Source: Pseudomonadota bacterium | GTDB taxonomy: Bacteria > Pseudomonadota > Alphaproteobacteria > Acetobacterales > Acetobacteraceae | Length of the DNA stretch: 64,000 nt | Assembly: GCA_021801255.1 (NCBI GenBank) | Contig: JAJYYH010000001.1 | Span: forward strand, 1-64,000 | Reading direction: 5' to 3' | Shown here: positions 1-64,000 of the stretch, piece after piece | Position numbering within the stretch: the stretch's first letter is position 1 | Layout: every line of letters starts with the position of its first letter | Notes under the pieces: model-generated | Databases searched by the model: none | The model's input: the letters and a program-made list of their open reading frames with translations, nothing else | Told to the model about the DNA's origin: nothing | Translations under genes and position numbers: made by a program

Positions 1-16
1 TCTGTTCCTTCGTCAT
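1..16 (-). CDS. start of a gene cut by the window edge (first five codons)
   Basis: Reading leftward from an ATG at position 16, the codons give MTKEQ and then the window ends. A purine-rich GGGAGA lies six bases before the ATG, a good ribosome-binding site. It follows the lipoprotein gene on the same strand, separated from it by a strong hairpin. The product cannot be judged from five residues. Confidence 0.4.
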
Positions 17-35
17 CGTGGGTCTCCCTTGCCGC

Positions 36-91
36 TGGCGGGCGGGGGCGCGGTCCCTTGCCCTGGGGCAGGACCGCACCCCCGCCCACCA
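36..91. terminator. 56-nt near-perfect hairpin between two minus-strand genes
   Basis: Positions 36-56 and 71-91 are complementary over 21 positions with two mismatches. The enclosed loop itself folds (TGCCC at 59-63 with GGGCA at 66-70), so almost the whole 56 nt forms one stem. It sits between the end of the lipoprotein gene and the next gene start. There is no clear U-run, so a terminator role is inference; a REP-like palindrome is the alternative. Confidence 0.4.
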
Positions 92-213
92 GCTCCAGAT
101 TGCAAAACCCAACACCGAATGTCAGATAAAATGTTGACTAGTGCAGATAAGGCCGGCGGGCCGAATTCCGCTCCGAACGCAGACGGATCAGGTTTTTTGC
201 CTCTCGTAAAAAA

Positions 214-1857
214 TCAGTCGGCGGGAAGGCCCGCGAGAGGCGCCGGCGCGGGGGGCGGGGACGGCGACGGGCAGCGTGGGATGCGCAGCACGATCTCACG
301 CGCCACCTCCTCCTCGGCGCGGCGCAACCGCACATCACGCAGCTTGAGCACGCTCAGCCCGGAATCGATATAAAGATCGATCGGCACCAGCGCGAGCTGA
401 ACCGCGACCGCATAGCGCCCGCCGGAGATGCTCATGAGATGATCGTCATTGCCGGCGGCGGTGGCCAGCATGTTCATTTGCAGCCCCACTCTCCAGCCGG
501 CGACGAGAAATGCGTAAAGTCCCTGATAGGAGGTGACATCTCCCGCGATCAGGGTATCGGCGCCGAGCCACGCGCCAAGCTCATCGGGGGGAAGGGATTC
601 GAGCGCGCCCCGGGTCACGATCCCATGGGCGGCAAGGATTGCGTCGATCTCCGGCAGCGGCACCAGGGAGAATTCGCGTTGCGCGAGAAAGGCGGCGAAG
701 GTTTCGCGCATGCGATTGGCATAGGTCCAGCGCCAGCGCGCGCGGGTGTTCTCGCCGCGCAGTGTCACCGGCAGGCCGTCGATGATGAGGTTGCCACTGC
801 CCTCATAGGCGAAGGGGAGCACGGCGACGCGATGCGGCGCTCTCGCGCAATAATCGGGCGCGATGTGCGGCGTGAAGCTTTCCGGGTCGGTTTCGATGAG
901 GCGATCGAGAAAGGATTTCCGCCCGTGATCGGCCAGATCCTGCTCGGGCAGAAAAAAAACCTCACGCGGCTCTTCTGGCGCGCCGTAGCCGGTTTTGCGG
1001 GCTATCGGCACCGGCCCGTCGGATGGCGGCGCCACCGGGGGCGATGTCGTGGCCGTGGCGGCTGGCGTGCCTGCGTGCGGAATTCTGAGGATCAACTCCC
1101 GGCTGACTTCTTCCTCGTCGCGCCGCAGATCGACATCGCGGAGATCGGTGGTATCGAGCAATGAGTTGATCGCGATATCCCGCCCCGCCTCGGCCGGGCG
1201 CACTTCGATCTTGTATTCCGTCCCTTCTCCTTCGAGCGTCGTAGCGCCGGTGCCGCCCGAGGCGATGGCGATCTTGAGCGTGACCTCCCAGCCCGCCATC
1301 AGAAAAAGGTAATAGACCTCGTAGTGCTCGACCTCGCCATACACCACCGCATCGACGCCGAGCCAGCGCGCGAGGGTCTGCGGCGGGACGCGGCTGAGCT
1401 TGGCGTCATCATCGATGCCGTGGCGCGCGAGCACCGCATCCACCTCCGGCACCGGCACGGTGATGAATTCCCTGGCGCTCAGGAAGCCATCGATCACCCG
1501 ACGCAGGCGATTCGCGTCGGTCCAGCGCCAATCCGTCAGCTGCGCGGCATTGCGCTCGGTGAGCGCCACCTTGTCCAGCACGTAATTGCCGCTGCCGCGA
1601 TCGACGAACGGCAGCACGGCAATCCGGCGTGGCGGCGCGCGCGCGAATTCGGGCGAGACCGCGACATGGATGCCGCCCGGATTGGTTTCGACGACGCGAT
1701 CGAACCAGGTCTTGCGGCCGTGCTCGCCGGCGCCGTACTCGGGGAGGAAAAGCGGCTCCGCGGCGCGCTGCTGTGCCCCGTCGGTAGCGCAGCCCACCAG
1801 CAACAGAAGGGGCAGAAGCCCGCGGCACCACGCAAGGAGGACGCGCGCGGCGCTCAC
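214..1857 (-). CDS. lipoprotein with two tandem DUF799/GNA1162-like domains
   Basis: The protein has 547 residues. It starts with a lipoprotein signal peptide ending in LLLLVGC (lipidated Cys23), so it should be anchored in a membrane facing the periplasm. The rest is an internal duplication: residues about 33-255 and 290-515 share the sequence order FLPE-HGRK-RRIAVLPF-GSGN-WRWT-AN-R and end in EEEV-RE-LRIP. The shared core, with an Ile/Val-rich strand then LGAD and AGW, resembles the DUF799 (GNA1162) lipoprotein family, normally a single domain of about 220 residues. It starts at GTG 1857, overlapping the upstream membrane-protein stop by four bases, so it is probably coupled to the flippase-like gene and the sulfotransferase. 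The molecular role is unknown. Confidence 0.75.
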   Translation of the reverse strand: MSAARVLLAWCRGLLPLLLLVGCATDGAQQRAAEPLFLPEYGAGEHGRKTWFDRVVETNPGGIHVAVSPEFARAPPRRIAVLPFVDRGSGNYVLDKVALTERNAAQLTDWRWTDANRLRRVIDGFLSAREFITVPVPEVDAVLARHGIDDDAKLSRVPPQTLARWLGVDAVVYGEVEHYEVYYLFLMAGWEVTLKIAIASGGTGATTLEGEGTEYKIEVRPAEAGRDIAINSLLDTTDLRDVDLRRDEEEVSRELILRIPHAGTPAATATTSPPVAPPSDGPVPIARKTGYGAPEEPREVFFLPEQDLADHGRKSFLDRLIETDPESFTPHIAPDYCARAPHRVAVLPFAYEGSGNLIIDGLPVTLRGENTRARWRWTYANRMRETFAAFLAQREFSLVPLPEIDAILAAHGIVTRGALESLPPDELGAWLGADTLIAGDVTSYQGLYAFLVAGWRVGLQMNMLATAAGNDDHLMSISGGRYAVAVQLALVPIDLYIDSGLSVLKLRDVRLRRAEEEVAREIVLRIPRCPSPSPPPAPAPLAGLPAD

Positions 1858-2879
1858 GCTTGGTGGAGAACGGCGCCGCCCGCGCGCGGCTCGGCCAGCA
1901 ATCGCGCGAAGCGGCCGGCGAACAGCAAGCCCATGAGCATCCTGAAGACGATCATCACGGCGGAATGGGCCAACGCGGCAGCCAGCAGGGTTGCTCGGGG
2001 GGCGAAGGCCCGCAGCAGCGTCACTGTCAAAACCTGCCGCACACCGAGGCCGGCGGGCGCGATGGGCAGCGCGCCAAGCAGCAGGATCGCCGCCTCAAGG
2101 GCGAACACGTCGCGCAGCGGCGCGGGGATGTTGAAAGCCCGGAGTTCGCCATAGAGCGCCACACCCTGGCTGGCGTAGATCAGCGCGCGGATCAGCGACA
2201 GCCTGAGATAATGGCTTGGGCGTGCCATGCGGAAGGCTTGTAGCGCGGGGCGCTGGCGCAGCCAGGCGCCGAGCCGGGTGTGCGGCCGTCCAACTATCCA
2301 CCATGCGGCGAAAATCCAGGTGCAGGCTATTACCAGAGCGGGATAATACCATGCGAGATCCGCCGCCATGCCGCGCGCGCGCGGCACTGCGAGCAAGGCC
2401 CCCCAGGCGATCACCTGAAAATCGACAACACTCTGCAACAGCATCGTCGCACCGGCGGCGAGGAACGGCAGGCCGCTTCGCCGATGCACGAAGCCGACGA
2501 TGGCGAGACCTGCCGCCACCGTGTCGAGCAATTGCAGGAATTCATGCATGGCGTTGGCCGGCAGCATCTCGGCGAAGCCGACGGGGGCACGGAAATAGCT
2601 GAACAGGCGGGAGAACAAGAAAGCATCGCCGATGAGCCAGCCCAGCGCCGCGACCAGGCAAGCGCTCAGGAACAGGCTCGGCCGCGCCTCTGCCGACGCC
2701 GCCCGCAAACCGCTCAGGGACACGGTATGGGCGACCAGCCCGAGTATAACGAGTGCCGCCGCATAAGCGAGCAGGGTGCGCGAGAGCGGTCGCGCGTGCC
2801 AGGCCGCGCGCCCGCCGCCCGAATGCCCCGACTTTTCCCCCAGCCCCGCGAGGCGAAGGGGCGGCCGGTCATCCTGCAT
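1854..2879 (-). CDS. polytopic membrane protein, lysylphosphatidylglycerol synthase TM/flippase-like family
   Basis: A hydrophobic protein of about 341 residues with roughly seven to eight membrane segments after a 35-residue polar N-terminus. The spacing of segments and the C-terminal signature LGALPIAPAGLGVRQ match the lysylphosphatidylglycerol-synthase TM-region (UPF0104) family. That family includes HpnL-type proteins of hopanoid-producing bacteria. There is no soluble synthetase domain, so it is not a full MprF. The ATG at 2879 was chosen because GGAGG lies 11 bases upstream; a GTG at 2888 is possible. It overlaps the sulfotransferase end by 11 bases and the lipoprotein start by four, so the three genes are one operon. 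A lipid or glycolipid transport role is inference. Confidence 0.65.
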   Translation of the reverse strand: MQDDRPPLRLAGLGEKSGHSGGGRAAWHARPLSRTLLAYAAALVILGLVAHTVSLSGLRAASAEARPSLFLSACLVAALGWLIGDAFLFSRLFSYFRAPVGFAEMLPANAMHEFLQLLDTVAAGLAIVGFVHRRSGLPFLAAGATMLLQSVVDFQVIAWGALLAVPRARGMAADLAWYYPALVIACTWIFAAWWIVGRPHTRLGAWLRQRPALQAFRMARPSHYLRLSLIRALIYASQGVALYGELRAFNIPAPLRDVFALEAAILLLGALPIAPAGLGVRQVLTVTLLRAFAPRATLLAAALAHSAVMIVFRMLMGLLFAGRFARLLAEPRAGGAVLHQA

Positions 2880-3855
2880 CGGCGGCACAGGCCTCCGCTG
2901 TGGGATGCGCGGGCCAGGTGCGGCGCAGTTCGGGAAACTCGCGCCCGAGGAGCCTCTCCAGCGCCGTCATCTCGGGATCGAAAATCGCCCCGAGCCAGTC
3001 CCGCGCGCGGGGGTCCATCGGCGGCGGCGCGCCTGATTTGACAAAAAACCGATTGAAGACGGAGATGCCGGCCCGCTTGGACAGAAAGGTATTGCCCACC
3101 CAGCGCGCCCATTGCGCACCGGCGAGCCGGCGCGCCCACTCCGCGCGCGGGGCGGCGAAGCCGTTTTCCACCTGGCTCGTATCGATCAGCTCGAGCCCGC
3201 GCGGATCGACATCGAGAAAACGCAGGATGTCGGCGAGAACCCGCCGATCGCCATGCGCCAGACGGCGGATATCCTCATAGAGCAGGACATGCACACGCTC
3301 GGCGCCGAAAAGCCGCAGATAGCGTTCGATCTGGCGCGCGTAAAAACCCAGTTCAACATAGAGTTGCGAGACCGCCCAGCCCTTTTCCCGGCTGCGCCAA
3401 TCCGCCTGTAACGCCTCATGGAAGGGCAGATGCTGCATGCCCTCGCGATAATCCATGAGATAATGCGAATAGGCCCGCTCAACGGGATCGCGCAACGTAA
3501 TCACGATCCGCGCCTCGGGCGCCACGGCATGGATGCGCTCGGGTGCCTCCGGGCACCACAGATAGGAAGGGCTCGCCTCACCGATCGCGCGATAGCTCCC
3601 CGCTGAGCGGAACAGGCGAAGATAGGCGTCGCGATCGGAGATGAAGACCGGGGAAGCGTAGCGCTGCGCGCGCGAGGGACGCACTTGCGCGAAATAATGC
3701 GGCTCCTTGATATCCGACGGCATGAATATTTCTGGATGCTGGCGTAAATATGAATATAGCGAAGTGGTTCCGGCTTTCGCTGCGCCAACAATAAAGAAAT
3801 TCGGCCATACTTCCGCGCGCAAAACACCTGATTTATTTTTTATAAAGAACGTCAC
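2869..3855 (-). CDS. sulfotransferase (PAPS-dependent family)
   Basis: 328 residues. The N-terminus holds the 5'-phosphosulfate loop as FIVGAAKAGTTSLYSYL (residues 21-37), with the Lys that contacts PAPS. A 3'-phosphate-binding motif follows (residues about 116-133, with Arg122 and Ser130 in RDPVERAYSHYL). These are the two defining motifs of the Sulfotransfer_1 fold, which moves sulfate from PAPS to a hydroxyl or amine of a carbohydrate, lipid or small molecule. It begins with GTG at 3855 and is first in an overlapping three-gene set with a flippase-like protein and a lipoprotein, suggesting that a membrane or surface molecule is sulfated. The acceptor cannot be told from the sequence. The roughly 220 bases upstream are AT-richer than the surroundings and probably hold the promoter. 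Confidence 0.85.
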   Translation of the reverse strand: MTFFIKNKSGVLRAEVWPNFFIVGAAKAGTTSLYSYLRQHPEIFMPSDIKEPHYFAQVRPSRAQRYASPVFISDRDAYLRLFRSAGSYRAIGEASPSYLWCPEAPERIHAVAPEARIVITLRDPVERAYSHYLMDYREGMQHLPFHEALQADWRSREKGWAVSQLYVELGFYARQIERYLRLFGAERVHVLLYEDIRRLAHGDRRVLADILRFLDVDPRGLELIDTSQVENGFAAPRAEWARRLAGAQWARWVGNTFLSKRAGISVFNRFFVKSGAPPPMDPRARDWLGAIFDPEMTALERLLGREFPELRRTWPAHPTAEACAADAG

Positions 3856-4073
3856 GTTGCCTAATTCCCTCTGACTAGGTGTAATGCTGCGTTGTGTTTA
3901 TATTGGGGCGGTCAGGTGGAGAAGATTTTACTCAAGCTTTTGGGTGAGGCAAGCATGGTCGATTTGCGAAGATCGGGTATCTGCTTATTGGAGATTTGGC
4001 AAGAGACACAAGCCACAACGCGGCGGCGCGTCGGTTCCTTTCGGGAGCATGGCTGCCATTCGGTCGGTAGACG

Positions 4074-6290
4074 CTACTCGAAGCGGCCGGAGCGGGGAAA
4101 ACCGGCGGGCGGCAGGCGGCCAGCCTGGCCGCGCGCGCCGAGCCAATCCTTGAGCGCGGTCTCCGTCCGGGTCTTGCCACCGAGCCGCCAGGAAAGCCCC
4201 TCGGCGAGACGAAAAACCTTGAGATCGGCAAGCCCGCCATCACGGTATTTCTGCAATGCAACCCCGGCGCCACGCGCCATTTCCGGCACCTGCTCCAGCG
4301 GAAACACCAGCAGCTTGCGGCTTTCCCCGATCACCGCGACATGATCACCCTCGGCCGGTACGATGCGCGCCGCCTCCTCGCCGGGTTTGAGGTGGAGGAG
4401 CTGCTTGCCGGTGCGTTTTTCGGCCAGCAGATCCTCGGCGCGGACGACAAAACCCCGACCCGTGGAGCTGGCAACGAGATAGCGCAGCCCCTCGTGCCAG
4501 ACAAAAAGCGCCACGACATCATCCTCGTTGCTCAACTCGGCGAGCAGACGCACCGGCTGCCCGTCGCCCCGCCCACGCGGCAGATCGGCGGCGCGCAGCG
4601 TGAAAACCCGGCCATTGGTCGCGAACAGCGCCAGCCGATCGGTGGTTTCGCAGAGCAGCATCTGGCGGAGCTTATCGCCCTCCTTGAATTTGAGTTCGGC
4701 ATCCTCGTCAAGATGACCCCGCACGGCGCGCAGCCAGCCTTTCTCGGAAAGAATAACGGTGATCGGTTCGCGCTCGACGAGGCCCTCCTCGGGCAGCGCG
4801 AGCGAGGCCGGCGCGGCTTTGATGCGGGTGCGCCGCGCCCCGAGCGGGCCAGCGGCGAAAGCGGCGCGCGTCGCCTCGATCTCGGCGCCGATGCGCGCCC
4901 AGCGCCGCGCCTGATCCGCGAGCAATGCCTCCAGCTCCTTCCGTTCCTTGGCTAACGCCTTGTGTTCCTTGCGTATTTCCATCTCTTCCAGGCGGCGCAG
5001 CGCGCGGAGCCGCATGTTGAGGATCGCCTCGGCCTGCGCTTCGGAAAGCGTGAAGCGCGCCCGCAGCGCCGCTTTTGGCTCATCCTCCTCGCGAATGATG
5101 CGGATCACCTCGTCGAGATTGAGATAAACCGCGAGATAGCCATCGAGGATCTCCAGCCGACGGAGGATGGCGGCAAGGCGATGACGCGAGCGGCGCTCCA
5201 GCACCTCGTGGCGATGGTCGAGCCAGGCCCGCAGCAGCGCCACCAGCCCCATCACGCGGGGCGTGCGGCTGGCGTCGAGCACGTTCATGTTCAGGCTGAC
5301 GCGGATCTCGAGCGGGCTCGCGCGAAACAGCGTCTCCATTAGCATCGCCGGATCGACGCTGCGGGCGCGCGGTTCCAACACCAGCCGCACGGTCTCGGTG
5401 CTTTCATCGCGGATATCGGCCAGCAGCGGCAGCTTGCGCGCCTCCATCAGCGCCGCGATCTGCTCGATCAGCTTGGCTTTCGCCACCTGATAGGGGATCT
5501 CATCGACGACGATCCGCCAGGTGCCGTTCTTGCCGGTCTCGACCCGCCAGTTTGCCCGCAGCCGCAGACTGCCGCGCCCACTCTCATAGGCGGCAAGGAT
5601 GGTTTCCCGATCTTCAATCAGTACGCCGCCGGTGGGAAAATCCGGCCCCGGCATGAGCGCCAGGAGATCGCTGGCCGTGGCCTCGGGATGGCGGATAAGA
5701 TGCAAGGCGCAAGCGCAGATTTCCGCAGCATTATGGGGCGGGATGCTGCTCGCCATGCCGACCGCGATGCCGGAAGCCCCATTGGCCAGGAGATTGGGGA
5801 ACGAGGCCGGCAGCACCACCGGCTCCTGCTCCTCGCCGTCATAGGTCGGGCGGAAATCGACCGCGTCCTCGTCGATCCCCGCCAGCAGCGCCTGCGCAAC
5901 CATGGTCAGGCGCGATTCGGTGTAGCGCATGGCAGCGGCGTTATCGCCGTCGATATTGCCGAAATTGCCCTGCCCCTCGATCAGCGGATAACGCGCCGCG
6001 AAATCCTGCGCGAGCCGCACCAGCGCCTCATAGACCGCGACGTCACCGTGGGGGTGGAACTTGCCGATGACATCGCCCACCACGCGGGCACATTTCTTGA
6101 ACCCCGAGGCGGGATCGAGGTGCAATTGATGCATGGCGTAGATCAGCCGGCGATGCACCGGCTTCAGCCCGTCGCGCAGATCGGGCAGCGAGCGTGACAT
6201 GATGGTGGAGAGCGCATAGGCGAGATAGCGCTCACCGAGTGCTGCGGCGAGCGGGGTATCCTCGATGCGGCCGATGAGGTCGTCGGGCAT
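4074..6290 (-). CDS. parC: DNA topoisomerase IV subunit A
   Basis: 738 residues, the length of alphaproteobacterial ParC. It cuts and passes double-stranded DNA with ParE to unlink daughter chromosomes. The N-terminal winged-helix/tower part is complete: [15 protein letters not shown], the GKFHPHGD loop, and the catalytic tyrosine Tyr123 in [10 protein letters not shown] coiled-coil tower follows, then degenerate beta-propeller blades in the last 230 residues. The length and propeller favour ParC over GyrA. The residue equivalent to E. coli ParC Ser80 is Val84 (GDVAVYEA). The gene starts one base after the recO stop, so the two are very likely co-transcribed. Confidence 0.95.
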
Positions 6291-7043
6291 TCAGGACTCC
6301 GGGGGATCAGGGGATGGAGCGGCGAGCGTGGCGATACGGTCGTAGAGGCTGAGGCGTGCCGGGGGAAGCGGGCGATGGCGCGCGCCGAACCCATCGCGGG
6401 CAAGAAAATGGCCGGTGAGGCGCAACCCGTCGCGCCAATCCGAGGCGCCGGCGGGGGCAGCCGCATCGCAGAGGAAAGCCGGCAGCGGCAGCAGACGCTC
6501 AGCCCAGGGCGAAGCGGCGGTGCGGCTGACCGCGCGGCCGGTGCGCGGGGAGACAAAGGCAAGATCGTCCACGGCGCCGCTTACCGCGCAGCAGCGAAGG
6601 TCGAGCCCGTAGCCGAGATCGGCGAGCAGATCGGCCTCCCAGCGCACCAGATCGACGATCGCGCGCTCGGGGGCGACGATTCCGGCAAGCAGGCGGAACA
6701 ACCCGGCGAAGATGCGCGGATGCGCCTCGCGCTCGGGCAGCGCGCCCTCGGCCACCGCGCAGGCGGCGGCGAGCAGAGCCAGCGCGAGCGGGCTATCGAG
6801 CACCAGGGCGGCGCTCGGGTGGACCAGTTCGGCGGTGAAATGGCCGAGCTGATCGGCGAGCCGCCCGGTCCAGCGCGCTGCGACGAGACTGCCGACCTGC
6901 CAGGTCGCGGCCTGGCGCCGGCTTTGACCGCCCCGCACCAGGCCGCGATGGCGGCCCTCGGCCTCGCTCAGCAAGGTCGCAACGGCATCGTTCTCACCAT
7001 GCCGGCGGACATCGAGGACAATCGCGGGAGCCTGCCATTCCAT
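6291..7043 (-). CDS. recO: DNA repair protein RecO
   Basis: 250 residues, normal for RecO. It works with RecR and RecF to load RecA on SSB-coated single-stranded DNA in gap repair. The N-terminal OB-fold is recognisable (APAIVLDVRRHGENDAV followed by GLVRGG), and the helical C-terminal domain contains the usual YGLDLRCCAV segment, here with a short Cys pair instead of a full zinc finger. It is directly followed by parC with no gap, an unusual partner since era is the common neighbour. Upstream on the same strand, 75 bases away, is a large unknown protein. Confidence 0.9.
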   Translation of the reverse strand: MEWQAPAIVLDVRRHGENDAVATLLSEAEGRHRGLVRGGQSRRQAATWQVGSLVAARWTGRLADQLGHFTAELVHPSAALVLDSPLALALLAAACAVAEGALPEREAHPRIFAGLFRLLAGIVAPERAIVDLVRWEADLLADLGYGLDLRCCAVSGAVDDLAFVSPRTGRAVSRTAASPWAERLLPLPAFLCDAAAPAGASDWRDGLRLTGHFLARDGFGARHRPLPPARLSLYDRIATLAAPSPDPPES

Positions 7044-7118
7044 GGCGCTGGGGGATTACGCTTCTGGTACTTCTGGCACTCAGGAATTGTGGAGAATTTA
7101 TCGCATCAAACCCTGAGG

Positions 7119-8705
7119 CTAGCGCTGCGCCTTGAGGGTCTGCGCGGCGATGGCGTGCATCAGGGGGATTTCGCCGATCGGGCGATCGCTGGCGATCTCG
7201 CGGGCGAGGAGAGCAAAATCCCGCCAATCGGCGCCGGTCTCCTCGTCCTGGCGCATGGTCAGCGCCATCCAGGCGAGTTTCTCCGCCCACAGCGCGCGGT
7301 GCGGCGCCAGCACATTCTCCAGCACGAGACGGATCCGCTCCGCGCCCGTGCGCCGCTTGCCGCCAAGGAGATCCCGGAGCGCCGCATCGTCCTCGAACCA
7401 CGAGGCGGTAAATTCACGCTCCGCGAGCCATCTGCCGCTTGCCCTCAGCACCTTCGCGACCGCAGCGGCGTTTTGACGTTCGGGTACGAGATCGCCGAGC
7501 AAGGTCTCGAGCAGCTCGGCGAACGGCAGCGCTCGCGCTTGAACCGTGGCGATTCCGGCGGTCTCGATGAAGTCGAGCAGGGCCGGCGGCGGCAACACGC
7601 CAGAGACCTGATTGGCCGCGAGCGCATGCGGCAACACCAGATTAAGATATTCGAGGGAGGCAGCAAAAAGATCCAGCCGATCCTCCACCCCGGCGACGAA
7701 ATCCTCGGCCTGATTTTTACTCAGCCGATGCTGCACCCAGGCATCGCGCACCCCGAGGCCGTGCTTGACGAGGAGCGAGGCGACCGCGCGTTTGCGCCCT
7801 TCCTTGGCGATCACGAAGATTGTTTGCGCACCGGAGCCATCAATGCCGGAGGCCCGAACCTCGCGCACCTGCACCGGGGCGAGCGCCGCGCAGGCGATCC
7901 CGCTTTGCCGGCACGCCTTGATCGCCGCGTCGAGCGGCGCGCGGTCGGCTTCCGGCAGCCAGTTCCGCATCGCGATCATGCGCCGCAGCATGGTCTCGCT
8001 GACGACGCGGCGGCTGGCGGCCGTGCCGAGCAGACGGGCGATCGCCCGGCGCACCTCCGCGCTGCCATCGAGCAGCCAGCCGACCACCGCTTCACGGGCG
8101 GCCTCCTGTGGCGCATCGAGCAGTGCCTCCAGAATGGTGGCGCGATGGGCGTCGGGAAGGGTCGCGAAGGCTTCCGCCAGCTCCGACTGAATGGCGAAGA
8201 CATCACCCTCCATCGCTTCGACAAGACCGGCGAGAAATTGCGCCGGGTCAGACGCTTCCGGAAGGGCCGGCGCGGTCTCCGCTTCCGCCGCCATGGCAGC
8301 CCCCATTGCCGCGCGCAATTCATCTCCCGGATCGAGCTTGGCGGTGACAAACTGCCGCATCACCAGCAGCAGGGCCTGCGCCGGGATCCGGCCGGCACTG
8401 GACATCTCGCGGAGCCGCTCGCGCAGGTCGGCGACCGCGGCAATCGCCTCGGGTCGGTTGCGCTCGCAGCCATAGCGCAGCACCTCCAGCCCCTGGCCGG
8501 TCATCAGCGCATAGGCTTCGAGCAGATCGTGACGCGGCTTCTTTTTGGCGCTTTCGGCGGTGAACAGGCCGATCAGCTCGTGCAGCGCCGCGGGGTGCGC
8601 CGCCAGGGTATCGCCGATTCCCTGGGCCCCGTCGCCGAGTTCGCCGTTGGCGATATCCGCGGCGATCGCCTTGCCAATCTCGGTCAATGTGCGACGGGTG
8701 AGCAT
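7119..8705 (-). CDS. uncharacterised ~528-residue helical protein
   Basis: No family is recognised. The protein is soluble, without signal peptide or membrane segments, and almost entirely alpha-helical. It has repeated short helix pairs of the ALLDAPQEAAREAVVGWLLDGS type around residues 180-260 that look like HEAT/ARM-style repeats. A more basic segment follows (IFVIAKEGRKRAVASLLVKHG). The ATG at 8705 has a purine-rich stretch nine bases upstream; an in-frame GTG at 8720 is possible. It lies on the same strand 75 bases before recO-parC and could share their transcript. High-GC third positions are as expected for a real gene, and the long open frame on the opposite strand is a shadow. Confidence 0.75.
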   Translation of the reverse strand: MLTRRTLTEIGKAIAADIANGELGDGAQGIGDTLAAHPAALHELIGLFTAESAKKKPRHDLLEAYALMTGQGLEVLRYGCERNRPEAIAAVADLRERLREMSSAGRIPAQALLLVMRQFVTAKLDPGDELRAAMGAAMAAEAETAPALPEASDPAQFLAGLVEAMEGDVFAIQSELAEAFATLPDAHRATILEALLDAPQEAAREAVVGWLLDGSAEVRRAIARLLGTAASRRVVSETMLRRMIAMRNWLPEADRAPLDAAIKACRQSGIACAALAPVQVREVRASGIDGSGAQTIFVIAKEGRKRAVASLLVKHGLGVRDAWVQHRLSKNQAEDFVAGVEDRLDLFAASLEYLNLVLPHALAANQVSGVLPPPALLDFIETAGIATVQARALPFAELLETLLGDLVPERQNAAAVAKVLRASGRWLAEREFTASWFEDDAALRDLLGGKRRTGAERIRLVLENVLAPHRALWAEKLAWMALTMRQDEETGADWRDFALLAREIASDRPIGEIPLMHAIAAQTLKAQR

Positions 8706-8830
8706 GGCAGCTTTTCGCACGAGCCAACCGCCCGCGTAAACCCCGCGCGGCGCGCCGCAAGAGGGGTCACGCCCCTTTGTCTCCGCTCCGCCGCCCTGCT
8801 AATCACGCGCGAGGAGCCTGGAGCACGGCA

Positions 8831-9997
8831 ATGGATCATCCCTCCCCGACCGAACCGCATGCCGAGATCCGCGAGGAAGTGCGAAAACTCTGCGCCCGCT
8901 TCCCCGGTGAATACTGGCGCCGGCTCGACGCCCAGCGGGCCTATCCGAGCGAATTCGTCGCCGCCTTGACCGAGGCCGGCTATCTCTCGGTGCTGATCCC
9001 GGAGGAATATGGCGGAGCGGGGCTGGGGCTTTCGGCCGCCTCGGCGATCCTGGAGACCATCCATCGCGAGGGCTGCAATGGCGCGGCCTGCCACGCCCAG
9101 ATGTACACCATGGGCACCGTGCTCCGCCACGGCACGGTGGCGCAGAAGGAGCGCTATCTGCCCGAGATTGCCGCCGGGCGGCTCCGCCTGCAGGCCTTTG
9201 GCGTTACCGAGCCCACGAGTGGCACCGATACCGGGGCGCTCCGCACCACGGCGCGGCGCGAGGGCGATCGCTACATCGTCAATGGCCAGAAAGTCTGGAC
9301 CAGCCGCGCCGAGCATTCCGATCTCATGCTGCTGCTCGCCCGCACCAGCCCGCGCGAGGCGGGAGGCAAGAAAACTGACGGGCTTTCGGTGTTTCTCGTC
9401 GATATGCGCGAGGTTCTCGGCCATGGCCTGACCATCCGGCCGATCCGCACGATGATGAACCATAATTCCTGCGAGGTGTTTTTCGACAATATGGCAATCC
9501 CCGCCGAGGCGCTGATCGGCGAGGCGGGAAAAGGCTTTCGCTACATCCTCGATGGCATGAACGCCGAGCGGCTGCTGATCGCTTCCGAGTGCATCGGCGA
9601 CGCCAAATGGTTCACCGCGCGCGCCGTCGCCTATGCCAATGAGCGCCGCGTCTTCGATCGCCCGATCGGCCAGAACCAGGGCGTGCAATTCCCGATCGCG
9701 CGCGCCTATGCGCAAATGCGCGCCGCCGAATTGCTGGTGCGCGCCGGCTGCGCCAAATTCGAGGCGGGAGAAGCCTGCGGCGAGGAGGCGAACATGGCCA
9801 AGCTGCTCGCCGCCGATGCCGCCTGGGCGGCGGCCGAGGCCTGCGTGCAGACCCATGGCGGCTTCGGCTTCGCCGAGGAATACGATGTCGAACGCAAGTT
9901 CCGCGAGACGCGGCTCTATCAGGTGGCACCGATCTCGACCAACCTCATCCTCTCCTACATCGCCGAGCATGTGCTCGGCCTGCCCCGGAGCTACTGA
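8831..9997 (+). CDS. acyl-CoA dehydrogenase
   Basis: 388 residues. It is an FAD enzyme that oxidises an acyl-CoA at the alpha-beta bond and passes electrons to ETF. The N-terminal helical domain, the FAD/substrate motif FGVTEPTSGTD (residues 123-133), the beta domain (NGQKVWTSRAEHSDLML) and the C-terminal helical bundle with HGGFGFAEEY are all present. The usual MCAD-type base in a YEGT motif is replaced by QVAPIS. A Glu at residue 246 (MNAERLL) sits where isovaleryl-CoA and long-chain enzymes keep theirs. The ATG at 8831 is preceded by GGAGCA. Its stop overlaps the start of the CoA-transferase by one base, so the two probably act on the same acid. The substrate is unknown. Confidence 0.9.
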   Translation: MDHPSPTEPHAEIREEVRKLCARFPGEYWRRLDAQRAYPSEFVAALTEAGYLSVLIPEEYGGAGLGLSAASAILETIHREGCNGAACHAQMYTMGTVLRHGTVAQKERYLPEIAAGRLRLQAFGVTEPTSGTDTGALRTTARREGDRYIVNGQKVWTSRAEHSDLMLLLARTSPREAGGKKTDGLSVFLVDMREVLGHGLTIRPIRTMMNHNSCEVFFDNMAIPAEALIGEAGKGFRYILDGMNAERLLIASECIGDAKWFTARAVAYANERRVFDRPIGQNQGVQFPIARAYAQMRAAELLVRAGCAKFEAGEACGEEANMAKLLAADAAWAAAEACVQTHGGFGFAEEYDVERKFRETRLYQVAPISTNLILSYIAEHVLGLPRSY

Positions 9998-11118
9998 TGC
10001 AAAAGCCGCTGGCCGGCCTTCTCGTTCTCTCGCTCGAACAGGCCGTCGCCGCGCCCTATTGCAGCTCGCGCCTCGCCGATGCCGGAGCGCGGGTGATCAA
10101 GGTGGAACGCGCCGAAGGCGATTTCGCGCGCGGCTACGACACCGTCGCCAAGGGACAGTCGAGCTATTTCGTCTGGCTCAACCGCGGCAAGGAGAGCCTG
10201 ATCGCCGATCTCAAGAACCCCAGCGATGCGGCGCTGCTGCATCGCATCCTGGCGCGCGCCGATGTTTTTATCCAGAACCTCGCTCCCGGCGCCGCCGCGC
10301 GCGCCGGTTTCGCCGCCGCGGATTTGCGCGCGCGCCATCCCCGCCTGATCACCGTCGATATCTCGGGCTATGGCGAAAGCGGCGAATATGCCGCGATGAA
10401 AGCCTATGATCTGCTGGTGCAGGCCGAATCGGGGCTGACCATGATCACCGGCCACCCCGCCGGGCCGGGCCGTGTCGGCGTCTCGGCCTGTGATATCGCC
10501 TGCGGCATGGCGGCGCACGCGGCGGTGCTCGAAGCGCTGATCGCGCGCGGCATTTCCGGCCAGGGCAAGGGCATCGCCGTCAGCCTCTTTGATGGCATGG
10601 CGGATTGGATGAACGTGCCGCTGATGTTTTTCGAGGGCACCGGCCAGACGCCGCCGCGCATGGGCCTCGCCCACCCCTCGATCTGCCCCTATGGCGCGTT
10701 TGCCACCGCCGATGGCGGGCTGATCCTGATCGCCATCCAGAACGAACGCGAATGGGCGGGTTTCTGCCGCGAGGTTTTGCGCGAGCCCGATCTGCCGCAG
10801 CGAGCGGGTTTCGAGACGAACAATCACCGCGTGCGCAACCGCGAGAAAGTGGACGCATATATCGCCGCGATCTTCGCCTCCCTCTCACGCAGCGAGGCGG
10901 CCGCGCGGCTCCGCGCGGGCAACATCGCGTTTGGCTTCGTCAATGACTGCGCCGGCCTCGCCCGCCATCCCGCGCTGCGGCGCGTCGTGGTCGAGACGCC
11001 GAACGGGCCGATGGCGATCGCCGCGCCGCCGGCGATGTTCAGCGATGGCCCGCGCCCCCTCGGCCCGGTGCCGGCGCTCGGCGCCCATGCGGCGGCGATC
11101 CGCGCCGAGTTCGGCTGA
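9997..11118 (+). CDS. CaiB/BaiF family (class III) CoA-transferase
   Basis: 373 residues, in the normal range for this family, which moves CoA between carboxylic acids through an enzyme-bound acyl anhydride. The family start (LVLSLEQAVAAPYCSSRLAD), the ARVIKVERAEGD and NRGKESL segments, and the KAYDLLVQAESGL motif are clear. In the last, Asp138 is the expected catalytic aspartate. The ATG overlaps the acyl-CoA dehydrogenase stop (TGATG), so translation is coupled: one enzyme would activate an acid and the other oxidise it. The pair resembles branched or dicarboxylic acid modules, but the substrate is not determined. The stop codon is the first triplet of the palindromic repeat at 11116. Confidence 0.9.
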   Translation: MQKPLAGLLVLSLEQAVAAPYCSSRLADAGARVIKVERAEGDFARGYDTVAKGQSSYFVWLNRGKESLIADLKNPSDAALLHRILARADVFIQNLAPGAAARAGFAAADLRARHPRLITVDISGYGESGEYAAMKAYDLLVQAESGLTMITGHPAGPGRVGVSACDIACGMAAHAAVLEALIARGISGQGKGIAVSLFDGMADWMNVPLMFFEGTGQTPPRMGLAHPSICPYGAFATADGGLILIAIQNEREWAGFCREVLREPDLPQRAGFETNNHRVRNREKVDAYIAAIFASLSRSEAAARLRAGNIAFGFVNDCAGLARHPALRRVVVETPNGPMAIAAPPAMFSDGPRPLGPVPALGAHAAAIRAEFG

Positions 11119-11220
11119 GAGTTTGAAAAAGAATGCCCTCTTGCGCGAGAATCGACGGGGAAAACACCAATATTTTCAGAGGGCATTCTTTTTCAAGTTC
11201 GATTGATTTTCACGCTCTGA
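11116..11220. repeat. ~105-bp palindromic repeat, copy 1
   Basis: This copy starts at the TGA stop codon of the CoA-transferase gene. Left arm GAAAAAGAATGCCCTC (from 11125) pairs with right arm GAGGGCATTCTTTTTC (to about 11194). It closes with TTCGATTGATTTTC and CTCTGA. A second near-identical copy lies at 12961 and a diverged one at 17549. With A-runs before and T-runs after the stem, this copy could act as a bidirectional intrinsic terminator. Confidence 0.85.
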
Positions 11221-11230
11221 GGTCAGGCCG

Positions 11231-12013
11231 GTGAACAACCCCGATCCCGCCGGCGCGACGAAGGTCGCGGCGGTCACCTTCGCCTTCTGGATCATGAAAA
11301 TCTGCGCGACCACGCTCGGTGAGACCGGCGGGGATCTGCTCTCGATGACGCTCGGGCTCGGCTACGCCGCGAGTTCGCTGATCCTTATTGGTTTTTTCTT
11401 GGCCGTGCTGATCGCCCAGCTCGCCATGCCGCGGTTTCACCCGGCGCTCTACTGGGCGGTCATTCTCGCCACCAGCACCGCCGGGACGACAATCTCCGAT
11501 CTTATGGACCGCACCCTCGGCCTCGGCTATGCGCGTGGCGCGCTTATTCTCGTGACGCTCCTGGTTCTGGTCCTCGCCACCTGGCGTTTCTCGCTCGGCT
11601 CGGTTTCGGTGGCCCGAATCGCCGAGCGCAAGGCCGAGATTTTCTACTGGATGGCAATCCTCGTTTCCAACACGCTCGGCACGGCGCTCGGCGATTTTCT
11701 CGCCGATAGCTCGGGCCTCGGCTATGGCGCCAGCAATCTGCTGATTTCCGCCGCCATCGCGTTGATCGCGCTGGCCTATTTCCTCACCCCGTTCTCTCGC
11801 ACCGCACTTTTCTGGGCGGCTTTCGTGCTCACCCGCCCGTTCGGCGCCACCATGGGCGATCTCTTGACCAAGCCGCCCGCGCAGGGCGGGCTTGGCTTTG
11901 GCACCATCGGTGCCTCGGCGGTCCTGTTCGTCGTTCTCCTTGGTTTCGTCATCGCGACCAGCCAGCGCGCGCGGCGCGCCGCGGCCCTGCCGAGGTTTCG
12001 GCCAAGCCGCTGA
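11231..12013 (+). CDS. integral membrane protein of four DUF347 repeats
   Basis: 260 residues, almost all hydrophobic, with about eight membrane segments. Four copies of a roughly 55-residue unit occur. Each has a membrane stretch followed by T-x-G-x-T-x-x-D-L/F and a GLGYG/A-type turn: TLGETGGDLLSMTLGLGYA, TAGTTISDLMDRTLGLGYA, TLGTALGDFLADSSGLGYG, PFGATMGDLLTKPPAQGGLG. This is the pattern of the DUF347 repeat proteins (COG4705), whose function I cannot state. The GTG at 11231 begins ten bases after the repeat copy 1. It is followed by a glycosyltransferase, and the two genes together lie between direct copies of the palindromic repeat. Confidence 0.8.
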   Translation: MNNPDPAGATKVAAVTFAFWIMKICATTLGETGGDLLSMTLGLGYAASSLILIGFFLAVLIAQLAMPRFHPALYWAVILATSTAGTTISDLMDRTLGLGYARGALILVTLLVLVLATWRFSLGSVSVARIAERKAEIFYWMAILVSNTLGTALGDFLADSSGLGYGASNLLISAAIALIALAYFLTPFSRTALFWAAFVLTRPFGATMGDLLTKPPAQGGLGFGTIGASAVLFVVLLGFVIATSQRARRAAALPRFRPSR

Positions 12014-12192
12014 GATTGCGCGGCCGCCTCGTTCTGGTCTGTCATCAGAGTTTCATTAGGAACGCTCTGGACGGGGCGGGTATCGGGGAAGCCATGACCC
12101 GCATGGCCATGCCTCTTCCCTTCCTCGCCCCGGCTTCCCGCTCTCCCGGCGCCACGGGCGCCCGGTCGGATAATTTTTCAAAGGGTGATCGC

Positions 12193-12963
12193 ATGCTGAT
12201 CAGTTTCGTCGTCCCGGCCTATAACGAGGAGGTTCTGCTTGCCGACACGCTCGCCGCCATCCGCGCCGAAATCGCCCGGTGCGGCCTCGTGGCGGGGTGC
12301 GATGCGGAAATCATCGTCGTCGATAACGCCAGCACCGATGGCACCGGCGCAATCGCGCGGGCATGGCCCGATGTCAGCCTCGTCGAGGAGCCGCGCAAGG
12401 GTCTGGTAGCGGCGCGCTGGGCCGGCTTTGTCGCGAGTTCCGGCGCGCTCATCGCCAATGTCGATGCCGACACCGTCATCCCGCCCGGTTGGCTTGATCG
12501 GGTGCGCGCGCATTTCGCCGCCGACCCCAACCTCGTGGCCTTGAGCGGGCCTTATGTCTATGCCGATCTCGCCCTGGGCAAGCGCGTTCTGGTTCGCGTG
12601 TTTTATCGCCTTGCCTATCTTGTCTATCTTTTGAACCACCGTGTGCTGAGGGTGGGCGCGATGCTGCAGGGGGGCAATTTCGTCGTCCGGCGAACCGCGA
12701 TGGAACGGCTCGGCGCCGCCAATGACCGCTTCAGTTTCTATGGCGAGGACACCGATCTTGCCCGCCGCCTCGGGCGGATCGGGCGCGTCATCTTCACGTT
12801 TGAGCTTTTTGCCCAATCCTCGGGCCGGCGCCTGACCGGCGAGGGCCTGCTCACGATCGGTCTTCGCTATGCCATGAATTTCTTCTGGGCAACGTTTCTC
12901 AAAAAGCCATTCACGACCGAGTGGCGCGATATCCGCGACCCCCCGATCGGCCAGGAACAGTGA
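12193..12963 (+). CDS. family 2 glycosyltransferase
   Basis: 256 residues of GT-A fold. It opens with ISFVVPAYNEE, then IIVVDNASTDGT for the nucleotide-sugar site, then a DAD metal motif (residues 91-93, ANVDADTVIP) and the acceptor-side GEDTDLARRLGR motif. A short hydrophobic stretch near residues 130-145 may touch the membrane. The ATG at 12193 was chosen because AAGGG lies eight bases upstream and the protein starts exactly at the GT2 fold; upstream in-frame codons encode no recognisable sequence. Donor and acceptor are unknown. Its TGA stop is the first triplet of repeat copy 2. Confidence 0.88.
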   Translation: MLISFVVPAYNEEVLLADTLAAIRAEIARCGLVAGCDAEIIVVDNASTDGTGAIARAWPDVSLVEEPRKGLVAARWAGFVASSGALIANVDADTVIPPGWLDRVRAHFAADPNLVALSGPYVYADLALGKRVLVRVFYRLAYLVYLLNHRVLRVGAMLQGGNFVVRRTAMERLGAANDRFSFYGEDTDLARRLGRIGRVIFTFELFAQSSGRRLTGEGLLTIGLRYAMNFFWATFLKKPFTTEWRDIRDPPIGQEQ

Positions 12964-13062
12964 GAGTTTGAAAAAGAATGCCCTCTTGCCCGGAAATCGA
13001 CAGAAAATTCAATGTTTCCAGAGGGCATTCTTGTGCAAGTTCGATTGATTTTCGGGCTCTGA
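12961..13062. repeat. ~102-bp palindromic repeat, copy 2
   Basis: Same orientation and near-identical arms as copy 1: TTTGAAAAAGAATGCCCTC on the left and GAGGGCATTCTTG on the right, ending TTCGATTGATTTTC and CTCTGA. It again begins with the TGA stop codon of the upstream gene. The right arm has TTGTGC in place of TTTTTC, so the U-run is spoiled and terminator function would be weaker here. Confidence 0.85.
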
Positions 13063-13086
13063 GCCCGGGCGCCCTCCCCTTCGGCG

Positions 13087-13890
13087 TCAGAGATCGAGCG
13101 TCACCGCGACCGGCACGTGATCGGAGGCGAGCGGCCAGTCACGCGCGTCCTTGAGCGTTGTCTCCGCCTGCAGCGCTGGCACGAGATCGGGCGTCACCCA
13201 GATATGATCGAGCCGGCGGCCGCGATCGGAGGCGCGCCAGTCGCGGTTGCGATAGGACCACCAGGTAAAATGTTTTTCTTCAGCCGGCACGAAATGGCGC
13301 ACCGCGTCGATGAAGCCGGTCGCCGCCCAGGCGTTCAGCCCCGCCGTCTCGGGCGGGGTATGGCTGACCACGCCGAGCAGTTGCCGATGGCTCCAGACAT
13401 CGTTCTCCAGCGGCGCGATATTGAGATCGCCGACCAGCACGGTGCGTCGGCGCGCCGGGACGCGGGCGAAAAAATCCCGTGCCTCGGCGATGAAATCGAG
13501 CTTGTGCGCGAATTTCGGGTTCGCGTCGCGATCGGGGATGTCGCCGCCGGCGGGGACGTAGAAATTATGGAGATCGAGCGGCCCACCCGCCGCCTCAAGC
13601 CGCACCGCGAGATGGCGGCAATCGCCCTTGCCGCACCAGTCGGGAAACCCTGCGAGCGCCGCGATCGGCCGGCGCGCGAGGATGGCAACCCCATTATACC
13701 CCTTCATGCCGCGATGGGCGATGTGGGGAAAGCCGAGGGCGGCGATCTCGGCGGCGGGAAACAAATCGTCCGGCACCTTGGTTTCCTGGAGGCAGATGAC
13801 ATCGGGCGCGAGGGCGGCGATGAGATCGGCGAGGCGCGGCAGACGGAGACGGAGCGAATTGATGTTCCAGGTGGCGATACGAAGCGTCAC
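13087..13890 (-). CDS. xthA: exodeoxyribonuclease III
   Basis: 267 residues, the family length. It is an AP endonuclease and 3'-5' exonuclease in base-excision repair. All hallmark motifs are visible: [16 protein letters not shown] at the start, LQETK with the metal-binding Glu36, GDLNIAP, the W-S-Y-R motif, RLDHIWVTP and the final LASDHVPV with the catalytic His. It starts at GTG 13890, overlapping the stop of the FAH-family gene by four bases, so both come from one transcript. Confidence 0.95.
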
Positions 13891-14576
13891 GAAACGATCC
13901 GTGTCCGCACCACCCCGACGCCGGCGATCTCACCCTCCAGCAGGTCGCCGCGCCGGACCGCGGCGACCCCTTCGGGCGTGCCGGAAAAAATCAGATCGCC
14001 GGGAGCAAGGCTCACCAGGCGGGAAAGATAGGCGATGATCTCGGGGACGCTCCAGATCATCTGCGCGAGATCGGCGTCTTGACGCGGCGCGCCGTTGACG
14101 TTGAGCACGATCCGCCCGCGCGCGGGGTGGCCGACGCGCGCGGCCGGGGCGATCGCGCCGATCGGGGCGGCATGGTCGAACCCCTTGCCCATGTCCCAGG
14201 GTTTGCCCTCTTTCTTGGCACGCGCCTGGAGATCGCGGCGCGTCATGTCGAGCCCGGCGGCATAACCCCAGACATGACCGAGCGCCGCCTCGGGCACAAT
14301 CTCGGCCCCACCCCGCCCGATCGCCACGACCAATTCCATTTCATGATGCAAATCCTCGGTCGCCGGCGGGTAGGGCAGATCGGCGCCCGCGGTGAGGACA
14401 GCATCGGCGGGTTTGGTAAAGAAAAACGGCTCCTCGCGTGTCGGATCGCCGCCCATCTCGCTGGTATGGGCGGCATAATTGCGCCCGACACAGAAAATGC
14501 GCCGCACCGGGAACAGCCCGCCGCCCTGCACGGGCACCGCGGCCTGGGGCGGCGGCGGGATGACGAAATCGGACAT
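13887..14576 (-). CDS. fumarylacetoacetate hydrolase family protein
   Basis: 229 residues, the size of single-domain FAH-family enzymes (for example FAHD1-type acylpyruvases or isomerases of aromatic breakdown), not of the larger tyrosine-pathway hydrolase. The family sequence is clear: [17 protein letters not shown], then the metal-binding acidic residues in [11 protein letters not shown], a [14 protein letters not shown] segment, and the C-terminal [12 protein letters not shown]. It hydrolyses or decarboxylates beta-keto acids such as acylpyruvates. GAGGAAG lies ten bases before the ATG. It is coupled to xthA, with no metabolic neighbours that name the substrate. Confidence 0.88.
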
Positions 14577-14635
14577 TTTTTCGCGCTTCCTCGATGATCA
14601 TACAGATGTCAGGCAGGCTCTGGGCGGGCGGCACC

Positions 14636-15433
14636 TCATTCGGCGGCGGCGGCGAGCGATTGGCGCGCGTGGCCCGCGACGGCGCGCGCGAAATCGGCGA
14701 AAATGCGCGCGGAAAGCGGGTTGCTCGCGAAATCGTATTCGGGGTGCCACTGCACGCCGATGGCATAGCCGGCCGGCCGGCCGCCGGGCGTGGTAATCAC
14801 CCGCACCGCCTCGATCGTGCCATCCACCGCCACCCCCTCAACCGCGAGGCCGGGGGCAAGACGGTCGATCCCCTGATTGTGCAGCGAATTGACGGCGATC
14901 TCGGTCGTGCCGGCGAGGCGATGGAGCCAGCCGCCTTCGGTCGCGCGCACGAGATGCGCCTTGCCGGTGCGCACCCGCGCCGAGGGTTGCAGCGGTGTCG
15001 AATGATCGATGCGCCCGGGCAGATCCTGTAGCCGCTGATGCAGCGTGCCACCGAGCGCGACGTTGAGTTCCTGCAGGCCGCGGCAAATCGCCAGCACCGG
15101 CAAGCCGGCGGCGATGGCGGCGCGCAGCAGGGGAAGCGTCACGGCATCGCGCTGGCGATCTTCCGGGGTGTCCTCGGGTGGTGTCGGCCCGCCATAATGC
15201 GCGGGCGCGACATTGGAGCGGCTGCCGGTAAAAATCACCCCGTCGAGACGGGCGAGCAGCGTCGCGATATCGACCGCCTCGCCATTGGCCGGGATCAGCA
15301 CCGGCACTCCACCCACCACCTGATCCACCGCCCGGACATAGGTATCCGAGGCGGCGTGGTTCGGCATGCCATAGATGCCGAAGGTTTTCATGCAGCAGGA
15401 AATGCCGATCAGAGGTTTCATGGTGCGCCGCAC
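14636..15433 (-). CDS. class I glutamine amidotransferase-like hydrolase (peptidase C26, PuuD-like)
   Basis: 265 residues. The fold matches gamma-glutamyl-gamma-aminobutyrate hydrolases. It has IGISCC at the start, the loop GVIFTGSRSNVAP, the nucleophile Cys117 in AICRGLQELN, and His230/Glu232 in VQWHPEYD, giving a complete Cys-His-Glu triad. PuuD-type enzymes release GABA or a related amine from its gamma-glutamyl conjugate. No other putrescine genes are nearby, so the substrate is inferred from family only. GTG 15433 has AAGGTG seven bases upstream, while the ATG four codons later is poorly spaced. Confidence 0.85.
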   Translation of the reverse strand: MRRTMKPLIGISCCMKTFGIYGMPNHAASDTYVRAVDQVVGGVPVLIPANGEAVDIATLLARLDGVIFTGSRSNVAPAHYGGPTPPEDTPEDRQRDAVTLPLLRAAIAAGLPVLAICRGLQELNVALGGTLHQRLQDLPGRIDHSTPLQPSARVRTGKAHLVRATEGGWLHRLAGTTEIAVNSLHNQGIDRLAPGLAVEGVAVDGTIEAVRVITTPGGRPAGYAIGVQWHPEYDFASNPLSARIFADFARAVAGHARQSLAAAAE

Positions 15434-15520
15434 ATTCCTTCACCTTGTATTATGGCACTATTACGGCGCGGTGAAGATGGCGAATAAAGCGCTGTCATGC
15501 GCGGAGCGCGGGGCAAAAAT

Positions 15521-16159
15521 TCAGCGCACCGGCGCGCCGCGCGGGGTGGGCGTGAGGGCGAATTCGAAGAGCGCATCAGGAAACTGCCCACCAAATTCCA
15601 TATCGGAGAGGCTGACGCGGGTTTCGCGGCGCTGCTCATCGAGCACCACCCATTGGCGGAGCACCAGCGGGGCGGCGTCGAACACCAGGCTGAGTGACCC
15701 CTGCCACCAGCGCCGCGCGCGCAGCACCGTGACCTGGATCACCCCCGGTACACGGGTGATATCGGTGATCATGATATCGCCGGTCAGCGCGATGTGATCG
15801 GCAAGCAGGATGGAAAGCGGCGTGTCGCCGAGCGGCGTCGCGTTGGTCTGGTCGAGTTGGGAATCGTGAAAAATCACCTGATCGTGATTGGCGACGAGCA
15901 AATAGGGCACCGGCGGGTCGTATTGCACGCGAAGCCGCCCCGGCCGGGCCATCCAGATGGTGCCGGCACTGTCCCCGCCATCCGGGGCGATCTGCTCGAA
16001 GCGGGCTTTCAGGGTGTGGATGGCGTTGAGATAGGCCTCGATGCGGGTGACATCGGCGCGATCCTCCGGGCTCAGCGTCATGGCGCTGATCGCGCGTGCC
16101 GGGCGGGCGGCGAAAATCGGCGCGAGGGCAAGCAGGGCGAGGGCGGCGCGACGGTTCAT
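15521..16159 (-). CDS. LolA-like outer-membrane lipoprotein carrier
   Basis: About 212 residues, starting with a signal peptide (MNRRAALALLALAPIFAARPARA), so exported to the periplasm. The mature part matches the LolA beta-barrel carrier family: a segment like LNAIHTLKARFEQIAPDG, then AGTIWMARPGRLRVQY, and the strand LLVANHDQVIFHDSQLDQ. LolA shuttles lipoproteins from the inner-membrane LolCDE to the outer membrane. The ATG at 16159 is chosen because it opens the signal peptide; the open frame upstream encodes proline/arginine-rich shadow sequence. ftsK, the frequent alphaproteobacterial neighbour of lolA, is instead at 31 kb. Confidence 0.82.
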   Translation of the reverse strand: MNRRAALALLALAPIFAARPARAISAMTLSPEDRADVTRIEAYLNAIHTLKARFEQIAPDGGDSAGTIWMARPGRLRVQYDPPVPYLLVANHDQVIFHDSQLDQTNATPLGDTPLSILLADHIALTGDIMITDITRVPGVIQVTVLRARRWWQGSLSLVFDAAPLVLRQWVVLDEQRRETRVSLSDMEFGGQFPDALFEFALTPTPRGAPVR

Positions 16160-16214
16160 GGCCCGCCATGTGGCATGCCGGCGCCGCCAGGGAAAGCGCA
16201 CGGCGGGAACCCTG

Positions 16215-17441
16215 CTATTCGGCGGCGACGGCCAACCCCCCTGCCCGCTCCCAGAGCGCCGGGTCGAGTTCCTCGCGCCGGTCGGGAAAGAAGATCGCGC
16301 AGCCCAGCGTAACCAGGGCAAAGGCGGCGAGCATCAGGGTCACCGCGACCAGGCTGCCGGTGCGCTCATAAAACACCGCCACCACCGGGGGGGCGGCGGC
16401 GCTGCCGAGAAAACCCACGAAAAACCGCACCGAATACATCCGCGCCCGCACGGCGGGCGCGATATAGCGCGCGGTCATCGTCTCGTTCACCGTCACCTGG
16501 CCGAACACCGCGGCGGCGACGAAGCCGGCCACCGGCAGAACCATCCAGCCATGCACCACCGCAAGCGCCGCGAGCGCTGGCACCAGGATGAGGCTGAGCG
16601 GCAGAAAGACCCGCTTCAGCGTGGTGCGGTCGATCAGCCGCCCGACGCTGAACTGGGTTACCGCGCCGCAGAGGGTGGCAACGAAGGCGCCGGCGCCGAC
16701 CAGCGGCAATAGCCCCCCGCCGAGCCGGTCCGCCATCAGTTTGGGCAACAGAATGGTAAAAGCATTGAACACCAGGCCGGAAACCGCGGCAATCAGCAGC
16801 AGCACCACCACGGCGCGCTTCACCAGCGCCGGCGGAATGGCCGGAAACGGCCGGGTGGGGCGGCGCGCGGCGTGATGGTCGAGAGCTGGGGTGCGCATCC
16901 AGACAACGCCCAGGCCAAGGCAGATCAAGCCGGGGGCGATGAAAGCCGCGCGCCAGCCGAAATGCTGCGCCAGCCCCCCGGTGATGATCGGGGCAAGGGC
17001 CACGCCAAAATTGCCGAATACGCCATTGACCCCCACCGCGCGGCCCGGCTTGTCGCCGGCGGCATCGACCAGCATGGCGGTACCGATGGGGTGATAGATG
17101 GCGGCGAACAAGCCGGCGGCGGCCAGCGCCAGGGCAAGCAGCCATGGCGAGGAGACAAATCCCGCGACCAGCAACGAGGCGCCGGTGCCGAGAAAAAACG
17201 TGGCCAGCAGCGCTTTCCGCCCAAACCGCGCGGCAAGCCAGCCCTGGGGCAATGAAAACAGCCCATAAAGCACGAACATGCCAGTCGCGAGCTTGAGGAT
17301 CGGCCCGTATGAATCGCCGAACAGCCCGCCAGGCCGCGCCATGACGAGCACCGCAGTGGGCAGAATGAGCAGCGAATAATGCGTCAGGCAATGCGCGAGA
17401 TTGATCAACGCGATCTGCCGGCCTTCCTCGGAGACCTTCAT
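16215..17441 (-). CDS. major facilitator superfamily transporter
   Basis: About 408 residues with twelve predicted membrane helices. MFS loop motifs are visible: GWLAARFGRKALL between helices 2 and 3, YHPIGTAMLVDAAG in helix 4 and VGRLIDRTTLKRVF in the second half. The YHPIGTA motif is typical of the fosmidomycin-resistance-like/sugar-phosphate-antiporter branch, which suggests drug or organic-anion export, but the substrate is not determined. The ATG at 17441 is preceded by GGAGAG at seven bases; an in-frame ATG at 17459 lacks this. The AT-rich stretch at 17467-17492, with TTATATTACCG twice, probably carries the promoter. Confidence 0.88.
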   Translation of the reverse strand: MKVSEEGRQIALINLAHCLTHYSLLILPTAVLVMARPGGLFGDSYGPILKLATGMFVLYGLFSLPQGWLAARFGRKALLATFFLGTGASLLVAGFVSSPWLLALALAAAGLFAAIYHPIGTAMLVDAAGDKPGRAVGVNGVFGNFGVALAPIITGGLAQHFGWRAAFIAPGLICLGLGVVWMRTPALDHHAARRPTRPFPAIPPALVKRAVVVLLLIAAVSGLVFNAFTILLPKLMADRLGGGLLPLVGAGAFVATLCGAVTQFSVGRLIDRTTLKRVFLPLSLILVPALAALAVVHGWMVLPVAGFVAAAVFGQVTVNETMTARYIAPAVRARMYSVRFFVGFLGSAAAPPVVAVFYERTGSLVAVTLMLAAFALVTLGCAIFFPDRREELDPALWERAGGLAVAAE

Positions 17442-17548
17442 GTCCGCACTCTCCCGCATACCAGCCCTATTATATTACCGCTTATATTACCGCGTCTTCC
17501 CCGCCATTCCCAAGCGCTAAACCGGCATGGCTGCAATCGTCGGGGATA

Positions 17549-17592
17549 ATGGCCGAACTCGGTGCGCGAGGCCATTCTTTTTCAAACCCTCA
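17549..17592 (-). repeat. diverged copy 3 of the palindromic repeat after prfA
   Basis: Read on the minus strand it begins at the prfA TGA stop and continues GGGTTTGAAAAAGAATGGCC, matching the left arm of copies 1 and 2 at nearly every base. AATGGCC here pairs with GGCCATT at 17549-17555. In the other copies the same stem is AATGCCC/GGGCATT, so both sides changed together and pairing is kept. Confidence 0.7.
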
Positions 17593-18642
17593 GGTCTCGG
17601 CCAGCCGCGCGGCCTGATCCTCGGCGGTCAGCGCGTCGATGATTTCATCGAGTTCGCCCGCCATCACCCGATCGATTTTGTGCAACGTCAGATTGATGCG
17701 ATGGTCGGTCACGCGCCCTTGCGGAAAATTATAGGTGCGGATGCGCTCGGAGCGATCGCCGGTGCCGACCTGGGCGCGGCGATCGGCGGCGCGGTCGGCG
17801 TGCGCGCGCGCGCGCTCGCGTTCATAGAGCCGGGCGCGGAGGATTTTCATCGCCTTGGCGCGGTTCTTGTGCTGACTTTTTTCCTCCTGCATCACCACCA
17901 CGATGCCGCTCGGCAGATGGGTGACGCGCACCGCGCTTTCGGTCTTGTTGACATGCTGTCCGCCAGCGCCGGAGGCGCGATAGACATCGATGCGAAGATC
18001 GCCCTCGTTGATCGCGACATCGACTTCTTCCGCTTCCGGCAGCACGGCCACCGTCACCGTCGAGGTATGAATGCGCCCCTGGCTCTCGGTTGCCGGCACG
18101 CGCTGGACGCGATGGACGCCGGATTCATATTTGAGCCGCGCGAACACCGCGCGCCCGGTGATCTCGGCGATCCCTTCCTTGATGCCGCCGATGCCGGTGT
18201 CGGCATAGTCAAGAATCTCGAAGCGCCAGCCCCGATTTTCAGCATAGCGCTGATACATCTCGAAAAGCGCGGCGGCGAACAGCGCCGCCTCGTCGCCCCC
18301 CGCGGCGGGGCGGATTTCGAGAATGGCGCTGCGCTCGTCGGCCTCATCACGCGGCAGCAGCGCGATGCGGATTTCTTTCGCGAGTGCCGGAATACGTTTG
18401 CGCAGCTCGGCAAGTTCGACCTCGGCAAGCGGCGCGAATTCGGGATCGGCAAGCAGCGCCTCGGCGTCGGCGGCGCTCTGTTCCGCCGCGCGCAAAGCGA
18501 TAATCCGCGCCTCCAGCGGTTCCAGTTCGGCGAGTTCGCGGGCGATGCGGGCGAATTCCTCACCCCCTACCCCCGCGGCCAACAGGGCACGGAGTTCCTC
18601 GGCGCGCGCCTGGATGCGATCGAATTTCTGATCGAAGCTCAC
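17590..18642 (-). CDS. prfA: peptide chain release factor 1
   Basis: 350 residues. It recognises UAA and UAG and triggers peptide release. It has the universal GGQ in [15 protein letters not shown] and the RF1-type tripeptide anticodon region ([14 protein letters not shown], the P-x-T form, not the SPF of RF2), so it is RF1. It begins at GTG 18642, overlapping the hisS stop by four bases. The prmC methylase gene that usually follows prfA in alphaproteobacteria is not present; the next gene is an unrelated MFS transporter. The stop codon lies in repeat copy 3. Confidence 0.96.
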
Positions 18643-19934
18643 GCGTGTTCTGCGAAGATTTTTTTCACGGCGGCGATTACGTCCTCAATCGCCGTATAGG
18701 CGTTTTGCTCGCGTCGGGTGAGATCGCGGACGATCACGCTATGATTTTTCACCTCGTCCTCACCGATCAGAACGGCGACCAGAGAACCGATTTTGTCGGC
18801 GCGCTCAAGCCCACGCTTAAGTGCCGCATGGTAGGAAAACTCGGCTGCGACCCCCGCCCGCCGCAATGCCTGAAGCATCTTGAGCCCGGTTTCCTCGATC
18901 TCGCCGGCGCCCAGGGAAATCACCATGGCCGGGGCGATCGCCTCTGGTGCTCGCGCGAGCAACATCGCCAACCGCTCGATGCCAGCAGCGAAACCCACCC
19001 CCGAGACCTGAGGCCCACCCATCTCGCCTACCAGCCCTTCATAGCGCCCCCCCGCCATGACCGTGCCTTGTGCGCCAAGCCGCGTGGTGATGAATTCGAA
19101 AGCTGTGTGGCTGTAATAGTCAAGACCACGCACGATACGCGGGTTTTCTTTGAACGGGACATCGAAGATATAAAGATATTTCTTGACGCCATCGTAGAAT
19201 TTTTGCGCCTCATCGCTCAAATGCGCAGTGATCTTCGGCGCGCCGGCGATGATCGCCTGGTCGCGTGGATCTTTGCTGTCGAGAATACGGAGTGGGTTTT
19301 TCTCTAGCCGCAACCGACTGTCATCTGAAAGGTCGCTGACAAAATCGCGTAAATAGGCAACCAATGCGGCGCGATGCTTCTCGCGGCTTGCCGCGTCGCC
19401 AAGCGTATTGATCTCAAGGGTGACATCCGCGTCGATGCCAAGGTGATGGAGTATGTCATGCCCACAGGCGATGATTTCGGCATCCGCGATCACGCCTGAA
19501 GGTAAGCGGCCATCGGGAAATGTGAGTGGGGACGGCCCGAGCAATTCGACGCCGATCTGATGAAACTGGCGAAACCGACCCTTTTGCGGCCGCTCGTAGC
19601 GAAACATCGGCCCGGCGTAAAAAACCCGCTGTGGCAGGGATTGCGTGAGGCCGTTGGAAACCAGCGCCCGGCACACCCCGGCGGTGCCTTCGGGGCGCAG
19701 CGTGAGCGAATCGCCGCCGCGATCGGCGAAGGTGTACATCTCCTTGGTCACGACATCGGAGGTCTCGCCGAGGGTGCGGGCAAACACCGCTGTATCCTCG
19801 AAAATCGGCGTTGACCATTCGGCGAAGCCATAGGTCTCGGCGATGCGCCGCGCGGTCTCGGTAACAAAACGGTGCCGGCGTTGCTCTTCCCCGATCAGGT
19901 CATGGGTGCCACGCGGCGGCTGCAGACGCGGCAT
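18639..19934 (-). CDS. hisS: histidyl-tRNA synthetase
   Basis: 431 residues, normal for a class II HisRS. Motif 1 ([17 protein letters not shown] start), motif 2 ([19 protein letters not shown], with the Arg pair that holds ATP), the histidine-specific loop [13 protein letters not shown] and motif 3 ([15 protein letters not shown]) are all present. The C-terminal anticodon-binding alpha/beta domain follows. It attaches histidine to tRNA-His. It starts one base after the ispG stop and overlaps prfA, so it sits within the rodZ-ispG-hisS-prfA transcript. Confidence 0.96.
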
Positions 19935-21050
19935 TTAGGCCGCGGCCTGTTTCGGGGCCGCCGCCAGCTCGGCGGCCTTGGCCTCGACCAGATCGACGAT
20001 GTGTTCGATCATGTCAGCTTCCGCGACAGTGTGGTCGGTCTTGCCGGCGTGATAGACCATGTGGCGGCCATTGCCGCCGCCGGTGATGCCGAGATCGGTC
20101 ATCAGCGCTTCCCCCGGCCCGTTGACGACGCAGCCGATGATCGAGAGGGTGAGCGGGGTTTCGATATGGGCGAGGCGCTCTTCGAGCTTGGCCACTGTCT
20201 CGATGACGTTGAACCCCTGCCGCGCGCAGGAGGGGCAGGAGATCACCCGCACGCCGCGATGGCGAAGACCGAGCGATTTCAGGATTTCCCACCCCACCAG
20301 CACCTCCTCCTCGGGCTCGGCGGAGAGCGAGACGCGGATGGTATCGCCGATCCCGGCCCAGAGCAGGTTGCCCAGCCCGATCGCCGATTTCACCGTCCCG
20401 GTGCGCCGCCCGCCGGCCTCGGTGATGCCGATATGGAGCGGATGGTCGCAGACTTCCGCGAGTTGCTGATAGGCGGCGACGGCGAGGAATACGTCAGATG
20501 CCTTCACGCTGATCTTGAACTCGTGAAAATCGTGATCTTGCAGAATTTTCGCGTGTTCGAGCGCGCTTTCGACCAAAGCCTCGGGGTTGGGCTCGCCGTA
20601 TTTTTCCAAGAGATGCCGCTCCAAGGAGCCGGCATTGACGCCGATCCGCATCGAGCAGCCGTGATCCCGCGCCGCCTTGATCACGTCCCGCACCCGCTCG
20701 GCGCTGCCGATATTGCCGGGATTGATGCGCAAACAGGCCGCGCCGGCCTCGGCGGCCTCGATGGCGCGCTTGTAGTGGAAATGGATATCGGCGATGACCG
20801 GCACCGCGACGGCGCGGACGATCTCGCCAAGTGCCGCCGTGCTCGCGGCATCGGGGCAGGAGACGCGGACGATATCGACCCCCGCCTTTTCGGCACGGCG
20901 GATCTGCGCGACCGTCGCGGCAACGTCGGTGGTCAGCGTGTTGGTCATGGTCTGGACGCTGATCGGCGCATCGCCCCCGACCGCCACGCTCCCGACATGG
21001 ATCTGGCGCGAGCGGCGTCGCTCGATGTGCTGGTAGGGTCGGTAGTTCAT
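19935..21050 (-). CDS. ispG: 4-hydroxy-3-methylbut-2-enyl diphosphate synthase
   Basis: 371 residues. It performs the penultimate step of the MEP isoprenoid pathway using a [4Fe-4S] cluster. The N-terminal TIM barrel starts with [20 protein letters not shown], and the cluster ligands are in [14 protein letters not shown] and [11 protein letters not shown] with a conserved C-terminal Glu. It directly precedes hisS without a gap and lies 81 bases after rodZ, the usual arrangement in this group. Isoprenoids made here feed ubiquinone and probably hopanoids. Confidence 0.96.
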
Positions 21051-21131
21051 GGGCAGGCTCCGGTTCTGCGTCGCATCACGGCCACGCCGCCTCCCGCCAA
21101 GGAACGGGGCGCGGAAAACAAGATATGGCGG

Positions 21132-22265
21132 CTATTGCGCCGCGCTGGAAGAGCGCGGCCGAGGATTTGCCGGCGGCCATTTGCCGCTGCGGATCACCTC
21201 GGGATCGAGCGGCAGGTCGCGCCGCACCATGCCAGCGCTGCCCAGCGGCGGCGCCAGAGTGCCATCGACGAGCAATTCGGTGCCACCGGCGTTACCGGTG
21301 GTGAGCAAAAGTTGCTCCGCGCCCTCCGCCTGGGCGGGCACCGTCCAGGTCTCGCCGCTATGCAGGGTGCGGTTGAGCAGGATATGGCCATGGCGATCGC
21401 GCACCTCGACCCAGGCGTCGGCGCGGGCGCGCACCGTGATCCGGCTGTCGCCGGGCGCGGTCTCGGGTAATGCTGGGGGCGGCGACGTTGCGCCAGCGGG
21501 GGGGGTTGTTTCGGCGAGTCGCGGCGACGGCGCCAGGGGGGATGAAGACGGGGGGGATGAAGACGGGGGGGATGAAGACGGGGGGGATGAAGCCGGTGGC
21601 GCGGCGGTAGGTCCGGCGCTGGGCGTGGGGAGAGATGGAACGGCGAGCGCGGGCGCGGCGCTCGCCTGGACCGCGGGCGCCGTTGCCGCCCCCGCCGCGG
21701 TGCCCGCGGGCGGCGAGATGACGGCGGGCGGGGGCGATTGCGGGGTGGGCGCCGCCGTGGCGGGGGGAACGGCGGGCTCCGCCGCCGGGGCTGGGGGGGG
21801 CGTCACTGGGCGCAGAAGCCGATCTGGCACAGCCGCGATCGGCACCGGCCCTGGCCGCTCGCCGGAAAACCGGTACCAGCCGACATAGGCGCCGATCGCG
21901 ATCACCGCGCCGAGCAGGACCACCGCGCCGGCCGGCATGCCGCGTTCGGTCACCGGGGCGGGAAATTGCAGGTCGGTGTGGCGATGTTCGCCGCCCAGTT
22001 CCGCCCGGTAGCGGCGCGCGATCTCATCGGGATCGAGGCCGAGAAGGGTTGCGTAGCTGCGCACGAAGCCGACGGCATAGGTGAGCGCGGGCAATTCGGC
22101 GGCATCACCCGCCTCAATGGCGCGCAGCAAGGGCTCGCGAATGCGCAGTGTCGCGGCAACATCGGGGAGCGCCCAGCCCATTCGCTCGCGCGCCGCACGC
22201 AACCGCGTGCCGACGCCCAACGGCGGCGCGATGGTCGTCTCGGTGCTTTCGGCGGTGGCGTTCAC
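21132..22265 (-). CDS. rodZ: RodZ-like cytoskeletal/HTH membrane protein
   Basis: 377 residues. Residues 18-88 form an XRE-type helix-turn-helix (GTRLRAARERMGWALPDVA, then LPALTYAVGFVRSYA), and one membrane helix spans about 112-131. A long Pro/Ser/Ala-rich periplasmic linker follows, and the last hundred residues match the C-terminal DUF4115 domain (ITVRARADAWVEVRDRHG). RodZ anchors MreB and couples it to cell-wall elongation. The linker is encoded in part by a 15-bp tandem repeat (21536-21592), so its length is likely to vary between strains. It lies upstream of ispG on the same strand. Confidence 0.88.
   Translation of the reverse strand: MNATAESTETTIAPPLGVGTRLRAARERMGWALPDVAATLRIREPLLRAIEAGDAAELPALTYAVGFVRSYATLLGLDPDEIARRYRAELGGEHRHTDLQFPAPVTERGMPAGAVVLLGAVIAIGAYVGWYRFSGERPGPVPIAAVPDRLLRPVTPPPAPAAEPAVPPATAAPTPQSPPPAVISPPAGTAAGAATAPAVQASAAPALAVPSLPTPSAGPTAAPPASSPPSSSPPSSSPPSSSPLAPSPRLAETTPPAGATSPPPALPETAPGDSRITVRARADAWVEVRDRHGHILLNRTLHSGETWTVPAQAEGAEQLLLTTGNAGGTELLVDGTLAPPLGSAGMVRRDLPLDPEVIRSGKWPPANPRPRSSSAAQ
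21536..21592. repeat. 15-bp tandem repeat inside rodZ
   Basis: The unit GGGGGGATGAAGACG occurs about 3.8 times without interruption (plus-strand reading). In the rodZ frame it encodes repeated Ser/Pro pentapeptides (SSPPS). Fifteen bases keep the frame, so copy-number change would alter only linker length. Confidence 0.9.
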
Positions 22266-22400
22266 GCCATGCCCCCCCGACCGGCCTGCTTCAAAACCCG
22301 TGGTTGCATGCTTTCAAAAGCCTCGTATCAGCTTTCGACTATGCCCGATCCCGCGGCCGCCGTCGAATCTCCCCCCCAACCGCAGGTATTAAAAGGCGAG

Positions 22401-24617
22401 CTACACCGGCAAACCCTGCTCGCGCGCCCAGCCGGCCAGCGGTTCGCGCAGACTGGCTACCCCCCCGGCCTGGCGGCGGACAGTTTCCAATACCGCGCGG
22501 AAGGCGGCAAGGTCGGCGGCGGCCAACGCCGCCTTGACCGGCAGCACCGAGGAGGCGTTCATCGAAAGGCTGCGAAAGCCGAGTGCCGCGAGCACGAGCG
22601 CTATCAGGGGTTGCCCCGCTGCTTCGCCACACACCGAAAGTGCCGTTCCCGCAGCCGCCGCCCGGCCGACCACCATCTCCAGCAGGTCGAGCACTGGCGG
22701 GGCGAGGATATCGTAGCGGCCGGCCAGCGCCGGGGCACCGCGATCGGCGGCGAACAGGAATTGCAGGAGGTCGTTGGAGCCAATCGAGATGAAATCCACC
22801 TGCGCCAGAAGCGCGTCGAGCTGCCAGAGCAGCGCCGGTACCTCCAGCATGGTTCCGATCTCCAGCCGCTCGGGCGCGGGGCGCACGCGCGCAGATTCGG
22901 CCTGTAGCAGCGCCTTGGCAGCGACGAACTCGGCAACCGTCGCCACCATCGGGAACATCACCGAGAGCGGTCGTGGGCCAGCGGCGAGCAGCAGGGCGCG
23001 GAACTGGCGGCGCAGCAGCGCCGGGCGGTCGAGCCCGACGCGGAGCGAACGCCAACCCATCGCCGGATTTTCCTCGACCGCTGCCACAGCATCAGGCAGC
23101 AGCTTGTCACCGCCGAGATCGAGGGTGCGGAACAGCACCGGCCGGCCGGCGGCGGCATCGAGCACGCGGGCATAGAGCGCCGCCTGCTCGGCGACATCGA
23201 GCATGCGCCCGCGCGCCAGCATCGGGATTTCGGTGCGGAACAGGCCGATCCCCTCGGCGCCCACCGCATCGAGCGCGGCCAGCTCTTGGGCCAGCCCAAC
23301 ATTGATCATCAGAGCCACATGCACGCCATCGGCGCTCATCGCCGGGCGATGCGCAAGTTCGGCCCACGCCTCCTCCCGCGCCCGGCGGCTGGCGGCGGTG
23401 CGCTGATAGGCCTGGCGTACCTCGACGGGTGGGCGCAGGATCAGTTGCCCGTCCTCACCATCGAGGATGGCGATATCGCCCGCCTCGGCGGCATCGATCA
23501 GATCGGCGACGCCGCCCAAGGCCGGGAGGCCGAGCGCGCGGGCGATAATCGCCGCGTGCCCCGCCGCGCTCGCCTCCTCCACCACCACACCCGTGATGCC
23601 GCGGGCGTGCCACTCCAGCAGATTGGCCGGGCCGAGCCGGCGGGCCAGCAGGATGGCGCCGGGCGGAAGGGACGGCAGCGGCGCGCCTTCATCGAGTGCG
23701 GCGAGCAGCCGCTCCGCGAGATCCTCGATATCGGCGGCGCGCTCGCGCAGGTAGGGATCGGCGATGCGGCGCATGCGCTCGCGCACCTCGGCGGCGGCGC
23801 GCTGCACCGCGGCCTCCGCCGAGAGGCCGGCGCCGATGCGTTCCTCGACCCGCCGCAGCCAGCCGGCGTCCTCGGCGACCAGGCGATAGGCTTCCAGCAC
23901 GTCTCGCGTCGCCCCAGTTTTGGCGAGCGGGCCGGAGGCGGCGATTAACTGGTCGAGCCCGTGGCGCAGCCGGGTCATGGCGCCAGCAAGGCGGGCGCGC
24001 TCGGCCGCCGGGTCATCAGCGAGCAGCCGCTCGGGCGGCGGGCGGCGCCCCTGTATCACCACCGGCCCAATCGCCAGGCCACCCACCAACGGCACGCCGG
24101 AAAAATGTCGCGGCAGCGTTGCGGTCAGATCCTCGCTGATCAGGGCCTCGGCGTGGCTACGGGCAAGCGGGGCGGCGAGCAGCATGGCCACCGTCTCGAG
24201 CGCTTCCGTCTCATCCTCGGCATAGAGCCGCGCGGCCCGATTCTGCACCACGAGCACACCGAGCAGGCGCCCGGCGCTCCGCACCGGCACGGCGAGCAGG
24301 GCCATGAACGGCTCTTCGCCGGTCTCCGGGCGATAGGCGAAAGCGGGGTGGTTCTGCGCGTCGGGCAGGTTCAGCACCTCGCCGGTCGCGGCGCAGAGCC
24401 CCACCAGCCCCTCGCCGACGCGCAAGCGCGTGCGCCCGACCGCCTCCGGCTTGAGCCCGTGGGTTGCGGCGAGTTCCAGCACCTCGCCAGGGCGCAGCAC
24501 ATAGACCGAGCAGACCTCGCAGACCAGTTCGGCGGCGATCAGCTCAGCGATCTCGGCCAGCGGGGCGGCGCTGCCGCCGAGCAGACCGCGCAGCCGGGCG
24601 AGCAGGCGGCGGCTCAT
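22401..24617 (-). CDS. ptsP: phosphoenolpyruvate-protein phosphotransferase, nitrogen-PTS EI
   Basis: 738 residues. A GAF domain (residues about 10-150, as in NifA/PtsP) precedes a complete EI: the N-terminal domain, the swivelling phosphohistidine segment with His354 in SAAGHAAIIARALGLPALGG, and the PEP-binding barrel (FRTEIPML, FRTLDLGGDKLLP, SIGSNDLLQFLFAADR, SVCGEAAG). It passes phosphate from PEP to NPr in the regulatory PTS(Ntr). The residue before the active His is Gly where Ser/Thr is usual. In related genomes ptsP follows lysC; here a nitronate monooxygenase-like gene sits between them. Confidence 0.93.
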   Translation of the reverse strand: MSRRLLARLRGLLGGSAAPLAEIAELIAAELVCEVCSVYVLRPGEVLELAATHGLKPEAVGRTRLRVGEGLVGLCAATGEVLNLPDAQNHPAFAYRPETGEEPFMALLAVPVRSAGRLLGVLVVQNRAARLYAEDETEALETVAMLLAAPLARSHAEALISEDLTATLPRHFSGVPLVGGLAIGPVVIQGRRPPPERLLADDPAAERARLAGAMTRLRHGLDQLIAASGPLAKTGATRDVLEAYRLVAEDAGWLRRVEERIGAGLSAEAAVQRAAAEVRERMRRIADPYLRERAADIEDLAERLLAALDEGAPLPSLPPGAILLARRLGPANLLEWHARGITGVVVEEASAAGHAAIIARALGLPALGGVADLIDAAEAGDIAILDGEDGQLILRPPVEVRQAYQRTAASRRAREEAWAELAHRPAMSADGVHVALMINVGLAQELAALDAVGAEGIGLFRTEIPMLARGRMLDVAEQAALYARVLDAAAGRPVLFRTLDLGGDKLLPDAVAAVEENPAMGWRSLRVGLDRPALLRRQFRALLLAAGPRPLSVMFPMVATVAEFVAAKALLQAESARVRPAPERLEIGTMLEVPALLWQLDALLAQVDFISIGSNDLLQFLFAADRGAPALAGRYDILAPPVLDLLEMVVGRAAAAGTALSVCGEAAGQPLIALVLAALGFRSLSMNASSVLPVKAALAAADLAAFRAVLETVRRQAGGVASLREPLAGWAREQGLPV

Positions 24618-24701
24618 CGCGGCGGGCGCGGGGCGTTCATCACGCCGGGCGCGTGGGGGATCATCACGCCGGGCGTGTCGAAGGTCATCGCGTCGCCCCG
24701 A

Positions 24702-25760
24702 TCATGCTCCGGGCGGGGCGCGGGAAGCGAGCGCCGCCACGGCCTGCGCCACCAGTTCGGCGATGATCTCGGCGGTCGGCTGCACGCGCGCGACCATGCC
24801 GACCGACTGGCCGGCCATCACCGAGCCCTCCTCGACATCACCCTCGATCACCGCACGGCGCAACGCGCCGGCCCAGAAATGCTCGATCGCGAGCTGTGCC
24901 GCCTCGCGCGAGAGGTCGCCGGCAAGAAAGCGATCCCGCGTCGTTGCCTGATGGGTGAGAAAGCGGCGCGTGCCGGCATTGTTGAGGCCGCGCACGGGGA
25001 TCACCGGAAAGCGCTCGTCGAGCTGCACCGAAGGCACCGCATCGCGTGCCGACGCGCGGATGAAAGCTTGCTTGAAGCGTGGATGGGCGATCGATTCGGC
25101 AGCCGCCGCGAAGCGCGTACCGAGCTGGGCACCCGCCGCCCCCATCTCGAGATAGGCGAGGATGGCTTCGCCGCGCCCGATGCCTCCGGCGACGAATATT
25201 GGCACCTCGCGTAGATGCGGCAGGATTTCCTGCGCGAGCACGCCGAGCGAGACCGGGCCAATGTGCCCGCCCGCCTCGGAGCCCTCGATCACCAGCGCAT
25301 CAGCGCCGAGGCGCACCAGGCGGCGCGCCAGGGCGAGCGCCGGGGCAAAGCAGATCAGTTTTCCGCCGCCCTCCTTGACCGCGCGGATCGCCCCGCCTGG
25401 GGGAACGCCGCCGGCCAGCACGATATGCTTCACCCCGGCCGCCAGGGTGACGCGGATGAGATCATCGAGGGCCGGGTGCATGGTGATGAGATTGACGCCG
25501 AAAGGGTTTTTCGTCAGCGCCTGGGTGCCAGCGATCTCGGCTGCAAGTTGCTCGGGGTTCATCGCGCCGCAGGCGATGACGCCGAAACCGCCGGCATTGG
25601 AGATCGCCGCCACCAGATGGCGCTCGCTCACCCAGCTCATCGCGCCGCCGAGGATGGCCACGGGGCAGCCGAGAAATTCGGTGCCACGCGCCCACAGCCG
25701 CCCGAGCGCCGCGCGCGCTTCCTCCTGGGCGGGATCGGGGGGGGGAATATCAGGCGCCAT
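24702..25760 (-). CDS. nitronate monooxygenase (2-nitropropane dioxygenase family)
   Basis: About 352 residues forming an FMN TIM barrel. Family segments are clear: PVAILGGAMSWVSERHLVAA, AISNAGGFGVIACG, the phosphate-binding EGSEAGGHIG, and VAGGIGRGEAI. Such enzymes oxidise alkyl nitronates (for example propionate 3-nitronate). FabK-type enoyl reductases share the fold but are less likely in this group. The ATG at 25760 lies inside the last codons of lysC (11-base overlap), so it is translated together with lysC; the longer frame adds a basic N-terminus with no family similarity. Confidence 0.85.
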   Translation of the reverse strand: MAPDIPPPDPAQEEARAALGRLWARGTEFLGCPVAILGGAMSWVSERHLVAAISNAGGFGVIACGAMNPEQLAAEIAGTQALTKNPFGVNLITMHPALDDLIRVTLAAGVKHIVLAGGVPPGGAIRAVKEGGGKLICFAPALALARRLVRLGADALVIEGSEAGGHIGPVSLGVLAQEILPHLREVPIFVAGGIGRGEAILAYLEMGAAGAQLGTRFAAAAESIAHPRFKQAFIRASARDAVPSVQLDERFPVIPVRGLNNAGTRRFLTHQATTRDRFLAGDLSREAAQLAIEHFWAGALRRAVIEGDVEEGSVMAGQSVGMVARVQPTAEIIAELVAQAVAALASRAPPGA

Positions 25761-26970
25761 CGAGGCCGTAGGCCGAATGCAGCGCGCGCACCGCAAGCTC
25801 GGTATATTCCGCCCCGATCAGCACGCTCACTTTGATTTCGCTGGTGGAAATAACCTGAATATTGATGCCGCGCTCGGCCAGCGTCCTGAACATCGTGCTC
25901 GCCACGCCGGCATGGCTGCGCATGCCCACGCCCACGACGCTGAGCTTCGCCACATCACGATCAGCCGCGATCTCGCCATAGCCGATCGCCTGCCTGATCT
26001 CCTTGAGCGTCGCCTCGGTGCGTGGCAGATCGGCCTTGCCGACGGTGAAAGTAATATCGGTGGTGCCGTCGGCAGCGAGATTTTGCACGATCATATCGAC
26101 ATTGATCCCGGCGGCCGCGAGGGGGCCAAAAACAGCGGCGGCGACGCCCGGCCGGTCGGGCACCCGGCGCAGCGTGATCTTGGCCTCGTCGCGCGAATAG
26201 GCGATGCCGGCAACCATTTCTTTTTCCACGATTTCATCCTCATCCACGACCAACGTGCCGGGCGCGTCGCTGAAGCTCGAGCGCACCTGCACGCGGACCT
26301 TTTCCTTCATCGCCAGCTCGACGCTACGGGTTTGCAGCACCTTGGCGCCGACGGAGGCCAGCTCCAGCATCTCCTCATAGGCAATCCTATCGAGCTTGCG
26401 GGCCTTCGCAACAATGCGCGGATCGGTGGTGAAGACGCCCTCGACATCGGTATAGATATCGCAGCGCTCGGCCTTGAGCGCCGCCGCCAGCGCCACCGCC
26501 GAGGTATCCGAGCCGCCGCGCCCGAGCGTGGTCACGCGATGATCGGGGCCGAGCCCCTGGAACCCGGTGACCACCGCGACCTGGCGCAATTCGCGCATCC
26601 GCCGGAGCAGCTCGGCGCCCTCGATTGCATCGATCCGGGCCCGGCCATGCGCGCCGTCGGTCTCGATCGGGATCTGCCAGCCCTGCCAGGAGCGCGCCTC
26701 GACGCCGATATCCTGGAGCGCGATGGCGAGCAGCCCGCTCGTCACCTGCTCGCCGGTCGCGACCACGGTATCGTATTCGCGCGCGTCGTGCAGCGCCGAG
26801 AGGCTCTGGCACCAGGCGACGAGCTGGTTGGTGGCGCCGGCCATCGCCGAGACCACGACGGCCACCTCATGGCCGGCATCGACCTCGCGCTTGACGCGCC
26901 CCGCAACGTTGCGGATGCGGTCGAGATCGGCGACCGAGGTGCCACCGAATTTCATGACGATGCGGGCCAT
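25750..26970 (-). CDS. lysC: aspartate kinase
   Basis: 406 residues, the size of the monofunctional lysine/threonine-sensitive enzyme. It phosphorylates aspartate, the first step to lysine, threonine, methionine and diaminopimelate. It starts with IVMKFGGTSVADLDRI. The catalytic domain has TLGRGGSDTSAVALAAAL and DIYTDVEGVFTTDPRIV, and two C-terminal ACT domains follow (VPDRPGVAAAVFGPLAAAGIN and VGVGMRSHAGVASTMF). It diverges from ubiG, a conserved alphaproteobacterial arrangement, with an 84-base gap for both promoters. Confidence 0.96.
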   Translation of the reverse strand: MARIVMKFGGTSVADLDRIRNVAGRVKREVDAGHEVAVVVSAMAGATNQLVAWCQSLSALHDAREYDTVVATGEQVTSGLLAIALQDIGVEARSWQGWQIPIETDGAHGRARIDAIEGAELLRRMRELRQVAVVTGFQGLGPDHRVTTLGRGGSDTSAVALAAALKAERCDIYTDVEGVFTTDPRIVAKARKLDRIAYEEMLELASVGAKVLQTRSVELAMKEKVRVQVRSSFSDAPGTLVVDEDEIVEKEMVAGIAYSRDEAKITLRRVPDRPGVAAAVFGPLAAAGINVDMIVQNLAADGTTDITFTVGKADLPRTEATLKEIRQAIGYGEIAADRDVAKLSVVGVGMRSHAGVASTMFRTLAERGINIQVISTSEIKVSVLIGAEYTELAVRALHSAYGLDGA

Positions 26971-27054
26971 TTGCTATCCTGAGGCGCGAGGGGGCCGCGC
27001 CGGTTGCCGGGCGGGCGTGGCGATCACATAAAGCCCCGTATCAGGAGAGGCAAC

Positions 27055-27789
27055 ATGCCAGAAAACCGTGAGGCCAATGTTTCGGCCGCCGAAATCGCCC
27101 GTTTCGCCGCCCTTGCCGCCGAATGGTGGGACCCCGCGGGGCCGATGCGCGCGCTGCACCGGATGAACCCGCTGCGCATCGCCTGGGCGCTCGCGCGGTT
27201 TCGCGAACGCCTCGGCGCGCGCCCGCTCCACCTGCTCGATATCGGTTGCGGCGCCGGCCTCGCCGCCGAGGCCCTGGCGCGCGCCGGGCACGACGTGCTC
27301 GGGCTCGACGCCGCCGCGGCGACGATCGAGGTCGCGCGGCGCCACGCCGCGACGAGCGGCCTTCCGCTTGCCTATCGCACCGGCACCGCAGAAGAACTCC
27401 TTGCGGAAGGAGCACGATTCGAGGCGATCACCGCTTTCGAGGTCATCGAACACGTCCCCGACCCCCGCGCGTTTCTGGCGACCTTGGCCGAGCTTCTGGT
27501 TCCGGGTGGCGTGCTCGTGCTCTCGACGCTGAACCGCACCAGGCGCTCGCTCGTCTTCGGCAAATATGCCGCGGAATACATTTTCCGCTGGGCGCCGCCC
27601 GGCGCGCATGACTGGCGCCGCTTTCTCACCCCGGCCGAACTCGATGCCGGGCTCGCCGTCGCGGGGCTGGCGCTGTTCGATCTCTCGGGCATGGTTTTCG
27701 ATCCGCTCCGCCAGCGTTTTGACCTGGCCCGCGATGTCGCGATCAATTACCTCGCCGCCGCCCTGCGCCCCCCACTCGCTACAATGTGA
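27055..27789 (+). CDS. ubiG: ubiquinone biosynthesis O-methyltransferase
   Basis: 244 residues. It performs both O-methylations of ubiquinone synthesis using SAM. The SAM loop LLDIGCGAGLAAEALARAG, the post-I acidic residue (LGLDAA), and the UbiG-type motifs AEWWDPAGPMRALHRMNPLR and HDWRRFLTPAEL are all present. The ATG at 27055 was chosen for the AGGAGAGG seven bases before it. It diverges from lysC. Confidence 0.95.
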   Translation: MPENREANVSAAEIARFAALAAEWWDPAGPMRALHRMNPLRIAWALARFRERLGARPLHLLDIGCGAGLAAEALARAGHDVLGLDAAAATIEVARRHAATSGLPLAYRTGTAEELLAEGARFEAITAFEVIEHVPDPRAFLATLAELLVPGGVLVLSTLNRTRRSLVFGKYAAEYIFRWAPPGAHDWRRFLTPAELDAGLAVAGLALFDLSGMVFDPLRQRFDLARDVAINYLAAALRPPLATM

Positions 27790-27871
27790 GAGGAATTTTT
27801 CCCGCGCGCGGTGTCATTCCGGCCTCGGATGCCCCTAATGCTGGGCGCCGCAATCATCCTAAGGAGAGACC

Positions 27872-28615
27872 ATGACCCGCGATGAAATCCTCGCCTCTTC
27901 CGCCATGCCGCTTTGCTGCCCGAGCTATCCCAAGGGCCCCTATCGCTTCGTCAACCGCGAATATCTGGTCGTCCATTACGAAAGCGACCCCGATGCCATC
28001 CGCGCCGCACTGCCCGAGCCGCTGGAGCCGGACGGCAATCACGTGTTCTTCGAATGGATGAAAATGCCGGATTCCTACGGTTTCGGGAGCTATCAGGAGA
28101 GCGGCTGCGGCATCGCGGCGAAATGGAATGGCACGCCGTGCAACTATAGCGCGCAGATGTATCTCGATGACGAGGCGCCGACCACGGGGGGCCGCGAAAT
28201 CTGGGGTTTCCCCAAGAAAATCGGTCAGCCCAATCTCCGCGTCATCCACGATACGCTCACGGGCACGCTGCACTATGACGATATCCGCGTCGCGATGGGC
28301 ACGATGTCCTATAAATATCAGAATCTTGCCCAGGATAATGCCAAGGTGAAGGCGGAGATGGGCAAGCTCAATGTCAACCTCAAATTCATCCCCCATGTCG
28401 ATGGCTCGCCGCGCATCGCCGAACTGATCGGCTATCACCTCACCGATATCGACCTCAAGGGCGCCTGGGCCGGGCCGGCGCGGCTCGATCTGGTGCCGCA
28501 TGTCAACTGCCGCGTCGCCGATCTGCCGGTGCGGAAGATTCTCTATGGGCGGCACTTGATCGCCGATCTCACCCTGCCCTACGGCAAGGTTCTGCACGAC
28601 TATCTCGCCGCCTGA
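27872..28615 (+). CDS. adc: acetoacetate decarboxylase
   Basis: 247 residues, the same length class as the clostridial enzyme. It converts acetoacetate to acetone and CO2. Numbering coincides with the characterised enzyme: Glu76 in SYQESGCG, and Lys115/Lys116 in EIWGFPKK, with Lys115 the Schiff-base residue. AAGGAGAG lies just before the ATG. A 3-hydroxybutyrate dehydrogenase gene follows after 29 bases, so the two probably work on acetoacetate from ketone bodies or polyhydroxybutyrate. Related proteins with this motif can also act on other beta-keto acids. Confidence 0.9.
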   Translation: MTRDEILASSAMPLCCPSYPKGPYRFVNREYLVVHYESDPDAIRAALPEPLEPDGNHVFFEWMKMPDSYGFGSYQESGCGIAAKWNGTPCNYSAQMYLDDEAPTTGGREIWGFPKKIGQPNLRVIHDTLTGTLHYDDIRVAMGTMSYKYQNLAQDNAKVKAEMGKLNVNLKFIPHVDGSPRIAELIGYHLTDIDLKGAWAGPARLDLVPHVNCRVADLPVRKILYGRHLIADLTLPYGKVLHDYLAA

Positions 28616-28644
28616 GCGTATTCACCTCGAAGGAGAAACATATC

Positions 28645-29430
28645 ATGAATCTCAAGGGTAAAGTGGCCCTCGTCACCGGCTCGACGAGCGGTATCGGCCT
28701 CGGCATCGCCCGCGCGCTCGCCGCCGAAGGCGCGCATCTCATGCTGAACGGGCTCGGCGATCGCGCCGTGATCGACAAGCTGGTCGCGGACCTTGCCCAC
28801 GAATTCGCCGTCAAGACCGCCTATTCCGCCGCCGACATGGCCAAGCCCGCCGAAATCCGCGCGATGATCCTGGAGGCGCAAAAAACCCTCGGTGGCCTCG
28901 ACATCTTGGTGAACAATGCCGGCATTCAGTTCGTCGCCCCCATCGAGGAATTTCCTGCCGAGAAATGGGACGCGATTATCGCCATCAACCTCTCGGCCGC
29001 CTTCCATGCCATCAGCGCCGCGCTGCCCGCGATGAAGCAGAAGCGCTGGGGGCGGATCATCAATATCGCCTCCGCCCATGGCCTCGTCGCGAGCCCGCAG
29101 AAGGCGGCCTATGTCGCGGCCAAGCACGGCATCGTCGGCTTGACCAAGGTGGTTGCCATCGAGGCCGCCAATGACGGCGTCACGGCAAACGCCATCTGCC
29201 CCGGCTGGGTGCTGACCCCCTTGGTCGAGAAACAGCTCCAGGACCGCGCCAAGGCAAAGGGCACCACGGTCGATCAGGAAAAAAAGGCGATGCTGGCGGA
29301 AACCCAGCCGATGCACCAATTCTCCAGCCCCGAGGAAATCGGCGCACTCGCCGTGTTCCTTTGCTCGGAGGGCGCCAAAACCATCACCGGCGTGCCGCTT
29401 TCGATCGACGGCGGCTGGGTTGCGCATTAA
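28645..29430 (+). CDS. bdhA: 3-hydroxybutyrate dehydrogenase (SDR family)
   Basis: 261 residues. The short-chain dehydrogenase motifs are complete: TGSTSGIGLGIA for NAD, NNAGIQFV, and the catalytic Ser (NIASAHG) with Tyr and Lys (YVAAKHG). The IQFVAPIEEFP and HGLVASPQKAAY segments are those of D-3-hydroxybutyrate dehydrogenase. It interconverts 3-hydroxybutyrate and acetoacetate. AAGGAG lies ten bases before the ATG. It directly follows adc and is followed by two palindromes. Confidence 0.93.
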   Translation: MNLKGKVALVTGSTSGIGLGIARALAAEGAHLMLNGLGDRAVIDKLVADLAHEFAVKTAYSAADMAKPAEIRAMILEAQKTLGGLDILVNNAGIQFVAPIEEFPAEKWDAIIAINLSAAFHAISAALPAMKQKRWGRIINIASAHGLVASPQKAAYVAAKHGIVGLTKVVAIEAANDGVTANAICPGWVLTPLVEKQLQDRAKAKGTTVDQEKKAMLAETQPMHQFSSPEEIGALAVFLCSEGAKTITGVPLSIDGGWVAH

Positions 29431-29437
29431 TAATGCA

Positions 29438-29519
29438 GGGTGAGGGGCGCCGCCCCTCACCCCGCCAGGTACAGAATTCCCCTGGACCGGCTAGGGCTTC
29501 AGGCACAGCCGGTCCGGGG
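29438..29519 (+). terminator. two consecutive palindromes after bdhA
   Basis: The first is a 12-bp stem with one central base at 29438-29462 (GGGTGAGGGGCG and its complement). The second pairs CCCCTGGACCGGCT (29479-29492) with AGCCGGTCCGGGG (29507-29519) with one bulged base. No strong U-run follows, so factor-dependent termination or 3'-end protection is as likely as intrinsic termination. Confidence 0.5.
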
Positions 29520-29563
29520 CGGTGCCCTGGCCTTTTTCCTTGTCCGCGGGCTATCTTCCGGCG

Positions 29564-30529
29564 ATGAGCCAGACGCCGCTTTTCCTTGATACCGAGCGCC
29601 CCGCCGTTCCCGATCTGATCGTGCCACGGGGTGTCGTGCCGTTTCATCTTGCCGATGCGCCGGTGCGTGGACGGCTGGTGCGGCTTGGTCCGCTGGCCGC
29701 GGCTCTGCTTGGCCGCCATGATCATCCGCTCGCCGTGCGTCGCCTCGCCGGCGAAGCGCTGGCGCTCGCCGCGGGCCTTGCCGGGGCGCTCAAATTCCGC
29801 GGTTCCTTCAGTCTGCAGACCAAGGGCGATGGACCGGTGCGCACGCTGGTTGCTGACTGCACCGAGCTGGGCGCTCTGCGCTGCTACGCCTCGTTAGCGG
29901 CATTGCCCGAGGCGCCTGCCGCGAACGCTTCGGCGCGGGATCTGCTTGGCAGCGGCTATCTCGCCTTCACCGTCGATCAAGGTGGCGAGCGTGAACGCCA
30001 TCAGGGGATCGTCGCGATCACGGGCGAAACCCTCGCCGAGATGGCCGGGCATTATTTCGCCACCAGCGAGCAGCACGCCTGCCACATCCTCCTCGCCTCC
30101 GCCGAAACCGCGCAAGGCTGGCGGGCCTCGGGCCTGATCCTGGAACGCATCGCCGAAAGCGACGACGCCAGCCCCGCGCGCGCGGCGGACGAAGAGGACT
30201 GGCAGACCGCCGCCCTGCTCGCCGCGACAGCAACGGCCGCCGAATTGCTCGACGACGCACTCGCCCCCGAAACCCTGCTGCACCGCTTGTTCCACGGCAC
30301 CGGGCTGCGCCTCGGCCAGCCCCGCGCGCTCGCTTTCGGCTGCCGTTGCTCGCGGGCCCGGCTGGCGGCGATTCTCGACAGTTTCTCCCCCGACGATCTC
30401 GACGCCATGGCGGTCGCCGCCGACATTGTCATGACTTGCGAGTTCTGCAATGTCGATTTCCACTTTCCTCGCGCCAGCCTGGGCGGCAATGCGGGGGAGA
30501 TATTATCGGGACGGAACCGCGAGGCTTGA
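29564..30529 (+). CDS. hslO: redox-regulated chaperone Hsp33
   Basis: About 321 residues. Hsp33 is inactive when its four cysteines hold zinc and becomes a holdase on oxidation. The C-terminal switch is intact: FGCRCSRARL and, about 27 residues on, VMTCEFCNVDFHF (C-x-C plus C-x-x-C). The N-terminal core contains LKFRGSFSLQTKGDGP and the QGIVAITG region. The ATG at 29564 fits the family start (MSQTPLF); the open frame before it is not conserved in style, and the ribosome-binding site is weak. It stands alone between the bdhA palindromes and a lipoprotein. Confidence 0.92.
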   Translation: MSQTPLFLDTERPAVPDLIVPRGVVPFHLADAPVRGRLVRLGPLAAALLGRHDHPLAVRRLAGEALALAAGLAGALKFRGSFSLQTKGDGPVRTLVADCTELGALRCYASLAALPEAPAANASARDLLGSGYLAFTVDQGGERERHQGIVAITGETLAEMAGHYFATSEQHACHILLASAETAQGWRASGLILERIAESDDASPARAADEEDWQTAALLAATATAAELLDDALAPETLLHRLFHGTGLRLGQPRALAFGCRCSRARLAAILDSFSPDDLDAMAVAADIVMTCEFCNVDFHFPRASLGGNAGEILSGRNREA

Positions 30530-30561
30530 CCGCAACCGTCCCGCTCCGCCACTTTTCTCCC

Positions 30562-30581
30562 GCGCGGCGGCATCGCCGCGC
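30562..30581 (+). terminator. 8-bp GC hairpin after hslO
   Basis: GCGCGGCG (30562-30569) and CGCCGCGC (30574-30581) form an 8-bp stem with a GCAT loop, 32 bases after the hslO stop. There is no U-run directly behind it, although TTCTCTCTTTCC follows some 15 bases on. Confidence 0.4.
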
Positions 30582-30628
30582 AGTATCGACACGTTCTCTC
30601 TTTCCTCGCTTCATGGCCGGATCAATCA

Positions 30629-31249
30629 ATGTTCAACCTCGGGCGCTTGCCGCGTCTCTCCCGCCTTCTGCCTCTGATGCGCGCGGTGGTCTTGCCGCTG
30701 ATCGTGCTTGCGGCGTGCAGCCACACGCCGAGCCCGGATTATCCGCTGCTGCGCTATACCTACCTCACCCCGCTCCGGCTCAATGTCGCGAGCATCGAGA
30801 TCGATGACAGCTGGGTGCCGGATGACCCCGCGGATGTCTCGCGCCTGTCGCCCGAGCCGCCCGAGGATGCGCTCAAGCAGATGGCACATGACCGGCTGAT
30901 CGCCTCCGGCAATAGTGGGCGTGCGGTATTCAAGGTCGAGGATGCCGGGATTCGTCGCGAGGGCCCCTGGCTCTATGGCCATCTCGCGGTGAAGCTCAGC
31001 CTGTCGGACGCTGACGGCCAGCACACCGGCTTCGCCGAGGCCTCGGTCGCGCGCAATGTCGGCGTTCCCGAGGAAGGCGGCGATGTAGCGCTGCGTCAGA
31101 CGCTCTATGACATGACCAAAGCGATGATGGACAACATGAATGTCGAGTTCGAATACCAGGTGCGCCATTCGCTGCATGACTGGCTACAGGAAACCAGCCC
31201 CGGCTCTAGCGCCGTGCCGAGCCCGGTTGAGCAGCAGCCGCTGAATTAA
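30629..31249 (+). CDS. unrecognised lipoprotein
   Basis: 206 residues. A hydrophobic leader ends in LPLIVLAAC, a lipobox with Cys at residue 30, so the protein should be lipid-anchored. The mature part contains LNVASIEIDDSWVPDD and a helical YDMTKAMMDNMNVEFEYQVR stretch. There is no known catalytic motif. It resembles small periplasmic lipoproteins that alphaproteobacteria carry near ftsK/lolA, but I cannot name the family. It lies 111 bases before ftsK on the same strand. Confidence 0.7.
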   Translation: MFNLGRLPRLSRLLPLMRAVVLPLIVLAACSHTPSPDYPLLRYTYLTPLRLNVASIEIDDSWVPDDPADVSRLSPEPPEDALKQMAHDRLIASGNSGRAVFKVEDAGIRREGPWLYGHLAVKLSLSDADGQHTGFAEASVARNVGVPEEGGDVALRQTLYDMTKAMMDNMNVEFEYQVRHSLHDWLQETSPGSSAVPSPVEQQPLN

Positions 31250-31318
31250 CGATCGAGGGCCGGGTGCCCCGCCCCCGACCTTATCTGCAAGGCGATTTCG
31301 TAATTTCCTTTCAGGTCT

Positions 31319-31350
31319 TTCTGAGGTATCATGAAAGTATGACCTCAGAA
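31319..31350 (+). promoter_or_regulatory. inverted repeat overlapping the ftsK ribosome-binding site
   Basis: TTCTGAGGT (31319-31327) is exactly complementary to ACCTCAGAA (31342-31350), and an inner CAT/ATG pair extends the stem after a two-base bulge. The last bases are part of the ftsK ribosome-binding site AGAAGGA (31347-31353), and the ATG is at 31361. It could be a repressor operator or an RNA hairpin limiting ribosome access. Confidence 0.55.
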
Positions 31351-31360
31351 GGATGCTCGC

Positions 31361-33787
31361 ATGGCTTTGGCCGCTTCCCGGCGTGGTGGTGCCGCTGACC
31401 CCGGCGCGCAGCTGCTTGCTTCCCCTCGGCTGCGCGGCCTGATCTTTCGCCGGCTTGCCGAGCTTGCGGGGCTCGGGCTGGCGCTGCTCGGCCTGACCCT
31501 GCTGGTCGCCCTCGTCTCCTACGCGCCGAGCGATCCCTCGCTCGACACCGCGACTGCCGGCGCGGTGCGCAACCTCGCCGGGCCGCTCGGCGCGGTGATC
31601 GCCGATCTGCTGCTGCAAGGTCTCGGCCTCGCCGCGGCCCTGCCGGGGATCGCGCTGCTGGCCTGGGCGTGGCGGATCGCGGCGCATCGCGGGATTTCGG
31701 CGGCGCCGCTCCGGATTCTGGCGCTGCTGGCGGCGCTCCCGGTGCTCGCCGCCTGGTTCGCGACCCTGCCGATCGCCGCCGGCTGGCCGAGCCCGGCCGG
31801 TCCCGGCGGGGCGCTCGGCGAGGGGCTGGCGCGGATTGGGCTTGCCGCCGGGCGCGGAGTGCTTGGACCACTCGGTGCGGTGATCGTGGTCGTGTTGGGT
31901 GCGGCGCTTGCCTTCAGCCTCGCGGTGCTCGGCCTCGGCCTCTCGGCCAAGGAGTGGCGAGCCGCCGCGCGCACCAGCGGCGCTCTCGCGCGGGGTGGGT
32001 TTCGCCATAGCCAGGGCGCCGCGCGGCGCCTCAAAGCCCTCGGCGGGCGCGCCAGGGCGCTGCTGGCGCCGATTCTCGGCCGCGATCTTCTGCACGCCCC
32101 GCCCCAGGGGTTCGTTGGCGCTGCGGCGGCGTTCAGCACCACACCAACTACCTTCGCCGACCATGAGCCGCGCGCCGGCGAACCCACGGCGCCGACTGCC
32201 GCGGGCGTGCGGCGCATCCTCACCGCGCGCCCAACCCCGCCGGCGCCGCGCCAGCAGCAATTACCCCTGCCGGAAGCCGGCTGGCAGTTCCCCGCGGTTT
32301 CCCTGCTCAAACCGGCGCCGGCGCGCGCTGCCAGCGGGCCGAGCGCCGATGCGCTCGAGGCCAATGCCCGACTGCTCGAAACGGTACTCGCCGATTACGG
32401 CGTCCAGGGCGCGATCCGTGATATCCGCCCGGGCCCGGTGGTGACGCTCTATGAGCTGGAGCCAGCGCCCGGCATCCGGAGCGCCCGCGTCATCGGGCTT
32501 GCCGACGATGTCGCGCGCAGCCTCTCGGTGGTCGCCGTGCGCATCGCGACCGTGCCGGGCCGCAACGTGATCGGCATCGAGGTGCCCAACGCCAAACGCG
32601 AAACCGTCTATCTCTCCGAGCTGCTGGAAAGCGAGGCGTGGCACAAGCATCCCGGCAAGCTCGCCCTAGCGCTCGGCAAGGATATCTCGGGCGCTCCGGT
32701 GATGGCCGATCTCGCGCGCATGCCGCATCTGCTGATCGCCGGCACCACCGGCTCGGGCAAGTCGGTCGGCGTCAACGCGATGATCCTGAGCCTCTTGTAC
32801 CGGCTCTCGCCGGACCAATGCCGGCTCATCATGATCGACCCCAAAATGCTCGAACTCTCGGTCTATGAGGGCATTCCGCACCTCATGGCGCCGGTGGTGA
32901 CGGAACCCGCCAAGGCGGTGACGGCGCTGAAATGGACGGTGCGCGAGATGGAGCGCCGCTATCGCGCGATGAGCCAGCTCGGCGTGCGCAATATCGGCGG
33001 CTACAATGAGCGGGTGGCCGAAGCGCGCGCCAAGGGCGAGGTGGTGACGCGGCGGGTGCAGACCGGCTTCGACCTGGAAACCGGCCGGCCGGTATTCGAG
33101 GAGCAGCCGCTGGCGCTCGAGCCCCTCCCCTTCATCGTCGTCTTCATCGACGAGATGGCCGATCTGATGATGGTTGCCGGCAAAGAGATCGAGGCCGCGG
33201 TGCAGCGCCTAGCGCAGATGGCCCGCGCCGCCGGCATCCATGTCATCATGGCGACCCAGCGCCCCTCGGTCGATGTCATCACCGGCACCATCAAGGCCAA
33301 TTTTCCGACCCGGATCAGCTTCCAGGTGATCAGCAAGTTCGACAGCCGCACGATTCTCGGCGAGCAGGGCGCCGAACAACTGCTCGGCCAGGGCGATATG
33401 CTCTACATGATGGGCGGCGGGCGCATCACCCGCACCCACGGCCCCTTCGTCACCGACCGCGAGGTCGAGGATGTCGTGGCGTTCCTCCGCGACCAGGGCG
33501 AACCGGCCTATGTCGAGGAAGTAACGGAAGCCGCCGAGGATGACGGCGCTGGCGCGGCGTTCTCCGGCATGGCCGGCGCGGCGGAGGGGGAGCGTGGGCT
33601 GTTCGATCAGGCGGTCGATCTGGTGGCGCGCGAGGGAAAGGCCTCGACCTCGTTCATCCAGCGCCATCTCCAGATCGGCTATAACCGCGCCGCCAAGCTG
33701 ATCGAGCAGATGGAAAAGGAAGGTATCGTGAGCCCTGCGAATCACGTCGGCAAACGCGAGATCCTGGTGCGCCGGTCGGAGGAGTAA
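31361..33787 (+). CDS. ftsK: DNA translocase FtsK
   Basis: 808 residues. Four N-terminal membrane helices (residues about 25-195) anchor it at the septum. A linker of about 100 residues leads to the alpha domain and then the RecA-like motor: Walker A GTTGSGKS at 461-468, IDPKMLELSVYEGIPH, and Walker B FIVVFIDEMADLMM. The gamma winged helix that reads KOPS ends the protein (ASTSFIQRHLQIGYNRAAK). It pumps DNA toward dif during division and activates XerCD. The start at 31361 follows an AGAAGGA site that lies partly in a hairpin. Confidence 0.95.
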   Translation: MALAASRRGGAADPGAQLLASPRLRGLIFRRLAELAGLGLALLGLTLLVALVSYAPSDPSLDTATAGAVRNLAGPLGAVIADLLLQGLGLAAALPGIALLAWAWRIAAHRGISAAPLRILALLAALPVLAAWFATLPIAAGWPSPAGPGGALGEGLARIGLAAGRGVLGPLGAVIVVVLGAALAFSLAVLGLGLSAKEWRAAARTSGALARGGFRHSQGAARRLKALGGRARALLAPILGRDLLHAPPQGFVGAAAAFSTTPTTFADHEPRAGEPTAPTAAGVRRILTARPTPPAPRQQQLPLPEAGWQFPAVSLLKPAPARAASGPSADALEANARLLETVLADYGVQGAIRDIRPGPVVTLYELEPAPGIRSARVIGLADDVARSLSVVAVRIATVPGRNVIGIEVPNAKRETVYLSELLESEAWHKHPGKLALALGKDISGAPVMADLARMPHLLIAGTTGSGKSVGVNAMILSLLYRLSPDQCRLIMIDPKMLELSVYEGIPHLMAPVVTEPAKAVTALKWTVREMERRYRAMSQLGVRNIGGYNERVAEARAKGEVVTRRVQTGFDLETGRPVFEEQPLALEPLPFIVVFIDEMADLMMVAGKEIEAAVQRLAQMARAAGIHVIMATQRPSVDVITGTIKANFPTRISFQVISKFDSRTILGEQGAEQLLGQGDMLYMMGGGRITRTHGPFVTDREVEDVVAFLRDQGEPAYVEEVTEAAEDDGAGAAFSGMAGAAEGERGLFDQAVDLVAREGKASTSFIQRHLQIGYNRAAKLIEQMEKEGIVSPANHVGKREILVRRSEE

Positions 33788-33810
33788 TGATATCGCCATC
33801 TATCAGGCAC

Positions 33811-33892
33811 GGGGTTTCACCCCTGGACCCGAAGCGAAAGGCGGAGCCTTTGCTCTACCTTCCCGGGATGGGGTCGGCATCCTGGCCTTTAT
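33811..33892. terminator. hairpins between convergent ftsK and the deoR-type gene
   Basis: GGGG-TTTCA-CCCC at 33811-33823 and GGATG (33866-33870) with CATCC (33878-33882), followed by TGGCCTTTATTT, lie in the 146-base gap between the two convergent genes. The second stem with its T-rich tail is the better candidate for ending ftsK transcription. Both stems are short. Confidence 0.35.
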
Positions 33893-33933
33893 TTCAATGA
33901 GATAAATTCCGCACAAGCCCTGATGCCACCGGT

Positions 33934-34749
33934 TCAGCCCGGCGCCGGATCGAGCGGGGGCGCGCGGAAACTGGCGCGGGCCTCGCTTGTAATCCGCGCG
34001 TCGGTGATGATGCTGTCGAACGCGCTGAGGGGGGCGAAGAAAGCCGGTTTCAGCCGACCGAGCTTGGCCGTGTCCACCACCAGATGCCGCCGCATCGCCG
34101 CGGCGAGCGCCGCCTGCTTGATCGCCACCTCGTGGAAATTGGAACAGCTCGCACCCCGGGTCACATGGGCGCCGCCAGCCGAGAAAAACGCGATATTGAT
34201 GCCGAGGCGGCGCAAACGCTCCACCTGATCCTCGGCATAGAACGTCGCCGAGGAGGGATGAAATATCCCACCCAGCAGCAGCAATTGCGTGTTCGGCCGT
34301 TGCGCCGCGAGGCTTGCGATGTTGAGCGCGTAGCAGACGATGGTGAGCGGCATGCCCGCGGATAGCGCGGTCACCAGATGCGGCAGCGTCGTGCCGCAAT
34401 CGATGAAAACGGTATCGCCCTCGGCCACCAGCCGGGCGGCGTGGCGGGCGGCTTCTCGCTTGGCCCCGGCGCGGCTCTTCTGCTCACGATCGAGCACGTA
34501 GCGCGAGGGCGCGATGGGATAGGCGGGCGCCATCGGGGCGGCGGTAACGTGGCCGCCGAGCAGCGCAAGATCGGCCGCGCATGGGGCCCCCTCGGCAAGA
34601 TCGCGCCTGAGCGTCATCGGCGAAACGCCGAGCAGAAGCGCCGCCTCGGCAAGCCGCAACGCGCCCTGTTCGCGTACGAGGCGCCGCAATCGCCCGATCC
34701 GCTGCTCCCGGCGCGCCAGGATCACGCGCTTGACCTCGCTTTCCCCCAT
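33934..34749 (-). CDS. DeoR-family transcriptional regulator of the deoxyribose locus
   Basis: 271 residues. The N-terminal HTH (residues about 15-60: LRRLVREQGALRLAEAALLL, SPMTLRRDLAE) is of DeoR type, though the segment is slightly unusual for a family member. The C-terminal sugar-phosphate sensor shows GDTVFIDCGTTLPHLV, GASCSNFHEVAIKQA and VVDTAKLG. DeoR-family repressors release DNA when they bind a sugar phosphate; deoxyribose-5-phosphate is the natural guess here. It is divergent from deoC, with a 10+10 inverted repeat between them, so it very likely represses both itself and the operon. Confidence 0.88.
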   Translation of the reverse strand: MGESEVKRVILARREQRIGRLRRLVREQGALRLAEAALLLGVSPMTLRRDLAEGAPCAADLALLGGHVTAAPMAPAYPIAPSRYVLDREQKSRAGAKREAARHAARLVAEGDTVFIDCGTTLPHLVTALSAGMPLTIVCYALNIASLAAQRPNTQLLLLGGIFHPSSATFYAEDQVERLRRLGINIAFFSAGGAHVTRGASCSNFHEVAIKQAALAAAMRRHLVVDTAKLGRLKPAFFAPLSAFDSIITDARITSEARASFRAPPLDPAPG

Positions 34750-34793
34750 GCTCCGTTTCCTCGCTCAGCCGCGCTTGACGGCCCGGCCATCTG

Positions 34794-34827
34794 ATGTGAC
34801 AATCGCATCAAATGTGACGATTGTCAC
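34794..34827. promoter_or_regulatory. operator in the deoR-deoC divergent gap
   Basis: GTGACAATCG (34796-34805) and CGATTGTCAC (34818-34827) form a perfect 10-bp inverted repeat with a 12-base spacer. The same half-site also occurs in direct form (ATGTGACAATCG at 34794 and ATGTGACGATTG at 34812). It lies 45 bases from the regulator start and 29 from deoC, the usual place for a DeoR-type operator. Confidence 0.75.
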
Positions 34828-34856
34828 GCCCATCAATCGCCGCAGGGGAGGCGCCG

Positions 34857-35561
34857 ATGACCATTTCTCGCGGGGACGCCCCCGCCGTCACGACTTTCCC
34901 ACTCTCTCCCGCGGCACTGGTCAGGCTTATCGACCACACCATCCTACGGCCGGACGCGACGGAGGCCGATATCGGCCTCTATTGCGAAGAGGCGATGGCG
35001 CATCGCTTCCACGCCGTCTGCGTCAATCCGCTGCACGTCAAATTCGCCGCGCGCCAGCTCGCCGGCACGTCGGTGCGCACCTGTTCGGTGATCGCCTTTC
35101 CCTTCGGTGCCAGCACCAGCATGATCAAGGCGGCGGAAGCCGCCTGCGCGCTCGCCGATGGCGCCACCGAGATTGACATGGTGATCGATATTGGCGCGCT
35201 GAAGGAGGGCCGTCTGGCGGCGGTGCAAGCCGATATCACCGAGGTCCGCAAGGCGGTTGCGACCGCGGTCCTGAAGGTCATCATCGAGACCGCGTTGCTC
35301 ACGCGCGCGGAAAAGATCGCCGCGTGCCAGATAGCGGTGGCAGCCGGCGCGGATTTCGTGAAAACCTCGACCGGATATGCCGGCGGCGGCGCGACGGTCG
35401 CTGATGTCGCGCTGATACGCGAGACGGTCGGGCCTAAGATCGGGGTCAAGGCTTCGGGCGGTATCCGCCGGCCTGAGGAGGCCGCGGCGATGATCGCCGC
35501 CGGGGCCAATCGCCTGGGCAGCAGCGCCAGTCTCGCGCTAATTGGCGTTAATACCCATTGA
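34857..35561 (+). CDS. deoC: deoxyribose-phosphate aldolase
   Basis: 234 residues. It splits 2-deoxyribose-5-phosphate into glyceraldehyde-3-phosphate and acetaldehyde. The Schiff-base lysine is Lys169 in ADFVKTSTGY and the partner lysine is Lys198 in VKASGGIR; LIDHTILRPDAT opens the barrel. AGGGGAGG lies seven bases before the ATG at 34857; an in-frame TTG upstream is inside the operator. It is the first gene of a seven-gene operon with an ABC importer, a DUF4432 protein and a deoxyribokinase. Confidence 0.95.
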   Translation: MTISRGDAPAVTTFPLSPAALVRLIDHTILRPDATEADIGLYCEEAMAHRFHAVCVNPLHVKFAARQLAGTSVRTCSVIAFPFGASTSMIKAAEAACALADGATEIDMVIDIGALKEGRLAAVQADITEVRKAVATAVLKVIIETALLTRAEKIAACQIAVAAGADFVKTSTGYAGGGATVADVALIRETVGPKIGVKASGGIRRPEEAAAMIAAGANRLGSSASLALIGVNTH

Positions 35562-35593
35562 TTTCGTTTGAAACCATCAAGGAGGAAGCAAAA

Positions 35594-36661
35594 ATGATCA
35601 CCCGACGCCACCTGCATTCCCTGACGCTCGCGGCCCTTGCGGGCGCAAGCCTCGGCATCCCGCGTGCCTTCGCCGCATCCGGCCCGGTTGATGTCAGCAA
35701 AGTGCCGAAGGACATCACCGCCAAGGCGGTCGGCAAGAAATTCTCCATGGCGACGGTCGTGAAAGTCGATGGCATCGCCTGGTTCGACCGTATGCGCGAA
35801 GGCGTCAAGCAGTTCAAGGACGACACCGGGCATGATACCTGGATGGTCGGCCCGAGCCAGGCCGACGCCGCGGCGCAGGTCCAGATCGTGGAAAGCCTGA
35901 TCGCGCAAGGGGTCGATGCCATCTGCATCGTTCCTTTCTCGGTCGAGGCGGTCGAGCCCGTGCTCAAGAAGGCGCGCGATCGCGGCATCGTGGTGATCTC
36001 GCACGAGGCCTCCAACCTCAACAACACCGATTACGATATCGAGGCCTTCGACAACCGCGCCTATGGCGCCAAGCTGATGGAGGTGCTGGCGAAGCAGATG
36101 GGCGGCGAAGGCGGCTATGTCTGCACCGTCGGCAGCCTCACCTCGCAATCACAGAACGAATGGATCGACGGCGGCATCGCCTATCAAAAGGCGCATTTCC
36201 CGAAAATGTTCGAGGTCACCAAGCGCATCGAAACCTATGACGACGCCAACACGGACTATACCAAACTCAAGGAAGTTCTCACTACCTACCCCAAGCTCCG
36301 CGGCATTCTCGGCGGCCCGATGCCGACCTCGGCCGGCGCCGGGCGGCTGATCGCCGAACGCGGGCTCAAGGGCAAGCTCTTCTTCTCGGGCACCGGCCTG
36401 GTATCGGTCGCTGGCCAATACCTGAAAGATGGGGATATCGACTATATACAGTTCTGGGATCCCGCCGTGGCCGGCTACGCGATGAACATCCTTGCGGTCA
36501 TGGCCTTGGCCAAGCATCGTGACCAGATCAAGCAGGGCCTCGACCTTGGTCTCACCGGGTACACCCATCTCACGACGCCCGATCCGAAGCGGCCGAACCT
36601 GCTTTATGGCGCGGGCTGGGTCGGCGTGACCAAGGAAAACATGAACCAATACAATTTCTGA
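35594..36661 (+). CDS. periplasmic sugar-binding protein of ABC importer (probable deoxyribose)
   Basis: 355 residues. A Tat-like signal (TRRHLHSLTLAALAGA, cleavage near AFAAS) precedes a type I periplasmic binding fold of the ribose/AI-2 group: a first strand (SMATVVKVDGIAWFDRM), VQIVESLIAQGVDAICIVPF, and ISHEASN at the hinge. It should capture a pentose and deliver it to the two permeases encoded downstream. AAGGAGG stands nine bases before the ATG. A short hairpin follows the stop, which may let this gene be expressed above the membrane components. The ligand is inferred from deoC and deoK neighbours. Confidence 0.88.
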   Translation: MITRRHLHSLTLAALAGASLGIPRAFAASGPVDVSKVPKDITAKAVGKKFSMATVVKVDGIAWFDRMREGVKQFKDDTGHDTWMVGPSQADAAAQVQIVESLIAQGVDAICIVPFSVEAVEPVLKKARDRGIVVISHEASNLNNTDYDIEAFDNRAYGAKLMEVLAKQMGGEGGYVCTVGSLTSQSQNEWIDGGIAYQKAHFPKMFEVTKRIETYDDANTDYTKLKEVLTTYPKLRGILGGPMPTSAGAGRLIAERGLKGKLFFSGTGLVSVAGQYLKDGDIDYIQFWDPAVAGYAMNILAVMALAKHRDQIKQGLDLGLTGYTHLTTPDPKRPNLLYGAGWVGVTKENMNQYNF

Positions 36662-36669
36662 CCTCGGCA

Positions 36670-36688
36670 CGGGACGCCCGACGTCCCG
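36670..36688 (+). promoter_or_regulatory. intercistronic hairpin after the binding-protein gene
   Basis: CGGGACG (36670-36676) pairs with CGTCCCG (36682-36688) around a five-base loop, in the 42-base gap between the binding-protein stop and the ATPase start. ABC operons often carry such a stem, which keeps the upstream mRNA more stable or attenuates read-through. Confidence 0.45.
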
Positions 36689-36703
36689 CGATTTTGTAAA
36701 TCC

Positions 36704-38200
36704 ATGAGCGAGCCTCTAATTAGTCTCTGCGGGGTGAGCAAGAGTTTCGGCGGCGTCCAGGCGCTCGCCGGGCTCTCGCTCACGCTCAGGCGGGGAGAGA
36801 TCCATTGCTTGGCGGGCGAGAATGGCTCGGGCAAATCGACGCTGATCAAGATCATTGCCGGCATCTACCGCCCGGACTCCGGCAGCGTGCTGATCGATGG
36901 CGAGACGGTCACGCAGCTCGATCCGATCACCGCCATCGCCCATGGCATTCAGGTGATCTATCAGGATTTTTCGCTATTCCCGACACTGACGGTCGCGGAA
37001 AACTTGGCTTTGCCGAGCGAAATCCACGCCGGGCGGCGGCTGGTGCGCTGGCGCCACGTGCATCAACTCGCGCGCGCCGCACTCGCGCGGCTGGGCATCG
37101 ATATCGACCTTGCCGCCAACGTCGAGGCGCTGAGCACCGCCGAGCGTCAGCTTGTCGCGATCGCGCGCGCTCTGATGTCGGCGCCTCGCCTTTTGGTCAT
37201 GGACGAGCCGACGACGACGCTCACCGGACGCGAGGTTGAGCGCCTGTTCGCCATCGTGCGTGATATCCAGCGCCAGGGCATTGCGGTACTTTTCGTCAGC
37301 CACAAAATCCGCGAGATGTTTGATATCAGCGAACGGATCACGGTTATTCGCAACGGTTGCGTGGTCGCCGCCGGGGCGATCGGGGAGTTCAACGAGGCGG
37401 CACTCGCCCGCGCGATGACCGGCCAGGAAATCACCGCCGAGGGCTATCGCTGGATGCCGCCCCCTGGCGCAAAGCCACGTCTTGAAATCCGTGGCCTCAC
37501 CGTGCCCGGCGAATTGCAAGGGATCGATCTCCGCGTGATGCCGGGCGAGATCATCGGCATCTCCGGCTTGCTCGGCTCGGGGCGCACCGAGCTGGCGCTG
37601 GCACTTTTCGGGCTGCGTCCCATCCATCAAGGCGAGATCCGCGTCGATGGCCGCGCCGCAGCGCTGCGCAGCGTCCAGCAGGCGGTTTCCGCTGGCATCA
37701 CCTATGTGCCCGAAGACCGGCTCACCGAGGGGTTGTTCCTCACCCAGACCATCAACCGCAACCTTCTCGCCGCCAGTTTCGAGGCGCTGAGCCGTTATTT
37801 TCTGATCGATTTCGCCCGCGCCCGGCGCGCGAGCGCCAACATGATCGCCGAGATGCAGATCACAACGCCGAGTGGCGAACGCCCGGTGATGGAGCTTTCA
37901 GGTGGCAACCAGCAACGCGTGGTAATCGGGCGCTGGCTGATGCGCGATGCCCGCGTGTTGATCCTCAACGGGCCCACCGTCGGCGTCGATGTCGGCTCCA
38001 AGGCCGGGATCCATCGGCGCATCCGCGACCTCGCGGAGAGCCGCGGCGTTGCTGTCCTGATGATCTCCGATGATCTGCCGGAGCTGGTGCAGAATTGCAA
38101 CCGCATTCTCATCCTGCATCGCGGGAAGATCGTGGAGGAGGTCATGGCTGAGGCCACTACCGAGGCCATTCTCAGTGAAATTCTCAAGGCCTTGTCATGA
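36704..38200 (+). CDS. sugar ABC transporter ATPase, RbsA-like double NBD
   Basis: 498 residues with two nucleotide-binding domains, as in RbsA. NBD1 is complete: Walker A GENGSGKS, Q-loop YQDFSLFP, signature LSTAERQLVAIARAL, Walker B LLVMDEPTTTL. NBD2 has GLLGSGRTEL and the signature LSGGNQQRVVIGRWL, but its Walker B reads VLILNGPTVGVD, with Asn422 and Gly423 where Asp-Glu are expected, so its catalytic glutamate is missing. The pump would rely on one working site. Its stop overlaps the first permease start by four bases. Confidence 0.92.
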   Translation: MSEPLISLCGVSKSFGGVQALAGLSLTLRRGEIHCLAGENGSGKSTLIKIIAGIYRPDSGSVLIDGETVTQLDPITAIAHGIQVIYQDFSLFPTLTVAENLALPSEIHAGRRLVRWRHVHQLARAALARLGIDIDLAANVEALSTAERQLVAIARALMSAPRLLVMDEPTTTLTGREVERLFAIVRDIQRQGIAVLFVSHKIREMFDISERITVIRNGCVVAAGAIGEFNEAALARAMTGQEITAEGYRWMPPPGAKPRLEIRGLTVPGELQGIDLRVMPGEIIGISGLLGSGRTELALALFGLRPIHQGEIRVDGRAAALRSVQQAVSAGITYVPEDRLTEGLFLTQTINRNLLAASFEALSRYFLIDFARARRASANMIAEMQITTPSGERPVMELSGGNQQRVVIGRWLMRDARVLILNGPTVGVDVGSKAGIHRRIRDLAESRGVAVLMISDDLPELVQNCNRILILHRGKIVEEVMAEATTEAILSEILKALS

Positions 38201-39180
38201 GTCTTTCTGTTCTCAGACGATCCGAGACGGTCATCGCCCTGGTGCTGCTCGCCGCCATGCTGCTCATCGGCCTGATTAACCCGGCATTCTGGAACCTCGC
38301 CAATCTCTTCAGCCTTGCGCGCAGCAATGTCGTCATCGGCATCATGGCGCTCGGCGTGCTCACCGTGATGATCTCAGGCGGGATCGATGTCTCCTTTCCC
38401 GCCTTCGCGGTCGCTGCGATGTATCTCACGGTTCGTGCGATGGTGGCGTGGGATTGGCAGGGCGTCGCCGGGCCCTTCGTCATGGCGACAGCGATCGGCC
38501 TTGCGCTCGGCCTGATCAATGCCGCCTTCGTCTATGGTCTGCGCATGATCCCGCTCATCGTCACACTCGGCACCGGCTCGCTGGTGCGTGGCTTTCTCCT
38601 CGGCGTCGTCGGCACCAGCCAGGTCAACATTGATCGCATGCCGAAATCGCTGATCGCATTTGGCAGCACCGAACTGACAAGCCTCAGCGATCCCGCCGGC
38701 GGGCATTTCGCCTTGTCAGCGATGCTGTTGATCTATCTCGCAATGGCGCTCCTGGTTCATTTTCTGCTCACCCATACGATGCTCGGGCGCGGCATCTATG
38801 CGCTGGGCAGCGATGGCGAAGCGGCGCGGCGCGTGGGGTTCGATCGGCGCCTCACGATTTTTGTTGTCTACGCGCTGGCCGGGGCGTTGGCGGGCTTCGC
38901 CGGCCTGCTCCACGGCGCGATGATCTGGCTTGCCAACCCACGTGATTTCAACGGCCTCGAACTCGACGTCATCGCCGCCGTGGTGTTGGGCGGGGCCAGT
39001 ATTTTCGGTGGCCGCGGCAGCGTGCTCGGCACCATGCTCGGCGTCTTCATGCTGGTCATGGTCTCCAATAGCCTGATCATCATGCACATCGCCACCACCT
39101 GGCAACGCGTGGTGGTTGGCTTTATCGTGATCATCGCAACCGCCGCGACCTCCTGGCGCGACCGGCGGCGCATCGCCTAG
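38197..39180 (+). CDS. sugar ABC transporter permease (RbsC-like), first
   Basis: 327 residues, mostly hydrophobic, with eight to ten membrane helices and the BPD_transp_2 signature: MALGVLTVMISGGIDVSFPA near residues 50-70, and ALAGALAGFAGLLHGAM before the C-terminal AVVLGGASIFGGRGSVLGT. This is the RbsC/AraH class of importer subunits. It is joined to the ATPase gene by an ATGA overlap and followed 11 bases later by a second, related permease, so the importer is probably a heterodimer. Confidence 0.92.
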   Translation: MSLSVLRRSETVIALVLLAAMLLIGLINPAFWNLANLFSLARSNVVIGIMALGVLTVMISGGIDVSFPAFAVAAMYLTVRAMVAWDWQGVAGPFVMATAIGLALGLINAAFVYGLRMIPLIVTLGTGSLVRGFLLGVVGTSQVNIDRMPKSLIAFGSTELTSLSDPAGGHFALSAMLLIYLAMALLVHFLLTHTMLGRGIYALGSDGEAARRVGFDRRLTIFVVYALAGALAGFAGLLHGAMIWLANPRDFNGLELDVIAAVVLGGASIFGGRGSVLGTMLGVFMLVMVSNSLIIMHIATTWQRVVVGFIVIIATAATSWRDRRRIA

Positions 39181-39191
39181 GAAGCAAGACC

Positions 39192-40184
39192 ATGCAATTC
39201 ACGATGCGGCGTCTTTTCGGGGCGGATAACAACCTGCTCCAGCTCGCGCTGCTCACACTCATGATTTTCGCGCTGATGACAGCGCTTGCGCCCGACAAAT
39301 TCCTCCGCCCCTACAATCTTCTGTCGATCACTTATGTCGCCCCCGAACTCGGACTGCTCTCGATCGCGATGATGGTTACGATGCTAAGCGGCGGGATCGA
39401 CTTGTCGGTGATCGGCATTGCCAATCTCTCGGGTATCCTGGCCGGGATTTTCTATCACGCTTATGCCGGAGCGCGCGGGCCGGAACTCACGGCGATGGCC
39501 CCGCTGTCCGTGCTGGGCGGCATCCTGATCGCGCTCGCGACCGGAGTGCTGGGCGGCGCCATCAACGGCGTTCTGATCGCGCGTCTCCGCATCACGCCGA
39601 TTCTGGCGACTATCGGCTCGGGACAGATCTTCACCGGCGCGGCCCTGGTGCTCACCGGCGGGCCAGCGATTGTCGGCTATCCCGATGGCTGGGGTTTTAT
39701 CGGCAATGGCGCGGTGTTCGGCATCGCCATGCCGCTCCTGGTTTTTCTGCTTTTAGCGGGCTTCGTCGCACTCCTGCTCACACGCACCGCGTTCGGCATC
39801 AATCTCGCGTTGATCGGCACCAACCCGAAAGCGGCAGTGTTTGCTGGATTGCGCCTCGTGCGAACGGTGTTCTTCTCCTATGTCCTGAGCGGCACGCTGG
39901 CGAGCGTCGCGGGCGTGATCCTTTCCGGGCGCACCAATGCGGCGAAATCGGATTATGGAGTCTCATATTTGTTGCAGGCGGTTTTGATCGCCGTTCTCGG
40001 CGGCAGCAATCCCGCCGGCGGGCGGGGCTCGGTTGCCGGCATCATCATGGCGCTGCTGGCGCTGATGCTGCTCTCAAGCGGGATGCAGTTGCTGCGATTT
40101 AGTAACTTCATGGTTGATCTGGTATGGGGTGCCTTTCTGCTCGCCTCGATCGCGCTGAACGCACTCCGCACCCGCGTGAGATGA
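39192..40184 (+). CDS. sugar ABC transporter permease (RbsC-like), second
   Basis: 330 residues and about ten membrane helices. The family signature reads IAMMVTMLSGGIDLSVIGIA and, near the end, AVLIAVLGGSNPAGGRGSVA. It is homologous to the first permease but clearly diverged, so the pair reflects an old duplication as in AI-2 or xylose-type importers with two permeases. It lies 11 bases after the first permease and 13 before the DUF4432 gene. Confidence 0.92.
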   Translation: MQFTMRRLFGADNNLLQLALLTLMIFALMTALAPDKFLRPYNLLSITYVAPELGLLSIAMMVTMLSGGIDLSVIGIANLSGILAGIFYHAYAGARGPELTAMAPLSVLGGILIALATGVLGGAINGVLIARLRITPILATIGSGQIFTGAALVLTGGPAIVGYPDGWGFIGNGAVFGIAMPLLVFLLLAGFVALLLTRTAFGINLALIGTNPKAAVFAGLRLVRTVFFSYVLSGTLASVAGVILSGRTNAAKSDYGVSYLLQAVLIAVLGGSNPAGGRGSVAGIIMALLALMLLSSGMQLLRFSNFMVDLVWGAFLLASIALNALRTRVR

Positions 40185-40197
40185 GAAAGAAATCGCC

Positions 40198-41283
40198 ATG
40201 GCCGAGGTAAGTGTCGCACTGCCGCGAACTCTGTTCGGCGAGGCGGAAGCGCCGTTTCTTTCCTGGGGCGATTTGCGCGCCTCGCTCTTCCGCTATGCGA
40301 GTGGCGTCGACGCGGTGCGGCTCGCCAATCAACGTGGCGATGTTGTTGTCCTGCCTTTTCTCGGGCAGATGATCTGGAGCGCATGCTTCGATGGCGTCGA
40401 GCTTGCGATGCGCGGGATGTTTCCGATGCCGCGCCCCGCCGCCACCATCATCGGCACCTATGGCTGTTTTGCTTTTCACAGCGGGTTGCTGCGCAACGGC
40501 GTGCCGGGGCCCGAGGACGACCATCCCGTGCATGGCGAATTTCCCTGCCTTGCGATGGATCGCGCGATGCTTATCGCTGGGGAGGATGACGAGGGAAAAT
40601 ATCTCAGCCTCGTCAGTGAGGTTGACTATGCGCAAGGTTTTGGGGCCCATTATCGTGCGAGCCCGCGTGTTACGCTGCGCGCTGGGACGCTTTTCGACAT
40701 CGCCATGAATGTTGAAAATCTTTCTTTCCGGCCAATGGATCTGATGTATATGTGCCACATCAATTTCGCCTTTGTGCCAGGCGGGCGTATCGAACAGCCG
40801 CTTCCCTTCACGCCCGAGGCCACCGTCGTCCGCCAGGCAGTGCCAGCGCATGTCCACCCCGATCCCGCCTATCTCGCGCAGATCGCAGCACTGGCTGCGC
40901 ATCCCGAGCGTATGGCGGTGCTCGATGAATCGGGCGCCTACGATCCGGAGCAGGTTTTTTATCTGCGCGGGCTGAGAACCGACGGCCGGGGCGTGACCCA
41001 TCTCATGCTGCGTCGGCCGGAGCGCGATGCTTTCGCGATCGGCTACAAGCCACACGACTTTCCCAAGACCGTGCGCTGGATTCTCGAAAATCCCGATCAG
41101 GCGGTCGCGGCCTTCGCGCTGCCCGCGACCTGCGAGCCGGAAGGCTATGCCGCTGAGCGGCGCAAGGGCAATATCCGTGCTCTCGCCCCTGGCGAGACGG
41201 CACGGTTCGAGGTGCGCACGGGCTATCTCGCCGCGCCGCAAGCCGCGGCGCTGGCGCGCAAAATCGCCGCATTGGGTCGGTAG
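40198..41283 (+). CDS. DUF4432 family protein, aldose-mutarotase-like
   Basis: 361 residues without signal peptide or membrane helix. The sequence fits the DUF4432 group of the galactose-mutarotase-like beta-sandwich superfamily: VVVLPFLGQMIWSACFDG near the start, GTYGCFAFHSGLLRNG, a conserved His in HPVHGEFPC, and the C-terminal IGYKPHDFPKTVRW and EVRTGYL strands. Members often sit in sugar-utilisation operons, so conversion between anomers of imported deoxyribose is a reasonable inference. It lies between the permeases and the deoxyribokinase with gaps of 12-13 bases. Confidence 0.8.
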   Translation: MAEVSVALPRTLFGEAEAPFLSWGDLRASLFRYASGVDAVRLANQRGDVVVLPFLGQMIWSACFDGVELAMRGMFPMPRPAATIIGTYGCFAFHSGLLRNGVPGPEDDHPVHGEFPCLAMDRAMLIAGEDDEGKYLSLVSEVDYAQGFGAHYRASPRVTLRAGTLFDIAMNVENLSFRPMDLMYMCHINFAFVPGGRIEQPLPFTPEATVVRQAVPAHVHPDPAYLAQIAALAAHPERMAVLDESGAYDPEQVFYLRGLRTDGRGVTHLMLRRPERDAFAIGYKPHDFPKTVRWILENPDQAVAAFALPATCEPEGYAAERRKGNIRALAPGETARFEVRTGYLAAPQAAALARKIAALGR

Positions 41284-41295
41284 GAGAACATAGCC

Positions 41296-42219
41296 ATGGT
41301 GGGGCGGGTCGGCGTCATCGGCAGTTGCATGATGGATCTCGTCACTTATGTCGAACGCATGCCCGAAGCCGGCGAGACGCTGGTGGCACCGCGTTTCGCA
41401 ATGGGTTTCGGCGGCAAGGGCGCCAACCAAGCGGTCGCGGCGGCGCTGCTCGGCAGCGAGGTCATGATGGTTGCGAAAATCGGCGGCGATCCTTTTGGCG
41501 AGAGCACGGCTGCGAATTTTCGTGCCCATCGCATTGACTGCCGTTTCGTCGAGAAAGTTGCCGGGGTCTCGAATGGGGTTGCGCCGATTTTTGTCGAGCC
41601 GAGCGGCGAAAACCGCATTCTTATCATCAAGGGCGCCAATGATCATCTTCGCCCCGCCGATATCGACCGAGCGGAAGCGGATCTTGTCGCCTGCGACCTC
41701 ATTCTTCTGCAACTCGAAATCCCCCTCGAGACGATCTATCACGCGGTTGCGCTGGCGGCGCGCGCCGGCCGGGCAGTGTTGCTGAACCCCGCACCCGCCA
41801 ACCCGGCGCTCGATCTTGCGCGCCTGCGGGGTGTCACGTTTCTGGTGCCCAATCAGAGCGAATTGCGAATTCTGACCAATCGGCCGACCGAGACGCCGGC
41901 GCAAGCGGAAGCTGCGGCGCGCATGTTGCTCGCCTCCGGGATCGGCCATGTGATCGTGACGCTCGGCGCGGCGGGCGCGCTCTGGGTTTCAGCGTCCGGC
42001 ACGAAACCCATCCCCGCGGTCGCGGTAGCCGCCGTCGATACCACCGGCGCGGGGGACGCGTTCATCGGCAGTTTCGCGCATTACTATGCGCGGTCGCGCG
42101 ACATCGCCGAATCCCTGCGCTGGGCCTCGCGTTATGCCGCCGATGCCATCACCCGGCCGGGCACGCAGAAAAGTTTCGCCGATGCCGCACGCTTCGCCGC
42201 GTTCTGCGCCGGCCTTTGA
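41296..42219 (+). CDS. deoK: deoxyribokinase (PfkB family)
   Basis: 307 residues, a ribokinase-type sugar kinase. Both PfkB signatures are present: GFGGKGANQAVAAALLGS, and DTTGAGDAFIGSFAHYY with the catalytic Asp. Several stretches agree with the enterobacterial deoxyribokinase as I remember it rather than with ribokinase: VIGSCMMDLVTYVERMP, GVAPIFVEPSGENRILIIKG and LQLEIPLETIYHAVALA. It would phosphorylate 2-deoxyribose to the 5-phosphate that DeoC cleaves. It is last in the operon. If the assignment is wrong it is a ribokinase. Confidence 0.85.
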   Translation: MVGRVGVIGSCMMDLVTYVERMPEAGETLVAPRFAMGFGGKGANQAVAAALLGSEVMMVAKIGGDPFGESTAANFRAHRIDCRFVEKVAGVSNGVAPIFVEPSGENRILIIKGANDHLRPADIDRAEADLVACDLILLQLEIPLETIYHAVALAARAGRAVLLNPAPANPALDLARLRGVTFLVPNQSELRILTNRPTETPAQAEAAARMLLASGIGHVIVTLGAAGALWVSASGTKPIPAVAVAAVDTTGAGDAFIGSFAHYYARSRDIAESLRWASRYAADAITRPGTQKSFADAARFAAFCAGL

Positions 42220-42319
42220 GCCTCGCCTCCCCGGCGCTGCCTTGCGGCGTTTGGAAAAAAATCTTCTCTGGTGACCGCCGGTATTTACCCGCGGGCCGAA
42301 ATCGCGCCATGAACCAGGG

Positions 42320-43573
42320 ATGAACGATCCCACGCGCGAGGCTGCCTTCGCCCTGCTGGTTGCTGTGCTGGAGCGGCGCGAAACCCTGACCTCGGCGCTT
42401 GACGCGCTGCCGGCAATCCCCGCGCGTGACCGCGCCGCCGCCCATCTGCTGGCAGCCACCGTGCTGCGCCGGCTCGGCACGATCGATGCCGCCCTGGAGC
42501 CACTGCTGCGCAAGGCCCCGCCGCAGCCGGTGCGCCAGATTCTGCGCCTCGGCGCGGCGGCTCTGCTGTTTCTCGCGACCCCGCCGCACGCCGCCGTCTC
42601 GACCGCGGTGGCGCAGGCCCGCCGGCGTGAGCTGGCGCCGTTTGCCGGGCTGGTCAATGCCGTGCTGCGCCGGCTGGCGACGTTCGGCGCGGAAGCGCTC
42701 GCGGGACTGGATGAGCCGCGCCTCGACACACCGCCCTGGCTCTGGGCGAGCTGGGGGCCGGCGGCGCGGGCCATTGCCGTCGCGCATCAAACCGAGGCGC
42801 CGCTCGATCTTACGCTGCTGCCCGGCCGCACGGCGCCACCGGGAGGCGTCATGCTGCCCTCCGGCACTCTCCGGTTCCCCCCCGGCACCGCGCCCACCGC
42901 GTTGGCGGGCTTCGCGGCGGGAAATTTTTTTGTCCAGGACGCCGCGGCGGCGCTGATCGTGCAGCTTTTTGGCCCCCTTGAGGGAGCGGAAGTGGTCGAT
43001 CTCTGCGCCGCTCCTGGCGGCAAGACGGCGCAGTTGGTGCTGGCCGGGGCGCGGGTGACGGCGCTTGAGCGAGTGGCGGAGCGGCAGGCGCGGCTGGCCT
43101 GCAACCTCGCCCGGCTCGGCCTGGCCGTCACCCTGGTGCGGGCTGATGCCAACGCCTGGGGAGACGAGATCGCGCCCGCTCGCCCGTGCTTCGATGCCGT
43201 GCTGCTCGATGCGCCGTGCAGTGCCACGGGCACCATCCGCCGCCACCCCGAGATCGCCCATCTCCGTCGGCCCCAGGATCTCCGCGCCCTCACCGCCGCG
43301 CAGGACCGGCTGCTCGCCACCGCCTGCCGCCTGCTGCGCCCCGGTGGGCGGCTGATTTATGCGGTCTGTTCCCTGCAACCAGAGGAAGGTCCGGCGCGGG
43401 TCGCCGCCGCCCTCGAACGCCTGCCGCTCCGCCGCGCCCCGCTCGCCGCCGCCGATCTCCCCTTTCTCCCCGAGGCGCTCGATGCCGCGGGCGACCTTCG
43501 CACCCATCCGGGGATCTGGGCGGAGCGCGGTGGCATGGATGGATTCTTTGCGGCGCGGCTGATCCGTTTATGA
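42320..43573 (+). CDS. rsmB: 16S rRNA (cytosine-967-C5)-methyltransferase
   Basis: 417 residues. The N-terminal NusB-like RNA-binding domain (residues about 1-135) is followed by a SAM-dependent methylase: VVDLCAAPGGKTAQLVLAGA for SAM, DAVLLDAPCSATGTIRRHPE with the first cysteine of the PCS motif, and LIYAVCSLQPEEG with the second catalytic cysteine. It modifies C967 of 16S rRNA. The ATG at 42320 follows AGGG. The next gene is the heparinase-like gene, a conserved pairing; the purH that commonly follows is not here. Confidence 0.93.
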   Translation: MNDPTREAAFALLVAVLERRETLTSALDALPAIPARDRAAAHLLAATVLRRLGTIDAALEPLLRKAPPQPVRQILRLGAAALLFLATPPHAAVSTAVAQARRRELAPFAGLVNAVLRRLATFGAEALAGLDEPRLDTPPWLWASWGPAARAIAVAHQTEAPLDLTLLPGRTAPPGGVMLPSGTLRFPPGTAPTALAGFAAGNFFVQDAAAALIVQLFGPLEGAEVVDLCAAPGGKTAQLVLAGARVTALERVAERQARLACNLARLGLAVTLVRADANAWGDEIAPARPCFDAVLLDAPCSATGTIRRHPEIAHLRRPQDLRALTAAQDRLLATACRLLRPGGRLIYAVCSLQPEEGPARVAAALERLPLRRAPLAAADLPFLPEALDAAGDLRTHPGIWAERGGMDGFFAARLIRL

Positions 43574-43669
43574 TAGGCGGGTGAACATGTTCCTTGTCGC
43601 GGCCTACTGCCGCCTCCTGTCCCCCCCGCGCCCGCCCGCCCGCACCGCGGCGCGCGCCGTGATCACCCG

Positions 43670-45271
43670 ATGAGCGGCTTCGATCCGCGCCGCTGGCTGC
43701 GCGACGTGCGGCGCGTGGCGGCGCGCCTGCCCTCGCTCCGTCCCGGCCGGGTGCCGGACGCACCCGCTTTGCCGGTGCGCGACCCGTGGCCAGGGGATGC
43801 CGGGCGCGGGGCGCGGCTGCTCAAGGGGGAGCTGGGCTGGCAAGGTGCGGCGCGGCCGCTGCGGGCCGAGAGTTGGGCAGAAAGAGCCGGCAGCGAGGAG
43901 CTGCGCGGCGAGGCGCTCGGCTTCACCTGGCTCCGTGATCTGCGCGCCTTGGGAACCGATTCGGCGCGGCTCCGCGCCCGCGCCCTGATCGCCGCCTTTA
44001 TCGAAACCGCTGAGCTTGACCCCCTCTCCCGCCGCCCCGACATCGCCGGCGCGCGCATCGCGGCCTGGCTCGGACACTATGATTTCTTTGCCGCCAGCGC
44101 CGATGATCCGTTCCGTCAGCACCTGATGGGCCGGCTGCTCGCCGATGCCCGCGCGCTCGCCGCCGAGCTGCCCGCCGAGCAGATCGATGGGCGGGCGCTG
44201 ACCGCGCTCAAGGGGCTGGTCGCCGCCTCCGTCGCACTGCCCGAACCGCTCGGTTTTCTCTCCCGCGCGCTCCGCTTCCTGCCGGGGGAAATCGGCCGCC
44301 AGGTGCTCGGCGATGGCTGCCATGTCGAGCGCAGTCCGGCCGCGCAGCTCAAGGCGCTGCAAGACCTCACCGAAATCCGCGCCCTGTTGCAGGCGGCGCA
44401 GGCCCCGCCGCCGGCGGCGCTGACGGTGGCGATCGAGCGGCTGGCGGTGGGGTTGCGCACGCTTCGTCACGGCGATGGCGGGTTGGCCCTTTTTAACGGC
44501 GCGCGCGAGGGCAATGCCGCACTCACCGACCTTGTACTCACTCAGGCCGGGCGCGCGGGGCGGCCGATGAACGCACTCTATGACGGCGGCTTTCACCGCA
44601 TGCAGGCCGGGCGCGGCACGGTCATCCTCGATGGCGGCGCGCCGCCCGCTCCTGGGCTCGACCGCCGCGCCCATGCCGGCACGCTGGCCTTCGAATTCTC
44701 CCTCGCGCGCGAGCGGCTGATCGTCAATTGCGGCGGCGCGCCAGCGAGCGGCGCGGAATGGCGCGATGCCGCGCGCGCCACCGCGGCGCACTCCACCCTG
44801 GTCATCGCCGATACCAATTCCTCCGAACTGCGCCCCGAGGGGCTCGGCCGGCGCCCGACACAGGTTGAGGTGCAGCGCCAGGAGGCGAATGGCGCGCACT
44901 GGCTGGAGGCGAGCCATGACGGCTGGCGCCGCCCGTTCGGCGCGCTCCATCGCCGCCGCCTCTATCTCGCCGAAAGCGGCGAGGATCTGCGCGGCGAGGA
45001 TGCCGTTGAGGCGCCGACCCCGCAGCCTTTCGCCGTCCGTTTCCATCTCCACCCCGCCGTTGATGCCAGCCGCCAGCAGGACGGCGAGGCGATGCTACTG
45101 CGCCTGCCCGGCGGCAGTTTTTGGCGGCTACGCGCCGAGGGCGTGCGGCTCGGGCTCGAGGAAAGCATCTATCTCGGTGCCGAGGAGCCACGACGCTCCG
45201 AACAGGTGGTGCTGAGCGGCGCCGCCGATGGCCCGCAACTGGTGAAATGGGCGATTACCAAGGTGGGATGA
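43670..45271 (+). CDS. heparinase II/III family protein
   Basis: 533 residues. The N-terminal alpha/alpha toroid (residues about 50-290) and a beta-sandwich C-terminus match the heparinase II/III family: LGDGCHVERSPAAQLKALQDL, YDGGFHRMQAGRGTVILDGG and AHAGTLAFEFSLARERLIVNC, with AHSTLVIADTNSSEL. Polysaccharide lyases of this fold cut uronic-acid polymers. In alphaproteobacteria this gene regularly follows rsmB although its substrate there is not established. There is no signal peptide, so a cytoplasmic or non-classical location is suggested. The tail of the protein has the usual KWAITKVG end. Confidence 0.88.
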   Translation: MSGFDPRRWLRDVRRVAARLPSLRPGRVPDAPALPVRDPWPGDAGRGARLLKGELGWQGAARPLRAESWAERAGSEELRGEALGFTWLRDLRALGTDSARLRARALIAAFIETAELDPLSRRPDIAGARIAAWLGHYDFFAASADDPFRQHLMGRLLADARALAAELPAEQIDGRALTALKGLVAASVALPEPLGFLSRALRFLPGEIGRQVLGDGCHVERSPAAQLKALQDLTEIRALLQAAQAPPPAALTVAIERLAVGLRTLRHGDGGLALFNGAREGNAALTDLVLTQAGRAGRPMNALYDGGFHRMQAGRGTVILDGGAPPAPGLDRRAHAGTLAFEFSLARERLIVNCGGAPASGAEWRDAARATAAHSTLVIADTNSSELRPEGLGRRPTQVEVQRQEANGAHWLEASHDGWRRPFGALHRRRLYLAESGEDLRGEDAVEAPTPQPFAVRFHLHPAVDASRQQDGEAMLLRLPGGSFWRLRAEGVRLGLEESIYLGAEEPRRSEQVVLSGAADGPQLVKWAITKVG

Positions 45272-45422
45272 GCTGGCGCTGACCGCGTGGGCGCGGGGTC
45301 GATTCGGGTGGGCGTTGGTGCGGTGATATACTGGCGATTATATTTGCGCTGAGCCGTTCTCAAATAAACTCCGCGACAATGGGGATGGGTGAACCCTGTC
45401 CGACTCGTGCACAACGCTCATC

Positions 45423-45439
45423 CAGGGGCAAAACCCCTG
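45423..45439 (-). terminator. short hairpin after the second acyl-CoA dehydrogenase
   Basis: CAGGGG and CCCCTG form a 6-bp stem with a five-base A/T-rich loop, 13 bases beyond the stop of the minus-strand acyl-CoA dehydrogenase, in the convergent gap with the heparinase-family gene. It is a weak candidate terminator without U-run. Confidence 0.35.
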
Positions 45440-45451
45440 ACCTTCCGCCGA

Positions 45452-46618
45452 TCAATACGATTTCGGCAAGCCGAGAATTTTCTCGGCGATGAAAGAGAGG
45501 ACGAGTTCTCGGCTCACCGGAGCGATGCGCGGGATCAGGCTTTCGCGCAGGTAGCGCTCCACATGGTACTCCTGCGCGTAGCCCATGCCACCATGGGTCA
45601 TCACGGCGGTTTCGCAGGCCCGGAAGCCGGCCTCGCCGGCGAGAAATTTTGCGGCATTGGCCTCGGCGCCGCATTCCTCGCCGCGATCGTAGAGGCTGGC
45701 CGCCTTGAGCACCATCAGGAACGCCGCCTCCAACTCCGCCCAGTGGCGCGCCAGCGGATGCTGGATGCCCTGATTCTGGCCGATTTTCCGCCCAAACACC
45801 ACGCGCTCATTGGCGTAGGCGGCGGCCCGGCGCAGCGCCGCGCGGCCCAGCCCCACCGCCTCGGCGGCAATCAGAATGCGCTCGGGGTTCATGCCGTGCA
45901 GGATGGCGCGAAACCCCGCGCCCTCGGCGCCGATGCGGTCGGCCGCCGGGACACGCAGCCCGTCGATGAACAGCATGTTCGAATCGACCGCGTGGCGGCC
46001 CATCTTCTCGATCCGCCGCACCTCGACGAAGCGGCGGTCGAGCGCGGTATAGAAAAGGCTCAACCCCTCGGTCTTGCGGTGCACGCGATCGAGCGGCGTG
46101 GTGCGGGCGAGCAGCAGCATCCGGTCCGCCACCTGCGCCGTCGAAATCCAGATTTTCTGGCCCTTGATGACGTAATCCTCGCCGTCGCGAAGCGCCTGGG
46201 TTTTAAGCGCGGTGGTGTTGAGCCCGATATCGGGTTCGGTGACCGCGAAACAGGCTTTTTCCGCCCCCCTTATGAGCGGGGGCAGCATCCGTGCCTGCTG
46301 TTCGGCGGTGCCGAACAGCACCACGGGATGCAGGCCGAAGATGTTGATATGCACCGCCGAGGCGCCGCTCATCCCAGCCCCCGAGGCGGCGATACGCTCC
46401 ATCATCAGCGCCGCCTCGGTGATGCCGAGCCCAGCGCCGCCATGGGCCTCGGGCATGGCGATGCCGAGAAACCCGCCTTCGGCGATCGCGCGGTGAAACG
46501 CCTCGGGAAACTGCCCGTCACGATCGCGGGCGAGCCAATACTCGTCATCGAAGCGGGCGCTCAGGCGTTCGATCGCGGCGCGGATTTCCGCCTGGGCGGG
46601 GGTGAGGGAAAAGTCCAC
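45452..46618 (-). CDS. acyl-CoA dehydrogenase (second copy in the window)
   Basis: 388 residues, exactly as long as the enzyme at 8831 and ending with the same LGLP(R/K)SY. FAD motif FAVTEPDIGLN, GQKIWISTAQVADRML and THGGMGYAQEYHVER are clear. The MCAD-type base is replaced by RIAPVS, while Glu246 in MNPERIL stands at the isovaleryl/long-chain position. The GTG at 46618 was chosen because AAGGAGAG precedes it at six bases and it opens the usual VDFSLTPAQ start; the longer frame has no ribosome site. There is no CoA-transferase partner here. The acyl substrate is unknown. Confidence 0.88.
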   Translation of the reverse strand: MDFSLTPAQAEIRAAIERLSARFDDEYWLARDRDGQFPEAFHRAIAEGGFLGIAMPEAHGGAGLGITEAALMMERIAASGAGMSGASAVHINIFGLHPVVLFGTAEQQARMLPPLIRGAEKACFAVTEPDIGLNTTALKTQALRDGEDYVIKGQKIWISTAQVADRMLLLARTTPLDRVHRKTEGLSLFYTALDRRFVEVRRIEKMGRHAVDSNMLFIDGLRVPAADRIGAEGAGFRAILHGMNPERILIAAEAVGLGRAALRRAAAYANERVVFGRKIGQNQGIQHPLARHWAELEAAFLMVLKAASLYDRGEECGAEANAAKFLAGEAGFRACETAVMTHGGMGYAQEYHVERYLRESLIPRIAPVSRELVLSFIAEKILGLPKSY

Positions 46619-46781
46619 TTCAACTCTCCTTGAGCCTATCGCCAAGTGGCGGCAGTGACCTGTCCCTCGATCGCGGAGTTAGGCAGCCCGGTCAAGCGGG
46701 CGTGCCGCCACCGCGTTGCCATCAGGGCTGGCGGAAGCCGGACGGATGGGCATAGTGCGGGGGGCGAAAGACGGAGCGGAA

Positions 46782-47261
46782 ATGACCCTTCTCGCGATGC
46801 TTCTCGGGCTGTTCCTGCCTGCCTGTGGGCAGCCGGGGGCTGCCGGCGTGATGCCCGCGCCGCCTGGCCTGCTCGCTCATCTCGAACGCCCCAGCAGCCC
46901 GAATTCGGCGCTCGCCGCCCCGCCTGGATTTAGCCCCGCGCCCGATATCGTGCTGGCACCGTTCCCGGTGCCCGCCGCCCAACTCACCGCCGCCCTCGAC
47001 GACGTGGCGGCAAGCCGCCCACGCGTTTATCCCCTCGCGCACGACGCGGCCCGCGGCACCACCCAATGGGTCGCGCGGAGCGCCGTCCTGAATTTTCCCG
47101 ACCGGATCATTGCCGAGGTTTCACCAGACGGCCTGAACGCAAGCAAGCTCGTCCTCTATAGTCAGAGCCTCTATGGCTATTCCGATTTCGGCGTGAACCG
47201 CGCCCGCCTCGCCGATTGGATCAAGGCCCTCGATACCCGGCTCGGCCGAAGCAAGGAATAA
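46782..47261 (+). CDS. DUF1499 lipoprotein
   Basis: About 159 residues. The leader MTLLAMLLGLFLPAC forms a short lipoprotein signal with Cys at residue 15. The mature part matches DUF1499: SSPNSALAAPPG, PRVYPLAHDAARGTTQWVAR and a C-terminal LYSQSLYGYSDFGVNRARL segment. The biochemical role of this family is unknown. The ATG at 46782 follows GGAG at seven bases and opens the leader. The ABC protein gene begins two bases after the stop, so they are co-expressed. Confidence 0.85.
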   Translation: MTLLAMLLGLFLPACGQPGAAGVMPAPPGLLAHLERPSSPNSALAAPPGFSPAPDIVLAPFPVPAAQLTAALDDVAASRPRVYPLAHDAARGTTQWVARSAVLNFPDRIIAEVSPDGLNASKLVLYSQSLYGYSDFGVNRARLADWIKALDTRLGRSKE

Positions 47262-47263
47262 TT

Positions 47264-49039
47264 ATGATCAAGCTTCTCCCCTTCCTCAAAGACGCCTGGA
47301 TCATTGCCCGGCCCTATTTCCGCTCCGAGGAAAAATGGTCGGCGCGGCTTTTGCTCGCGGTCATCGTCCTGCTCAACCTCTCGTTGGTCGGCATGGATGT
47401 GGTGCTCAATTTCTGGAACGGCGCGTTCTATGACTCCCTGCAAAACAAGGATTGGCGCGCCTTTGTCGATCTCTTGTTTCTCTATCATCGCAGCAAGGAT
47501 GGCGGGCTCATGCCCGGCTTCAGCGCGGTCGCAACGATTTATATCATCGTCGCGGTCTATCGCACCTATCTCAACCAGTGGCTGCAAATTCGCTGGCGCC
47601 GCTGGCTGACCCGCGTGTTCCTCGATGAATGGCTCGCCGATCGCGCCTATTACCGCATCAGCCTGACCACCAGCGCATCCGGCACCGGCACCGACAACCC
47701 CGACCAGCGCATCGCCGAGGATCTGCGGAGTTTCGTCGGCGATACGCTTTCCTTGGGTCTCGATCTGCTCTCCAACATCGTCTCGCTGATCAGTTTTGTC
47801 GGCATTCTCTGGAGTCTTTCTGGCTCGATCCGTCTGCTCGGCGTCAACATCGCCGGCTATATGGTGTGGATCGCGCTGATCTATGCGATTTTGGGCACCT
47901 GGTTGACCCATCTCATCGGCCGCCCGCTCGCCATGCTGAGCTTCCGCCAGCAACGTTTCGAAGCCGATTTCCGTTTCTCGCTGGCCCGCCTGCGCGAAAA
48001 TGTCGAGGGGGTGGCGCTCTATGGCGGCGAGAACGACGAACGGGCCGGCATTCTCGTGCGCTTCTCGGCGGTGGTGATGAACTGGTGGGCGATCATGCAG
48101 CGGACCAAGATGCTGAACGCGCTCACCTCGGGCTATCAGCAGATCGCCGTGGTATTCCCGATCGTCGTCGCCGCCCCGCGCTATTTCGCCGGCCAGATCC
48201 CTTTGGGTGGCCTGACGCGCACGGCCAGCGCCTTTGGCCAGGTGCAGGGCGCGATGTCGTGGTTTGTTTCTTCCTATGCCTCGCTCGCGGCGTGGAGTGC
48301 GACCGTCGAACGTCTCGCGAGTTTCCAGCGTTCGGTCGCGAAAGCGCGCGCCGACGCCGCGAGCGGCATCCAGATCACCGAGTCCACGACAGCATCGTTG
48401 CAATTCAGCAAGCTGCATCTCACGCTGCCCAATGGCCAAGTGCTGCTCGACGAAGACGCGCTGCGCTTCCAACGCGGCGAGGCGGTGCTGATCAATGGCC
48501 GCTCCGGTTCGGGCAAATCGACGCTGTTCCGCGCGATCGCCGGCATCTGGCCGTTCGGCAACGGCACCATCGCCCGCCCGCCCGGCACCTATCTGTTTCT
48601 GCCGCAGCGCCCCTATCTGCCGCTCGGGGCGCTCCGCCACGTCGTCACCTACCCTGCCGCCGACGATGCTTTTGACGATACCACCATCGCCGGCGTTCTC
48701 GCCCGCGTCGGCCTCGGCGCGCTCACGCAACGGCTGGACGAGGAACATAATTGGTCGCTGCTGCTCTCAGGTGGCGAACAGCAGCGCCTCGCCATCGCGC
48801 GCGCCCTGCTGCTCAAGCCGGACTGGCTGTTCCTCGACGAGGCGACGGCCAATCTCGACCCCGAGGCGGAAACCGAACTCTATGCCCTGCTCAAGGAAGA
48901 ATTGAAAACCACCACCCTCATCTCGATCAGCCACCGCGACAGCATCGCCACCTTCCACCCACGCCACCTGACGCTCACGGGCACCCCGGGAATCCCCGCG
49001 ACGCTGCGCGAGGCGAGCCCGGCGGCGGTGGGGGAATGA
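47264..49039 (+). CDS. ABC transporter, SbmA/BacA-like membrane domain fused to ATPase (YddA type)
   Basis: 591 residues. Six membrane helices in the first 330 residues carry the SbmA/BacA_like features: FWNGAFYDSLQNKDWRAF, YLNQWLQIRWRRWLTRVF and NPDQRIAEDLRSFV. The ATPase follows: Walker A NGRSGSGKSTLFRAIAG, signature LLSGGEQQRLAIARALLL, Walker B WLFLDEATANLD. Relatives import cobalamin or antimicrobial peptides, or act as fatty-acyl exporters, so substrate and direction are open. It starts two bases after the DUF1499 lipoprotein, which may be an accessory factor. Confidence 0.88.
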   Translation: MIKLLPFLKDAWIIARPYFRSEEKWSARLLLAVIVLLNLSLVGMDVVLNFWNGAFYDSLQNKDWRAFVDLLFLYHRSKDGGLMPGFSAVATIYIIVAVYRTYLNQWLQIRWRRWLTRVFLDEWLADRAYYRISLTTSASGTGTDNPDQRIAEDLRSFVGDTLSLGLDLLSNIVSLISFVGILWSLSGSIRLLGVNIAGYMVWIALIYAILGTWLTHLIGRPLAMLSFRQQRFEADFRFSLARLRENVEGVALYGGENDERAGILVRFSAVVMNWWAIMQRTKMLNALTSGYQQIAVVFPIVVAAPRYFAGQIPLGGLTRTASAFGQVQGAMSWFVSSYASLAAWSATVERLASFQRSVAKARADAASGIQITESTTASLQFSKLHLTLPNGQVLLDEDALRFQRGEAVLINGRSGSGKSTLFRAIAGIWPFGNGTIARPPGTYLFLPQRPYLPLGALRHVVTYPAADDAFDDTTIAGVLARVGLGALTQRLDEEHNWSLLLSGGEQQRLAIARALLLKPDWLFLDEATANLDPEAETELYALLKEELKTTTLISISHRDSIATFHPRHLTLTGTPGIPATLREASPAAVGE

Positions 49040-49168
49040 AGACGCCAGGCAGGTGCGGCGCGACGTCCAGCGGGCGCGGCCCGATCGGATTTGCCGCCAG
49101 CGGAGCATGCTGATGGCCGTGGCGAAAGGATTTGACCCAGCTCGCGCCAACGGCGGCCTGCGCGCCGC

Positions 49169-49564
49169 TCAGATCGCGTCCCGCAGTTCCTTCGCGGCGC
49201 GGAAGGCGATTTTCTTGCTGGCCTTAATCTGGATCTCCTCTCCAGTCGCCGGATTGCGCCCCATGCGCGCGGGGCGGCTTTTGACCTCGAGGATGCCGAG
49301 ACCCCCGATTTTCAAGCGATCGCCCCGCTTGAGATGGCCGACCATGAGATCCACCAATCTGGTGACCAAGAGAAGGGCCTGCTTCTGGGTGAGGTTCTGC
49401 TGATCGGCGATCGCCGCGGCGAGATGTTTCACGGTCACGACCGGCGCCGCCTTTGCCGGCGGGGCGGCCATTGGCTTGGCCCGCGCCGCTTTGGATGCCG
49501 CCTCGCCAGGCGGCGATTTCTTGGGGGTGGATCCGGCCTTGGCCGGCGCCGTCTTCAGAGCCAT
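49169..49564 (-). CDS. HU/IHF-like DNA-binding protein with Ala/Lys-rich N-terminal tail
   Basis: 131 residues. Residues about 47-131 match the HU fold: VKHLAAAIADQQNLTQKQA, LKRGDRLKIGGLGILEVKSR, then the DNA arm RPARMGRNPATGEEIQIKAS and KKIAFRAAKELRD. The first 45 residues are low-complexity Ala, Lys and Pro, like the tails of bacterial H1-type histone-like proteins, and make it longer than the 90-residue HU. The ATG at 49564 begins MALKTAPAK; the longer frame runs through a different region. It stands alone between two plus-strand genes. Confidence 0.85.
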   Translation of the reverse strand: MALKTAPAKAGSTPKKSPPGEAASKAARAKPMAAPPAKAAPVVTVKHLAAAIADQQNLTQKQALLLVTRLVDLMVGHLKRGDRLKIGGLGILEVKSRPARMGRNPATGEEIQIKASKKIAFRAAKELRDAI

Positions 49565-49838
49565 GAAAATCTCCAGCTTGGATGAGGACCGCCGGCAAAA
49601 AAGCACGCCGCCCGTTCGCGAACAAGGTGGTTCACCATCGGCAACGGGCCCGCCCGCGTTCGCCAAGCCTCAAGGCGCGCCGGCGCCGGGCAGCGCGCGC
49701 GGATGTGAGCGGGCCGAGCACGATTGTTACCCCAAGGCCCGCCGCTCCCTGGTGATCTTGCGCATCAAGCAGGCCATCTCTACCCGCGCGGCACCGCGCT
49801 CGAAGGCCGCGATACATACCATCTGGAGCGTCAATGTC

Positions 49839-50381
49839 GTGACACGATCTTGTCCCCTGCCCTTGCCTCTCCTGCTCGGCGGCCTGCTCGTCCTCGCCGG
49901 CTGCCAGACACCCTCGCCCGCCCCACCGCCTGGGATGCCCATCGTGCATCTCGGCCTGTTGAATAAGGCGCCTGCGGTCTGCCATGCCGCACCGCACGCG
50001 ACGAGCAACGCGCCGCTCCTTGGTGATGCGCGGCTGATTGTGACCGATGGCTCGGCCAAGCTCACCGGCTGTATCGTCAACCCAGGCCCGCTCGACTATT
50101 CGGCGGTGGTCGTGGAGATCGCCTTCTTCGATGCCGGGGGCCATTTGCTCAATGCATTGTCACGCGACAGCGCCATGCTGCCGGCCTATGCCGCGCCTCC
50201 TGCCGAAGCGGCCACCGCGTCGAACTGGGCGATCCCGATCGATGTCTCGGGCGATCCCCACGCCACAGAGGTCGAGGTGCTGGTCCATACCCTGCTCTGC
50301 CCCGGCGCCTCGGGGCGCGGCTGCGTCGAGGAGCACGATACCGGCGCCGTCCGTCTCAGCGTCTCCGCGGCAAAATCCTGA
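49839..50381 (+). CDS. unrecognised lipoprotein
   Basis: About 180 residues. The GTG at 49839, with GGAG ten bases upstream, opens a lipoprotein signal ending LVLAGC. The mature domain contains VHLGLLNKAPAVCHAAPH, the beta-strand run LIVTDGSAKLTGCIVNPGPL and four further cysteines, two of them near the C-terminus (LCPGASGRGCVEE), so disulfides are likely in the periplasm. I recognise no family. An open frame extends upstream, but codons there lie opposite the HU-like gene and show no protein character. It is the last chromosomal gene before the integrated element. Confidence 0.65.
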   Translation: MTRSCPLPLPLLLGGLLVLAGCQTPSPAPPPGMPIVHLGLLNKAPAVCHAAPHATSNAPLLGDARLIVTDGSAKLTGCIVNPGPLDYSAVVVEIAFFDAGGHLLNALSRDSAMLPAYAAPPAEAATASNWAIPIDVSGDPHATEVEVLVHTLLCPGASGRGCVEEHDTGAVRLSVSAAKS

Positions 50382-50399
50382 CCGCGCCAGCGTCCTCGA

Positions 50400-50884
50400 C
50401 TGTCGCCAGGAGGCGCACCGAGCGTCGCCGCGAGCACTTTGGTCGAATTCAACAAGCGTGTCGCCAAGACCGACCAGCGGCTCAATCGGCTCTTCGACGC
50501 TATCGCGTCCGGTGTCGCCGACCTCGACGCCCCCGGCCTGAAAGAGCGCATCGCCGGCCTCAAGGCGATTCGCGAACAAGCCAGCGCCGACGTCGAGCGC
50601 GCCCAGGCCGCGCTCGACCATGCCGGCAGCCAGTCCGTTAGCCCGATTTGGTGAGAACCTTCGCCCGCACGGCCCGCCAGCGCATCCGGCTGGAGAGCGG
50701 CGGCTACCGCCGCGACCACCTGCGCGCATTGGGCCAGCGTGTCGAGGTCGCGGAAGTCCGCATCATGGGATCGGAATCCGAACTGCTGCGCACCCTGGTC
50801 GCCGCCTCAGGCGGGAAATCGGTCGCAGTCGGTGTTCAGAGATCTGTTCTGAAATGGCGCGCCCGAAGAGATTCGAACTCCTAA
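50400..50884 (+). pseudogene. C-terminal remnant of a serine recombinase, frameshifted
   Basis: Two neighbouring reading frames give pieces of one protein. From 50400 the first reads VEFNKRVAKTDQRLNRLFDA followed by ADLDAPGLKERIAGLKAIRE, and stops near 50654. The second, from about 50648, continues VRTFARTARQRIRLESGGYR and GSESELLRTLVAASGGKS. Together these look like the coiled-coil C-terminus of large serine recombinases. The catalytic N-terminus and the DNA-binding domain are absent, and a frameshift lies near 50640. Its last codons run into the att repeat. It is probably left over from an earlier element at the same tRNA gene. Confidence 0.65.
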
Positions 50885-50903
50885 CCCCCAGATCCGTAGT
50901 CTG
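50855..50903 (-). repeat. att direct repeat, left (displaced 3' part of tRNA-Arg)
   Basis: These 49 bases are identical to 59597-59645, the part of the tRNA-Arg gene from the anticodon stem to the encoded CCA end. They lack the 5' half of a tRNA, so this is not a tRNA gene but the left boundary of the integrated element. Confidence 0.93.
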
Positions 50904-50992
50904 AGTGTCACTCGCGCCAGGGTAAGACACCACTCGCCAATCCCTCATAAAACCTAGCGTTAGGCGCTCTCTGTCCTTTCCTGACACGTCAT

Positions 50993-51004
50993 GGCGTGGT
51001 ATCC
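50993..51004 (+). promoter_or_regulatory. candidate integrase arm-type site, left
   Basis: GGCGTGGTATCC, 89 bases inside the left att repeat and 35 before the integrase ATG. The same 12 bases in the same orientation occur at 59524-59535, 61 bases inside the right att repeat. Such matched sites at both ends are typical of tyrosine-integrase arm binding. Confidence 0.5.
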
Positions 51005-51039
51005 CTTGCGGTAGCAGAGTCGAAAGGGGCACCAAAGCC

Positions 51040-52239
51040 ATGCTGACCCGCATCACCACCGCCGTCATCGATGCCATGAAGCCGGGTGAGGTCGTCTTTG
51101 ATACCGAGGTGCGGGGATTGTTCATCCGTCACCGCGCGGAGGGGGGAGTCCCGCACTACTACCTCAAGACGCGCGTCAAGCGGGTGCAGCGCGTTTTCGC
51201 CATCGGCCGGCATGGGCGCGGACATTGGACCCCGGAAACCGCAAGGCGGGAGGCGGTGCGCATCCTTGGCCTGATCCGCGATGGCCGCGACCTGCATGCC
51301 GAGCGCGCGGAGGAAAAGGCCGGGATCACCTTCGCCAGCTTCGCCGATCGGTATCTCTCCGACTATGCCGGCAACCATCACAAGCCCCGGACGTTGGCCG
51401 AGGAAAGCCGGCTGCTACGCCTGCACGTCATCCCGGCGCTTGGACCGATCAGGCTGAAGGAGATCGATCGGCCGGAGATCGCGCGTCTCCATGCCAGATT
51501 GAGCGGGAAACCCGTCACCGGCAATCGGGCGATTGCGCTGGCGTCATCGATCCTCGGATGGGCGGAGAAGGTTGGCGAACGTCCCGTTGGTAGCAACCCG
51601 GCGCGGGGTATTGATCACTACCCAGAGAAGGCGCGCGAGCGGTATCTCACCGGCGAGGAACTGCAACGCCTAGGCGAGGCCCTGGCGCGAGCGGAGACCG
51701 ATGGGCTGGTGGATTGGCGCTTTGTCGCCATGGTGCGGCTGCTGCTGTTCAGCGGCGCCAGGCTCTCGGAAATCCTCGGCCTTACCTGGCCGCAGGTGGA
51801 TACCGACACCGGGGTTGTCCGGCTCGCCGATAGCAAGACGGGTGCGAAAAATCTCTTCCTTCCCGCGCCCGCCCTGGCCGTCCTAGCGGCGCTTCCGCGT
51901 CTCTCCGATAACCAGCACGTGCTTCCAGGCGATCGCCCTGGAGCGCCACTGGTGGGGGTGCAGCGGCCATGGCAGCGCATCCGCCGCCTGGCCGGCCTGC
52001 CCGATCTCCGCCTGCATGATCTCCGTCATGCCTTCGCCTCTGTCGCAGTTGCCGCCGGCGAGAGCCTTTTCATCGTCGGCAAGCTGCTTGGACATGCCAA
52101 CGTCACGACTACCCAGCGATATGCGCATCTCGCCCCTGATCCCGCCCTGGCCGCCGCTGAGCGCGCCGCCGCCCGCATTGGCGCCGCGATGACGGGCGAG
52201 AGCGGTGACGTTGTGAAGCTGCGGAAGAGCCGTGCCTGA
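51040..52239 (+). CDS. int: tyrosine-family site-specific integrase
   Basis: 399 residues, the length of P4/tRNA-type integrases. An N-terminal arm-binding domain of DUF4102 type (residues about 1-90) is followed by the core-binding helices and the catalytic domain. The full active site is visible: Arg241 (LFSGARLSEIL), Lys266 (DSKTGAKN), His326 and Arg329 (LHDLRHAFAS), His352 (LLGHANVTTTQRY) and nucleophile Tyr361. It should cut and join at the 49-bp tRNA-Arg repeat. It begins 136 bases inside the left att repeat, at the end away from the intact tRNA. All catalytic residues are intact, so the enzyme is probably functional. Confidence 0.96.
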   Translation: MLTRITTAVIDAMKPGEVVFDTEVRGLFIRHRAEGGVPHYYLKTRVKRVQRVFAIGRHGRGHWTPETARREAVRILGLIRDGRDLHAERAEEKAGITFASFADRYLSDYAGNHHKPRTLAEESRLLRLHVIPALGPIRLKEIDRPEIARLHARLSGKPVTGNRAIALASSILGWAEKVGERPVGSNPARGIDHYPEKARERYLTGEELQRLGEALARAETDGLVDWRFVAMVRLLLFSGARLSEILGLTWPQVDTDTGVVRLADSKTGAKNLFLPAPALAVLAALPRLSDNQHVLPGDRPGAPLVGVQRPWQRIRRLAGLPDLRLHDLRHAFASVAVAAGESLFIVGKLLGHANVTTTQRYAHLAPDPALAAAERAAARIGAAMTGESGDVVKLRKSRA

Positions 52240-52304
52240 CATAGAGCGGGCCGAGGTAGCGCCGCCAGCGCCGCCCCGGCCCTAAACCCGAACCATGGAG
52301 ACCC

Positions 52305-53018
52305 ATGGCCGTGTCTGATCGAGCAAATACCACCATTGCCGCGAAGATCGAAGCCGCGTTCGAGGAAGAGATCGCGCGGTCGCTCGCCTTTCCTGATGAA
52401 GTCTGGGCCGCCCATTTTACCAAGCGAGCGGCGGACTATCGGCGCAATCTGCCGACTATAGAAAAGGTCATCGCCGCCTTTGTCGAGGTGCTTGGGTGGC
52501 ACCGCGCGCCGCCTTTGAGAAACCTTGCCGAAGTGCTCGACATTGGCCGACTTGCCGAAACTGTCGTGTATTTCCGGGCCATACGGCAGATCACTTTCTA
52601 CAGTCCACACGCAATTCAGCAGATGCGGGGGGCCATCCGCGACTTGAGTCTGACGTTGCCTGACATCCTGGCAAAAACTGAGCGTGAGGCTGCGGATGTT
52701 GACATTAACTTAGATCGCCCGATCGATCTTCTCCGAACGCTGATCGCCGCTATCGCTCCTTTTGAGAAGATCGCGCGATCTCGCATCGATCGGCGATCTT
52801 TTATTCCACACGCCGCCATTAGGAATATTGCCGCGAAAGTCCGCATCGTGTTGGCTCGGCAAGGTTTGTCGGTAAATTTCACGCATGAAGATACCGACGC
52901 GACAAAAATAACCAGACTTCTCCTCAATCTTTGCAAAATCTACGCCGAAGACGGCGCCATCGTGGAGGCCGTTCGGGGCAGGGCTGGCAAAATTATTCGA
53001 AGCCGCCAGCCGACATAG
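52305..53018 (+). CDS. unrecognised 237-residue protein of the element
   Basis: No known family is seen. The protein is soluble and mainly helical, with ITFYSPHAIQQMRGAIRDLS and a C-terminal KIYAEDGAIVEAVRGRAGKI segment. It has no metal motif, HTH or signal peptide. Base composition from about 52570 to 52960 is visibly more AT-rich than in the neighbouring genes, a sign of separate origin. It lies between int and the AlpA-like gene, where satellites and islands often carry regulatory or immunity genes. Defence or phage-interference functions would be guesses. Confidence 0.65.
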   Translation: MAVSDRANTTIAAKIEAAFEEEIARSLAFPDEVWAAHFTKRAADYRRNLPTIEKVIAAFVEVLGWHRAPPLRNLAEVLDIGRLAETVVYFRAIRQITFYSPHAIQQMRGAIRDLSLTLPDILAKTEREAADVDINLDRPIDLLRTLIAAIAPFEKIARSRIDRRSFIPHAAIRNIAAKVRIVLARQGLSVNFTHEDTDATKITRLLLNLCKIYAEDGAIVEAVRGRAGKIIRSRQPT

Positions 53019-53069
53019 AGGCGCGTGTTGTCGCAAGGTGGCGCATCGCAACGGATTCGGAGTCGCCCG

Positions 53070-53264
53070 ATGGAACCCCTGCTCACGAAAGACGAGGCTG
53101 CTGCCGCCTTGTGCGTCTCGCGTCGCACGATCGACAGATTGAAAGATTTACCCCGCGTCCGGTTGACTGGCAGACGTATCGCCTTTCGCCCCGCCGACCT
53201 CGCCGCATTTGCCGCCGCACGAGTGTCCGCGCCAGCCGCGCCGGCTGACGCCGAACGCGCCTAA
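53070..53264 (+). CDS. AlpA/MerR-like helix-turn-helix protein (excisionase candidate)
   Basis: 64 residues. MEPLLTKDEAAAALCVSRRT begins a compact winged HTH of the AlpA/excisionase (helix_turn_helix_17) type, followed by IDRLKDLPRVRLTGRRIAFR and DLAAFAAARV. Such proteins bend att DNA for excision or activate integrase and replication genes in P4-like islands. The ATG at 53070 fits the domain start and has GGAG eight bases before it; the longer frame starts in the preceding stretch. It lies directly before the replication genes. Confidence 0.8.
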   Translation: MEPLLTKDEAAAALCVSRRTIDRLKDLPRVRLTGRRIAFRPADLAAFAAARVSAPAAPADAERA

Positions 53265-53333
53265 CCCCCCCAACACAAGAAAAACCCGCCACGGCTGGCA
53301 GGCCGGGCGGGCTTGAAACAGGAACTCACAGAC

Positions 53334-54164
53334 ATGCATACCGCCGATTTTGGCCAGAATCAACCGTTTTTCGGCCCAGACCCCGACGAGGTGATGCCGG
53401 CCACCGAGTGCGCCCTCGGACTTGCCGAGGGCGGTTGGGCAACATTTCCAATGAACGCCCGCAAGCGGCCTGTTTGCCGGCACGGCGTGAAGGACGCGAC
53501 CATTGACCCCGATCGCATCCGCGAGATGTTCTCCCATCCCGGCGCCGAGCTGGTCGCGATCGCCACCGGCACACCGTCCGGGATCAGCATCCTCGATATC
53601 GACCGCCAACATGATGGCCTCGAGTGGTGGCAAGAAAATCGCGGGCGTCTCCCCAGAACTCTAACATGGCGCACGAGATCGGGCGGGTTGCATGTGGTGT
53701 TTCAGCACCGCCCCGAGATTCGGACGGTCGTGCTCGGCGAGATTGGGCGCGGCATCGAAATCCGCGCAACGGGCGCGAGCGCGATCTACTGGCCGGCGCA
53801 GGGATATCCCTATCTCTGCGAGGCGCCCCCCGCGCGCTGGCCTGACTGGCTCCGTCCTCCTCCTCGACCCGCCTATGCGCCCCCCGTGCCCGCCGCCTGG
53901 CAAGGCAGCGATCGGCGAGCGAGACGATATGCCGAGGGGGCGTTGGCGAACGCGATCGCCCGCGTCGCGACCGCCGCGCCTGGCGAGCGGAATAGCCGCC
54001 TCAACCAGGAAGCCTTCGGACTGGCCCGGCTGACGGAAGCCGGCGCGCTCACCGCCGGCGAAATCGTCTATGGCCTCGCCAACGCCGCCACTGCCGCCGG
54101 TCTCGATCCCCGCGAGGTCTCCGCCACGCTCAGGAGCGCCTTGAGCGGCCGAGGTGCGGCATGA
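53334..54164 (+). CDS. primase-polymerase (prim-pol) domain protein
   Basis: 276 residues. It matches bifunctional DNA primase/polymerase N-terminal domains of plasmids and satellites. ALGLAEGGWATFPMNARKRP opens the fold, ILDIDRQHDGLEWW carries the DxD metal residues (Asp88, Asp90), WRTRSGGLHVVF supplies His120, and GIEIRATGASAIYWP the third acidic residue Glu142. A helical C-terminus of about 85 residues follows. With the DUF3987 ATPase next door it would prime and extend replication of the element. The ATG at 53334 has AGGA ten bases upstream. Its stop overlaps the ATPase start by four bases. Confidence 0.85.
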   Translation: MHTADFGQNQPFFGPDPDEVMPATECALGLAEGGWATFPMNARKRPVCRHGVKDATIDPDRIREMFSHPGAELVAIATGTPSGISILDIDRQHDGLEWWQENRGRLPRTLTWRTRSGGLHVVFQHRPEIRTVVLGEIGRGIEIRATGASAIYWPAQGYPYLCEAPPARWPDWLRPPPRPAYAPPVPAAWQGSDRRARRYAEGALANAIARVATAAPGERNSRLNQEAFGLARLTEAGALTAGEIVYGLANAATAAGLDPREVSATLRSALSGRGAA

Positions 54165-55699
54165 GCGCGCGCACGGCCGAGAGTATCGCCGAGGAGGTGT
54201 TGGCCGGCCTCGGCGTGGGTGGTGATCCCGAATGGGATGCCGCACCTGATCTCGCAGTGATGCGCCTTGGCCGACGCGAGCCGCCGGCGCTCCCGCACCA
54301 TGTCTTCGGGCCGCGTTGGAGCGAGTGGATCGCCACATGCGCCGAGGCCGCCGCCTGCCCGCCGGATTATGTCGCAACCGGCCTGCTCGCCTCGGCATCG
54401 GCCCTGATCGGGCACGCTCGATGGGTGCAGGCAACGCCTGGATGGCGCGAACCGCCTCACCTTTGGCTTGCCAATGTTGGCGATTCGGGAACGGGGAAGA
54501 GCGGCGGCGCGGACGCCCTCAACAGGGACGTTCTGCCCGAGATCGAGCGCCGGATGCTTGGCGATTTCCCCGAGCGCCTGGCGCAGTGGAAGGCATTGGC
54601 CGAGGCGGACTCTGCACGGCACGGCGAGTGGCAAAAGTCAGTCAAGGAGTCTTCCAAGGGCGGTTTCGCGCCGCCCATGCCGCCCAAGCGCGAGGCGCCG
54701 CCGATAGAACCCCAACCGCCGCGATTGCGACAAACTGATGTAACGATCGAGCGCCTGGCCTCGATCCTCGCCGATGCCGCCCCCAAGGGCGTGGTCGTCA
54801 TGCGAGACGAGATCGCCGGCTGGTTGCTCGGCCTAAACCAATACAACGATGCGGGGCGAGCGTTCTGGATTGAAGCTTTCGGCGGCCGCCCCTACCGCAT
54901 CGAGCGCGTCAAGCTCCCTGAGCCGCTTATCATCCCGAGGCTTGCCGTTTCTGTGCATGGATCGATCCAGCCCGAAAAACTCGCCGAGCTATTCAATGGC
55001 GCGGATGACGGCCTCCTCGCGAGATTTCTTTGGGTTTGGCCGCGCGTGTTGCCGTTCCGCCTATCGCGAGCCGCGCCGCCTACGCAATTCGCGATAGACG
55101 CTCTTGATCGGTTGCGCCTGCTCGATCTCCGGCCCGGTGAAGGAGATGCGCCGCCAAAGCCGATCTATGTGCCGTTGGCTGATGCTGCCCTGCCGGCGCT
55201 CGAAGCCTTCGCCCGCGACATGCAGACCAAGCAAGAAGAGGCTGGGGGCCTGCTTCGATCAGCTTATGGGAAGGCGCGCGGCGTGGCGCTGCGCTTGTCG
55301 CTGGTGCTCGCTTTCCTGCGCTGGTGCTCCGAGGAGGGTATGGCGCCGCCGCCGGCGGAGATTCCCGAGGGGGTTTTTCTCGACGCCTGCGACACCGTTT
55401 CGGATTACTTTCTGCCCATGGCCGAGCGCGTCTATGGCGACGCCGCCGCATCTCCCGAGCAACGCGACGCCGCCACCCTGGCGCGATGGGTATGGAAAGT
55501 GCGTCCCGAGGCGGTTCACGTTCGCACGATGCAGCGTGAAACGCGGCTTCCGGGCCTGGTGGAGGCCGCGCCTATCCATGCCGCATGCGCGCGGCTGATC
55601 GAGGCCGGCTGGCTCAAACCCCCGGCCCGCGCCGGCATCCTTGGCCGTCCCGCCGCCCGCTATAGCGTCAATCCCGTGATCCTGGAGGCACCACGATGA
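54161..55699 (+). CDS. DUF3987 ATPase/helicase of the replication module
   Basis: 512 residues. Walker A is GDSGTGKS (107-114) in LWLANVGDSGTGKSGGADAL, and Walker B is VVVMRDEIAGWL (Asp216, Glu217). The remaining text (ASSILADAAP-like sensor region, SVHGSIQPEKLAELF, DDGLLARFLWVWP) is that of DUF3987, an ATPase that accompanies prim-pol genes in phages, satellites and plasmids and probably acts as the replicative helicase. The last 100 residues look like a winged helix (AACARLIEAGWLKPPARAGI). It is coupled at both ends by ATGA overlaps. Confidence 0.88.
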   Translation: MSARTAESIAEEVLAGLGVGGDPEWDAAPDLAVMRLGRREPPALPHHVFGPRWSEWIATCAEAAACPPDYVATGLLASASALIGHARWVQATPGWREPPHLWLANVGDSGTGKSGGADALNRDVLPEIERRMLGDFPERLAQWKALAEADSARHGEWQKSVKESSKGGFAPPMPPKREAPPIEPQPPRLRQTDVTIERLASILADAAPKGVVVMRDEIAGWLLGLNQYNDAGRAFWIEAFGGRPYRIERVKLPEPLIIPRLAVSVHGSIQPEKLAELFNGADDGLLARFLWVWPRVLPFRLSRAAPPTQFAIDALDRLRLLDLRPGEGDAPPKPIYVPLADAALPALEAFARDMQTKQEEAGGLLRSAYGKARGVALRLSLVLAFLRWCSEEGMAPPPAEIPEGVFLDACDTVSDYFLPMAERVYGDAAASPEQRDAATLARWVWKVRPEAVHVRTMQRETRLPGLVEAAPIHAACARLIEAGWLKPPARAGILGRPAARYSVNPVILEAPR

Positions 55700-56466
55700 C
55701 CCGGTGGAGCGCGAGATTCAGAGGCGCCGGACATGAGGGCGCCGCCCAACCCTCGGTTGTGGTTTCGCCATCCCGTCCGCTGGCACTGGATGGCCATATC
55801 TCCGCTTATACCCCCCGTGACACAATTGACTCTATTGACACAAGTCAGGGTGCGGACGCCAGCAAGGGGGGTTTTGTCAATAGTGTCCATTGTGTCAAAG
55901 GGGGTATAGCCGAAGAAAAGGGGCGATCGGCCAATGCAGCGCCCATTTCTCTCCGCGCCAAAGATCAACCCAAGGTTGCGCCATGTGGCGCCCAAGATGG
56001 GGCTGTCCATAAATATGGAGAGTCTCATGTTCACGATTTGTTCACTGCGCATAAAGAGGGGTCTATAGAGGGTGACGGCTCCGATGAGGTGGAAGCCCTG
56101 GCGCGGGAACTGCTCGCCATCGCCGAACGCAACCCAGCAACGCGCATCCCCGATCCAGCGGCGGCGCTGATCTATTTCCGCTCCGAAGCCCGCCGCCGGC
56201 TCGAACTGATCGGCCGGCGGGCGCGCGATGCCACCGGCGGCGAGGATATCGAGCGAGCCGCGCTCATGGCCGAGGAACACGCCACCATGGCCAGCCCAGA
56301 GGCTCACAGTGCGGCCGTGGCTGCCCTGCTGCTCACCGCTGGTCCATTGGCCGGCGCCCCCGGCGCGCGGGCCTGTAGAGCCTGCGGGCGCGGTATCTGG
56401 TGCTCGTCAAGCTGGCGCGGATCGCCGCCGGATATCTGCTGGCAGTGCTCGCGGGTGACGCCATGA
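55696..56466 (+). CDS. unrecognised protein with C-terminal cysteine cluster
   Basis: 256 residues. The first 110 are low-complexity and look disordered. Residues about 125-215 are helical (VEALARELLAIAERNPATRI, ALIYFRSEARRRLELIGRRA). The end carries CRACGRGIWC and CWQC, enough cysteines for a zinc ribbon. No family is recognised. The start overlaps the ATPase stop by four bases, and the end overlaps the next gene likewise. The N-terminal third is less certain because that stretch differs in style and base composition. Confidence 0.55.
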   Translation: MTRWSARFRGAGHEGAAQPSVVVSPSRPLALDGHISAYTPRDTIDSIDTSQGADASKGGFVNSVHCVKGGIAEEKGRSANAAPISLRAKDQPKVAPCGAQDGAVHKYGESHVHDLFTAHKEGSIEGDGSDEVEALARELLAIAERNPATRIPDPAAALIYFRSEARRRLELIGRRARDATGGEDIERAALMAEEHATMASPEAHSAAVAALLLTAGPLAGAPGARACRACGRGIWCSSSWRGSPPDICWQCSRVTP

Positions 56467-56705
56467 GCACGTCGCGGCTTTGCCGCCGATGCCGATTGCC
56501 GGCGCCGAGCCAATGTCTAGCCTGCGCGCTGGCGACGAACCCGCGTGGTGCCGAAACCCCGGCCGAAGCCGCCCGCCACCTGGCCGAGATGGCCGAGCGG
56601 ATGCGGCCGGACTGGCAGCAACCCGAGCGATTTTTCGAAGCGAAATCGGCCTTGGTTGACGCCGCAAGGCGCCTGGCCGCAACCCTGAAAGGAACTGAAC
56701 CATGA
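56463..56705 (+). CDS. small protein with paired Cys motifs
   Basis: 80 residues. The start MSTSRLCRRCRLPAPSQCLA contains CxxC, and a further CxxC-like pair follows in QCLAC, so a small zinc-binding fold is likely. A helical tail follows (ARHLAEMAERMRPDW). It overlaps both neighbours by four bases. Function unknown; the preceding gene also ends in cysteine pairs, so the two may form a complex. Confidence 0.55.
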   Translation: MSTSRLCRRCRLPAPSQCLACALATNPRGAETPAEAARHLAEMAERMRPDWQQPERFFEAKSALVDAARRLAATLKGTEP

Positions 56706-57205
56706 GCGATGAAACCCCGATGCCAGCAACGCCGCCTGAACCGGCTTACCGCGTGCCCAGCCACGGAAAAGGCCGCTTGCGGGTGATCCGCCCCGGCGAG
56801 AGTGGCAATCCTTCGGGCCTGAGCGGCCGATACGGCGAGGTTGTGCGCCTCGCACGCCAGGCCAGCCCGGAAGCGATGCGAGCCATGATCGAGATCATGC
56901 GCAACCCCGACGAGGAAACCCGCGCCAGGATTGTCGCGATCGAAGGGATTTTGAACCGCGCCTTCGGACGCCCGCGCGAGATGCAGCCCGATGCCCCGGC
57001 GCCGCTGGTGGACGTGAACCGCATGAGCGAGGTGCAGTTGGGGTTGCTGATCGAGGCCCTGCGCTTGGCGAAAGCGGCCCGCTCGACTACGCCGCCGGCC
57101 GAGCCGCAGCCCGAGGGTGAGCCCGAGCCGCCTGCGGTTTCGCCGCCGCGCTCTGGGCCGCTCGATGTCCCGAGCCATGTCACCCCCCCGATCGCGACGC
57201 CATGA
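56702..57205 (+). CDS. DUF5681-like / possible small terminase-like protein
   Basis: 167 residues. The segment IRPGESGNPSGLSGRYGEVV matches the P-G-x-S-G-N-P-x-G motif of DUF5681 proteins, which in prophages often lie next to the large terminase. A helical region follows (EAMRAMIEIMRNPDEETRAR, ILNRAFGRPREM), then a Pro-rich tail. In a satellite a small terminase would redirect packaging of the helper phage. This reading is inference: no large terminase lies nearby, and the motif alone does not prove DNA-packaging function. Confidence 0.5.
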   Translation: MSDETPMPATPPEPAYRVPSHGKGRLRVIRPGESGNPSGLSGRYGEVVRLARQASPEAMRAMIEIMRNPDEETRARIVAIEGILNRAFGRPREMQPDAPAPLVDVNRMSEVQLGLLIEALRLAKAARSTTPPAEPQPEGEPEPPAVSPPRSGPLDVPSHVTPPIATP

Positions 57206-57361
57206 CTCCGAGCACCTGCTTTGGGGTCTGCGGTTCTGCGCGTGAAAGTGGCCGCAATCCGCCGTTCATTGCGGCATTTACCGCGCCACGGGTAACGCAC
57301 GGGTAACGCGGCGGCTTGTGTTCCGCTTTTGTTCACGGCCGAGCAGGTGAAAAGCGGCGGG

Positions 57362-57420
57362 TTTGGCGGTTTGGTTTTCCAGAACCGTTCCGCCAAAAGC
57401 GGACGCTAAGGTATTATAAT
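57362..57420 (+). promoter_or_regulatory. promoter with consensus -10 and operator-like palindrome
   Basis: TATAAT stands at 57415-57420. At 16-18 bases before it there is no TTGACA-like box; the right half of the palindrome TTTGGCGG...CCGCCAAA (57362-57397) occupies this place. That is the layout of a promoter controlled by a bound regulator. Transcription would run into the small genes from 57536. Confidence 0.5.
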
Positions 57421-57472
57421 GATTGCAGCGAGGGGTGTTTTCGAGTAGCTTACTCACGGTGCTCAGCCGCCC

Positions 57473-57515
57473 CGCGCGGGGGTTTCGGGTAGTCGCTCTA
57501 CCCGGCCCCCGCGCG
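57473..57515 (+). promoter_or_regulatory. strong 5'-leader hairpin before the small-gene block
   Basis: CGCGCGGGGG (57473-57482) pairs with CCCCCGCGCG (57506-57515), and CGGGTAG (57486-57492) with CTACCCG (57498-57504), with a five-base loop. It lies 20 bases upstream of the first start codon (57536) and its ribosome site AAAGGAA, so it may act in leader regulation or as a terminator for upstream transcription. Confidence 0.5.
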
Positions 57516-57535
57516 TCACCGAAAGGAACCCGCGA

Positions 57536-57733
57536 ATGTCCGATCCTGGCCAGCCTGCCACGCCCGGCCGCCCTGGGCGTCCTGGGCGCCGTCCTGGCGT
57601 GGCATGGACGGGCAGGCGCGCATTGGCCGAGGCGGCGGTCCTGGACGGCGCCGCGACGCTGCTGCGCGAAGCCGCGCGTCGGCTGGCCGAGCTGGCCGGC
57701 GAGGCCCCCCGCGCTACGAACGAAGGACGATGA
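57536..57733 (+). CDS. small basic protein with Gly-Arg-Pro-rich N-terminus
   Basis: 65 residues. The N-terminus is Gly/Arg/Pro repeats (GRPGRPGRRPG), followed by one amphipathic helix (LAEAAVLDGAATLLREAARR). AAAGGAA lies eight bases before the ATG. It is the first gene after the repeat-rich segment and is followed by another gene one base later. No family is recognised. A nucleic-acid-binding role is suggested only by its charge. Confidence 0.5.
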   Translation: MSDPGQPATPGRPGRPGRRPGVAWTGRRALAEAAVLDGAATLLREAARRLAELAGEAPRATNEGR

Positions 57734-57734
57734 A

Positions 57735-57983
57735 ATGGCCGAGCAAAAACCTGTTAGCGAGATGACGCGGGCAGAATTTGCCGCAGCGAAAAGACAGCTT
57801 TCATTGAACGCCGCTGCTGAAGCGCGGCGAGAGATGAACGCTGCGGCGGACGCGCGGATAACGGCACGGTTCGAGGACGGAAGCGCTCGCGCGGCGGCCG
57901 ATCGGCTGCGGTATGTGCGAGCCCGCATCGCGCGCGAACTGGTCGAGATGGCTTCCGCGCGGCCCAAGGATTCGGCGCCATGA
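57735..57983 (+). CDS. small helical protein of the element
   Basis: 82 residues, starting MAEQKPVSEMTRAEFAAAKR. Almost entirely helical and charged, with no known motif. The start is placed at 57735 because GAAGGA lies a few bases upstream and the next ATG in this frame is far inside; the frame is open further upstream through the preceding gene. Its stop overlaps the next start by four bases. Confidence 0.5.
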   Translation: MAEQKPVSEMTRAEFAAAKRQLSLNAAAEARREMNAAADARITARFEDGSARAAADRLRYVRARIARELVEMASARPKDSAP

Positions 57984-58162
57984 CGAAAGACGGCATCCAT
58001 TCGCCGCGCGCGATCGCGAGGACGCCCGCCTACAGGCACGCGCTCGCAACGGGACACGCCGACGTTGCACGGCCGCCAAGTGTCCCGCATGGCAAGCCTG
58101 GCACGGCCATCCACACATTGCCGCCCTCATTCCTGCCTGAGCCGAGGAAAAATCCAAAATGA
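57980..58162 (+). CDS. 60-residue protein of the element
   Basis: Pro/His/Arg-rich, 60 residues (MTKDGIHSPRAIARTPAYRH start). Its main support is the arrangement: both ends join neighbours with exact ATGA overlaps, which is unlikely by chance in three successive genes. There is no recognised domain. Confidence 0.45.
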   Translation: MTKDGIHSPRAIARTPAYRHALATGHADVARPPSVPHGKPGTAIHTLPPSFLPEPRKNPK

Positions 58163-58794
58163 TCGACGCAAGCCCGAGCGCGCTTTCGGCCCTTTACGAC
58201 GAAACCATCGCCGCCGCCGGACGCGAGCGAGCGGTGCAGGCGGTGGCAGCGCAGCAGCGCCACGCGGCCCGCGTCCGGGCTGCCAAAGCCGCCGTGCTGG
58301 CGTTGGAAGCCCAGATCGAGGCTGCGGTTATTGCGGTTGCTGATGGCGCGCCGCCCGCGTTGCTGGCCGATCTCGGGGCGCGGGTGGCGCAAGCCAAGGC
58401 GGAGCTTGGAGCGTTGGAGGCCGCTGCCGCGCTGCACGCCGAGCGCGCGATCGCGGCGCGCGATGAGGTTGAGCGCGCGACACACAATGCCGCTGCGGCG
58501 ATCGCAAATTTCGCTGCCGATGCGTTGCTCGACTCGGCGGTGCGCATCGAGCGTGCTGATGCAGAAAAAAAGGCCGCCGTCTCCGACTACGAGGCCGGCT
58601 TGCGGGCGCTCGCCTATGCCTCGAGCCGGGGGTGGAAGCAAAGGCCTAATGTGCGCGGCGGGCTGAGGCTGTCCAAACGGGCGCCAAGGCCCGAGGAAAC
58701 CGAAATTCAGGAATATCCGAAACCAGCGATGATGCGCGCGACTCTGATTGAGATGGGCGCGTTGTCGGAACAGCCGACGGAATCGAAACAATGA
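58159..58794 (+). CDS. Ala-rich coiled-coil protein of the element
   Basis: 211 residues. About 20-155 form one long Ala-rich coiled coil (AAVLALEAQIEAAVIAVADG, AKAELGALEAAAALHAERAI), followed by a basic tail (GWKQRPNVRGGLRLSKRAP). There is no known family. Long helical proteins of this kind in phages serve as scaffolds or tail-assembly factors, but no such identity can be claimed. It is coupled to both neighbours through ATGA. Confidence 0.6.
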   Translation: MIDASPSALSALYDETIAAAGRERAVQAVAAQQRHAARVRAAKAAVLALEAQIEAAVIAVADGAPPALLADLGARVAQAKAELGALEAAAALHAERAIAARDEVERATHNAAAAIANFAADALLDSAVRIERADAEKKAAVSDYEAGLRALAYASSRGWKQRPNVRGGLRLSKRAPRPEETEIQEYPKPAMMRATLIEMGALSEQPTESKQ

Positions 58795-59156
58795 GCGGCC
58801 AACAAACCCTCGCGACGCAGACGACATGGACACCTGCCGGAACCACCGGCCAGCTTGCGTTGTCCCCCCCGCAGTCTCAGGCTGTCCTGCCAGCGGTTGA
58901 TTCGAGTAACACGGCCATGGTGGTCACGAACGGCTCCAGCGGCCCGCTCTACGTCATGTTCGGCACCGGTGGTGCCGTGACAGCCAGCCCGGCACTGGCC
59001 GGCTGCTTCATTGTCCCGGCCGGCGCGACGGCTGTTGTCCCCGATTCGTTCTCGCCTGGAACCGCCACGATTGCGGCCATTTGGAGTGGCGGCGGCGGGG
59101 TGGTGTCGATCACACGCGGCACGATGACGGCGGCTAGTGTGGTGGCGCGCGGCTGA
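58791..59156 (+). CDS. small beta-rich protein, phage-decoration-like in character
   Basis: 121 residues, without charged helices, rich in Thr, Ser, Gly, Ala and Val. SNTAMVVTNGSSGPLYVMFG and ATAVVPDSFSPGTATIAAIW have the alternating pattern of a beta sandwich. Proteins of this character are common among phage virion surface genes. No family can be named. It starts four bases before the end of the coiled-coil gene. If the element is a satellite this could be a capsid-surface component. Confidence 0.55.
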   Translation: MSGQQTLATQTTWTPAGTTGQLALSPPQSQAVLPAVDSSNTAMVVTNGSSGPLYVMFGTGGAVTASPALAGCFIVPAGATAVVPDSFSPGTATIAAIWSGGGGVVSITRGTMTAASVVARG

Positions 59157-59379
59157 TCGTGCGGCGCCATCCCGGCACGATGCCAGCGCTTCCGCCAGCG
59201 TGCGCATCGGCGAGCTGGTGCGAGAGTTGGATAAGGCGCAGCGCGAAGGGCCGGCAGGGGAATATAAACTTCCCAACGCTGGGAAGTCTAAAGCCGATGC
59301 CATCACCGATGCCGGCCTAAGCCGCTCGCAGGCATATCGCGCCCGGACAGTGACGCGCATCGCTATCCATTGCGGATAG
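59137..59379 (+). CDS. small protein or gene remnant near the right end
   Basis: 80 residues from GTG 59137 or 59 residues from GTG 59200. The second half reads LPNAGKSKADAITDAGLSRS, which looks like a HTH segment of larger phage proteins, so this may be the remaining piece of such a gene. The first 20 residues overlap the previous gene and have no protein character. A ribosome site is lacking at both possible starts. It ends in an inverted repeat (59362-59380). Confidence 0.4.
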   Translation: MWWRAADRAAPSRHDASASASVRIGELVRELDKAQREGPAGEYKLPNAGKSKADAITDAGLSRSQAYRARTVTRIAIHCG

Positions 59380-59402
59380 CTAACGGAGCTATCGGAGCTA
59401 TC
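59362..59402. repeat. GCTATC motif cluster near the right att
   Basis: GCTATCC (59362-59368) and GGATAGC (59374-59380) form a hairpin, directly followed by two tandem GGAGCTATC units (59385-59402). In total GCTATC or its complement appears four times in 41 bases. The surrounding 59380-59596 stretch holds no other gene. The cluster is a candidate binding site for the AlpA-like protein or for replication. Confidence 0.6.
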
Positions 59403-59523
59403 GGCAAGGGGGTGGCGCGTGAAAACGCCGCCCCTCGATCGCTGGTGACGGGGATCACGCTTCCGCGAGGCTAGAGACCCGGAAACCGCTCTTGGCTCAC
59501 CCCGGCATGGCCTGGCAGCGCAG

Positions 59524-59535
59524 GGCGTGGTATCC
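59524..59535 (+). promoter_or_regulatory. candidate integrase arm-type site, right
   Basis: GGCGTGGTATCC, identical to 50993-51004 and in the same orientation, 61 bases inside the right att repeat. Confidence 0.5.
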
Positions 59536-59596
59536 ATTTGGTATGCGGAGGCATATTTGCGCCAGCGTATCGACGGAATAACCCATTGATATTGCT

Positions 59597-59645
59597 TGGC
59601 GCGCCCGAAGAGATTCGAACTCCTAACCCCCAGATCCGTAGTCTG
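59597..59645 (-). repeat. att direct repeat, right
   Basis: The 49 bases from the CCA end to the anticodon stem of tRNA-Arg, identical to 50855-50903. This copy restores a full tRNA after integration. Confidence 0.93.
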
Positions 59646-59673
59646 GTGCTCTATCCAATTGAGCTACGGGCGC
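59597..59673 (-). tRNA. tRNA-Arg (anticodon ACG)
   Basis: 77 nt including an encoded CCA end. Acceptor stem GCGCCCG/CGGGCGC with discriminator G, D-arm GCTC...GAGC, anticodon stem CCAGA/TCTGG around loop CTACGGA (anticodon ACG at 59639-59637) and T-arm AGGAG-TTCGAAT-CTCTT with one G-U pair. It reads CGN arginine codons. It lies downstream of leuB on the same strand and is the integration target of the element; its 3' part is supplied by the element's own att copy. Confidence 0.95.
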
Positions 59674-59746
59674 CGTGACGCGGGGTTTAGCCTATCGTTG
59701 GCCGCCAGCGCAAGGGCGGTCGTTCTTGCCGCAAGCGATAAAAGGG

Positions 59747-60859
59747 TCAGGCACCGAGTTTGTCGAGCTCCCGCACCACCGCCTCACCCATCACCTGCGT
59801 GCTCACCTTAGCGCAATGCTTGGCCATGATATCGGCGGTGCGCAGGCCGCTTGCCAGCACCGTGGTACAGGCGTTCTCGATCAGCCGCGCCTCATCATCC
59901 ATGGCAAAGGAATAGCGCAGCAGCATCGCGAAACTCAGAATCTGCGCGAGTGGGTTGGCGATGCCCTTGCCGGCGATATCGGGCGCGCTGCCGTGGATCG
60001 GCTCGTAGAGCGCGTGGCGCCGCCCGCTCCCGTCGAGCCCGCCGATCGTAGCCGAGGGCAGCATGCCGAGGCTTCCCGTCAGCATCGAGGCGAGATCGGA
60101 GAGCAGATCACCAAAGAGATTGGTGGTGACGATGACATCAAACTGGCGCGGATTGCGCACCAACTGCATCGCGCAGTTATCGGCATACATATGTGTCAAT
60201 TCGACATCGGCGAATTCGCGCTGATGCAGTGCGGTGACGACCTGGCGCCACAACAGGCCGGTTTCCATCACGTTCGCTTTCTCGACGCTGCACACGCGGC
60301 GCTGGCGTTTGCGTGCGAGATCGAAGGCAACGCGAGCCACCCGCTCGATCTCGTCGGTGGTGTAGACTTCCGTGTTGATGGCGCGCTGTTTGCCGTTGGC
60401 GAGCGTCTCGATGCCACGCGGTTCGCCGAAATAGATGCCCCCTGTGCTCTCGCGCACGATCATCAGGTCAAGCCCGCGTATCACCTCCGCTTTCAGCGTG
60501 CTCGCTTCGACTAATGGGTCGAACACCACCGCCGGGCGAAGATTGGCGAACAGGCCAAGTTCGCGGCGCAGCGTGAGAATGGCGATCTCAGGGCGCATAT
60601 CGAAGCCGAGTTTGTCCCATTTCGGCCCGCCCACCGAGCCGAACAGCACCGCATCGACGCTTTTAGCCTTTTCCACGGTTTCAGGAGAGATCGGCGTGCC
60701 ACGCGCATCGATCGCGGCGCCGCCGACGAGGTCATCGGAAATTTCGAAGCGCACGCCGCGCCGGCGCTCCATCCAGTCGATCACCCGCCAGACCTCGTGC
60801 ATGACCTCGGGCCCGATGCCATCACCCGGCAGGACAAGCAGTTGTTTATTGGCGGACAT
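59747..60859 (-). CDS. leuB: 3-isopropylmalate dehydrogenase
   Basis: 370 residues. It oxidises and decarboxylates 3-isopropylmalate with NAD, the third step of leucine synthesis. [20 protein letters not shown] at the start, [14 protein letters not shown] for substrate binding, [17 protein letters not shown] with the conserved Lys, and [12 protein letters not shown] with the metal Asp residues are all visible. The ATG at 60859 opens [11 protein letters not shown] with AAGGAA nine bases upstream; the longer frame runs antiparallel through leuD-encoded sequence. It follows leuD by 13 bases. Confidence 0.96.
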
Positions 60860-60872
60860 GGAAATTTCCTTG

Positions 60873-61499
60873 CTAAACTGGTGCGATTGCCGGCAGCCAG
60901 GGCTGCGCCGCGCGCCGCGCCTCCTCGAAGCTCGTGATGCGGGCTTCGTGCCGCAGGGTCTGGCCGATATCATCGAGACCGTTGAGCAGAGAATGTTTGC
61001 GGAACGGATTGATATCAAAATAAATTTCTTCGCCGTTCGGCCGCACCACCACTTGGCGCGCGAGATCGATGGTGAGCCGCGCATTGTCGCCCTGGCTCGC
61101 ATCCCCGATCAAGGTGTCGATCACCGCGCGTGGCAGGCGGATCGGCAGGATGCCGTTCTTGAAGCAATTGTTGTAGAAAATATCAGCGAAGTCAGGCGCG
61201 ATCACGGCGCGGATGCCAAAATCGAGGAGTGCCCAGGGCGCGTGCTCGCGGGACGAGCCGCAGCCGAAATTCTCATGTGCGATCAGAATTTGGGCGCGCC
61301 GGTAGGGCTCGCGGTTCAGCACGAAATCCGCACGCTCGCGGCCTTCCACGTCATAGCGCAGCGTGTCGAACAGATGCACACCCAAGCCGCTACGGCGGAT
61401 GGTTTTCAGGAAACGCGCTGGAATGATCTTGTCGGTATCGACATTGGCGAGCGGCAAGGGGGCCGCGATGGCGGTGAGCGTGGTGAATTTTTCCATCAT
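60873..61499 (-). CDS. leuD: 3-isopropylmalate dehydratase small subunit
   Basis: 208 residues, standard for Leu[41 protein letters not shown] and [20 protein letters not shown] are its signature segments. With LeuC it isomerises 2- to 3-isopropylmalate. The start at 61499 overlaps the leuC stop by four bases (ATGA); a second ATG follows at once. The open frame before it is the wrong-frame reading of leuC. Confidence 0.96.
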
Positions 61500-62908
61500 A
61501 AGAACTCCCGGACATCGGCGAGCCTTCCGGTGATCGCGGCGGCAGCCGCCATGGCCGGCGAGACCAGATGGGTGCGTCCGCCCGGCCCCTGGCGGCCCTC
61601 GAAATTGCGGTTCGAAGTGCTCGCCGAGCGCTGGCCGGGGGCGAGCTTGTCGGGGTTCATCCCGAGACACATCGAGCAGCCGGGCTCGCGCCACTCGAAG
61701 CCGGCATCGAGAAGGACACGATCGAGCCCCTCCGCCTCGGCCTGTTTTTTCACCAGGCCGGAGCCCGGCACCACCAGTGCGCGCACATTGGCTGCCACCC
61801 GACGCCCTTTGGCGATGGCGGCAGCGGCGCGGATATCCTCGATGCGGCCATTGGTGCAACTGCCGATGAAGACAACATCGATCGCAACCTCAGCCAATTT
61901 CTGCCCCGGCGCGAGGCCCATATAGGCGAGCATGCGCGACAGTTGCGCTCGCTTCGCACCATCCGGCTCGGCCTTCGGATCAGGCACCGCGCCGGTGATC
62001 GGCGCCACCGTCTCGGGGCTGGTGCCCCAGGTGACCATCGGCGCGATCTCTGAGGCATTCAGCCGCACCACCTTGTCGAATGGCGCGCCCGGGTCGGAGG
62101 CGAGGCTCCGCCAATAGGTGCAGGCGCGGGCGAAATTTTCACCCCGCGGCGCGTAGGGCCGGCCTGCGATCCAGGTGAAAGTGGTTTCATCCGGCGCGAT
62201 CAGCCCGGCGCGCGCGCCCGCCTCGATCGACATGTTGCACACCGTCATGCGCCCCGCCATATCGAGTTCGCGCACCGCTTCGCCGGCATATTCAATGACA
62301 TGGCCGGTGCCGCCGGCAGTGCCGATGCACCCGATGATGGCAAGGATCAGATCCTTCGCCGTCGTGCCAGGCGGCAGCCGTCCGGAAACCTCAATCAGCA
62401 TGTTTTGAGCCGGCTGCTGCAACAATGTCTGGGTCGCCAGCACATGCTCGACCTCGGAGGTGCCAATGCCGAAGGCGAGCGCGCCCAACGCGCCATGCGT
62501 CGAGGTATGGCTATCGCCGCAAACCACGGTCATGCCGGGCAGGATGATGCCTTGCTCGGGGCCGATGACATGGACGATCCCCTGACGTTCATCGAGGAGT
62601 GGAAAATAGGGCACACCAAATTCGGCGACATTCTTCTCCAGCGTTTCAACCTGGATGCGGCTTTCTTCCTCGCTGATGCCTGCTCGGCGATCCGAGGTCG
62701 GCACATTATGATCGACCACCGCGATTGTCGCTTCCGGGCGGCGCACGGCGCGGCCCGCGGCGCGCAGCCCCTCGAAAGCCTGCGGGCTGGTCACCTCATG
62801 GACAAGATGGCGGTCGATATAGAGGATGCAGGTGCCGTCCGGAAGCCGCTCGACCACATGGGCGTCCCAGATCTTGTCGAACAGGGTGCGGGGTTTGGCT
62901 CCGGACAT
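61496..62908 (-). CDS. leuC: 3-isopropylmalate dehydratase large subunit
   Basis: 470 residues, an aconitase-type [4Fe-4S] enzyme. [20 protein letters not shown], the cluster cysteines in [18 protein letters not shown] and [16 protein letters not shown], and [20 protein letters not shown] at the start identify it. AAGGAAAAG precedes the ATG. It begins 11 bases after rplS, so leucine genes share the trmD-rplS transcript, as in other Rhodospirillales. Confidence 0.97.
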
Positions 62909-62919
62909 GCGCTTTTCCT

Positions 62920-63333
62920 TTATTCGGCGGCATCCTGCTGAGGGGCGGCGGACGGCGGCGCGTCAGGCTCGATGACGCGGGCCTTCTCGGCGATGCGAGC
63001 GGATTTTCCCGAGCGACCGCGCAGGTAATAGAGCTTGGCGCGCCGCACATCGCCGCGGCGGACCACATGGATCTCGGCGATCGTCGGCGCGTAGAGCGGA
63101 AACACGCGCTCCACCCCCTCGCCGTAGCTGATTTTGCGCACGGTGAAGTTGCTGTTGAGGCCTTTGTTGGACCGCGCGATGCACACCCCCTCGAAAGCCT
63201 GGGTGCGGGTGCGCTCACCCTCCACCACCTTGACCGAGACACGGAGCGTATCGCCGGCGGCAAACTCCGGCACCGGGCGGGCAGCGCTGAGGCGGGCGAT
63301 CTCGCCGGCCTCGAATTCCTGAATGACGTTCAT
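62920..63333 (-). CDS. rplS: 50S ribosomal protein L19
   Basis: 137 residues, slightly longer than the 115-residue bacterial norm because of an acidic/Pro tail ([16 protein letters not shown]). The conserved body is intact: [60 protein letters not shown] and [16 protein letters not shown]. It lies at the subunit interface of the ribosome. It follows trmD by 30 bases, the universal arrangement. Confidence 0.97.
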
Positions 63334-63363
63334 GGGGGGGAAATCCTCTTTCTTACGGTTTTC

Positions 63364-64000
63364 TTACGGCGCATCCGCGGCACTGGCAACTGGCGCCGTG
63401 AGCGTGCCGGATGGGTATTGGCGGGCCTGGAATTCGGCCCAGAGATCGGGGCGACGGGCGCGGGTCAGGCGCTCGGCCTCCGCCCGCCGCCATGCGGCGA
63501 TGGCGCCGTGATCGCCCGAGAGCAGAATGTCCGGCACGCGCCTTTCCTGCCACGCCGCCGGGCGGGTATAGTGCGGGTATTCAAGAAGGCCCGCGGAAAA
63601 ACTTTCCTCCTCGGCGCTTGCCGCCGCCCCCATCACGCCCGGCAACAGGCGCACGCAGGCATCGAGCACGACAAGGGCCGCCGGCTCGCCGCCCGAGAGC
63701 ACGTAATCGCCGATCGAGACCTCCCGCATGGCGCGCGCCTCGATCACCCGCTGATCAACCCCCTCGTAGCGCCCGCAAAGCAGGATCACGCCCGGACCGG
63801 CGGCAAGCTCGCGGGCCATCGCCTGGGTGAATCGCGCCCCACGCGGGGTAAGACAAAGGATCGGCCGACCATCGGCGAGGGCATCCACGGCGCGGTCGAT
63901 GACATCGGCGCGCAGCACCATCCCGGCCCCGCCGCCGAAGGGCGTGTCATCGACGCTGCGATGGCGGTCGGTGGCGAAGGCGCGAATATCATGGGCCGCC
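63364..64000 (-). CDS. trmD: tRNA (guanine-37-N1)-methyltransferase, 5' end outside the window
   Basis: The last 212 residues are visible. They carry [19 protein letters not shown], the SAM-binding trefoil knot [20 protein letters not shown] and [20 protein letters not shown], and the helical C-terminal domain ([17 protein letters not shown]). It methylates G37 of tRNAs and so prevents +1 frameshifting. The gene continues upstream beyond base 64000. The in-frame ATG at 63921 is internal, not the start. Confidence 0.95.

Follow-up and report, generated by a model that had tools for sequence, protein, structure and literature searches.

We propose that an 8.7-kb island in tRNA-Arg(ACG), found in a 64,000-nucleotide stretch of an Acetobacterales genome (the window, meaning the whole stretch analysed), is very probably a phage satellite of the PICI type that carries its own terminase. 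An original prediction for this DNA had already pointed to a phage satellite, and that reading is now firmer because of the evidence on the terminase which we describe below.

Boundaries and insertion site

The island is bounded by two 49-nt direct repeats (50855-50903 and 59597-59645), which are 100% identical and spaced 8,742 bp apart, the length of the island unit, as had been predicted; among the best 20 of the 51 families of direct repeats, the next in length has 32 nt at 84%. The tRNA-side repeat is the 3′ part of an intact tRNA-Arg(ACG) on the reverse strand (59597-59673; ARAGORN and fold check), which is the insertion site, and the distal repeat is the displaced 3′ 49 nt of the same tRNA. 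ARAGORN called a tRNA at both island ends, with a proper D-arm and acceptor stem in the right copy only; the left call lacks a proper D-arm, and its foreign 5′ half is paired largely via G-U pairs. A second functional tRNA at the left end was therefore ruled out by its fold, this copy being a displaced 3′ remnant, and the sequence shows that insertion left the tRNA gene whole.

An empty tRNA-Arg site, which the original prediction had proposed as a check, was also found: joining the island flanks in silico gave one 1,082-bp alignment, at 79.5% and spanning the junction, to contig C35 of genome G039, which by this alignment is the empty tRNA-Arg(ACG) site of another genus. GC content does not distinguish the island from its flanks. 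The earlier call of an island that is active, or was so until recently, is compatible with the intact genes, exact repeats and empty site but is not supported by them, and we do not carry it forward.

Integration, regulation and replication genes

Genes were called with our own codon-score script, and all the island genes described here lie on the forward strand. The first, int (51040-52239), encodes an intact 399-aa tyrosine integrase (PF00589, 74.8 bits; phrog_1, E 8e-59), 82% identical to its homologue in genome G004 with a pairwise dN/dS of 0.13. It is adjoined by a gene for a 237-aa protein (52305-53018), which is 42% identical to the product of the same-place gene in G004 and gave no match to Pfam and NCBIfam. 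An AlpA-type helix-turn-helix regulator/excisionase follows (53070-53264; phrog_66, E 4e-9), its PF12728 score of 26.3 bits lying 0.7 bits under the Pfam cut-off of 27. For this gene an alternative GTG start is possible at 53025. The replication genes comprise a prim-pol primase domain protein (53334-54164; PF09250, 85 bits; phrog_695), with a pairwise dN/dS of 0.20 to G004, and a 512-aa DUF3987 ATPase (54161-55699; PF13148, 176 bits; phrog_2373, ‘DNA helicase’), with a pairwise dN/dS of 0.11 to genome G002; the ATPase is probably the replicative helicase. The prim-pol gene has a possible alternative TTG start at 53313. All four of the int, AlpA-like, prim-pol and DUF3987 genes, each of them named in the original prediction, are intact.

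The next ORF (55696-56466) encodes a protein of 256 aa with a Cys-rich C-terminus, 51% identical to a G002 homologue and of no assigned function, and its 5′ part contains a cluster of repeats of the TGACACAA/TTGTGTCA type, found in either orientation (55794-55921), which is a candidate replication origin. Among 61 inverted-repeat pairs, this one near 55,860 is the longest (arms of 50 nt, 80%), and the cluster is 89% identical over 122 nt in G002, where the neighbouring stretches reach 75% and 74%. None of 500 Markov shuffles reached its motif density, for a motif that was picked after inspection of the sequence; a blind scan for repeated 7-mers across the island placed GC-rich words near 57,724 at the top, and not this cluster.

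The small terminase

Downstream lie a gene for an 80-aa CxxC protein (56463-56705) and one for a 167-aa, DUF5681-like protein (56702-57205). The former is 79% identical over 78 codons to a homologue in a sister island (contig C43 of the same genome, G000), where it sits directly before the small terminase gene. The latter belongs to the same PHROG (phrog_15261) as gp370 of phage phiAX1, which directly precedes the large terminase gp380, the portal and the coat. When a profile of this family, built from 20 members, was run against 177,635 PDB sequences, only two matched at E ≤ 1, and both are small terminases (6w7t and 7joq; E 1e-6 and 2e-6). The protein taken alone gave no match to Pfam, unlike 10 of the 20 members of its family, and a fold search with a weak model (pLDDT 66) returned 42 hits, none significant, with small terminases ranking 3rd and 12th. 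The relation to solved small terminases supports the assignment of 56702-57205 as a small terminase, which the original prediction had offered as a possibility.

A tblastn search of phage records with this protein found one record. Across 195 genomes, 23 sites with a homologue were seen; a large terminase lies directly behind it in 7, and the other 16, the island included, are without one in the 0.5-9.9 kb examined behind the gene.

The right end of the island

About eight small ORFs of the island have no assigned function, close to the seven or so first predicted. Right of the terminase these begin with ORFs of 65 aa (57536-57733), 82 aa (57735-57983) and 60 aa (57980-58162); the first and third are of uncertain coding status and no homologue of either was found. 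The second bears a weak likeness to a scaffold C-terminus; descent from a scaffold was rejected, as the short common motif scores 5.6 bits and the best of 2,000 shuffles reached 8.4 bits. The start of the next ORF (58159-58794; called by ORF and codon score) overlaps the stop of the 60-aa ORF, and its 211-aa, Ala/Glu-rich product, for which no homologue was found, is read from its sequence as a coiled coil. Defence genes were considered and rejected for the island: PADLOC, run on 10 ORF proteins, gave a single weak match, of this Ala/Glu-rich protein to DndD at E 0.09.

The last ORF (58791-59156) encodes a distant homologue of a small protein whose gene immediately follows the major capsid gene of a resident contractile phage-like cluster. 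In a search of 30,438 ORFs the HMM match scored 22.2 bits (E 2e-4), where the highest of 5,000 shuffles reached 12.1 bits, and the alignment covers residues 19-113 at 27-36% identity; single-sequence phmmer at E 1e-3 did not detect the relationship, and tblastn against phage records found 0 records. An AlphaFold model of the protein alone had a pLDDT of 48. For the ORFs right of the terminase, a search of the related islands gave no homologue, and the right end may therefore be recent cargo or decaying.

Structural and conjugation genes were sought by profile scans of all 14 island ORFs against PHROGs and of the 10 largest of them against Pfam and NCBIfam. These scans matched no portal, capsid, tail, large terminase or relaxase in the island ORFs, and no relaxase or mating-pair gene among the 10 scanned against Pfam and NCBIfam. 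The predicted lack of virion and conjugation genes thus stands as far as matches go, qualified by the distant homologue of a head-region protein at 58791-59156. The whole island gave no match to a phage DNA collection, single-query searches of viral contigs with the DUF3987, 58791 and 58159 proteins found no relative, and no packaging site was found in the island.

Comparison with known satellites

PICIs in the broad sense integrate at gene ends with direct repeats, carry an integrase, a regulator, a primase/replication module with its own origin, and a small terminase or another means of redirecting packaging, have no structural genes, and are packaged on induction by a helper phage. The island resembles them in lying at a gene end, with a site-specific integrase and direct-repeat attachment sites, and in having a regulator and a small terminase with no structural match; of the replication module, the prim-pol and DUF3987 genes are matched, and the repeat cluster is a candidate origin. 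It differs from PICI/SaPI-type elements in its DUF3987 gene with a separate prim-pol, its DUF5681-type terminase, its Acetobacterales-type host, and in having a head-protein homologue and no recognised capsid-size gene.

P4-like satellites have capsid genes of the sid/psu/delta type, a fused alpha primase-helicase and a tRNA site. The island resembles them in its integrase, AlpA-like protein, primase and helicase functions and tRNA site; however, prim-pol and DUF3987 are separate genes, and no sid, psu, delta or ash was matched. The original prediction had found the gene mix typical of phage satellites and P4-like islands; the first half holds, and the second is not supported, there being no match to a P4 capsid-size or decoration protein in the profile scans described above. 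With cfPICIs, which carry their own capsid, portal and terminase pair, the island shares a front half of integrase, primase and DUF3987, as seen in viral contigs L216 and L217, but it has no portal, protease, capsid or large terminase match.

In the published PICMI model the mandatory genes are int, AlpA (PF12728) and a DUF3987-type primase, and the hallmark is integration at fis in Vibrionaceae, with an average size of 6.7 kb (PMC10803314). The island has all three genes, the AlpA match lying just below cut-off as noted above, and is likewise small; it differs in lying at tRNA-Arg and not fis, outside Vibrionaceae, in its terminase and 8.7-kb length, and in having several related islands within one genome. 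By these comparisons of gene content and site, the island is neither P4-like, nor a cfPICI, nor a PICMI. The search in that paper returned 135 such elements, of which 67 were in Vibrionaceae (PMC10803314); elements with int, AlpA and DUF3987 had thus already been detected outside that family.

Related islands and their distribution

The same 3.2-Mb genome holds three further satellite-like islands, making four in all. Those on contigs C43 and C45 have an integrase, a small HTH gene, a primase and the same terminase family, and that on C66 has an integrase, a weak HTH match, a VapE-like replication ATPase and a large terminase. Among 397 genomes of the family, 53 have DUF3987 homologues (E ≤ 1e-20). 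The view in the original prediction that few satellites are described in this host group fits the literature listings examined, but related elements are common in the genomes.

We compared 80 DUF3987 loci, mostly covering about 9 kb per side, some much less, with many stopping at contig ends. A related DUF5681-type gene is present in 11 of the 80; none has a portal or large terminase profile match and one has a major capsid match, with profiles built from few seeds. L216 and L217 are among these seeds and are therefore bound to match, and structural genes of unrelated types in the 80 loci can escape such profiles. Flanking direct repeats were seen in one (L027) of ten other islands examined. 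Conjugation genes or a full prophage in close relatives would have spoken against a satellite. Of the former there were none among the families listed (25 of 70 PHROG, 25 of 40 Pfam) for 85 proteins of 11 related loci. As for the latter, the distant L216 and L217 carry, behind integrase, primase and DUF3987, a head-and-packaging module of portal, protease, major capsid protein and small and large terminases; no tail gene was read within the part examined, and these contigs are cfPICI-like and not full prophages.

Proposed mode of transfer, and alternatives

We suggest that a helper phage, induced or infecting, would lead to expression of the AlpA-type protein, which with the integrase would excise the island in circular form; replication by the prim-pol and DUF3987 proteins would then begin at the repeat cluster. 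The island small terminase would recognise satellite DNA and recruit the large terminase of the helper, and helper-built particles would consequently be filled with satellite DNA, while the product of 58791-59156 may become part of the borrowed capsid or alter it. The island would need another element for its transfer, because none of its own ORFs gave a portal, capsid, tail or large terminase match. As to helpers, the PF04860 portal family is absent from the seven genomes searched, this one included, and a resident phiAX1-type phage was rejected, its large terminase being found in 0 of 20 genomes by a search without a positive control.

Could the island instead be a reduced prophage or former cfPICI that no longer has head genes, and does no more than excise or remain in place? 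The head and terminase genes beside a homologous DUF3987 in L216 and L217, and the several right-end ORFs without homologues, would agree with this. However, no remnant of a portal, capsid or large terminase was met in the profile scans of the island ORFs, the dN/dS values of int, prim-pol and DUF3987 are low (0.11-0.20), the island terminase (phrog_15261) is not that of L216 (phrog_83), and the short terminase-only layout is common to the sister islands; we consider such an origin improbable.

A second alternative concerns the helper, which would be not an outside phage but a resident, contractile, GTA-like cluster. This cluster, on contig C58 here, was seen in each of the six genus genomes that were searched. 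It is the only complete structural cluster met in this genome, where PF03237 large-terminase matches lie only in it and in the C66 island. The 58791-59156 protein is homologous to the protein encoded after its capsid gene and matches none of eight phiKX1 proteins; no small terminase gene was seen beside its large terminase, while the islands bring one; and on viral contig L234 a DUF5681-type gene accompanies a large terminase related to that of C58 (25%, E 4e-26). Against this, the homology is just 27-36% in identity, the islands are sporadic while the cluster is genus-wide, and no common sequence over 16 bp emerged from a 13-mer comparison of island and cluster. Moreover, most observed small-large terminase pairs have a phrog_2-type large terminase, whereas that of C58 is phrog_38, with no BLAST match to the paired ones except that of L234, and particle production by the cluster is putative. 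We think it unlikely that C58 is the helper, and give equally little weight to the broader idea that the islands across the genus are parasites of a contractile GTA-like cluster which has been domesticated and is inherited vertically, and to which they would bring a small terminase and a capsid-adjacent-type protein. If true, a host-run DNA packager would have been turned into a vehicle for the islands' own 6-9 kb genomes; to our knowledge no satellite of a gene transfer agent has been described, and a literature search named none among the papers listed.

The least likely reading is that of a small integrative island which spreads through generalised transduction or natural uptake, its terminase otherwise used: neither helper nor packaging site was found, yet members of the terminase family are met again next to integrase and replication genes in several islands, both in this genome and in others.

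Implications

Our analysis gives evidence from sequence that members of DUF5681, a family classed as ‘unknown’, function as small terminases, and this would help in finding such islands. Through the link to a capsid-adjacent gene of a conserved contractile cluster, one can now test whether gene-transfer-agent-like particles are open to exploitation by satellites. Together these findings point to a type of satellite, in Acetobacterales and other alphaproteobacteria, that carries a terminase.

Results

The island (50855-59645) is bounded by identical 49-bp repeats, placed 8,742 bp apart by a direct-repeat search, which are the 3′ part of tRNA-Arg(ACG); ARAGORN finds this tRNA complete at 59597-59673, and the integrase gene lies at the end distal to it. 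The intact island of the original prediction was recovered, and its ends are exact. A left ARAGORN tRNA call was rejected, being a 49-nt remnant fused to unrelated sequence, without a proper D-arm. Once 600 bp from each side were joined, they aligned without a break over 1,082 bp (79.5%), junction included, to a genome of a different genus of the same family (G039). An empty tRNA-Arg site, which the original prediction had proposed to look for, therefore exists. Within the genus, G005 has the right flank in common and not the left, and the other three genomes with a tRNA-Arg site that were compared (G001, G002 and G003) have little in common beyond the tRNA. Base composition does not differ between island and flanks.

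All island genes lie on the + strand, in the order integrase, 237-aa protein, AlpA-type regulator, prim-pol and DUF3987 ATPase, then a 256-aa protein (with a repeat cluster in its 5′ part), an 80-aa CxxC protein and the small terminase, and, at the right end, three small ORFs (for two of which coding is doubtful), a 211-aa protein read as a coiled coil and a 121-aa protein. The integrase, AlpA-like, prim-pol and DUF3987 genes expected from the first inspection are therefore all present, and, in line with the claim, no conjugation gene was matched: relaxase, portal, capsid, tail and large terminase families found no credible match among the island ORFs (14 against PHROGs; 10 against Pfam and NCBIfam), tail-protein PHROG matches at E 0.09 and 0.96 being rejected as not credible. 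The further claim that virion genes are lacking stands for portal, capsid and tail, but has to be qualified for ORF 58791-59156, which is distantly related to a gene directly after a capsid gene. Pairwise comparison with the nearest homologues gave dN/dS values of 0.11 (DUF3987), 0.13 (integrase) and 0.20 (prim-pol). The terminase reached 0.33-0.41, and the case of the 256-aa protein is weaker, at 0.59. The closest integrase homologue is in G004 and the closest DUF3987 homologue in G002 (82% each), which fits mosaic exchange.

The 167-aa terminase (ORF 56702-57205) has no Pfam match by itself. It falls in the same PHROG (phrog_15261) as a protein of Acetobacter phage phiAX1, gp370, whose gene stands immediately ahead of those for the large terminase (gp380; phrog_2, E 8e-23), portal and coat. 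gp370 exceeds the Pfam cut-off for DUF5681, a family that 10 of 20 homologues of the island protein also match. A profile of these 20, searched against 177,635 distinct PDB sequences, gave two matches at E <= 1 (E 1e-6 and 2e-6), both annotated as small terminase subunits (6w7t/7joq); with a ten-member profile, one of them headed a list of ten (E 0.003) and the other came fourth (0.25). What was at first a ‘possible’ small terminase is supported, at the level of sequence, by its PHROG and by this profile relation. The AlphaFold model was weak (pLDDT 66), with no significant fold match. We suggest a small-terminase function for members of DUF5681 (PF18932, ‘unknown function’), because of the profile relation to 6w7t/7joq and their position before the large terminase, TerL (terminase alignment A6); a paper on DUF5681 gives no terminase role in the passages covered. 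Homologues occur at 23 places in 18 of 195 genomes, and at seven a large terminase lies directly behind; at the other 16, the island included, none was seen in 0.5-9.9 kb of downstream sequence, which at four of the 16 covers less than 1 kb.

At 55,794-55,921, TGACACAA-type repeats occur in both orientations and form the longest inverted repeat among 61 pairs of the region. A 122-bp block here is 89% identical in G002, with adjoining stretches at 75% and 74%. No Markov shuffle of 500 reached six core hexamers within 110 bp, these hexamers having been picked after sequence inspection, and the site did not come top in a blind 7-mer scan. An iteron origin serving the neighbouring replication genes could have this appearance. 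In a sister island, C43, the same blind scan did pick out a repeated word, GACGCAA, with 12 copies where the helicase gene ends.

This island (G000:C43:3068-8902, L024; 5.8 kb) is one of three further satellite-like islands of the same genome, and carries an integrase, a small HTH gene, a toprim primase, a helicase-like protein, a CxxC protein and a terminase. The second (G000:C45:79435-86903, L025) has an integrase, a pair read as toxin-antitoxin, AlpA-like phrog_66, a primase, a D5 helicase and a terminase; both terminases are relatives of that of the window island. The third (G000:C66:1524-13170, L245) has an integrase, a weak HTH match, a VapE-like ATPase, a large terminase (phrog_2, E 2e-21) and, at the contig end, a tail-protein-like gene; no small terminase of the window island's type was seen in its available part. 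A genus-mate holds another island of about 8.8 kb (G003:C54, L027:8772-17608), with 46-bp repeats at tRNA-Thr(CGT) and an integrase 46% identical to that of the window.

Discussion

Its anatomy gives good support to the view that the island is a terminase-carrying satellite of PICI type, which we consider probable; we infer excision, replication, packaging and a helper for it. A 2024 review names P4-like, PICI, cfPICI, PLE, PICMI, VEIMEs, Tycheposons and a soil type in the part available (PMC11389934). PICMI, in the passages seen (PMC10803314), require integrase, AlpA and a DUF3987-type primase and always lie at fis in Vibrionaceae; the island has this gene set but differs in site and host. 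The PICMI gene model of that paper found 135 elements, of which 67 are from Vibrionaceae; comparable gene sets from other hosts had thus been noted before. Among the matches listed for satellites with alphaproteobacteria, with DUF3987 and with DUF5681, where subscription papers were mostly outside coverage, this element type is undescribed.

The 58791-59156 protein had one other match in 100 genomes (E 1e-3): in G002, the gene directly behind the one for a major capsid protein. When 30,438 ORFs were searched with a profile built from seven of these capsid-adjacent genes, the island protein came immediately below the family members (22.2 bits, E 2e-4), and none of 5,000 shuffles scored above 12.1 bits; single-sequence phmmer at E 1e-3 missed the relation. 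Capsids of this type belong to a contractile cluster. In the window's own genome (G000:C58:52000-71900 and 71901-91000; L203, L204), profiles identify its genes for TerL, portal, scaffold, capsid and sheath, and genes for tube, baseplate and fibre were assigned by reading (relatives: L205-L215, L080). Of 20 genomes searched, 10 have the capsid: all six from the genus, at 88-93% identity to the G002 query, and members of four other genera, at 58-72%. In G005 the gene contains a single internal TAG. Genes neighbouring it are partly common between genomes, with pairwise dN/dS of 0.05-0.50, and no integrase or small-terminase gene was seen on reading beside the cluster. Because of the capsid's presence throughout the genus genomes searched, the low dN/dS and the lack of a visible integrase or small-terminase gene, the cluster looks domesticated and GTA-like, a candidate GTA-like viriform. 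The closest phage capsid is that of Komagataeibacter phages phiKX1/2 (53%), and the capsid-adjacent protein had no match among eight phiKX1 proteins compared. No contractile alphaproteobacterial GTA is named in the available passages of the GTA classification paper (PMC9662315), nor among the literature matches listed for GTAs with Acetobacteraceae or with contractile tails.

Use of this resident cluster by the island is a less likely reading: one viral contig (L234) does pair an island-type terminase with a TerL related to the cluster's, but such terminases are mostly paired with phrog_2-type large terminases, identity between 58791-59156 and the cluster's capsid-adjacent protein is low, and island and cluster have no long stretch of sequence in common. 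ORF 57735-57983 was rejected as scaffold-derived, since the resemblance of its N-terminus to a C-terminal motif of the cluster scaffold fell below the best shuffles.

At E <= 1e-20, 53 of 397 genomes of the family have a homologue of the DUF3987 protein. Named genomes gave 113 candidate stretches, and the 80 retained for analysis come from Acidocella and Roseomonas (both Acetobacterales in NCBI taxonomy), Methylobacterium, Rhodobacteraceae, Sphingomonas and others, with weaker relatives in Planctomycetota and a few other groups. One Acidocella contig scored identically to a genome of the family, and with this NCBI placement the host probably belongs to Acetobacterales. A DUF5681-type gene, matched by either of two queries, is present in 11 of the 80 loci, with a Gly-Asn-Pro-Gly-like motif on reading (a variant form in some, such as L130 and L145). 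One satellite-like locus, of Roseomonas sp. E05, includes one virion gene near the contig end, for a DNA-ejection protein (L126:13956-14636; phrog_598, E 2e-41), possibly a parallel to the island's capsid-adjacent homologue.

Of 18 viral contigs with a DUF3987 homologue, 13 gave one or more matches to the head and large-terminase profiles. Portal, capsid, small and large terminase profiles matched together in four contigs (L216, L217, L218 and L232); PHROGs confirmed four genes of L216, and its DUF3987 protein is 58% identical to that of the window. By their gene content these four contigs have the layout of a capsid-forming PICI and are cfPICI-like, combining a DUF3987 replication gene with a head module. 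DUF3987 homologues are found in both layouts, and therefore a similar replication gene serves terminase-only and capsid-forming elements.
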